Shown here: piece by piece, positions 1-28,669 of the stretch
How positions within the stretch are numbered: position 1 is the stretch's first letter
Layout: each line of letters opens with the position of its first letter
The notes under the pieces: model-generated
Database searches by the model: none
Seen by the model: only the letters and a program-made list of their open reading frames with translations
What the model was told of the DNA's origin: nothing
Origin: a virus
Direction: 5' to 3' (one strand)
IMG/VR virus record: IMGVR_UViG_3300036876_000072
Coordinates: 1-28,669 of that record
Length of the DNA stretch: 28,669 bases
Program-made: the position numbers and the translations under genes

Positions 1-19
1 GAAGGAATGCGGCGGGTGC

Positions 20-59
20 CCCACCCTCGCTGCGTCTTTGTTTTTGCCGCTAGGGTGGG
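20..59. repeat. Hairpin resembling an acidobacterial dispersed repeat
   Basis: CCCACCCTCGC (20-30) pairs with GCTAGGGTGGG (49-59) with one mismatch, around an 18-base loop containing TTTGTTTTTG. It recalls the 'GTGCCCCACCCT...AGGGTGGG' intergenic repeats I know from acidobacterial genomes. If so, this edge is chromosomal DNA or a captured host piece. Confidence 0.4.
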
Positions 60-144
60 ATAGCTCCACCTATCTACAGCTTTTTATGGCTTTTTGCAGA
101 GCCGGTCCACGCACAAAAGCCCCGTGCTGTGGCTGCAGCCGTTT

Positions 145-208
145 GATTGCACTGAATACAGGAATTAGATTGCACTGGTTTTCTCAAGCTGTGGAAAAAG
201 AGTGCAAT
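145..208. promoter_or_regulatory. Cluster of three ATTGCACT motifs, two facing each other
   Basis: GATTGCACTG occurs at 145-154 and 168-177 (23 bases apart, about two helical turns), and AGTGCAAT, the inverted form, at 201-208. The second and third form an imperfect palindrome (ATTGCACTnnTTTTC against its complement). Clusters of this kind are protein-binding sites: an operator or, at the end of a transposable phage, transposase sites. No gene lies nearby on either strand. Confidence 0.45.
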
Positions 209-321
209 ATTCCATTTTCCATAGGCTTGAAAGGCGACTAAAACCGCCTCAGAGCTGCCTGCAAAACGCCAGGGCTGGCCAGGTATCCGAAACGCCTCCC
301 GGCTGCCGCCTCCAGTTAGCC

Positions 322-329
322 CAAAAATG
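322..329. repeat. 8-bp direct repeat (left), probable target-site duplication
   Basis: CAAAAATG abuts the outer left end of the composite element; the same eight bases abut the outer right end. Confidence 0.65.
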
Positions 330-510
330 GGGAATTACATACTTGACTCTCTGAATGCAAAGTGAAGTTACTTGCTCCCAGAAATTCATCAGTTTCACCG
401 TTGACGGCACCCATGAGGCGTTTATCCGTCCCCTTTCGGCTGTGAATTCCTTCCTTTCGCATTGTGTCATCCCTCTTTGCGCTGGCCAGAGAGTCAAGCA
501 TGTAATTCCC
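330..510. repeat. 181-bp inverted-repeat-ended element (MITE-like), copy A
   Basis: Same orientation as copy B and 179 of 181 positions identical. The left end reads ATACTTGACTCTCTG where copy B has ATGCTTGACTCCCTG, so the left repeat of copy A has one mismatch to its right repeat. The high identity shows recent duplication. Copy A lies downstream of the methyltransferase and its small partner gene. Confidence 0.9.
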
Positions 511-726
511 AAAATCTTGATGCCTGACATAACTCGCTCCCGACTGACCACTGTTCACTGATAACTGAACCCTGTTTTTCGTCGTGCGCGGCGATGCGGA
601 TTTCATCGCTGGCTTGGCTCGTCCGCTAACTCTGAGGTCTATAGGCTCAAGTCTGGCCGATCTCCCAGAGCGCCGATCCACCGCGCACTCGCCGCACCGT
701 AGCTCGCACTCCGGCGCGGAAACTTG
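511..726. other. Non-coding cargo sequence inside the composite element
   Basis: No gene is supported. A palindromic stretch GTTCACTGATAACTGAAC lies at 553-570, inside a 7-base rhythm of ACTG units (ACTGTTC-ACTGATA-ACTGAAC). Strings of this type are familiar to me as intergenic sequences in acidobacterial genomes, which would suggest the cargo once lay in a host chromosome; this is recall, not a search result. Confidence 0.35.
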
Positions 727-861
727 TTACCTTTTCTTCTTCGCGCGGCGGTGGATGTTTTCGGCCGCCGCCTTGTCGATGACCACCGGCTCCATGCCAT
801 CCGTCGAGATCGTGATGCTATCGATCTCCCCGCTGCGCACGCTCGATGCAAACCGATTCAT
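727..861 (-). CDS. Small protein (44 aa) coupled to the methyltransferase
   Basis: A short gene starts in the methyltransferase stop (ATGA at 858-861) and encodes MNRFASSVRSGEIDSITIST, then DGMEPVVIDKAAAENIHRRA and a basic end KKKR. The codons have G/C-rich third positions like the neighbours, and the product has a plausible beta strand, strand, helix pattern. The overlap is the main evidence. It might modulate or fold with the methyltransferase; no family is recognised. No terminator with a T run is seen after it. Confidence 0.55.
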   Translation of the reverse strand: MNRFASSVRSGEIDSITISTDGMEPVVIDKAAAENIHRRAKKKR

Positions 862-1340
862 CGCGGACAGCACCCCGGCTCCAAGATGAAACATGCGATA
901 TGCCTGCCTGTTCCTTTGCCCTGCGAACCATCTTCAACGGCGAACCATCGCACGTCACCAAGATTACGAACCTTCGTCCCGATGACAGAGAGAATCATCA
1001 GTACCCATTTATCGACGGGGTAGACAAGTACAACCCGCTTCCCTTTGGCTTGCTCTTCGATGGCCTTGCGAACCCATGCGGTCGGGCCTTTCTTCTTGCC
1101 TTGATGGATGATGGATCCAAACGGCGGGTTGACATAGTTGGACTGGCCCCATTCGCATGTGAGGCCGTCGAATCCCTCTGGCAATGGACAGGGACACGGG
1201 TCAAAATCAAAGTGAAATTCCGCGTCAAGTTCGGCATAGAGGGCTGGGGGAGTCAGCCAATAATGTTTGCCGTCCTCCCCGTTGCCCTGATGGAACTTAT
1301 TGTCTTGGGGCATGAGTTGAGATTGATGGATGGTCGCCAA
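858..1340 (-). CDS. Phage-type DNA N-6-adenine methyltransferase (Dam-like), TTG start
   Basis: The 160-residue product matches the small phage Dam family (PF05869 type). It has the SAM-dependent methyltransferase marks in that family's order: W28-L-TPP (30-32), FDFDP (44-48) and the catalytic NPPF (71-74), followed by KGKRVVLVYPVDKW. It should methylate adenine N6 in DNA, protecting phage DNA from restriction or altering regulation. The TTG at 1340 has AAGGAG seven bases upstream; the ATG at 1313 and an ATG at 1412 have no such site, and the region from 1412 to 1340 reads as Arg-rich noise. The stop overlaps the next small gene (ATGA). The gene lies inside the composite element, so it is probably mobile cargo. 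The target sequence cannot be told. Confidence 0.88.
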   Translation of the reverse strand: MATIHQSQLMPQDNKFHQGNGEDGKHYWLTPPALYAELDAEFHFDFDPCPCPLPEGFDGLTCEWGQSNYVNPPFGSIIHQGKKKGPTAWVRKAIEEQAKGKRVVLVYPVDKWVLMILSVIGTKVRNLGDVRWFAVEDGSQGKGTGRHIACFILEPGCCPR

Positions 1341-1410
1341 GTTTCTTCTCCTTCCGCTTCCGATTTTTCTGTGCTTTCGTCTTCGGTTTTGGCCGGTAGG
1401 CCAGCACCAC
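1297..1410 (-). CDS. Possible small Lys-rich ORF (37 aa) ahead of the methyltransferase
   Basis: In this frame the codons have G/C-rich third positions and encode VVLAYRPKPKTKAQ followed by a basic run (NRKRKEKK), more protein-like than the Arg-only reading of the methyltransferase frame over the same bases. The start (GTG at 1410) has no ribosome-binding site; an earlier TTG at about 1428 is possible. It would overlap the methyltransferase gene by 44 bases and hold that gene's ribosome-binding site. It may be the remnant of a longer cargo gene. Confidence 0.3.
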   Translation of the reverse strand: MVLAYRPKPKTKAQKNRKRKEKKLGDHPSISTHAPRQ

Positions 1411-1505
1411 ATCCGTTATCGTGTCCAATACTTGCGAGGGTCGAACATCAGCTTCACCTGCCGCTCTTTAATCTGGCGCTCCATATCGTGAATCTCTCGC
1501 ACTTT

Positions 1506-1686
1506 GGGAATTACATGCTTGACTCCCTGAATGCAAAGTGAAGTTACTTGCTCCCAGAAATTCATCAGTTTCACCGTTGACGGCACCCATGAGGCGTTTA
1601 TCCGTCCCCTTTCGGCTGTGAATTCCTTCCTTTCGCATTGTGTCATCCCTCTTTGCGCTGGCCAGAGAGTCAAGCATGTAATTCCC
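1506..1686. repeat. 181-bp inverted-repeat-ended element (MITE-like), copy B
   Basis: The ends are GGGAATTACATGCTTGACTC and its exact reverse complement, 20 bp, continuing imperfectly inwards (CCTG against TCTG). Copy B differs from copy A at two positions only (both in the left end). It has no ORF of its own that looks like a gene. It lies between the fibre gene and the methyltransferase gene. Confidence 0.9.
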
Positions 1687-1694
1687 CAAAAATG
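1687..1694. repeat. 8-bp direct repeat (right), probable target-site duplication
   Basis: CAAAAATG starts on the base after the right inverted repeat of copy B and matches 322-329 exactly. The A run makes chance identity somewhat easier than for a mixed 8-mer. Confidence 0.65.
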
Positions 1695-1780
1695 AACCGC
1701 CGCATCCGCCCTCAAAATGATGATAGAAAACGCATAACTCTGCCGGTAGCTTAGCTGGCAAGTGAGGCGCACAACCATGG

Positions 1781-2851
1781 CTACGAAGTCAGCCACGCCA
1801 TCAGGGTACCAGCGATGCCTCCATTCATCGGGGTAATCATAAATCCCAGGTAATTGAATCCCGACGCCCCAAGATAGCTCGCCGCGCGCGTTGTGCTCCA
1901 GACAAGAACCTGCTCCACCAGCGGATCGCTCGTAACATACAGATTTAGAGTTGTTCCGTCGTCAGTCAAGATCAGCCACTGTGGAAACGTCAGGTTCCAG
2001 TCAGAAGTAAAAGAATTGCTATTGAATGCGGTAGGCGAAGAATAATTCTGCCCCCAAAACTGCGGTGGCTGGCCAGTAGTGCGGCAAGAGGCACCAAAAA
2101 AGATAGCCTGACCGCTGAGGGTATTGCAAATTACCAGGCCAAGCAAGGAAAACGCCGTAGGAAAACCATTCCCGGGGACTGGCCAAGTAATCAGCGCCCG
2201 CCGGACAAACGGGGCGGAGGGATACGGCCCAACAACTCCCTCGTTCCAATCGCCACTTACCGATGTGGGATCGGCCATGAGAATTCCCGTGGCCGCATCC
2301 GTGGCGCTGAAGCTTCCGCTTTGGTTATAAGCCGTAGTCAGCCCAGTGTTGGCCTGCGTGGGAACTGTTCCGAGTAGGCCACTCCAAAGACCACCGCCGC
2401 CGCCTCCACCGCCGCCTCCCGGAGCGCTGATAATACCACCTGCAATCGTGATCGACGAGCCATCGGGCTTAACCGCACCGAGAGCCGATATGGTTGCAAC
2501 CGGCAGATCCGCAGGCACAAGAACGCGCAAAACAGAAGCACCAGAAGCTCCGTTCGGAGTGGCTAAAACCTGATTTGCTGGGCCAGAAGGCAACGCTACG
2601 CTAGGCGGCACATACCAGGTGCCATCAGCCTTGAGAACTTTTCCAGCAGCGGCGTCGCCGGCGCCGGGAGCCGGAACCAACCCCATAACTCCGCCAGCGC
2701 CCGTGTCTCCGACAAATTTCGAGTGATAGGCGGTAACATTCCGCACCACAGTGGGATCGAGAGATGGAGCGTCCGCCTGCCATAGAACATTTTGCGACCC
2801 GGCTGGCGCTGCCGGCTCCGTGTTATTCAGATTGATGGTCTGCGTTGGCAT
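1781..2851 (-). CDS. Tail fibre / receptor-binding protein with poly-Gly hinge (356 aa)
   Basis: The ATG at 2851 (MPTQTINLNNTEPAAPAG) lies one base after the hub stop; an upstream in-frame ATG gives only a shadow of the hub gene. The N-terminal part has fibre-like wording (GVMGLVPAPGAGDAAAGKVLKADGTWYVP, VLVPADLPVATISALGAVKPDGSSITIAGGIIS), then a run of ten glycines (encoded near 2391-2417) and a C-terminal domain of about 190 residues rich in aromatic and Asn/Ser residues (PPQFWGQNYSSPTAFNSNSFTSDWNLTFPQWLILTDDGTTLNLYV), probably a jelly-roll receptor-binding head. It is the last structural gene. A hinge of pure glycine gives free movement of the head domain. Confidence 0.8.
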   Translation of the reverse strand: MPTQTINLNNTEPAAPAGSQNVLWQADAPSLDPTVVRNVTAYHSKFVGDTGAGGVMGLVPAPGAGDAAAGKVLKADGTWYVPPSVALPSGPANQVLATPNGASGASVLRVLVPADLPVATISALGAVKPDGSSITIAGGIISAPGGGGGGGGGGLWSGLLGTVPTQANTGLTTAYNQSGSFSATDAATGILMADPTSVSGDWNEGVVGPYPSAPFVRRALITWPVPGNGFPTAFSLLGLVICNTLSGQAIFFGASCRTTGQPPQFWGQNYSSPTAFNSNSFTSDWNLTFPQWLILTDDGTTLNLYVTSDPLVEQVLVWSTTRAASYLGASGFNYLGFMITPMNGGIAGTLMAWLTS

Positions 2852-2852
2852 T

Positions 2853-5800
2853 CTAGCTCCCGTTGATCGTCCAGCTACCACCCATGCCGCTGCCGGTCCA
2901 TACGGTAACTGCGGCCGATCCTGACGCGGTTGGATCAGCCACACTGATTGCCGCGATGGTGTGTGATCCAGCCGCGGCTGGCGCGGCGTACAAACCGGCC
3001 GCGCTGATCGTGCCCACGGTCACGTTGCCGCCCGCGATGCCATCAACACCCCAGGTAACATTGCTGTTTGCGTTGTTCAAGACCGTGGCTGAGAACTGCT
3101 GCGTTTCGCCAGCCGCCACCATCGCTGAAGGCGGAGTTACCTGAACCAGCGTGGCAACGGCTGAAGATGGAGTGCTGTAGATGGCGAAGACATCGGCGGT
3201 GCCGTCCCACACGTCGCCTGAGCCATCCTGAAAGGTCATGTGCACGATATTGTCGGCATCGAGATAGCACGCGCCAACGCCCTGGGCGTTGTTAGTTCCA
3301 GATCCAGTCCCCCCGTCGTGAGAGCCGATGTTTACTTCGAGCGACGAGCCGTCCCCTGCGGCCGCGGGAATCTCTAAAGTCGCGCCGTTCGCCATATTCA
3401 GCGCGCAGCCCGCACCAAAGATTGTCCCGTTGCTCAGCGGAATTTCCATCCAGTTACCGCCGCTGAGGGCCTGAGTAGTGACGGTGCCCATGTTATTTTT
3501 CCAGGCAAAGACGAGAACTGAAGCGTTGCCGTGCCAGTCGTTCCCTGAGCAGTCGGTGATGTCGTAATGCACCACCAGACCCGAATCCACGTAGGCGCCC
3601 ATCATATGGGCCACGTTGTGGCCGTTGGTCGGGCCATCGTGCATGTTGGCCACCGCAAAGCACTGCGCGCTGGAGTAACCAGACGGCAGAACGATGGTGG
3701 CGCCGTTCGCAAGAATGCCCTGGCCGAAGAGGATGGTTTCTCCGCCTGGCAGCGTGAGTTCAAGCCAGGTGATTCCGTTGCTGGTGGTTGTCACGTCCGG
3801 GCTGAGCCATCCCAGCGCGGCGTAGTTGAGGTCGCCGCCCCATTCCAGGCCCGAACCGGCACCGTATTCCCAATCACAATAATTCAGCGTCAAGAGTCGA
3901 GTCGCGCTCGCAGCACAGAGCACGATGGCGCTGGCGGAGTGATCGTTGCCGGGCACGCTGGCGCCGGCGGCCGATGCCCAGGCCAAAAGGTTGCCGGGCG
4001 GAAATCCCGAGGCCGGCAGTTGAAAGGCCTGGCCACTGGGAAGTTGCCCGCTGAAGAAGACAAACTGGCCGCCGTTTGCAAGACCGATGCTGGTGTAGTT
4101 GCTGTCATTGCCGGGATCGCTGCCAGGCACAGATGGCCAGCCGGCTTGCGTGGGATCGCTGGTGTCGTACATGACCGCTTCGTTATATGGTCCGAGCGCA
4201 AGCTCTATCTCGCCGCTATTTTCCGAGGGCTTGCGCGCGATCTCTCCGCCCTGGCCCGCGGCTTGCGCGGTGGGAGGAAAGACCGTGAGCGGCTCTAGCA
4301 CTTCGTACTCTCCCGCATATTGGAAGTTGGTTGTGCTGTCGAGAGTAACGTGATCGCCAGGGCGAATGGCGCAAGCCAGGTTGCCGAAGACATCGCGCGC
4401 GAAAAGACTCGTGCGCAGCTTGACGCACGGCGGCGTGATGTAAGGCGCCGTGGGAAGCCCGTCGGCTCCCGTAGTATCAAGACCCAGCAGCCGGTCGCGC
4501 TCATAGCAGGTGATGCGACTGGCCTGATCCCAGGTCATGGTGGCGAAGTCCAGTGTCTGTTTCACCTTCATGCGCTGGCGGGGAATGCCCAGCCCGATTA
4601 CTCCGCGCGCCAGCATATTGGACTTATGCCAGAACTCTGGAGCACGCTCTTTGAAGCGTGAATAGAGCAGTCCACAGCCACCCACCTGGCCCAGGCTCTC
4701 CGGATAATTAGTGCCCTTAGGAACCAGCTCAAATGTGGTGGGATCAACCTCATCCGTGGCTCCCGGATTGATGATTGCCGGAACGCTGTAGACCTGCCAC
4801 TGCCCATCGTAAGTGGTGTTTGTGCCACCCATGGCGATCCAGTCATTTGCTTCGAAGGGATGCGGCGCCGTGGTTGTGACCACGGGCCTCACTCCCGCGC
4901 TCCAGGTGATCGATTGGATGTAGCTGCACAGTGGCACCAGCAGATCGCGTGAATTGGCGATATAGCGGTTGGCGCTCTTGTGCAGCGATTGGTCGCTGGC
5001 ATCCCATGAGCCAGGCAGAATGTGGGCACGGCTGAAAGTGAAGACGCTGGAGCGCGGCATATCGATCTTCACTCCGATTTTGCCGGCGTATTCGGACATA
5101 AAGCCCCGGCAGCAGAGCAGCATCTGTTCGAGCACGGCCTGGAGAGTGGTCTGCGAACTGAATGCATAGTTCCCCGAAAAACGCGGGCGGCCGTTAGCCA
5201 GGAACTCATCACAATATTGCGCCGCCGCGTAGATCGATCCCCAGTCAAAACGGTTCTTAACGGCTGAGTTCAGAACATCGGGACCTGCTGTGAGATCGAG
5301 CTGATAGTCAGGGAAAATCTTCCTGCGCAGCAGTACATCCACAATGTGCCAGACGGGGTTGGTGGTGAAGGCATAGCCCGTCTGATTGCCTTCATCGTCG
5401 AAGAGCCGGCAGCGCAAGGCGCGCCAGAGGCCGATGGGCGCGATGTCGGTCCATTGCGTCGCATCGTTGCCGTTGTTGCTGGTCTGGTTGAGGATGGGCT
5501 GTTTGCGCATCAGCGTGTAATAGGCGATGCGCGAGAATGCGAGCGGCTGGATGGCGGGCGGAAAGAGCGGCCACAGCAGGTCCACGTTCTGATCCGGACC
5601 AACCGACGACGGTGTGAGCGACGCGCCAACTGGTGTGTCGCAACCGCTGTGAAAGTTGAAGACGAAGCCTTCGGGGTTGCCGTCAATAGCTTGCATCCAG
5701 TTGAAGCCGTAGTTCCGGATGACTTTTTGCGCGGGCGCGTTGCCGCCCATCCAGATGAGTAGATCGTTGATCCACAGAGAGGCGGGGCCATCCCACTCAC

Positions 5801-5978
5801 CATGACCCAGAAGCCATATCCCGAGGCGCGTGTACAGGTTCACGGAATCGCCAGTGTTCTGCAGCATGTAGTAGGCGTGGCGCTTTCCCGTGGCCCAGGC
5901 GTAGCCGTAGGTCAGCGGAATGGGAGTCCCGGTAGTCGAGCTGGCGGAGCTGGTCGCGGTGGTGGATGCGTTCGCCAT
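2853..5978 (-). CDS. Tail hub / receptor-binding protein, gpJ-like, with repeats and Ig-like domain
   Basis: The 1041-residue protein starts with a hub-type region (TPIPLTYGYAWATGKRHAYYML, YTRLGIWLLGHGEWDGPASLWIND) that runs to about 620 and includes a Cys-containing segment resembling gpJ-class hubs. Residues about 630-943 form three tandem repeats of ~100 residues with the pattern L..G...F..G.L..G....LP, then a GhN/G..N stretch, D..G..W.G.A.V..., likely beta-sandwich adhesion modules. Residues 944-1030 are an Ig-like (BIG2-type) domain (VTPPSAMVAAGETQQFSATV, VTWGVDGIAGGNVTVGTIS, GLYAAPA), whose wording is familiar from acidobacterial surface proteins. The end is TGSGMGGSWTING. It should sit at the tail tip and bind host envelope. 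The fibre gene follows one base after its stop. Confidence 0.82.
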   Translation of the reverse strand: MANASTTATSSASSTTGTPIPLTYGYAWATGKRHAYYMLQNTGDSVNLYTRLGIWLLGHGEWDGPASLWINDLLIWMGGNAPAQKVIRNYGFNWMQAIDGNPEGFVFNFHSGCDTPVGASLTPSSVGPDQNVDLLWPLFPPAIQPLAFSRIAYYTLMRKQPILNQTSNNGNDATQWTDIAPIGLWRALRCRLFDDEGNQTGYAFTTNPVWHIVDVLLRRKIFPDYQLDLTAGPDVLNSAVKNRFDWGSIYAAAQYCDEFLANGRPRFSGNYAFSSQTTLQAVLEQMLLCCRGFMSEYAGKIGVKIDMPRSSVFTFSRAHILPGSWDASDQSLHKSANRYIANSRDLLVPLCSYIQSITWSAGVRPVVTTTAPHPFEANDWIAMGGTNTTYDGQWQVYSVPAIINPGATDEVDPTTFELVPKGTNYPESLGQVGGCGLLYSRFKERAPEFWHKSNMLARGVIGLGIPRQRMKVKQTLDFATMTWDQASRITCYERDRLLGLDTTGADGLPTAPYITPPCVKLRTSLFARDVFGNLACAIRPGDHVTLDSTTNFQYAGEYEVLEPLTVFPPTAQAAGQGGEIARKPSENSGEIELALGPYNEAVMYDTSDPTQAGWPSVPGSDPGNDSNYTSIGLANGGQFVFFSGQLPSGQAFQLPASGFPPGNLLAWASAAGASVPGNDHSASAIVLCAASATRLLTLNYCDWEYGAGSGLEWGGDLNYAALGWLSPDVTTTSNGITWLELTLPGGETILFGQGILANGATIVLPSGYSSAQCFAVANMHDGPTNGHNVAHMMGAYVDSGLVVHYDITDCSGNDWHGNASVLVFAWKNNMGTVTTQALSGGNWMEIPLSNGTIFGAGCALNMANGATLEIPAAAGDGSSLEVNIGSHDGGTGSGTNNAQGVGACYLDADNIVHMTFQDGSGDVWDGTADVFAIYSTPSSAVATLVQVTPPSAMVAAGETQQFSATVLNNANSNVTWGVDGIAGGNVTVGTISAAGLYAAPAAAGSHTIAAISVADPTASGSAAVTVWTGSGMGGSWTINGS

Positions 5979-7192
5979 CAGATGGTTCTCCGCCGGTTGG
6001 TCACGTTCAGAGCGGTGTTCGCTGCCGTCTCGCCGAAATTGGTCTCGTAGTTATTCATCACGCACATGATGCGGCTGAGTGACTGGCAGCTCTGATAGCT
6101 ATAGCCGCATTCCACGTCGCCGGTGGCTCCGCAACGCGGGCCGCCCCACTGCAATTGACAGGTCTCCGAGTAGATCTCCAGCGGAGTATCGTCTTGCGAA
6201 GGATTGAGGAGTTGAGAGCCTTTCAGTGTCACCGTATCGACACCGATATCGTCCACAGAAAGCGTGCCATGCACCTCAAGCCATGCGGCCTGGGCGTCGG
6301 CTTGCCAGAGGCGATAAATGAAGAATGCGCCTTCGAGAGCGCTGCGCCGCGCGATCTTCTCGAAGTCGCGGCTGAGCGTGTCGCCACTCAGATTCTGCAG
6401 CACGAAAGCTCCAATGTCGGTTTGAAGCGAACGATGAAAACTGAATTGAGGGACGCTCATCAGCCAGGGGATATAAGGTCCGGCTCCGTAGGCCGCCTCT
6501 CCGGGGAAACCCCAACCGGCTTCGCCGCCGCTGGCGCTGGCGTAGTAGATGGCGATACCTACAAAGGAGATAGCCATCCTGGTGAGGGTCTCGTCTCCCC
6601 ATACCGAGCGCCGGAGTTCCGCCGACATAGTGTACGACTCCAGCCCCGCGGCGACGGCGGCGATGGATTGGTTCAGGGCCCCCTCGGCAGAGGCTTCCCC
6701 GTTCCAACCCACAACTGTTGCGGGAGAAGGGGGAATCACAGGCGCACTGAAGGATCCGCCCGTCCCCCCGGCGGAGAAGATAGCCACATAGAACATCTTC
6801 GCGATCACGGTACCTGCGGGAAGGGAAGGGAGAGTGAATCCCGACCAGATTATTTCCTGATCGTAGGTATCAACTTCTGTATCGCTTTGCTTCGATAAGA
6901 GTGCGTTCACGGTGCCGTTGACGCTCATCTGGCTTGTGTTGCCAGCACTCGCTCCGCCTGTGGCCACCACGGTGCTGGGATAGGCCCATGCAACGATTTG
7001 CCCCTCAGTGGGCGCAACCGGCGGATAAGCGAAGGCCGGTTCGGCGCCAGTGATGGCGACGGGCGCGTTGCTTGGCCGATCGCTGAAAAAGTAGAGGTTG
7101 CCATTCGTGTCCTGAATGTCGAGCAGGTTCACCTGAGCGACGCCGGTGCGTGAGCCGCCCGTGGCCAGAAGTGGTGCTGGGTAGGAGATCAC
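5978..7192 (-). CDS. Minor tail protein L-like with Cys cluster (404 aa, GTG start)
   Basis: The open frame reaches further upstream but is there a shadow of the Dit gene. The GTG at 7192 has GGAGG seven bases upstream and overlaps the Dit stop as GTGA, giving a protein beginning MISYPAPLL. The C-terminal part has five cysteines (C345, C354, C362, C369, C377) spaced like the cluster of lambda gpL, where four of them hold an iron-sulphur centre; NYETNFGE follows. The N-terminal part has the L-type opening (VNLLDIQDTNGNLYFF). The middle (about 100-260) looks like an added beta-rich domain (SDTEVDTYDQEIIWSGFTLPSLP). It should join tube to hub. The stop shares one base with the next ATG. Confidence 0.72.
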   Translation of the reverse strand: MISYPAPLLATGGSRTGVAQVNLLDIQDTNGNLYFFSDRPSNAPVAITGAEPAFAYPPVAPTEGQIVAWAYPSTVVATGGASAGNTSQMSVNGTVNALLSKQSDTEVDTYDQEIIWSGFTLPSLPAGTVIAKMFYVAIFSAGGTGGSFSAPVIPPSPATVVGWNGEASAEGALNQSIAAVAAGLESYTMSAELRRSVWGDETLTRMAISFVGIAIYYASASGGEAGWGFPGEAAYGAGPYIPWLMSVPQFSFHRSLQTDIGAFVLQNLSGDTLSRDFEKIARRSALEGAFFIYRLWQADAQAAWLEVHGTLSVDDIGVDTVTLKGSQLLNPSQDDTPLEIYSETCQLQWGGPRCGATGDVECGYSYQSCQSLSRIMCVMNNYETNFGETAANTALNVTNRRRTI

Positions 7193-8046
7193 CTCATCAC
7201 CTCCAGCGCATACCAGCTCACCGCAGCGCCCGTGGCAGCGACGTTCTGTGTGCCGTCGCAGTTCACCTGCACGCGATGGATGTCCAACGGCAGGTTTTGC
7301 TGTGTGACCACGATCTGCGGACCGATGTCGGTGGCGTTGTAGAGATCGACCGTCTCCAGCAGCACGCCATCTATATATATGTCCGCTTTGCCAAACTCCG
7401 GCCCCTTGAGCATGTAGAGCCGGAAGCCGTAGCCACGGTATTCGTAGCAGGCCCAGTCGCCCAGCGTGCCTGGATCGTCCATGGTGACGTAAGCCGTGCC
7501 CACCGTACTCAAGCTCACATGCTCGGTGCCTTGGGCGCCGGCGACGGCCGCGCGCGCCGTCTGTGTCCAAGCGCCGCTGGTGGCCAGCTTTTGGTCGCCG
7601 AAATCGTTGGTGACAAAGAATGCGATCGCATCGTTGGCCCAGTCGCTGGGAAACGCAACCATCTGCTGCTGCGGCATCTCCTCAAAGGTCACATTCTGCA
7701 CATCCCACATGCCGTTACCCGTCTCGACGGGTACGACCTCTGTGGTGAAGCGGCCGACGTACTGACGGCCTCCGCCATCGTGATCGATGATGGTGAAGAA
7801 GCCGTCCTCGTATTGCTCGTAGTACCACTTGAGCTTTTGAACGCAAGCCCAGGTGCGCGTGAGCCAGGTGAGATTAAAGGTGTGCCCGGTGTTTTGCGTC
7901 TCCCGCGTCCAGGGCGTCCCGCCCACGGCCTTTTTGTTGAGCTTGGTGCTCGTGCGCTTGCGCGTGAAGCCATAGTTGGGCGTCATCGAATCTTCGATCG
8001 ATTCGTCCCATACTGTCGTCGGGTTCAGAATGTCCGTGGCCGGCAT
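7189..8046 (-). CDS. Distal tail (Dit-like) protein
   Basis: The gene follows the tape measure directly, as Dit (or lambda gpM) does. The N-terminal half reads like a tail-tip domain (GFTRKRTSTKLNKKAVGGTPWTRETQNTGHTFNLTWLTRTWACVQKLKWYYEQYEDGFFTIIDHDGGGRQYVGRF). The C-terminal half (about 135-285) looks like a galactose-binding-like jelly roll (HVSLSTVGTAYVTMDDPG, WACYEYRGYGFRLYMLKGP, ADIYIDGVLLETVDLYN, HRVQVNCDGTQN), a frequent addition to 'evolved' Dit proteins that can bind sugars. It starts in the tape-measure stop and its stop overlaps the GTG of the next gene (GTGA). Confidence 0.75.
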   Translation of the reverse strand: MPATDILNPTTVWDESIEDSMTPNYGFTRKRTSTKLNKKAVGGTPWTRETQNTGHTFNLTWLTRTWACVQKLKWYYEQYEDGFFTIIDHDGGGRQYVGRFTTEVVPVETGNGMWDVQNVTFEEMPQQQMVAFPSDWANDAIAFFVTNDFGDQKLATSGAWTQTARAAVAGAQGTEHVSLSTVGTAYVTMDDPGTLGDWACYEYRGYGFRLYMLKGPEFGKADIYIDGVLLETVDLYNATDIGPQIVVTQQNLPLDIHRVQVNCDGTQNVAATGAAVSWYALEVMR

Positions 8047-11000
8047 CAGTTCATCCCTCCGCCCGAGTTCTCCGCGTAGCTGTCATTCACCGCCGAGCGG
8101 ATATTGTGCTTGTACTTGTCGAGGAACTGCGAGACGCCCTTTGCGTCGATGGCATGGACGTGCAGATGCACATCGCCCATCGAGGTGGACTGCACGGGCA
8201 TTTTTCCGCCGTTCCCCTCGGTCACGGCTTTAGTGATCGCGCTGTTATCGACGCTCGAAAAGATGCGTTCGCCGGCGTGATTCATGTTCAAGCCCGTCTC
8301 TGGAACGTAGGGCGTGCCCGTCGCGTAGGAAGCGCCCGAGGCGGTGTACATGCTGCGCCCGGCCTTTTGCTCCGCATCCAGCTTGCCCATGAACTCTTTG
8401 ATCTCCGGCTTGATGGTGTTCTGGTAGTAGCGGCTGTCGGCCGAGCCCATCTTCTGCGTCGTCTTCGCCGCCTCCATCTGCAGGCTCTGCGCGTCGGAAT
8501 AGGCGTCGAGATAGTTCATGCCGCCTTGCTGGTAGGAGGAAAGATCGCCGGCGATGCGCGGCCGCACAGTCTTGAGATCATAGTCGCGAGCCGCATGGCT
8601 GCTGCCGATGGCTCCCACGACCGCGCCGGCCGCTGCGCCGACCAACGCGCCCACCGGACCTGCGATCTCCATCCCCATCTCGGCGCCGCTCATTGCGCCC
8701 TTCAGTCCGCCGCCTACGCCACCGCCGCTTTCGTGCGCGCCCCACACACCCATGGCGCCTTGCGCCGCTCCGGTTACGTTTGCCTGAGAGAATCCGTCGC
8801 TCGTCATCGAGCCGTTGCCGCTGGAGGTTTTGGTCGGGTCTCCTCCGCTCTTGCCGTTTCCACTTTGCCCTGAGAAATCCTTCCCGAGCTGCTTGGTTAG
8901 GGCAACTCCCTGCGATGCGTCGCCGAGTGCGCCCTTCACCTGGGCGCTTTTCGATGGGCCAGGTCCTACGCCAGGCTCGGCGAGACCCGAAGCGATACTT
9001 CCCGCAACGCCGGCGCCCGCGCCGCCAACGGTCGAACCGCCAGCACTCCAGGCCGAGGAGCCGGCAGACGTGGATGGTGCGCCCGCGCCAAAGCCTCCGG
9101 TTGCGCCTGTAACGCGCGGAGCGAGCAGCGTCGTGCCGCCACCAGGTCCAACGCCACCGCCGCCGCCGCCAGGGCCGCCGCCAGGGCCGCCGCCAGGGCC
9201 GCCGCCAGGCCCACCGCCGCCTGTAATCATCGCGCTACCTATATGGATCGTGGCGGAAGTGATGCTGAAGGCTTTCTCCGCCGCGCCGTGCGCGCCGTGG
9301 CCTGCTGACATTTCCGCCTTCGCGTCCGCGCCTGCGCCTTTGCCTTTTTTGCCGAAGACGCCGAAGCCCATGCCGCCGAGAACGTCGCCGAAGACGCCGC
9401 CCGCGCCACCCTTGGAGTCCGCGCCCGCTCCACCCTTGCCGCCCTGGAAACGCTGAAACAGCGATGCGGCCGCTTCGCCCGCGGCCTTGTCGCCCAGCTT
9501 GGCAAAGTATTTTCCCGGATGCTCCATGCCTTCAAAGAATCCGGTGAACTCGCCGGCCATCTTCTTGCGGGCCTCGCTTGCGGCCTCGATCATCTGGCCG
9601 TTGGCTTCCATCTGCGCCGCCGCCACGCGCCGGTTGTAATCGTCCTGCGAGATCTCCTGGGAGTTTAGCTCATCCAGATATTTTTGCTTACGCTCCGCCA
9701 ACTCAGCGCCGATGGCGGCCGTCTTCTGTTTCTCGGCCGAGAGGAACTTGACCCGCGCCTGCTCTTCGATCTGCGCCGTCTCCTGGGCGTTCTTCTGGGT
9801 CAGCTCCTTAGATTGGCCAGTCTCGCCGGAGGCGATCAGCCCCTGGCCACGCTGCAACTGCGAGAGGCCCGCGCCGTATTGAGCAGCACCGCCCGGCGTG
9901 GAGCGGTCCATGTGGCCATAGGTTTCATCGAACTTCTTTTGTAGCGCATCGAGATGCTGAGCCGCCTCAGCGTGGATCCTCGCAAAGCCCTGCACCTGGT
10001 GCGCGGCGGTCGAATCATTGAGCGCGTTGATCTCCTGGGCGAAGCTGCGCTGCTGCTCTTCAATCTGCTGATTGGTTTGCTGGTTGGCATAAATAAAGCG
10101 TTTCGCGCGTTCTGTCGGATCGAGATTTTCGTCCGCGTTGATGTCCGCTGCGCGGTTCGCGCCCTCAGCCTGAGTTTTCTGAATGCCGGTCATGCCGGCC
10201 ATGGAGGCCATGCGGCCCATCTTCTCGGTTTCAGACTGCTGCGCGCGCAGCCGATTCATCTCCTCGTTGTGAAACTTCGCGTGAACGTCCGCGACCGCCT
10301 GGGCGCTGGTGATGCCTCGGCGCTTCAGATCCTCGATGGCCTCCGCTTCCTGCAGGTGATAGAGCGCGGATCCGCGCAGCCCGGATTCCAGTGCCTGCTC
10401 GTGGAGGCGCGCCAGCTCGGCGACTTGCGACTTGGCGTCGCTGGTGTGGCCTTTCCGGCTGTCGGCAAGCTCAGTGTCGGCCTTGAGCGTTGCAATGGTG
10501 ACGGCGCGGTTCTCTTCGTCCGCGCCGGCATTGGCGGCTACGGGGTTGCGCAGCGCTCTGTCCTGTTCGGTTCCATAGAATCTTTCTTCGTGCGCTTTTT
10601 TCCGCGCCTCTTCTACCTGGAAATCGCGTTTTGCTTTTGGCCGGGCGGATTCCGGCATCTTTGAAATATCAGCCTCGCGTTGCGCCGACCAAAGCTCAAT
10701 GTCGCTCGACCTTTGCTTATGGGCCTGCTCGGCCTCCGCTGAATGCTGGAGCGTATCTAATTTCTTTTGCCATCCGATTGCTGTGTCAGCGGCCGCAAGC
10801 TGTTCATGCTTCGCGCTCCACAGCCAGGTTGCGCCGGCGGTTCTCGACAGCTCGGTATATCTCCTGACCGCCTCCGAGGCCTCGTCGATGCGCAGCCGCG
10901 TGGTCTCAATCGAGTGCGTGTTTCCGAAGTTCTCGTCTTTCGTTTTTGCGACTTCGTCCCGATAGTCCTGCGTAGCCTTGGAGAGGCCCGTCAACTCTTT

Positions 11001-11366
11001 CCACAGCTTCTGCGCCCCGGCGACAGCGGCGGTAAAGATCATGGCGCCAATCTGGATTGTGGCGAAGCCGATCATGGCTGTGCTGAGAGTGCTCAATACC
11101 GCTTGCGCGGCCTTGCTCTGGCCGATCAACGTAATCATGGCGCGGGGAAGGCGCACGCCCATCTCTTCAGCGGCCAGGCGCGTCTTCTCGGTTGCGGAAA
11201 GCATTCCCGCGCCGGCCTGCCTCATGCCTTGCTCGACCTGCGCGCCCGAGCGAGTCCCGGCCGCCCCCAGCTTGTTCAGGTTCTGCTCAACGCCGGAGAG
11301 CACCTGGCTGGAGGTGTTGTCTACAACGTTCACCGAGATTTGAACCGCGCTGGTCTCTACCGACAT
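8046..11366 (-). CDS. Tail tape-measure protein
   Basis: At 1106 residues this is the largest gene and sets tail length. It begins with the beta-rich head typical of many tape measures (VQISVNVVDNTSSQVLSGVEQNLNKLG), followed by a hydrophobic segment at about 88-118 (LSTAMIGFATIQIGAMIFTAAVAGA), long coiled-coil stretches (residues ~130-640, rich in Glu, Gln, Ala, Lys), a Gly/Pro hinge at about 715-745 and a second membrane-like stretch near 930 (GPVGALVGAAAGAVVGAIGS), which could insert in the host membrane at DNA entry. The stop shares one base with the next ATG (TGATG). The Gly/Pro hinge is encoded by a 12-bp tandem repeat. A sheath gene is absent, in keeping with a flexible tail. Confidence 0.93.
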   Translation of the reverse strand: MSVETSAVQISVNVVDNTSSQVLSGVEQNLNKLGAAGTRSGAQVEQGMRQAGAGMLSATEKTRLAAEEMGVRLPRAMITLIGQSKAAQAVLSTLSTAMIGFATIQIGAMIFTAAVAGAQKLWKELTGLSKATQDYRDEVAKTKDENFGNTHSIETTRLRIDEASEAVRRYTELSRTAGATWLWSAKHEQLAAADTAIGWQKKLDTLQHSAEAEQAHKQRSSDIELWSAQREADISKMPESARPKAKRDFQVEEARKKAHEERFYGTEQDRALRNPVAANAGADEENRAVTIATLKADTELADSRKGHTSDAKSQVAELARLHEQALESGLRGSALYHLQEAEAIEDLKRRGITSAQAVADVHAKFHNEEMNRLRAQQSETEKMGRMASMAGMTGIQKTQAEGANRAADINADENLDPTERAKRFIYANQQTNQQIEEQQRSFAQEINALNDSTAAHQVQGFARIHAEAAQHLDALQKKFDETYGHMDRSTPGGAAQYGAGLSQLQRGQGLIASGETGQSKELTQKNAQETAQIEEQARVKFLSAEKQKTAAIGAELAERKQKYLDELNSQEISQDDYNRRVAAAQMEANGQMIEAASEARKKMAGEFTGFFEGMEHPGKYFAKLGDKAAGEAAASLFQRFQGGKGGAGADSKGGAGGVFGDVLGGMGFGVFGKKGKGAGADAKAEMSAGHGAHGAAEKAFSITSATIHIGSAMITGGGGPGGGPGGGPGGGPGGGGGGVGPGGGTTLLAPRVTGATGGFGAGAPSTSAGSSAWSAGGSTVGGAGAGVAGSIASGLAEPGVGPGPSKSAQVKGALGDASQGVALTKQLGKDFSGQSGNGKSGGDPTKTSSGNGSMTSDGFSQANVTGAAQGAMGVWGAHESGGGVGGGLKGAMSGAEMGMEIAGPVGALVGAAAGAVVGAIGSSHAARDYDLKTVRPRIAGDLSSYQQGGMNYLDAYSDAQSLQMEAAKTTQKMGSADSRYYQNTIKPEIKEFMGKLDAEQKAGRSMYTASGASYATGTPYVPETGLNMNHAGERIFSSVDNSAITKAVTEGNGGKMPVQSTSMGDVHLHVHAIDAKGVSQFLDKYKHNIRSAVNDSYAENSGGGMN
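9161..9208. repeat. 12-bp tandem repeat, four copies, in the tape-measure gene
   Basis: The unit CCGCCGCCAGGG occurs three times exactly and a fourth time with one change (9197-9208). It encodes GPGG units in a Gly/Pro linker of the tape measure. The unit is a multiple of three, so gain or loss of copies keeps the frame. Confidence 0.9.
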
Positions 11367-11369
11367 GGG

Positions 11370-11765
11370 TTATGCCTTCTTGCGTTGGAACTTGCTGCCA
11401 CAGCCGGGGCATTCACGACCAAAGCGATTCTGCTGGCGCTCGCCGCAGGCGGTGCATGCCGGATGACGAGCTTTAAACGCGGAGCGAGCGCGATGGAGGG
11501 CGAGCAGGCCCTCCGCCTCAAAAGCAGCGAGATCCACCGATGCAACGCCAATGCCCGCTTGCTGGAGAGCTTCGAGATGCAGCAGATGCTCGCCAAAGCG
11601 GTAGTAGCCCCACGCCAGAGTGCGCGGCGGAACCTGGCGCTCCATCCGCTCGATTGTCTCGGGGCTGGCGCCTTCGGAGTGGATGCGGCTGCGCACGAAG
11701 TCGCTCTCGAAGATCTCTTCGAGGGCCATCCGCACGCCTTCCGCATCTTTCCAGACATCGATCAT
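11370..11765 (-). CDS. Second tail-chaperone-like protein with C-terminal zinc ribbon (131 aa)
   Basis: The ATG at 11765 begins MIDVWKDAEGVRMALEEIF, 12 bases after the chaperone stop. The frame is open upstream within the chaperone gene, but that part is Arg-rich shadow. The position just before the tape measure is that of lambda gpT. The C-terminus has two CxxC knuckles (ACTACG and ECPGCG), a zinc ribbon, with Arg/Lys around it (RKKA end). The purine string GCGGAG touches the ATG, so the start site is poor; coupling to the upstream gene or a frameshift fusion may supply translation. TAA is three bases before the tape-measure ATG. Confidence 0.65.
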   Translation of the reverse strand: MIDVWKDAEGVRMALEEIFESDFVRSRIHSEGASPETIERMERQVPPRTLAWGYYRFGEHLLHLEALQQAGIGVASVDLAAFEAEGLLALHRARSAFKARHPACTACGERQQNRFGRECPGCGSKFQRKKA

Positions 11766-11776
11766 CTCCGCGCTCG

Positions 11777-12511
11777 TTACGCTTCTTCTTCGACTTTGGG
11801 CGCGGCGGGCGCGAAGAGCACGTCCACGGCCGCAACCTTGTGATACGTGTCCATGAACTCGACAATGCCCTCGCGGTCCGGAGCTGCGCCGTCCACCGTG
11901 TAGCCTTCGACGCTCACGATCAGCTCGTCGTAGAGATCCGCCAAGGTAGCTTGCGCGCCCAGCCATTGCGTCTTGCCGTTGCGGCTGCCGCCCACCACGC
12001 GCGAGCGGCTGCTATCGCGCGAGACGCGGCGCTGCTGCTCTGAGGTGGGCGATATGAAGTTGTGGCGCAGACCCTTGAACTTGCGCATGATGCCATCGTC
12101 GCCGGCGCTCCACACCGCATCCAGGAATACCGACTCCTGGCCAAGCGAGATCGGATCGTCGTCGGAAGGCTCGCTGGCCGAAACCGAGATGATGGCGTTA
12201 GCCACGCCCAGCCGATGCGAAAGAGGCAGCATCGATTTCCAGCCTTCAACCTGGTCGATGCTCGTTTTCCCATCCGGCAACGCGTAGCCGCTGGCGGTCG
12301 TGAGGCTTTGCTCCACCAGGTCGAGCCGCGCGGCGCTGCTGTCGAAGCTGTCCACGCGCTTGCCGTTCTGGTTTTCCGAGGTGGAGAGTATGCCCTCGAA
12401 GTAGCGCAGCCACAGCTTTTTCGGGATGCGCGCGAGGGTAAGGGCGTATTGCTTGCCGCGATCTTCGATGACGATGATCCGCGGAGCTTTCAATTCAATG
12501 GATGTAGACAT
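11777..12511 (-). CDS. Tail assembly chaperone-like protein (244 aa)
   Basis: This protein lies between tail tube and tape-measure genes, the standard place of the tail assembly chaperone (lambda gpG role), which coats the tape measure while the tube is built. Its N-terminus is beta-rich and fits such proteins (IIVIEDRGKQYALTLARIPKKLWLRYFEGI), followed by mixed helices and an acidic end (APKVEEEA). A ribosome-binding site (AAGAAGGA) lies close to the ATG. The next frame overlaps this gene's 3' end by 190 open bases in the -1 frame, as in programmed-frameshift pairs, but no standard slippery heptamer is in phase. Confidence 0.7.
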   Translation of the reverse strand: MSTSIELKAPRIIVIEDRGKQYALTLARIPKKLWLRYFEGILSTSENQNGKRVDSFDSSAARLDLVEQSLTTASGYALPDGKTSIDQVEGWKSMLPLSHRLGVANAIISVSASEPSDDDPISLGQESVFLDAVWSAGDDGIMRKFKGLRHNFISPTSEQQRRVSRDSSRSRVVGGSRNGKTQWLGAQATLADLYDELIVSVEGYTVDGAAPDREGIVEFMDTYHKVAAVDVLFAPAAPKVEEEA

Positions 12512-12703
12512 AGGTTCCTTCTTTCATTTGGGATTTTCGACACCCCAGCGACGAAGACCTGTCGCCGGGGACCCCGTAAAGGGCAGTGCCAGAGGGTTGA
12601 AGGAACCCTTGAAGCTGAAGCCCCGCGCAGGTCATGCGGAGCTTCCGCCGCGGCGAAGGGGTGCCACGGATGATGCAGAAAATGGGGACGTGTGAAAAAA
12701 AGA
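12512..12703. other. Hairpin-rich intergenic spacer between tube and chaperone genes
   Basis: No gene is seen. Besides the terminator, the spacer holds several imperfect stems: CCCCGGCGAC/GTCGCTGGGG (12538-12576 area), GGGTT/AACCC near 12590-12615, and CTTCCGCCGCGGCGAAG at 12644-12660. The style, with strings such as CCCCGGCGACAGGT, recalls dispersed intergenic repeats that I associate with acidobacterial genomes; this is recall only, without a search. AAGAAGGAACC precedes the chaperone ATG. Confidence 0.4.
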
Positions 12704-12728
12704 GGGGGCGCTTCCCCGACGCGCCCCC
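12695..12728 (-). terminator. Intrinsic terminator after the tail tube gene
   Basis: On the minus strand, GGGGGCGC pairs with GCGCCCCC (12721-12728 with 12704-12711) around a 9-base loop and is followed by TCTTTTTTT. This is the clearest intrinsic terminator in the window. It starts ten bases after the tail tube stop, inside the late block. Confidence 0.85.
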
Positions 12729-12738
12729 GGAGGAAACT

Positions 12739-13764
12739 TTAAACGCCCGGAGCCGCCAGATATGAAGCGACGGAGTTGATCACCCCGATCGAGATAGGAG
12801 GGACTCCAGCCGCCTGGTAGTTGGTGGTTTCGTCGTTCTCCACCTGCCAGACGACCATGTCGCCGTCAAGGCCCAGCTTCGTCGTCTTCAGGTGCATCTG
12901 GGGTACGGAAATCGTCAACTGCGCATCCGCCCCGGAATTGACGCCCAGCTCGTAATCGCACGCCGTGTCGTTAGCAAAGCGCGTGTAGACATCGTCGGTG
13001 TCCTTGGCCGCGAAGGTTGTCGCCAGCGAGAACTTGGGATTTCCCTTGCGGACAAATATCCCGTAGAGGCCGCCACCCGGCGCGCGGTGAGCAACAAGCT
13101 GATTCTCCAGCTTCAGCGTCGTGCTCATGTGGCGCCCGACCAGGGACGCCAGAGCGCCAACGGGCCCGAAGGTCAACACGGCGTCCGACCCCAAAAGATA
13201 AGTCTCCGCTGGCGCGACAGGCAATGTGCCGGTCATCGATCCGAGGATCTGAATGCCGGTGCCAGTCATGCCGATCTCGATCATGATGGCGCCAAGCTCG
13301 TTGATGGTGAGGGTGAGATCGCCGACGCACATGTCCGGGCACTTGTAATGCACGTCCTCGGTGTCTTCCATATAGATCGTCGTCGGCACTGCCGTGCGCG
13401 TCGATTCATCGAAGGTGAAGGAATGCGCGTAAGGCGCGGCAACTCCGACCACCGTGTCGGTTCCCATCAGAAACGCCAAGGCATAACCAGCCAGCCAAGG
13501 AGAGAGTTCAGCCTTGAAGGCGCTCAAAGCTGTCTCGTAGCTGGTGATTTGTCCGTTGGTGGCGAAAGCGGTGCCTTTGCCGGCATACGCAATATCGGTA
13601 CGCCGCGTGATCTTGCGTTCGAGCACAGCCGCGCCGTCGAAGCGCTGGCGTTGAGTGAGCGCGGCGTCGGCCAGGGCGGTATTCCAGGCCGCCTGCGAGT
13701 TCACGCTAAGCATCAGGTTTCGGGCTGTTTTCCATTGCGAAAGAAAGTTGTATGGACCGGGCAT
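12739..13764 (-). CDS. Major tail (tail tube) protein
   Basis: The 341-residue protein lies just before the tail chaperone and tape-measure genes, where siphophages keep the tube gene. It starts with a helical segment (FLSQWKTARNLMLSVNSQAAWNTALADAALTQRQR) and then becomes beta-rich, with a repeated tube-like pattern (YAHSFTFDESTRTAVPTTIYMED, DLTLTINELGAIMIEIGMTGTGIQI). The size allows two tube-like domains. The sheath gene of contractile tails is missing, so the tail is non-contractile. A strong intrinsic terminator lies directly after it, which fits the need for many more tube subunits than chaperone or tape measure. Confidence 0.75.
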   Translation of the reverse strand: MPGPYNFLSQWKTARNLMLSVNSQAAWNTALADAALTQRQRFDGAAVLERKITRRTDIAYAGKGTAFATNGQITSYETALSAFKAELSPWLAGYALAFLMGTDTVVGVAAPYAHSFTFDESTRTAVPTTIYMEDTEDVHYKCPDMCVGDLTLTINELGAIMIEIGMTGTGIQILGSMTGTLPVAPAETYLLGSDAVLTFGPVGALASLVGRHMSTTLKLENQLVAHRAPGGGLYGIFVRKGNPKFSLATTFAAKDTDDVYTRFANDTACDYELGVNSGADAQLTISVPQMHLKTTKLGLDGDMVVWQVENDETTNYQAAGVPPISIGVINSVASYLAAPGV

Positions 13765-14096
13765 TACTTCACCTCGACTTGAGATTCAGCGGCCTTCACG
13801 GCCGTAGGCTGTGGCGCATCGGTGTGGCTTGCAGCGGGAGAGATGAAACGTCCCGGCGCGGGAGTGGGCTTCTGGGGAGCCGCTGGATCCGCGACCGGAG
13901 CCAGGGCCAGAATTTGAGATCCCTGATAGGTTTTAAGAGAGAGTGTGCGCCGCCACTCGCTGCTGAGCACCTTCACCGGCTGCCCAGGCGTGAAACAGTA
14001 GTTAAAGTGCGCGTTGCTGATGCGCACTGAGGTGCTTTCTGAAAGGGCGATACCCGCCGGAGACAACTGCACTTGAACAAAGTCAGAAGGGTTCAT
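13764..14096 (-). CDS. Tail-region protein of unknown function (110 aa)
   Basis: The N-terminal 70 residues look beta-rich and folded (FVQVQLSPAGIALSESTSVRISNAHFNYCFTPGQPVKVLSSEW); the last 40 are Pro/Ala-rich and probably disordered (AAPQKPTPAPGRFISPAASH). It overlaps the gp37-like gene (ATGA) and the tail tube gene by one base (TAATG), so it is produced with both. In Mu-like siphophages this position holds small proteins of unclear function. No motif gives a role. Confidence 0.65.
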   Translation of the reverse strand: MNPSDFVQVQLSPAGIALSESTSVRISNAHFNYCFTPGQPVKVLSSEWRRTLSLKTYQGSQILALAPVADPAAPQKPTPAPGRFISPAASHTDAPQPTAVKAAESQVEVK

Positions 14097-14611
14097 ACTG
14101 TTCCTCCGTTAGGGCCGTCGAATTGCGCGATGCCGCTGATAAGCACGGTGATGGCGAAGAGCTGATCTACCGGACCGCCATCGTCGGGAATCACAAGAGA
14201 AACGCGCTTGATCTCCAGAGGCATCGACCTGGTGCCATCGGCCAGAGCCAGGCGCGCGCCGGCGAGCTGATTGAGCGCAACCGCGACCAGGCCCAGAATT
14301 TGCAGGCGTTCGTCGGCTTTAGAGCGGAGGCTGGATTCAAAGCAGAGCACGTCGAAGAGCAGCCCCGCTTGGTAGGTAAGCCGCTGGTTATCGCGCAGGT
14401 TGCTGTAATCGGAATCGCTGAACTGGATGCGCAGCGACGGCGGCTTGAGCGCGAGCTGGCCCTGGTCGTTGAAATCCTTGCTGTTGACCGGATTCACATC
14501 GACCGACACGGGAGCATCGACGGTGCCATAAGCCGCGGGCATCGCGCTCTTGAGCAGCGCGATCAGAGCAGCCTCGACGTAATCGATGCGAAATTGCGAG
14601 GGAGCGCCCAT
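14093..14611 (-). CDS. Mu gp37-like protein (DUF1834), probable tail terminator or neck protein
   Basis: A 172-residue protein beginning MGAPSQFRIDYVEAALIALLKSAMP, the usual DUF1834 opening in which an N-terminal helix leads into a beta sheet (LRIQFSDSDYSNLRDNQRLTYQAGLLFDVLCF). The C-terminal part is beta-rich and ends with the strand LFAITVLISGIAQF. The ATG at 14611 is preferred to the GTG one codon upstream, because GGAGG lies six bases before the ATG but only three before the GTG. Family members lie between gpG and tail genes and are thought to cap or connect the tail. Its stop overlaps the next gene as ATGA. Confidence 0.8.
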   Translation of the reverse strand: MGAPSQFRIDYVEAALIALLKSAMPAAYGTVDAPVSVDVNPVNSKDFNDQGQLALKPPSLRIQFSDSDYSNLRDNQRLTYQAGLLFDVLCFESSLRSKADERLQILGLVAVALNQLAGARLALADGTRSMPLEIKRVSLVIPDDGGPVDQLFAITVLISGIAQFDGPNGGTV

Positions 14612-15261
14612 CACTGGCCTCCCAGGCCGGCAGCGGACCGCGCCCGCCGGATGTAACCGTTGACCAGGCTCTGGATGCGCTGAGGATCTTCGGGACGAAA
14701 GACCAGGTAGGGCCGCGCGGGGATGTTCTGGTGGCGTGTATGGCCGGGGACGTGGATCTTCACCTGGTTGCGCGGGCCACGGATATTCAGCGAGCGATTG
14801 CCGAGTTTGCCTTTGCCGAGCGCCGCGGAGAGCCGCGCGTAGCTGTGCTCTTTCACGTTGACCGTGGCGGCATCTTGTTTTGAAGTGCGCGGGCCGATGC
14901 CAACCGAGCCGCGATCGCGCGAGCCGAACTGATGCACGGCCGCATATTTCACGTTCGTTGAGAGAATCACCTGGTCCGGAGAAGTCTGCGCGATCCCTAT
15001 CGAGTTCAAAAGCGTTCCTGTCATGATGAGCAGCTTGTGACCGGAGCCGTATCTTTTAGGGTCGCTTTTGATGGTCGAAGGCGCCAGGGGCATCCAGGAA
15101 TTGGCCGGAGAACCCTGCTCGCGGAAGGTGCGCCGGATGCTCACCAGCATAGACATGCCGATCTGCTGCATCAGCTCACCCTTCGCTTGGAGCGAGAGGC
15201 GGAACTTACCCAACGCGACTTTCACGTTGGCATCATCGACCTGGATGACTTCCGCGCTCAT
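14611..15261 (-). CDS. Phage virion morphogenesis protein, Mu gpG-like / tail completion
   Basis: The 216-residue protein has the typical pattern of the family: helix IGMSMLVSIRRTFREQG, then PANSWMPLAPSTI, LLIMTGTLLNSIGIA, VKYAAVHQFGSRDRG and, near the C-terminus, IPARPYLVFRPEDPQRI. The final 'iPaRpfl' block and 'Y...HQ.G' are diagnostic. It likely joins head and tail. The middle section (KEHSYARLSAALGKGKLGNRSLNIRGPRNQVKIHVPGHTRH) is an insert with many basic residues. The start overlaps the preceding gene as ATGA and the end overlaps the next start as TGATG. Confidence 0.87.
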   Translation of the reverse strand: MSAEVIQVDDANVKVALGKFRLSLQAKGELMQQIGMSMLVSIRRTFREQGSPANSWMPLAPSTIKSDPKRYGSGHKLLIMTGTLLNSIGIAQTSPDQVILSTNVKYAAVHQFGSRDRGSVGIGPRTSKQDAATVNVKEHSYARLSAALGKGKLGNRSLNIRGPRNQVKIHVPGHTRHQNIPARPYLVFRPEDPQRIQSLVNGYIRRARSAAGLGGQ

Positions 15262-15701
15262 ACGAAACCTTCGATGTTCTTGTCGCTAAAGTGGAGATGG
15301 TGATCTTTCTTTGAGATCGTCGGACCCCCCAGCGAAACCTGCGGCTGGAGAGCCGTGGAGGGTTGATCGAGCGAAGCCTTGGCCGCGGCAATGTCCTTGA
15401 GAAAGCTGATCGCCTGGTCAAAGCGCTGCTGCACCGTCTCGCCGATCGTGGTCTCGCGCCGCCTGGAAAAAAGCAGATAGACCGCAATGTCCAGGGTCAG
15501 CGCCTTCACATCGTCCGACTGCTGCAGCGGAGTGACATAGCGCATCCGGCAGTAGCTCTCTACGCGACCTGAAGCCTCTTCGAGCGCCGCCGTGACCGTC
15601 GTGGTGTTGATTTCACCAGTGTTGTCATCGTCGGTCAGCTCAGTCAGGTCCTTCGTCGTCATGCGAAGAGGGATCAGATCGGCTTGGGTCGCGTAGGCCA
15701 T
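15258..15701 (-). CDS. Head-tail joining protein, Mu gp36-like (DUF1320)
   Basis: The 147-residue protein fits the DUF1320 family: it begins MAYATQADLI, has the helix ALEEASGRVESYCRMRYVTPL and continues KALTLDIAVYLLFSRRRE and VQQRFDQAISFLKDIAAAKASL. This is the layout of gp36 of Mu and of the HK97 gp6 type of adaptor, which forms a ring under the portal. The length is normal. The ATG follows the previous stop by 12 bases. The stop overlaps the next gene (ATGA). Together with the gpG-like and gp37-like genes it forms the standard Mu neck gene set. Confidence 0.87.
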   Translation of the reverse strand: MAYATQADLIPLRMTTKDLTELTDDDNTGEINTTTVTAALEEASGRVESYCRMRYVTPLQQSDDVKALTLDIAVYLLFSRRRETTIGETVQQRFDQAISFLKDIAAAKASLDQPSTALQPQVSLGGPTISKKDHHLHFSDKNIEGFV

Positions 15702-15713
15702 GCAGCTCCGGAG

Positions 15714-15920
15714 TTACTTGCCTTCTGTATCCGCCTCGACGACTCCGCGAGCCAGCAGCGTTGCGGCCTCGGTTTCGGTGAGACGAACGATAGATCCCAC
15801 GGTCACGATGCGGTGGCCAAACAGCACGCTGGCCAGCACCTTATAAGGTTTCGTTGCCTTGGGCTTGGCCGCTTCAGGCTTCGCCGCGTTGGACTTGTTT
15901 TCCGGCTCGTGCTTCGCCAC
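15714..15920 (-). CDS. Small Lys/Pro-rich head-region protein (68 aa, GTG start)
   Basis: The C-terminal 40 residues look like a folded domain (YKVLASVLFGHRIVTVGSIVRLTETEAATLLARGVVEA), with a short G-x-I-V-x-L strand followed by a helix. The wording resembles small head/tail-joining proteins whose last part reads 'G..v.l....A..L...G.v'. The N-terminal part is Lys/Ala/Pro-rich and disordered. The GTG at 15920 has AAGAGGAGA six bases upstream; the ATG at 15956 gives 80 residues but lies in a hairpin. The gene is followed closely by the gp36-like gene. A head-completion role is suggested by position. Confidence 0.6.
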   Translation of the reverse strand: MAKHEPENKSNAAKPEAAKPKATKPYKVLASVLFGHRIVTVGSIVRLTETEAATLLARGVVEADTEGK

Positions 15921-15944
15921 TTTGTTCTCCTCTTGATTTGCGTT

Positions 15945-15970
15945 GGCCGCGGCCATTGAAGACCGCGGCC
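15945..15970 (-). repeat. Repeated intercistronic hairpin, copy 2
   Basis: GGCCGCGG (15945-15952) pairs perfectly with CCGCGGCC (15963-15970) around a 10-base loop. It shares GAAGACCGCGGCCG-like sequence with the hairpin at 16248-16275. An ATG within it (15956) could start the next gene but would lie inside the stem-loop and has no ribosome-binding site, which favours the GTG downstream. Confidence 0.4.
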
Positions 15971-15991
15971 GATGCGATTCCTGGGGGCGGC

Positions 15992-16222
15992 TCAGGCTCC
16001 GGTTTTGGTTTCGGTTTTGGTTTGGGTGTCCGTCTTGACCTCGGCTTCGTGAGACTTCCCAACATCGGACGGCGCGGGCTTGGCCGCGTTGGGCGCTTCC
16101 GGGTTCGGCTTCTCGACGTCCCGCGTCGATGTGTCGTGAGTCTCTGTGGTCTTCGTGTCCGTCGTAGGCTTCGCGTCGGCGTGGACTTCCGTTGTCTGCT
16201 CGGTGTGAGAGCTGTCTGTCAT
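15992..16222 (-). CDS. Low-complexity Thr/Lys/Glu-rich small protein (76 aa)
   Basis: The product is almost wholly hydrophilic and repetitive (TTDTKTTETHDT, EVKTDTQTKTETKTGA), with no Cys, Trp or hydrophobic core; it is expected to be disordered. A very strong ribosome-binding site, AAGGAGGG, lies seven bases before the ATG, arguing for high expression. It sits between the major capsid gene and the next head gene. Such disordered, highly translated proteins in head operons may be internal or surface head proteins; no family is recognised. Confidence 0.6.
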   Translation of the reverse strand: MTDSSHTEQTTEVHADAKPTTDTKTTETHDTSTRDVEKPNPEAPNAAKPAPSDVGKSHEAEVKTDTQTKTETKTGA

Positions 16223-16247
16223 CGTTGACCCTCCTTCGGGGTGTTTT

Positions 16248-16275
16248 CCGGGCGCGGATTAAAGACCGCGGCCGG
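16248..16275 (-). repeat. Repeated intercistronic hairpin, copy 1
   Basis: CCGGGCGCGG pairs with CCGCGGCCGG (nine of ten pairs) around an 8-base loop, just upstream of the 76-residue gene. The string AGACCGCGGCCG recurs in a second hairpin at 15945-15970, upstream of the next small gene, so the hairpin and the gene after it may have been duplicated or serve a shared purpose. Confidence 0.4.
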
Positions 16276-16290
16276 GATCGTTCGTTCACC

Positions 16291-16322
16291 TCAACGGGGA
16301 GGAGTTTCCTCCTCCCCGTTGA
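16291..16322 (-). promoter_or_regulatory. 14-bp stem with GAAA tetraloop directly after the capsid gene
   Basis: TCAACGGGGAGGAG (16291-16304) pairs perfectly with CTCCTCCCCGTTGA (16309-16322). On the minus-strand RNA the loop is GAAA, a very stable GNRA tetraloop. It begins six bases after the capsid stop. No T run follows, so it is more likely an mRNA 3'-end protector or processing site than an intrinsic terminator, though some read-through stop cannot be excluded. Confidence 0.6.
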
Positions 16323-16328
16323 TATGGT

Positions 16329-17384
16329 TTAGCCCTCGATGTCGCCGGGGATCGTGCCCATGGTGGGAGCGATGCTCAGCGCGTTGAGAATGGGGATACC
16401 CGTCTCCTGCGCGGTGGCGCGCAGGTCGTAGTACCAATCCACGCTCTGCCAATACTTCTTCTTGGCCAGGTGCGGATCGATCCATTCGAGAACGCCGTAA
16501 CCGTCCACGGTCGAGGGAGGCGCGGCAATCGTAGCGCCGTTGCCGTCCGTTCCACCGGTCCAGACGAAAGTCTTGGCGCAGGAAACATCGTCTTGCGTGG
16601 GCGCGGCTTGCGCGTAGCCGAGGAAGGCGTTGCTGCCCCACACCCACGAGGCAACGTTCTGCCGGTTGAGCAGGATGGCGCTCCCCTGGATGCACTTCAC
16701 GCGGAAGACCGACGAGAGCTGATCGAGGGAGATCGAGCCGGCCACGGTGTACTTGAAGCGGTTGATGATGTCCGGATGGTTCTGCAGCGCGACCACAACT
16801 GGATCGCTGAGCAGTAGGCTCATGTCCGCATCCTGGATGCCAGCCTGGCGCAGAATTGCCTTGAGCGCCTCGACCTGCACGATAGGATGCGAGCCATCAG
16901 TGCCCACATCGGGGACCGACGGGTACTTGTCCCATTGGTTGTTGGTCCCGGCGCTGAGGTCGGTGTAGTTGGGGAAGTTGGTCTCGCTCAGCAGCAGCCT
17001 GGCAATCGCGACTTCGCGGTCGAGATTGATTTGCTTGATGAGCTGCTGGGTGAGCTGCTTACGCGTGGAGAAGCCCAGGCCGAGGCCGTAGCTCTCACTC
17101 TCGAAGGGCACATCGCCCTGGAGCGCGTGGCTCTGCGCCATGTACGGCGCGGTCGAATAGCTGCGCCGCACAGATTGCGGCTCGTCGCCTGGGGCGCGGA
17201 GCGTGGTCCCCGGCAGCTTGAAGTCGTCGCGATTCCACACGACGTACTGGAAAGACTGCCGCGCCACAGGCACGCGCGGGGCAAAGGTTTCGCCAACGAA
17301 GGCATTGTTGCGGAACTCCTTGGCGAAGTTCGACAACGCCACATTCAGAGCCCCAGCCGGCATCGTTCCAACATAGCCGCCCAT
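16329..17384 (-). CDS. Major capsid protein
   Basis: A 351-residue protein in the capsid position, with an excellent ribosome-binding site (GGAGG six bases before ATG). The sequence reads like an HK97-fold coat protein: an N-terminal arm (LNVALSNFAKEFRNNAFVGETFAPRVPV), then YVVWNRDDFKL, a long spine-type helix (TRKQLTQQLIKQINLDREVAIARLLLSETNFPNYTDL), a region beginning VEALKAILRQAGIQDADMSLLLSDPVVVALQNHPDIINRFKY, and a beta-rich C-terminus (YGVLEWIDPHLAKKKYWQSVDWYYDLRATA). It is not obviously the Mu gpT type, so the coat gene may have been exchanged within an otherwise Mu-like head module. A 14-bp hairpin directly follows the gene. Confidence 0.85.
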   Translation of the reverse strand: MGGYVGTMPAGALNVALSNFAKEFRNNAFVGETFAPRVPVARQSFQYVVWNRDDFKLPGTTLRAPGDEPQSVRRSYSTAPYMAQSHALQGDVPFESESYGLGLGFSTRKQLTQQLIKQINLDREVAIARLLLSETNFPNYTDLSAGTNNQWDKYPSVPDVGTDGSHPIVQVEALKAILRQAGIQDADMSLLLSDPVVVALQNHPDIINRFKYTVAGSISLDQLSSVFRVKCIQGSAILLNRQNVASWVWGSNAFLGYAQAAPTQDDVSCAKTFVWTGGTDGNGATIAAPPSTVDGYGVLEWIDPHLAKKKYWQSVDWYYDLRATAQETGIPILNALSIAPTMGTIPGDIEG

Positions 17385-17430
17385 TTACATCCTCCTGCCG
17401 CTTGCGCGGGTCGATTTCCGTTTCAGTGCG

Positions 17431-17467
17431 CCGCCAGGCGCTTGGCTCATCACTAAGCGCCTGGCGG
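17431..17467 (-). promoter_or_regulatory. 13-bp stem-loop just upstream of the major capsid gene
   Basis: CCGCCAGGCGCTT (17431-17443) pairs perfectly with AAGCGCCTGGCGG (17455-17467) around an 11-base loop. It lies between the decoration-type gene and the capsid ribosome-binding site (GGAGG, six bases before the ATG). The T run sits before the stem in the minus-strand direction, so this does not look like a terminator. It could protect a processed 5' end of the capsid message. Confidence 0.55.
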
Positions 17468-17473
17468 AAAAAG

Positions 17474-17890
17474 TTAGGCGATTGCCGCTACCAGGCCGAA
17501 GAGCCCCGGCACGAAAACGCAGATGTAATCTCCCGCGTTCGGCGTGGTCTCAAGCGCAATAGCCACCACCGGTTGTCCTGCGGACGCCGGCACAAGCTGG
17601 CCGGCGGCGTTGTTGGTGAGCGCTAGCGGCGCGGACGGAATAGCTGCGCCAACCTGGCCCACCGTTTGGCCGTGCTCGATCACAGAGATCGCTTCGGTGG
17701 TAGAGATCGCATCTTCCTCGATGATGCCGATGCAAGGCGAGTTGGCCACGCTGGCCACGGCGGCATGATAGACATCCGTGCCATAGACAACGGCGAGGCC
17801 GCGGGTAAAGCCGGACGAGCCGCCGGGGATCAGGCTTTCCTTGATCTGTACGCCCTTCGGACCCTTGGTTTCAGTGTTGATGTTCGTCAT
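17474..17890 (-). CDS. Head decoration/stabilisation-type protein (138 aa)
   Basis: The protein is small, Ala/Gly/Val-rich and beta-rich, with short repeated strands (GLAVVYGTDVYHAA, CIGIIEEDAISTTEAISVIEHGQTVGQV, GDYICVFVPGLFGLVAA). This style, and a position between protease/scaffold and major capsid genes, fits the DUF2190 or lambda gpD type of capsid decoration protein, which stabilises the expanded head. The ribosome-binding site AAGGAGG lies seven bases upstream. The next gene is the major capsid protein, after an 89-base gap holding a 13-bp stem-loop. The assignment rests on context and composition, not a clear motif. Confidence 0.65.
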   Translation of the reverse strand: MTNINTETKGPKGVQIKESLIPGGSSGFTRGLAVVYGTDVYHAAVASVANSPCIGIIEEDAISTTEAISVIEHGQTVGQVGAAIPSAPLALTNNAAGQLVPASAGQPVVAIALETTPNAGDYICVFVPGLFGLVAAIA

Positions 17891-17929
17891 GACTTGCCCT
17901 CCTTGGGCCTGTGAATTTCAGAGGTTGCG

Positions 17930-17960
17930 GGGCCGGTCTTGCTTTCGATTTTTCCGGCCC
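17930..17960 (-). promoter_or_regulatory. Intercistronic stem-loop after the protease/scaffold gene
   Basis: GGGCCGG and CCGGCCC pair as a 7-bp stem around a 17-base loop in the 84-base gap between the protease gene and the decoration-type gene. There is no T run on the minus-strand side, so a terminator is unlikely. It is the first of the strong hairpins around the capsid genes. Confidence 0.4.
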
Positions 17961-17974
17961 GCTGGTGTATCTCG

Positions 17975-19300
17975 TTAGACCGCGCCAGCCGAAGAGCCGC
18001 TGGCTACCGTCAACTCGGGATGCTCTTCCGCGACCTCCGAAAGCGCTTCGCTGAAGCTGATCTTCTTTTCCTTCTGGCGCGCCCTGGCCGCGTTGGTCAG
18101 CGGATCGCCGCTCGCGGTCTGCCCGCGTCCAGCCTGAGCGCCTTCCACGAATCGGCCGCCGGAAACAATCTTCGGCAGGCCCTCCAGGAAGAGCACCAGC
18201 GTTTCCAGCGTGGTGATATTCTTCTTCGCGTCGCCCTCGCCGAACTCGACGGTTGCGGTGGACTTGGCCAGCTCCTCGAAGACCGGGCCGAGGCCCATCT
18301 TCTCGAACGCTGGAGTCCACTTGCCTGCGCTCTTGAGCTTGGTGATGGCCGCCGTGGCGCGCTGCTTTACTTCGCCGCCGGCGATGGCCGTTTCACGCTC
18401 CGCAAACTTCGTGGACTGCGCTTTCAACTCGGCCTCCAGCGCAGTTACTTTTGCCTGAAGCGGAGCAGCGGTCGCGGTTGCGGCGTCGGTAGCGATGCGC
18501 CTGGCATCGTCTTCGCTGAAAGTCTTCGGTTGCGCGGAGCTGCTAAACAACTCGGCGAAGTAGGCCTTGATCTGTTCGGCTACGGTTTTCGTTGCGTCTG
18601 CCACTACGTCATCCTCCCCGAAGTCCACCTCGATGAACTTCGATCCGTGATCGTTGAATGCAAGGTCCTGCAAACCCTTGACTTCGGGCGGCTGCGCGCC
18701 CAGGTAGGCGACATGCCGCAGGCCGGTGATGTTGCCGTCCGCGTCACAATAGAACGCGGCCGAACGCTTCTTGAAGCGCCCCGCCTTGCGCGCCTCGTCA
18801 AACTTGGGATCGACCTGCTTTTCGCGCGCCAGCAGCTTGTCGCCATCGACGGCCAGGCTCTCAATCCAGCCATAAGCCGGCTTGTCGTCGGCAGGGTGGC
18901 CGATCGTAGCTGGCGCTTCGTGGTAAGTGGGGTCGTAGTTGCGCACCACGCGGTCGAGATCGGCGCGGGTGATGAGGCCTTTGTTGGCGCCGCGATAATC
19001 GCCGGCGCGAAAGATCTCAATCCAAGGGCGCGGCGCTTCGCCGTGCGTCTGGCTGAGGTGATTCTTCACGAAGTCGGTGGTGTCCAGGCCTTCTTCTTTG
19101 GCGCGGGCCACGATTTTGCGCGCGGCAGGAGCCTTTTCGCTGGAGGCAAGCTCGGTGTGAGCGTACATATCCAGCGCGGAGTTGACGTGCTTATGCGTAT
19201 CCAGCGGCAGATGCCAGGTATCGGTGTTGTCCGGATCGCCAGCCGAGGCGAACTTGTCCGCCGTGAGCGCGATGCCTTCGACAGTCTTCGTCTTCGCCAT
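17975..19300 (-). CDS. Prohead protease with C-terminal scaffold, Mu gpI-like
   Basis: This 441-residue protein combines two parts. Residues about 90-230 carry the I-like protease pattern: WIEIFRAGDYRG, then ITRADLDRVV, GHPADDKPAYGWIESLAVDGDKL and KKRSAAFYCDADGNITGLRHVAYLGAQPP. From about 240 to 441 it is Ala/Lys/Glu-rich and helical (APLQAKVTALEAELKAQS), as expected of scaffold. In Mu the protease and scaffold share a C-terminal region through an internal start; a similar shorter scaffold product could exist here but no internal start was chosen. The N-terminal 70 residues (YAHTELASSEKAPAARKIVARAKEEG) form a helical lead. The protein should direct procapsid shape and then mature it. A stem-loop follows at 17930-17960. 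Confidence 0.85.
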   Translation of the reverse strand: MAKTKTVEGIALTADKFASAGDPDNTDTWHLPLDTHKHVNSALDMYAHTELASSEKAPAARKIVARAKEEGLDTTDFVKNHLSQTHGEAPRPWIEIFRAGDYRGANKGLITRADLDRVVRNYDPTYHEAPATIGHPADDKPAYGWIESLAVDGDKLLAREKQVDPKFDEARKAGRFKKRSAAFYCDADGNITGLRHVAYLGAQPPEVKGLQDLAFNDHGSKFIEVDFGEDDVVADATKTVAEQIKAYFAELFSSSAQPKTFSEDDARRIATDAATATAAPLQAKVTALEAELKAQSTKFAERETAIAGGEVKQRATAAITKLKSAGKWTPAFEKMGLGPVFEELAKSTATVEFGEGDAKKNITTLETLVLFLEGLPKIVSGGRFVEGAQAGRGQTASGDPLTNAARARQKEKKISFSEALSEVAEEHPELTVASGSSAGAV

Positions 19301-19368
19301 GGAACCAACCTATCGGACCGTAACGCCGGCCCGTGCGGTAGCTGGAACAGTTGTGCTATCTGGAATAC

Positions 19369-20196
19369 CTACACTCCAGACAGCGTGTGGAAGCCAGGCT
19401 CGGGCACTCCCAGCCGGGCCAGCAAGGGCAATCTTTCCATGCCGCCTTCATCGCTTCCCTCGGGCGCGTCCTCGGGCAGCACGGGGATGACCGCGCAGCG
19501 GCAGTTGAAGCCGCTGGGCGGATAAATCTTCAACCAAACTGGGTCAATAGCCCGCGCGCAAAAACCATCCAGCGACGCGTGCGCCGGCCTCACGCGCAGA
19601 TCGCCGACCGTCCAGTATTGCCAGTAGGGCAGCGCATCCATCATGCCCGGCTCTTTCATCTGCTCAAGCCTGCCCGCGCTGTAGGCTTTGCCCGCGTTGG
19701 TTTGGAAGACGGTGTCCAGCTCGAAGGCCGCGAGATCCTCGACGCCGGCGTCCGAGGTCAGCTCGTCTACGGCCTTGTGAAAATCGTCGCGCGTTCCGCC
19801 TTTGGCCATGGTCTCTTCCAGCGCGTCGCGGATCTTCGCGATCAGCCTCTGGTCGCTGACCCCAGCCACCGTGAAGGCATCGTTTCTGTATTGGCTGCTC
19901 AGCCCGTCGAAGAGATCCCGCGTGACCGGCGTCAGATTGCGCAGGTACTCGACCGCGCCCTCCGGAGGCACATCGAAGCTGAAACCGACGTTGAGCGTGT
20001 CGCCCTGGGCGTCGTCGTCCGCAAAGTTCTTCAGCCGCGAGCTGGTGGCCAGGTGCACGGGACGGCGCAGCTTCTTTAGCCCGACGCCGGCGATATGCAG
20101 CCTGCCCAGCAGATTCGCAGCGGCCAGGTGGTGAGCCAGAAGATCGCCGAGCTTTGTCTGCTCTGAGCGCACGAGATGGATTGAGCCGAGTGCCAA
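19369..20196 (-). CDS. Mu gpF-like head morphogenesis (minor head) protein, TTG start
   Basis: The best start is the TTG at 20196: GGGGGAG lies seven bases upstream, and it follows directly after the portal stop. An ATG further upstream gives an Arg/Cys-rich extension that is only a shadow of portal codons. The 275-residue product has the hallmark C-terminal motif of the Mu F-like family (R-x-x-H-x-x-L-DG...D-P-x-W-x-x-x-x-PP-x-G-FNCRC; here RPAHASLDGF and YPPSGFNCRC). These proteins sit in the procapsid near the portal and are needed for head assembly. The N-terminal region fits the usual helical part (FDVPPEGAVEYLRNLTP, RLIAKIRDALEETM). The protease gene follows after a 68-base gap. Confidence 0.88.
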   Translation of the reverse strand: MALGSIHLVRSEQTKLGDLLAHHLAAANLLGRLHIAGVGLKKLRRPVHLATSSRLKNFADDDAQGDTLNVGFSFDVPPEGAVEYLRNLTPVTRDLFDGLSSQYRNDAFTVAGVSDQRLIAKIRDALEETMAKGGTRDDFHKAVDELTSDAGVEDLAAFELDTVFQTNAGKAYSAGRLEQMKEPGMMDALPYWQYWTVGDLRVRPAHASLDGFCARAIDPVWLKIYPPSGFNCRCAVIPVLPEDAPEGSDEGGMERLPLLARLGVPEPGFHTLSGV

Positions 20197-20197
20197 G

Positions 20198-21658
20198 CTA
20201 TTTCTCCCCCGGTGGCATGGCCGTCGCAACAATCTCGCGCACGCGGCGCGCAAAGATGCCCTTGGCGTCGCCCTGCAACTGTGCAAAGAGCCTGTCGTAT
20301 TGCTCCATCTCCTCGCGCATTGCTGCCTCGGCCTGGCGCTCGGCGAAGGTGGCGCTGGAGCGGTCGGTGAGCGCCACAGACGGCGCGGCCGCGTTCGGCA
20401 CTAGCTCCTGATCTTCCGTTTCGGTCGTAGTCAGCGGCCGGTCGTAACGGTCACTGATGTAGCCGACACTGAACTTTTTGCCCATGCGCATCAGGCCGGT
20501 GTCCACGGTGAGGGCAAGATTGAGATCCTCAGCCTCTTCGAGATCGAATTGCCAGATCGGCATGGGCGCCGTTGGCCCGAAGTTCCAAAGCACCAGCGGC
20601 TTGACGAGCTGATCGTTGATGACCGATTGCAAACTGCGGCAAAGCTCGACGCTGCGCTTATCCAGCGTGTCGGCATGGGTCTGGCCCTGGGCCTTCGATC
20701 CGCCGCCGCCTTCGTTGCCGAAGCTGGTCAACGTCTCGCCCATGACCCGGCGCGCGATGGAGTACTGCATTGCCTGAAAGAAGTTTTCGTAGACCTTGGG
20801 GTCTTGAGACCGGGCTATCTTGAGCAGTTCCTGGTCATACTCGAAGCCCTTGGGAACGGCGACGGCCGTGTTGTCTCTGATGGCCTCGGCAATAGCCACC
20901 GCCTGCTGGCGCTCCGACGCATTGTCCGCATCGTTGTAATGCACCACGGCGGTGCCCGGACCCTTTTCCGCATACTGCATCCACAGCCGCTGGATGTTGC
21001 GCTTAAACCAGCTCGGCCAGAAGACTGCCTTGAGCAGCGGGCGGCCCATGCGGTTGCGGCTGCGCTTGCGATAGCTGAAGATCAGGAACTTCTCCTCGGG
21101 CATCGTTGCGCCTTGAGAGGCCCAGGGATTAGCGAGCAGTTGCAGATTGCCCACCTGCGGGTAAAAGCGATTGCCGAAGAGAAAAAGCTCCTGTGGGCAA
21201 TCGCTGATGTCCACCAGCTCCGCCTGGCCCTCCGAGGTGTCGAAGATCATCTCCTGTACGCTGAAACCGTAGCCGGGAGCATCGAGAACGCAATCCAGCA
21301 CAGTGTGGAAGTCGAGTTTGCCGAGCTGCGTTTCGACGAACTCCTTTACATCCTTGGCCAGAGATGATTCATCACGCGGAGCGGGCAGCACGCTGCGATC
21401 CCGTTCGAGCACCGAGAGCTTGAGCGTATCCAGGCAGTTGGCCACATCCTCGTCTTTGTCTTCCAGCTCACGGTAGTAGGCCATAGTCTCCGGCTGGTTG
21501 TAGGTCATCGCGGCCCAGATCGACGTGGGGTTGCGCGTACCGCCGAAGGCCAGCGTATTGCGGTAAAGTGAGATCTGCTGCATGTAGAGGCTGGTAGACG
21601 AGATCATCTCGCCTTTGGGCGGCAGCGGCGGAACGGCGGCAATCTTTTTGTTGGCCAT
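20198..21658 (-). CDS. Portal protein, Mu gp29-like (DUF935)
   Basis: The ATG at 21658 shares a base with the large terminase stop (TGATG), giving a 486-residue protein. Upstream in-frame codons are a shadow of the terminase gene. The sequence has DUF935 portal features: NPTSIWAAMTYNQPETMAYYRELEDKDEDVANCLDTLK near the start, then YGFSVQEMIFD, EKFLIFSYRKRSRNRMGRPLLKAVFWPSWFK and, in the C-terminal half, FNLTLAVDTG-like wording (LNLALTVDTGLMRMGKKFSVGYISD). The portal forms a dodecameric ring at one capsid vertex for DNA entry and exit. The stop (TAG) lies one base before the TTG start region of the next gene, whose ribosome-binding site is inside this gene's last codons. Confidence 0.93.
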   Translation of the reverse strand: MANKKIAAVPPLPPKGEMISSTSLYMQQISLYRNTLAFGGTRNPTSIWAAMTYNQPETMAYYRELEDKDEDVANCLDTLKLSVLERDRSVLPAPRDESSLAKDVKEFVETQLGKLDFHTVLDCVLDAPGYGFSVQEMIFDTSEGQAELVDISDCPQELFLFGNRFYPQVGNLQLLANPWASQGATMPEEKFLIFSYRKRSRNRMGRPLLKAVFWPSWFKRNIQRLWMQYAEKGPGTAVVHYNDADNASERQQAVAIAEAIRDNTAVAVPKGFEYDQELLKIARSQDPKVYENFFQAMQYSIARRVMGETLTSFGNEGGGGSKAQGQTHADTLDKRSVELCRSLQSVINDQLVKPLVLWNFGPTAPMPIWQFDLEEAEDLNLALTVDTGLMRMGKKFSVGYISDRYDRPLTTTETEDQELVPNAAAPSVALTDRSSATFAERQAEAAMREEMEQYDRLFAQLQGDAKGIFARRVREIVATAMPPGEK

Positions 21659-23085
21659 CACAGGTACCCCTTGATTTGCGAATAAGTCGTGGGTGTCTCC
21701 GGCGTCTGGACGCCGGTCAGCACGCACGCGCCGCCGTCGCCTGCCAGATCCGCCAGAGCTTTAGCCCAGAAGGCGTCGGCGTGGGCAAAGAGCTTTTTCT
21801 TGACGCCGCCCGCGACGGCCGTGTCCACCTCGATGCGCGGCGCGTCGAAGGTGACGCCGCTGGCCGTGGCCTGGCGCTTGATCGCCTGCAGCTCGGCGCG
21901 GATCTGCGGATCGTAGGGAATACGGCTGCGCTGCTGCTCCAGGCGCTTCTTGATGCGGATGGCAAGATCGGTCTTCATCTTCACGCCGTCATCGTTGGAG
22001 CCGCCGAAGCTCACGCCCATCAGCCGGCCTTCGTTCTCCAGATTCAGAAGATCGAAGAGGCCCACGCCCATGCCGGTCTTGTCGATGGCGCTCCGGGAAG
22101 TCATGCGAACAAGCGGATTCAGTCTCTTGCACTGCTCGGGAAAGCTCATGGCGTGCAGCTTGACGATGGCGCGGGTCCAGGCCACGTCGCCGATCTTTTC
22201 ATCGAGCCACAGACATGTGGCGTCGTGATCGCGGCCCACGTCGATGCCGCTGTAGAGCGAACCGCGCGGATGGAAGTCCGGCGGCAGGTCGATGGTGGCG
22301 CCGGCATCTTCACAGGCGGCAATCAGGTCGAGAGTCAGCCAGGCCCCGGTGCTCTTGAGAAATACGCAGCAGAACTCCTGATTCCATGTGTCGTCATCGT
22401 TCAAGCCGCGGCGCATCTCTTCGATGTTGATCGGGCAACCCTCGGCCACAGCCGTGTAAACATCAAGCCAATGACCGGACCATCCATCTTTCTTTATCGG
22501 GAACTGTGTGGGGGCAACGCCCATCTCCAAGCCCAGATTGCGAGCGATGTCGAAGAACTTGCCCTGCTCGCCGTTGGGCGTGGAGATCACTTCCAGCGAG
22601 TTGCCCAGCGCCACCTGGCGGAAGACGGCCGCAAAGATCGCGTAGCTGTCTTCGTGATGCGCGAATTCATCAAGCACCGCGTCGCCGGGATAGCCGCGCG
22701 CCGTGCGCGGGTTGCCCGGGAGCGCAATGATGCGGCTCCCGTTCGGAAAGGCTATCCGGCTTTGAATCGCATCGATGCGGCCAAGCGCATCGACGAAATC
22801 TTCGTTGGCGATCATCTGCGCCGTGCCACCCATGAGCTGGCAGATCTTCGCGCACGTCTCTACGAATTCGATCGATTGGGCTTTCGAGGCGGAGAGCACT
22901 GTCGTCGTGCGTCCCGGCACGCGCATCGACATTTCGACGCGGCGGTATGCGGTGGCAAAGGAGTAACCGACGCGCGCGGCTTTCACCGCGATTTTGAAGC
23001 GGGAATTGTCGTCGATCCAGCGCTGCTGATACGGCCGCATCTGCAGCACAGCGGGAGGCTTGGCTATGTGCTCATTGTTATCCAT
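21658..23085 (-). CDS. Large terminase subunit, Mu gp28-like
   Basis: This 475-residue protein is the DNA-packaging motor: an N-terminal ATPase and a C-terminal nuclease. Visible marks are a deviant Walker A (K35-A-A-R-V-G-Y-S42), a Walker B with catalytic Glu (VLDEFAHHED, D139/E140), the coupling motif STPNGEQG (168-175), and acidic nuclease positions D282 in YSGIDVGRDHD and D335 in DKTGMG. The divergent Walker A lacking the usual GKS/T is common in this family. The length is normal. It overlaps the small terminase gene by eight bases and the portal gene by one (TGATG), as expected for proteins needed together at the portal vertex. Confidence 0.95.
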   Translation of the reverse strand: MDNNEHIAKPPAVLQMRPYQQRWIDDNSRFKIAVKAARVGYSFATAYRRVEMSMRVPGRTTTVLSASKAQSIEFVETCAKICQLMGGTAQMIANEDFVDALGRIDAIQSRIAFPNGSRIIALPGNPRTARGYPGDAVLDEFAHHEDSYAIFAAVFRQVALGNSLEVISTPNGEQGKFFDIARNLGLEMGVAPTQFPIKKDGWSGHWLDVYTAVAEGCPINIEEMRRGLNDDDTWNQEFCCVFLKSTGAWLTLDLIAACEDAGATIDLPPDFHPRGSLYSGIDVGRDHDATCLWLDEKIGDVAWTRAIVKLHAMSFPEQCKRLNPLVRMTSRSAIDKTGMGVGLFDLLNLENEGRLMGVSFGGSNDDGVKMKTDLAIRIKKRLEQQRSRIPYDPQIRAELQAIKRQATASGVTFDAPRIEVDTAVAGGVKKKLFAHADAFWAKALADLAGDGGACVLTGVQTPETPTTYSQIKGYL

Positions 23086-23782
23086 GAGCGATCACCAGTG
23101 GCGGCAAACCAAAGGTGCGTTCGCGGAGGAGGTTGATGTCCTCGATGGAGAACTGTCCGGTGCCTTTCTTCGCGGCGGACTGGGTAGCTTCGTCAACCCT
23201 CGCACACGCGGCCTTTTCCCGATCTTCGAGGAGCTTCATCTTGCGGGTGTCCACTTCCACACGCTTGGCTTGCAGCTCCACACGCTGCAACCGCGCCAGG
23301 GTCAGCGAGAGCGCATTCAAGCCCTTGAGAAATACATCCTGGTCACCTGGGCCTACCTTCTGCATCAGCGTGAAGACCTGGTCGCGCATGGCGTTCATCA
23401 CCGCGGCGTTCGTTCCCGGCAGATCGTTGCCGGCAAAAGCTGCCGCCCACTCCCGCGCCTTGGCGCTCTCGGCCAGCACTTGCCGGCGCACCTGCGAGAC
23501 GCGCAGGTCGAACCATCGCTGCAGCGAAGACTTAGCCAGGCACAGGCCGGGGAAGAGATCCAGAACGTCGTGCTCCACCTCGGGCCAGTCGATAAAGCCG
23601 CCGCCGTCTTTCTCCCACTCCGCGCTGTAGGGTTTCGCCGATTGCTCGGCGATCTCCACCCAGGTGCGCCCGTGGTCATAGAGCCCCTTGATCGCGTCCT
23701 GCGCGCTCTGCGGCAGGCGATCTATCTTGAGCGGCAGCTTCGTCTTCCGCGGCTCTCCGGTCTTTGGCTTGGGCTTGGTCAT
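23078..23782 (-). CDS. Small terminase subunit-like protein, Mu gp27 family (DUF3486)
   Basis: The 234-residue protein has the layout of Mu gp27 relatives: a basic N-terminus (KPKPKTGEPRKTKLPLKIDRLP), a helix-turn-helix-like part (QDAIKGLYDHGRTWVEIAEQ, then SSLQRWFDLR) and a long helical C-terminus (LTLARLQRVELQAKRVEVDTRKMKLLEDRE) for oligomerisation. Small terminases bind phage DNA and guide the large subunit; in Mu this starts headful packaging near the phage end. The ATG at 23782 overlaps the preceding small gene (ATGA) and is preferred to an in-frame ATG seven codons upstream, which lacks a good site. The 3' end overlaps the large terminase gene by eight bases. Confidence 0.85.
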   Translation of the reverse strand: MTKPKPKTGEPRKTKLPLKIDRLPQSAQDAIKGLYDHGRTWVEIAEQSAKPYSAEWEKDGGGFIDWPEVEHDVLDLFPGLCLAKSSLQRWFDLRVSQVRRQVLAESAKAREWAAAFAGNDLPGTNAAVMNAMRDQVFTLMQKVGPGDQDVFLKGLNALSLTLARLQRVELQAKRVEVDTRKMKLLEDREKAACARVDEATQSAAKKGTGQFSIEDINLLRERTFGLPPLVIAHG

Positions 23783-23931
23783 CGTTTCTTTCTTGAGGTG
23801 CATACCTCATCAAGAAGCTCTTCGAACTCCCGACGCCTCTGTGTCTCGCGACCGTCGGGATTTTGCCTATTAAAGGCCGCCTGGCATTGAGGGCAGGCTA
23901 ACTCCGGGTTGTGCATACATCCAACGCTCAT
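23779..23931 (-). CDS. Small CxxC protein (50 aa), coupled to the small terminase
   Basis: A gene too short for usual length cut-offs fills the gap between the winged-helix gene and the small terminase. GGAGG lies five bases before its ATG at 23931, and its TGA overlaps the terminase ATG as ATGA. The product has a CxxC knuckle (CPQC at 14-17) plus Cys5 and Cys44, then a charged helix (ETQRRREFEELLDEV) and a basic tail (SRKKR). The Cys and His (C5, H7, C14, C17) could bind one zinc. The ribosome-binding site, the overlap and the clean filling of the gap make it convincing as a gene. Function is unknown; DNA binding near the terminase is plausible. Confidence 0.65.
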   Translation of the reverse strand: MSVGCMHNPELACPQCQAAFNRQNPDGRETQRRREFEELLDEVCTSRKKR

Positions 23932-23946
23932 AACTTCCTCCGCCAG

Positions 23947-24267
23947 CTAGTCGAACAGCACCTCGTCCGTGTCTTTGCGGCGGATCACGGCTCCGAGGCC
24001 AGCCGCGGTGAGCATGATTTCCTCAGCGATGGTGCGCTCCCGGATATCGCAGAACCGCTGATTGAAGCTGACGTACCCGAAGATTTGGAGATCCTGGAGC
24101 ATGGTCAGCACCTGGCGCTGGCTCATGTGCGCGCCCAGGCTCTGCATCATCTTGGCCATTTCGAAGTCATCCATGCGGTCGGCCTGATTTTCGTGATTCT
24201 GGCGAATCAGCTTCAACATGTTCCCGCGGCGCCGCCTCGTCTGGATCAATTCCTGCTCAGTTGCCAT
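23947..24267 (-). CDS. Winged-helix-like protein, Mu gp25-position (106 aa)
   Basis: The 106 residues show a basic N-terminus (QTRRRRGN), then helices with a turn (MLKLIRQN, FEMAKMMQSLGAHMSQRQVLTMLQDLQIFGYV) and a C-terminal wing ending in LTAAGLGAVIRRKDTDEVLF. The pattern helix, S-x-x-Q-V-L-x-x-L-x-x-L, G-Y/L-V, beta wing, LT-x-x-G is typical of winged-helix DNA-binding domains. Mu-like phages often have a gene of this kind just upstream of the DUF3486 small-terminase gene, as here. It may help DNA recognition for packaging or regulate late genes. Its start overlaps the previous gene by 11 bases, and GGGGAG lies five bases upstream of the ATG. Confidence 0.6.
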   Translation of the reverse strand: MATEQELIQTRRRRGNMLKLIRQNHENQADRMDDFEMAKMMQSLGAHMSQRQVLTMLQDLQIFGYVSFNQRFCDIRERTIAEEIMLTAAGLGAVIRRKDTDEVLFD

Positions 24268-24820
24268 TGTTTCTCCCCGCTCTCAGTTCGTTCATTGCGT
24301 CGGTGAGATCGCGTAGCGATGTCAATGCGCCCATCGATGTTGTCAAATTGGTTAGCGCCTCGGTTTGCTTTTCCAGCGTCAAGTCCTGCCGGTCAAACCG
24401 CTCATAAATTCCCGGAAACTCCTGGGCCGCGTAGACCGCCAACATACGCACCTCTTCCGCTTGCTTGCCGCCCAGGTCGGCCAGCCGGGTCAGCGCGGTC
24501 GCTGTCCGGTTCGATGCCTCGGCGGCGGACTGCACTCCGTTGGCTACCATGCTGAAACTCTCGCGCACCGTCGCGTTCAAGCCCTCGAGAAATCTCCCCA
24601 GCACAAACAGCGCCACAATCGCGATCAGGAACGCCGGGCCCCAGCTCTCCAGCAGCTTGAAGGATTGCTCTGGCTGGACCTTCAGAACCTCGTAGCCGCC
24701 TACCACAATCGCCGCGCCGCTCGCTCCGCTGATCGCCAGGCCCACATGCTTGAGCCAGCCGGCGCGGAAGCCCATGTCCAACCCAGCCCTCGGAGGTCCG
24801 TTCAGGCCCAGAATCGTCAT
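24257..24820 (-). CDS. Two-TM membrane protein with coiled-coil tail (187 aa)
   Basis: Two membrane segments are visible at about 25-46 (VGLAISGASGAAIVVGGYEV) and 61-80 (GPAFLIAIVALFVLGRFLEG). From about 80 to 187 the protein looks like a long helix or coiled coil (AAEASNRTATALTRLADL, TLEKQTEALTNLTTSM). The gene starts inside the stop of the upstream membrane-protein gene (ATGA) and overlaps the next gene by 11 bases. Its place just before the packaging genes matches where Mu-like phages keep small membrane proteins with coiled coils (gp26/DUF2730 neighbourhood), but I cannot assign that family. It could be a second lysis protein (antiholin or spanin-like) or a membrane anchor. Confidence 0.6.
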   Translation of the reverse strand: MTILGLNGPPRAGLDMGFRAGWLKHVGLAISGASGAAIVVGGYEVLKVQPEQSFKLLESWGPAFLIAIVALFVLGRFLEGLNATVRESFSMVANGVQSAAEASNRTATALTRLADLGGKQAEEVRMLAVYAAQEFPGIYERFDRQDLTLEKQTEALTNLTTSMGALTSLRDLTDAMNELRAGRNNGN

Positions 24821-25263
24821 TGAGCGGCTCCAGCGGCCGCCGAGCCTGTAATTACAGGCAGCGGAGGACCATTGCTGTTGCCGGCCAGGTGCTGAACCGC
24901 TGTGGCTAGCTCCTGAACCGAGTTGGCCGAAAGATGCAGACTTGCCGGAGCCAAAGTTTCTGGCGCCAGCGCAGCCAAGCCCGGAAGCATGTCCTGGACA
25001 ATCAGCGCCGGCCTTCCAGCCCGCGCATCTATCCCGGCCTGCGCCACGCCTTGAAGCGCTGTCAGTAGCTGCGCCTGGTGCCGGTTCGCCTTGGCGCTGA
25101 ATCCGGCGATCGAGAGCCCCACTCCGAGCAGCGTCAGGCCGTCAACCCCGTCGAGCTTTCCGTACCAAACCCCAACCACGGCCGCCGCCATCACCAGGCC
25201 GCCCCCCAGGATGGTCTTCTTCCCCTGCCACCAAACCACCACCTCAGCCCAAAACTTACCCAT
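24817..25263 (-). CDS. Membrane protein, holin candidate (148 aa)
   Basis: Two hydrophobic segments (about 18-34, LGGGLVMAAAVVGVWYG, and 41-55, DGLTLLGVGLSIAGF) are joined by a short turn, with positive residues before the first (KK15-16) and after the second (K58, R61). A long soluble C-terminal tail rich in Ala and Leu follows. Two membrane segments near the N-terminus, next to a lysozyme without its own signal, fit a class II holin, but the tail of about 90 residues is long for one. A ribosome-binding site, AAGGGGG, lies just before the ATG. The stop overlaps the next gene, also a membrane protein, as ATGA; the pair may work together. Confidence 0.6.
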   Translation of the reverse strand: MGKFWAEVVVWWQGKKTILGGGLVMAAAVVGVWYGKLDGVDGLTLLGVGLSIAGFSAKANRHQAQLLTALQGVAQAGIDARAGRPALIVQDMLPGLAALAPETLAPASLHLSANSVQELATAVQHLAGNSNGPPLPVITGSAAAGAAQ

Positions 25264-25307
25264 AAAACCCCCTTCGTTGCCTTATGCGCGCACATTACCG
25301 CCGCGAA

Positions 25308-25553
25308 TCAAGCAGCTTCCGCGATCAGCTCCGCTTCGGACTCCTTCGGTGCGTTCCTTTTGCAACCGCCGCAAATCCATCCCTCGGAGGCTTCGTAAAC
25401 TCCATCAACAGGCTTCTGGCATTTGTCGCAGATATAAGCGCCTCCATATCCCCCTGTTGCGAGCGGCATCCTTGCCCCCGGCACGGAGCCCCCAGAGAAC
25501 CTCCGGAGAGGTCCACCAACCCACATCCTTTTCGGTTTGAGAGCATTTTCCAT
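25308..25553 (-). CDS. Zinc-ribbon protein (two CxxC motifs)
   Basis: The frame is open up to 25622, but the first codon there is a TTG without a ribosome-binding site. The ATG at 25553 has GGAAGG ten bases upstream and gives 81 residues (MENALKPKRMW); the ATG at 25562 lies too close to the same site but cannot be excluded. The protein carries a pair of CxxC knuckles about 20 residues apart (ICDKCQ and ICGGCK), a typical treble-clef or rubredoxin-like zinc site, between a Gly-rich stretch and an acidic tail (KESEAELIAEAA). Such small zinc proteins often bind nucleic acids or proteins. No named family is recognised. Confidence 0.6.
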   Translation of the reverse strand: MENALKPKRMWVGGPLRRFSGGSVPGARMPLATGGYGGAYICDKCQKPVDGVYEASEGWICGGCKRNAPKESEAELIAEAA

Positions 25554-25671
25554 TTCCGCCATTCCTTCCCACGTCTCAGAAGCCACATAAAGCAGCTTTC
25601 CCGCTTGTGTCGGCCCGTTCAAGGGGGTCCGATGGCATCAACCTACCTTTTGCCCCCCCCCGACGCGTCCT

Positions 25672-25692
25672 AGCGCCTTCTGGCGCGTTTTT
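25672..25692 (+). terminator. Terminator-like hairpin on the plus strand, with no gene to serve
   Basis: GCGCC-TTCT-GGCGC at 25673-25686 is followed by GTTTTTG and then CCTTTT on the plus strand, the shape of a short intrinsic terminator. All genes nearby run on the minus strand, so it would stop only antisense transcription. On the minus strand the T run lies before the stem and is no use for termination. A run of nine C lies just to the left at 25653-25661. It sits in the 153-base gap between the nuclease gene and the zinc-ribbon gene. Confidence 0.35.
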
Positions 25693-25706
25693 GCCTTTTG
25701 CCGGTC

Positions 25707-26294
25707 TCAGGTGCCGGCCACCGCCTGGGCGACGGTCAGATTGTCCGGCCTCGCCCACATCGCGGCGAACTTCGCCACGAACGCCTTGGTACCCCCCGCG
25801 CCCGTCGCAAATGTCGCCGAGTTGTCCTGCCGAGCCTCCCCTTGTTCCGAGAAGTTGGCGGACCCATCCCGCACCAGGCCCGAATCGACGCAATAGCTTT
25901 TCAGGTGCATCAGAACTTTGGATTGCTTGACGCGGATCTGAACATTTTTCAAACCGATCAGCGCGTGCAGCGGAATCCGCGCGCAAGTTACATCTCCCCG
26001 GCATTCCGCCTGCAGCTCGCCCCGGTCGAGATAGATGAACACCTCGACGCCATGCGCCGCCCGGTCCGCCAGCACTTTCACAATCGCTTCGTCCGTCAGG
26101 CTAAAAGCCGCCAGGCCGATGGTCTTGTGCGCCGAGCCGAGCGCGGCCGCGTCCTGCGTTTCCAGATTCGTCTCCGGCGAGTAGTAAGTGCCCGACGGCA
26201 ACGGCTGCTGCGCATAAGCCAGGCAGCTCGCCATCCACACGGCCACGCCGAACCCCAGCGCCAGCAACACCCATCCGCGAATTTGCTTCTTCAT
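25707..26294 (-). CDS. Secreted phospholipase-D superfamily (HKD) nuclease-like protein
   Basis: The start is the ATG at 26294, which overlaps the previous stop as ATGA and opens a proper signal peptide: MKKQIR, a hydrophobic core at about 8-25 and an AYA cleavage site before QQ at 28/29. A longer upstream reading is only the shadow of the preceding gene. The mature protein carries one complete HKD motif, H130-x-K132-x4-D137, then six residues and GSAN (144-147) with F148. This is the spacing of the PLD/Nuc family. Known members with a single HKD (Nuc of Salmonella, the pKM101 endonuclease) are dimeric periplasmic nucleases; PLD-type lipases usually have two motifs. A periplasmic, metal-independent nuclease is therefore most likely. 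Two mature cysteines (C104, C135) could form a disulphide. Roles could be degrading released DNA during lysis or attacking incoming DNA; a lipid target is not excluded. Confidence 0.85.
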   Translation of the reverse strand: MKKQIRGWVLLALGFGVAVWMASCLAYAQQPLPSGTYYSPETNLETQDAAALGSAHKTIGLAAFSLTDEAIVKVLADRAAHGVEVFIYLDRGELQAECRGDVTCARIPLHALIGLKNVQIRVKQSKVLMHLKSYCVDSGLVRDGSANFSEQGEARQDNSATFATGAGGTKAFVAKFAAMWARPDNLTVAQAVAGT

Positions 26295-26542
26295 AACGCC
26301 TCCATCAGGCTGAGAATCTTGCTGCTCACAAAGCCCTCTGACTTCCACCAGGGGCGCTCGGTGCAGGTGAACGCCAACTTCTGCGCGCCTTCGTCGTAGG
26401 TCCACGCGATGGTGATTTTGTCGCCCGTCGCCGTTCCCGTATTGCCCACACAGTCCGTCTTCTCCGATTGCGCCCGGATGCGCGCGCGGACCGCATGGTA
26501 TCTCATCAGCGTGATCGAACTGAATGTGACGCGTACCGCCAT
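26291..26542 (-). CDS. Small phage protein, paralogue of the gene at 26620-26877
   Basis: An 83-residue protein whose C-terminal half matches the upstream 85-residue protein in pattern (IT..W..D.GA.KL..T, then a helix ending in EAL). It differs in having two cysteines (in TDCVGN and AFTCTE) and a WW pair. The N-terminus is basic (MRYHAVRARIRAQ) and is not a signal peptide. An AGAGGG ribosome-binding site lies seven bases before the ATG. The stop overlaps the start of the secreted nuclease gene as ATGA, so the two are probably translated together. The tandem pair looks like a duplication followed by divergence. Function is unknown; a partner of the nuclease is a guess from coupling alone. Confidence 0.7.
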   Translation of the reverse strand: MAVRVTFSSITLMRYHAVRARIRAQSEKTDCVGNTGTATGDKITIAWTYDEGAQKLAFTCTERPWWKSEGFVSSKILSLMEAL

Positions 26543-26564
26543 CCGCGTGCCCTCTTTTTCGCTC

Positions 26565-26597
26565 CCGCCGCCCGGCCTGGTTTGGTCCGGGCGGCGG
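26565..26597 (-). promoter_or_regulatory. Strong GC-rich stem-loop between the two paralogous small genes
   Basis: A perfect 11-bp stem (CCGCCGCCCGG pairing with CCGGGCGGCGG) closes an 11-base loop. It sits in the 77-base gap between the paralogous genes. On the minus strand it is followed by GAGCGAAAAAG, not by a T run, so it is not a standard intrinsic terminator. An RNA stability or processing element, or an attenuator, are possibilities. The ribosome-binding site of the next gene (AGAGGG) lies just beyond it. Confidence 0.5.
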
Positions 26598-26619
26598 AAG
26601 GCTTCTTGGGTTTTCTCGT

Positions 26620-26877
26620 TTACAGCCCCAATGCCTTGTTGACCGCAGCCGCGATCTGGCCCTCGACTATGCCGGTGCAGCCAAACGTCGCGGAGAGGAC
26701 AGTGATGCTCAGTTTTGCGCCGTCAAAGAGCCAGCCTATGGTTGCCGTAATAGGTCCCTTTTTCGCCTGCGTCGTACCGCTGTCGCCGGAGATCGGGTAG
26801 CCGGCCGCCGCGACTTCGGTCTCCATCGCGGCGTACTGTGCTGGCGTAACCGGCCAGACTTGAGGTTTGTTGCTCAT
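26620..26877 (-). CDS. Small phage protein, paralogue of the gene at 26291-26542
   Basis: An 85-residue protein with no signal peptide. Its C-terminal half (GPITATIGWLFDGAKLSITV, then FGCTGIVEGQIAAAVNKAL) aligns with the next gene's product (DKITIAWTYDEGAQKLAFTC, then SEGFVSSKILSLMEAL). Shared points are a strand ending in W, an aromatic-D-G-(A)-K-L turn, a second strand, a short loop with G and V, and a final amphipathic helix ending in AL. The order strand-turn-strand-helix suggests a small alpha/beta domain. Translation is coupled to the lipoprotein gene by a one-base TGATG overlap. The function is unknown. Confidence 0.7.
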   Translation of the reverse strand: MSNKPQVWPVTPAQYAAMETEVAAAGYPISGDSGTTQAKKGPITATIGWLFDGAKLSITVLSATFGCTGIVEGQIAAAVNKALGL

Positions 26878-27536
26878 CAGAATCCTCGCTGCGCTTCGGC
26901 GGCAAAGAACTGAGCCGGAGTAGGAACGGTAGCGAGAGCCAGATCATGCGAAACGCCCAGAGATGCCCGCTGCATTGCCGGCTCGTCCATGTATGGACGC
27001 ACCTGCGCCAGCGTCACATGAACCTGCGTAGCCATGGCCGCCACCTGCGCCTTGGTGCTGATGCTCTGCACCAGTGCCAGAAGAGTGTTGGCGATGGTTG
27101 CGATCAGGTTGATGTTTCTGGTTGCCGTGGCCTGGCTTACGGGATTCGTGATCTTGGCCGCCGCCAGCAGCGCCGAGTTCGCATTCTGCTGAATCTGCAC
27201 AACCAACGCCTGAAGCGTCTGGAGCGCGGTCTGGGTCGGGTTGGCAAGATAGTTCTGCGCGGCCAGCTCAAACTGCGGCCCGAAAGTGTTGAGAGCCAGG
27301 GTCATTGGCCCGAGCACTGCCACGGTCACCGGGTCGAGAGCTTCCACCGCCGCATTGACGGTATCGGCTGTCGAGATGAAGACCGGCGCCCAGTTGACGA
27401 TCTCCTGAGCCACAGTGACCCGTTGCTGCTGTGTGCATCCGGCTGTATTCAGAGCAGCCAGAGACAGAATCATGGTCGCCAGAGCCATGGGCATCACTAC
27501 CGCCCAACGACGAAGTTGCGATTGCGGGTTTTGCAT
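26877..27536 (-). CDS. Putative phage-encoded lipoprotein (219 aa)
   Basis: The N-terminus has basic residues (R9, R10), a hydrophobic stretch at about 11-30 and a lipobox-like TAG-C with Cys34, followed by QQQR. This predicts signal peptidase II processing and a lipid-anchored envelope protein; Thr at the -3 position is not the most common residue. The rest is rich in Ala, Gln, Thr and Val and looks almost wholly helical (TALQTLQALVVQIQQ, KAQVAAMATQVHVTL), as in a helical bundle. The start has a good ribosome-binding site, GAGGAG, seven bases upstream. The stop shares one base with the next start (TGATG). Phage lipoproteins are known to act in superinfection exclusion or as outer spanins. 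This one is long for a spanin, so exclusion or another envelope role is possible; neither is shown. Confidence 0.7.
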   Translation of the reverse strand: MQNPQSQLRRWAVVMPMALATMILSLAALNTAGCTQQQRVTVAQEIVNWAPVFISTADTVNAAVEALDPVTVAVLGPMTLALNTFGPQFELAAQNYLANPTQTALQTLQALVVQIQQNANSALLAAAKITNPVSQATATRNINLIATIANTLLALVQSISTKAQVAAMATQVHVTLAQVRPYMDEPAMQRASLGVSHDLALATVPTPAQFFAAEAQRGF

Positions 27537-27564
27537 ATATCTCTCCTCTTCAACGGTTGACGGG

Positions 27565-27744
27565 TTAAATGCTTTGCGCCGCGTTGAGCGCGGCGCAGAT
27601 CTTGGTTGCGAGAACTTCAGCGTCCGGCGCCCATGCGGCTATCTGCACAATTGCGAAGTTCGGGTCGTCACTCCATTGCGTATCAGAGATGAGCCAATAG
27701 CGCTCGCCATGTGGCACCGGCGGGATGAGCTCGTAGCGCTTCAA
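27565..27744 (-). CDS. Small protein of unknown function (59 aa, TTG start)
   Basis: An open frame continues upstream inside the lysozyme gene, but that part is Arg/Gly-rich and is the shadow of lysozyme codons. The likely start is the TTG at 27744, which overlaps the lysozyme TGA as TTGA and gives a protein beginning MKRYELIPPVP. The product is 59 residues: a short beta-rich N-terminal half (RYWLISDTQW, FAIVQIAAW) and a helix ending in Cys and Ala (ATKICAALNAAQ). It has no signal peptide or membrane segment. The tight overlap suggests translational coupling to the lysozyme. I do not recognise the family, and a lysis role rests only on position. Confidence 0.6.
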   Translation of the reverse strand: MKRYELIPPVPHGERYWLISDTQWSDDPNFAIVQIAAWAPDAEVLATKICAALNAAQSI

Positions 27745-28196
27745 GCCGTCACCGTGCCTTTCCAGAGCGCCACTTCCTCTTTGCGTCGCGCCTCCAGATC
27801 GGCCAGCTCGACTTCCTTGCCGGCTTCCATGCCGTGATCCCAACGCAGCAACTGCCCGGCCGCATCGTCGTAGTGGCCGGCGTTCAAGTCTTTGAGCAGT
27901 GTGGAATTGCAGAGGCGCGTGGGGCCCAGGTTGAAAACGAAGTCCACCAGCGCGTCGAACTGGCCTTGGGTCAACGGAACCTTGACCAGGTGCTCGACGG
28001 CCTCTTCGGCATCGTCCACGTCGCAGGCCAGCATATGCGCGGCCAGCCTCTCGTCCACACCGTCGGGAAAGCTGTCGGGATGCAATAGGCGGTGGCCCCA
28101 GCCGATGGTCGGAACGCCTCCCGTGTCCAGATAGACCCTTCCCCGGAAACCCTCGCTCCGCTTGAGCAACGCCATTCCCGCCGCGCTGAATTCCAT
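27741..28196 (-). CDS. Phage lysozyme (endolysin), GH24 family
   Basis: This 151-residue protein should cleave the beta-1,4 link between N-acetylmuramic acid and N-acetylglucosamine in peptidoglycan at the end of infection. The T4-lysozyme catalytic triad is present with the same spacing as T4 E11/D20/T26: E15 in KRSEGF, D24 in YLDTGG and T30 in PTIGWGH. The later NLG signature (VFNLGP) and a helical C-terminus also fit, and the length is normal for the family. The N-terminus has no signal peptide or SAR anchor, so export should need a holin; the candidates are the two membrane proteins at 24257-25263. The stop overlaps the TTG start of the next gene (TTGA). Its place before the head genes matches transposable phages, whose lysis genes precede morphogenesis genes. 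Confidence 0.95.
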   Translation of the reverse strand: MEFSAAGMALLKRSEGFRGRVYLDTGGVPTIGWGHRLLHPDSFPDGVDERLAAHMLACDVDDAEEAVEHLVKVPLTQGQFDALVDFVFNLGPTRLCNSTLLKDLNAGHYDDAAGQLLRWDHGMEAGKEVELADLEARRKEEVALWKGTVTA

Positions 28197-28258
28197 CGTC
28201 GCCGCCTATTCCTTGATCCCTGGTCCCTGCTTTTGCTGCGTTGACGTTGGCGCCTGTC

Positions 28259-28486
28259 TCAGTCGGCGGGCGAGAAATCGACGTAGAACACCTTGCCGAT
28301 GGCTAGTGTCGCAATCACTTCGGGCACGGTGACGGCCATGGTGATGGAGCCGCTGGGGGTTGACTTGGCGTAGCTGTTGTCTTCCGGTGTGTTGGAATAG
28401 AGCGCTGACAGCTCGATCTCGACGTAGGGATCGGCGGACTGAAAGTGCTTGTGGCTGCGGACGGTGAATTTTCCTCTGATGTTCAT
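28259..28486 (-). CDS. Small phage protein of unknown function (75 aa)
   Basis: This is the first gene seen in the late block. It encodes 75 residues with a pattern of short predicted beta strands (FTVRSH, YVEIELSAL, SITMAVTV, KVFYVDFSP) and no signal peptide, membrane segment or cysteine. A purine-rich stretch (GGAAGAGGGAG) lies about 12 bases upstream of the ATG, further than ideal. The lysozyme gene follows 62 bases downstream on the same strand. I recognise no named family. The compact beta-rich look fits a small accessory protein, but no function can be assigned. Support for its being a gene comes from its position, its codon pattern and the lack of a competing frame. Confidence 0.6.
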   Translation of the reverse strand: MNIRGKFTVRSHKHFQSADPYVEIELSALYSNTPEDNSYAKSTPSGSITMAVTVPEVIATLAIGKVFYVDFSPAD

Positions 28487-28669
28487 GGTGGTGGGAAGCT
28501 CCCTCTTCCTTGTTTTTCGGAGGCCGGGGATTGGAGCGTGTTACCGCACTGCCTCCAACCCCACGGACACTCGTCTGCTCTGGCTCTCCGCCTGTCTCCT
28601 TTCGGAATTTGGCGGTGCTTGCCGTTCAGGTTAGTGTGCAGAATAGAACGCGGCTTCGCCGCGTGATGG
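28487..28669 (-). promoter_or_regulatory. Leader region upstream of the first late gene, with two hairpins
   Basis: No convincing gene is seen in these 183 bases. A perfect 7-bp stem with a 3-base loop lies at 28648-28664 (ACGCGGC/GCCGCGT). Read on the minus strand it is followed by TTCTATTC, so it could be a weak terminator of an upstream gene. A second inverted repeat, TTGGAG/CTCCAA, lies at about 28532-28558, with an inner GTG/CAC pairing. An AGGAG-like string near 28590 is not followed by a usable ORF longer than about nine codons. The late promoter may lie here or beyond the window edge; no sigma-70 boxes were recognised with confidence. Confidence 0.35.

Follow-up and report, generated by a model that had tools for sequence, protein, structure and literature searches.

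A probable non-autonomous IS1595 composite of two MITEs in a Mu-like phage, and related phage cassettes rich in DNA-modification genes

The 1357-bp unit at positions 330–1686 of the window (the whole 28,669-nucleotide stretch analysed, IMG/VR record IMGVR_UViG_3300036876_000072) can be read with reasonable confidence as a non-autonomous IS1595 composite, in which two MITEs enclose a relic module and the whole was inserted by a transposase acting in trans. Its ends, target duplication and empty site, its family identity and the mobility of its close relatives are directly observed. The family of phage cassettes to which the unit belongs is a larger find than the unit itself.

The unit begins with MITE copy 1 (330–510, plus strand; TIRs 330–349 and 491–510), continues through a core of 995 bp (511–1505, minus strand) that holds a Dam-type methyltransferase gene, and ends with MITE copy 2 (1506–1686, plus strand; TIRs 1506–1525 and 1667–1686). 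The two 181-bp copies lie in direct orientation, are identical at 179/181 positions (2 mismatches) and carry 20-bp terminal inverted repeats (TIRs) of the form GGGAATTACAT[A/G]CTTGACTC. Outside them stand the left (322–329) and right (1687–1694) target-site duplications, both CAAAAATG and without strand; the inner 8-mers differ, AAAATCTT following copy 1 and CGCACTTT preceding copy 2. The preliminary description had drawn this layout of copies, repeats, matching outer ends and unlike inner flanks, and the sequence confirms it. An 8/8 match at the outer ends is expected by chance at about 1.6e-5 for one pair, and no other pair of TIRs with an 8-bp duplication exists in the whole 28.7 kb. All four MITE ends match the consensus of 59 listed related elements (24.7–32.8 bits); the best TIR-like site in the core scores −16.2, not above shuffles, and by this scoring and the inner-flank mismatch the core is a relic passenger module without transposase or TIR remnants. 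Reading the end as GGGG with a 6-bp duplication would also fit the letters, but goes against the family pattern, which is exactly 8 bp beside GGG.

A related phage preserves the unoccupied site. It is L231, a 96%-identical phage recovered through the adjoining 1040-aa tail protein, of which it encodes a 95% identical version; L231 aligns to window positions 126–329 and 1685–3200. It has one CAAAAATG (L231:12239–12246) and both flanks joined with no base missing or extra, so that filled and empty states differ by exactly 1365 bp (the element plus one duplication). The empty site that the preliminary description had proposed to look for thus exists. Exact probes over either flank matched two filled records and one empty record (L231). 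Among these records no site with a single MITE was found, and the state named beforehand as refuting, one copy with its own duplication, did not appear. The sequence is identical in IMGVR 3300037562_000079 and 3300037102_000108, one of them a 36-kb record; its presence in three assemblies argues against assembly error, although extra tandem copies of the core are not excluded.

The carrier is a phage whose window encodes portal, head protease, major head, connector and tail genes. At its opposite end the 36-kb record encodes MuA-like and MuB-like proteins (phrog_310, phrog_296; L245 1899–4684, G002:1–8000), which identify the carrier as a Mu-like, transposable phage. The insertion is intergenic, past the stop codon of the gene at 1781–2944 (minus strand), annotated as lying downstream of a tail fibre J-like protein. 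All three IMG/VR records (the window, L007 and L008) stop at one and the same base, window position 1, which leaves 321 bp between this limit and the element; the base is inferred to be, probably, the right end of the Mu-like genome beside variable host DNA. The element would accordingly sit close to that end, and Mu keeps its modification gene mom near its right end.

Within the core, the gene at 858–1412 (minus strand, the strand of the phage structural genes) is assigned to the DNA N-6-adenine methyltransferases (Dam, PF05869; phrog_111), with an NPPF motif in the translation. Its score of 28.3 bits is only just above the cut-off of 28.1. The enzyme probably methylates phage DNA and so protects it from host restriction, an anti-restriction role that is inferred. 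A 55-aa ORF (727–894, minus strand) that overlaps the methyltransferase gene at its end has no Pfam match and no relative in any fetched locus, and a sigma-70 scan of the unit found no promoter.

The small ORF LDTITDVVLAYRPKPKTKAQKNRKRK at 1297–1428 (minus strand; 43 codons, TTG the only start) is probably 5'-truncated. Homologues with the pattern LDxIxDxVLAYRPKPKTKxAKKRKRK occur in 19/21 listed transposase-bearing elements and also in L178, which places the ORF with the transposon lineage and not with the cargo; none was found beside the four bacterial IS1595 transposases sampled. The coupled 44-residue gene of the preliminary description thus proves to be an accessory ORF of the parent IS1595-type transposon instead of cargo. 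Judging from its basic composition, it is perhaps a DNA-binding helper. The core is best read, on sequence grounds, as a decayed transposon module of accessory ORF and methyltransferase, comparable to L146, where the last 21 residues of the transposase are kept beside an accessory ORF and a methyltransferase and which shows an intermediate stage of transposon decay.

The unit shares its TIRs with a lineage of IS1595-family transposons (PF12762/PF12760) that occurs in viral contigs. A transposon of the parent type, L015, came from 80 loci with a related methyltransferase: its TIRs, GGGATTTATATACTTGACTC, lie 1649 bp apart within an 8-bp duplication, ATTAAAAA, and enclose in one element an IS1595 transposase (zinc ribbon PF12760 and DDE PF12762; NF033547 at 197.5 bits), a 43-aa ORF and a Dam homologue. 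A full insertion sequence with matching ends, which the preliminary description had suggested seeking, is thereby available, and it also carries that small ORF and a related methyltransferase; a transposase with ends identical to those of the unit was not found. In L013, L019 and L032 (508–532 bp) the methyltransferase stands alone between TIRs, each time with a perfect 8-bp duplication. The transposase of the lineage reaches at most about 45% identity to plasmid matches and 38% to phage-record matches, among the matches listed. The only bacterial match to the exact 20-bp TIR (L009, Psychroserpens) is about the chance expectation in 257 Gb and was dropped.

A degenerate TIR pattern search of viral contigs returned at least 119 stretches. 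Elements were kept when neither end had more than five mismatches and the duplication no more than one, giving at least 59 distinct elements of 222–2500 bp with 8-bp duplications. Among the 59 listed, 21 contain transposase sequence (three as remnants) and 38 do not, many of the latter consisting of a single gene with a TIR tight on either side. Directly beside GGG the duplication measures exactly 8 bp (perfect in 57/59, with 24/59 matching at the ninth base), and the targets are AT-rich (83% vs 44% in flanks). Element selection used the duplication, and only one figure is an independent test: a duplication in 56/76 listed loci with paired ends against 45/3422 mismatched pairings. The remaining 20 loci (e.g. 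L097/L136, L106, L130, L188) have paired TIRs and no duplication, and may be recombined or nested. At L199 (9099–9874) two cassettes are apparently fused end to end with a common junction, and a third (NUDIX) lies at 8154–8671.

Transposase-free relatives of the unit have moved. L184 and L194 have in common a 1069-bp transposase-free methyltransferase element, 91% identical and with different duplications, and the loci (11.1 and 8.1 kb) have nothing alike outside it. L189 carries a 711-bp element that interrupts sequence continuous at a related site in L197. G006 holds a Dam cassette together with an IS1595 transposase gene, which makes supply in trans within one phage plausible.

The cargo of these elements is biased. 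For the 56 elements that were recovered by TIR alone, the non-transposase ORFs with a length of 140 aa or more (n = 30) were compared with 142 genes of 140–420 aa that lie in the same loci but not in the elements. DNA-modification genes made up 14/30 of the cargo and 5/142 of the neighbours (odds ratio 24, p = 8e-9, listed elements), comprising Dam, N6/N4, C5 and D12 methyltransferases and one Mom homologue. The count is conservative: an antisense ORF masked the L170 methyltransferase, and L132 matches phrog_757 DNA methyltransferase. The related L184 and L194 were counted as two, and counting them once leaves the conclusion unchanged. Among the further cargo are a NUDIX protein, MazG-like proteins and a PAPS reductase; the PAPS reductase-family cargo (phrog_424) of a transposase-bearing element at L102 (1730–2545) could belong to DNA modification chemistry. 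One contig, L134, has two separate cassettes (1658–2462 and 11961–12588) with an N6/N4 methyltransferase and a Mom homologue (PF25680) and different 8-bp duplications. The preliminary description had also proposed looking for other cargo; it exists between such ends, in single TIR pairs and not between paired copies. All three of the proposed checks thus turned out as expected or better.

A scan of the relatives for composites gave no second convincing pair of copies in the same orientation. The L103 repeat was rejected as one: its 127-bp identity runs past the TIR to the contig start and resembles a k-mer artefact of assembly. Probes from its end and its interior detected the 181-bp MITE in no other phage (L203 has a diverged end, at its contig end), and no second site of the same composite was found; the mobility of exactly this unit accordingly rests on one empty/filled pair.

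In the history proposed for the unit, an IS1595-type phage transposon would first have been stripped of its transposase and also of its ends, leaving a relic module of accessory ORF and Dam methyltransferase. Two 181-bp MITE copies would then have settled on both sides of it, and an IS1595-family transposase, supplied in trans from another phage, a prophage or the host, may have acted on the two outermost TIRs, inserting the whole unit at CAAAAATG and generating the 8-bp duplication. Movement of the whole in one step and the source of the transposase are inferred and not proven.

A two-step origin, with one MITE arriving at CAAAAATG and the core and second MITE added later by homologous recombination with another MITE-flanked module, is still possible, less likely than one step and on balance improbable. 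It would yield the same end structure of near-identical direct copies with matching outer and unlike inner flanks, but the single-MITE intermediate is absent among the records found by exact flank probes. A circle derived from a locus with a single MITE was also considered as donor and rejected, since it would carry matching inner flanks; the observed mismatch excludes this simple form of the route, and a composite donor elsewhere would still be required. Insertion of a complete IS1595-type transposon, rearranged in place with duplication of a 181-bp end, is very unlikely: the core does retain two genes that go together in such a transposon, the accessory ORF and the methyltransferase, but it has no leftover transposase, each copy is a complete MITE, none of the four TIRs is damaged, and no simple event gives complete 181-bp direct copies at both ends. 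That no transposon is involved, only a chance repeat pair round an ordinary phage gene or an assembly error, is scarcely tenable: the methyltransferase family is resident in many phages without such ends, and Pelagibacter phage HTVC100P, Bradyrhizobium phage ppBjS10J-1 and Leptospira phage LE3 have related methyltransferases among ordinary phage genes (annotation only, no TIR scan), but the exact empty site already refutes this reading, and the family-wide TIR and duplication statistics and the three identical assemblies oppose it.

Insertion of the whole unit as a composite has precedents. TIME-COMP1 and TIME-COMP2 (Tn3, Pseudomonas) are composites of transposase-free miniature elements shown to move (PMC4133298). 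Like the unit, TIME-COMP2 has two direct transposase-free miniature elements round unrelated DNA, and its movement in trans was shown by trap plasmid; it differs in belonging to Tn3, with 38-bp IRs and 5–6-bp duplications, on plasmids (PMC4133298), whereas the unit is of IS1595 type, with 20-bp TIRs and an 8-bp duplication, in a phage and with a DNA methyltransferase. Like a composite transposon, the unit has other genes enclosed by a mobile element present twice, with an outer-only duplication and an empty site; the flanking elements lack the transposase that such a transposon has, and its source must be in trans, as in TIME-COMP. Mobile insertion cassettes (MIC231/IS231A; mic-qnrD) are IR-bounded, transposase-free units with a passenger gene, moved by a transposase in trans (PMC3913671). 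Their definition of one IR pair, a passenger and a duplication fits many relatives (L013, L019, L032, L141); the unit differs in having a complete MITE at each end, hence four IRs instead of two, and in its DNA-modification cargo, phage carriers and IS1595 family.

IS1595 elements make 8-bp duplications and encode a zinc-ribbon and DDE_Tnp_IS1595 transposase (PMC8101967). The lineage resembles them in its ends, duplication length and the transposase of autonomous relatives (L015 and others), and differs by an accessory ORF of about 40 aa, missing near the four bacterial transposases sampled. The unit has the 8-bp duplication and TIRs common with transposase-bearing elements. Its 181-bp copies encode no transposase, and no IS1595 transposase was found in the unit or in the 36-kb record of the phage; without a zinc-ribbon/DDE_Tnp_IS1595 transposase of its own, it is an IS1595 derivative and not an IS. 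A further likeness is to Mu mom, in that a transposable phage has a DNA-modification gene close to its right end, with the difference that this methyltransferase came on a transposon. Mom in Mu is a resident gene of different chemistry. No papers were found on IS1595 cassettes with modification genes in phages, in a search where most subscription journals and preprints were not covered.

Paired-MITE transposons are already known from the Tn3 TIME-COMP elements, and what is new here is the IS1595 family and the phage: composites shown for Tn3 on plasmids are extended to IS1595 elements and phages. The set of IS1595 phage transposons is widespread and apparently undescribed and moves mostly DNA-modification genes; that the lineage is specific to phages can be claimed for viral contigs only, without a chromosome search. 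Phage methyltransferases and Mom-like genes are patchy across unrelated phages, and their spread has mostly been ascribed to recombination. A vehicle with defined ends, duplications, empty sites and a cargo bias makes the spread of modification genes testable, and before phage methyltransferases are called resident, GGGAATTATATACTTGACTCCC repeats should be looked for on both sides. The evidence leans modestly towards a phage-adapted IS1595 lineage, with its own accessory ORF, in which DNA-modification genes (Dam, N4/N6, C5 and D12 methyltransferases and Mom) are kept as a mobile pool of transposase-free single-gene cassettes hopping between unrelated phages; the window would show this pool giving rise to paired-MITE composites as well. 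The cargo genes probably help phages past host restriction. If this holds, anti-restriction genes would be traded among phages by transposition, much as resistance genes are among bacteria.
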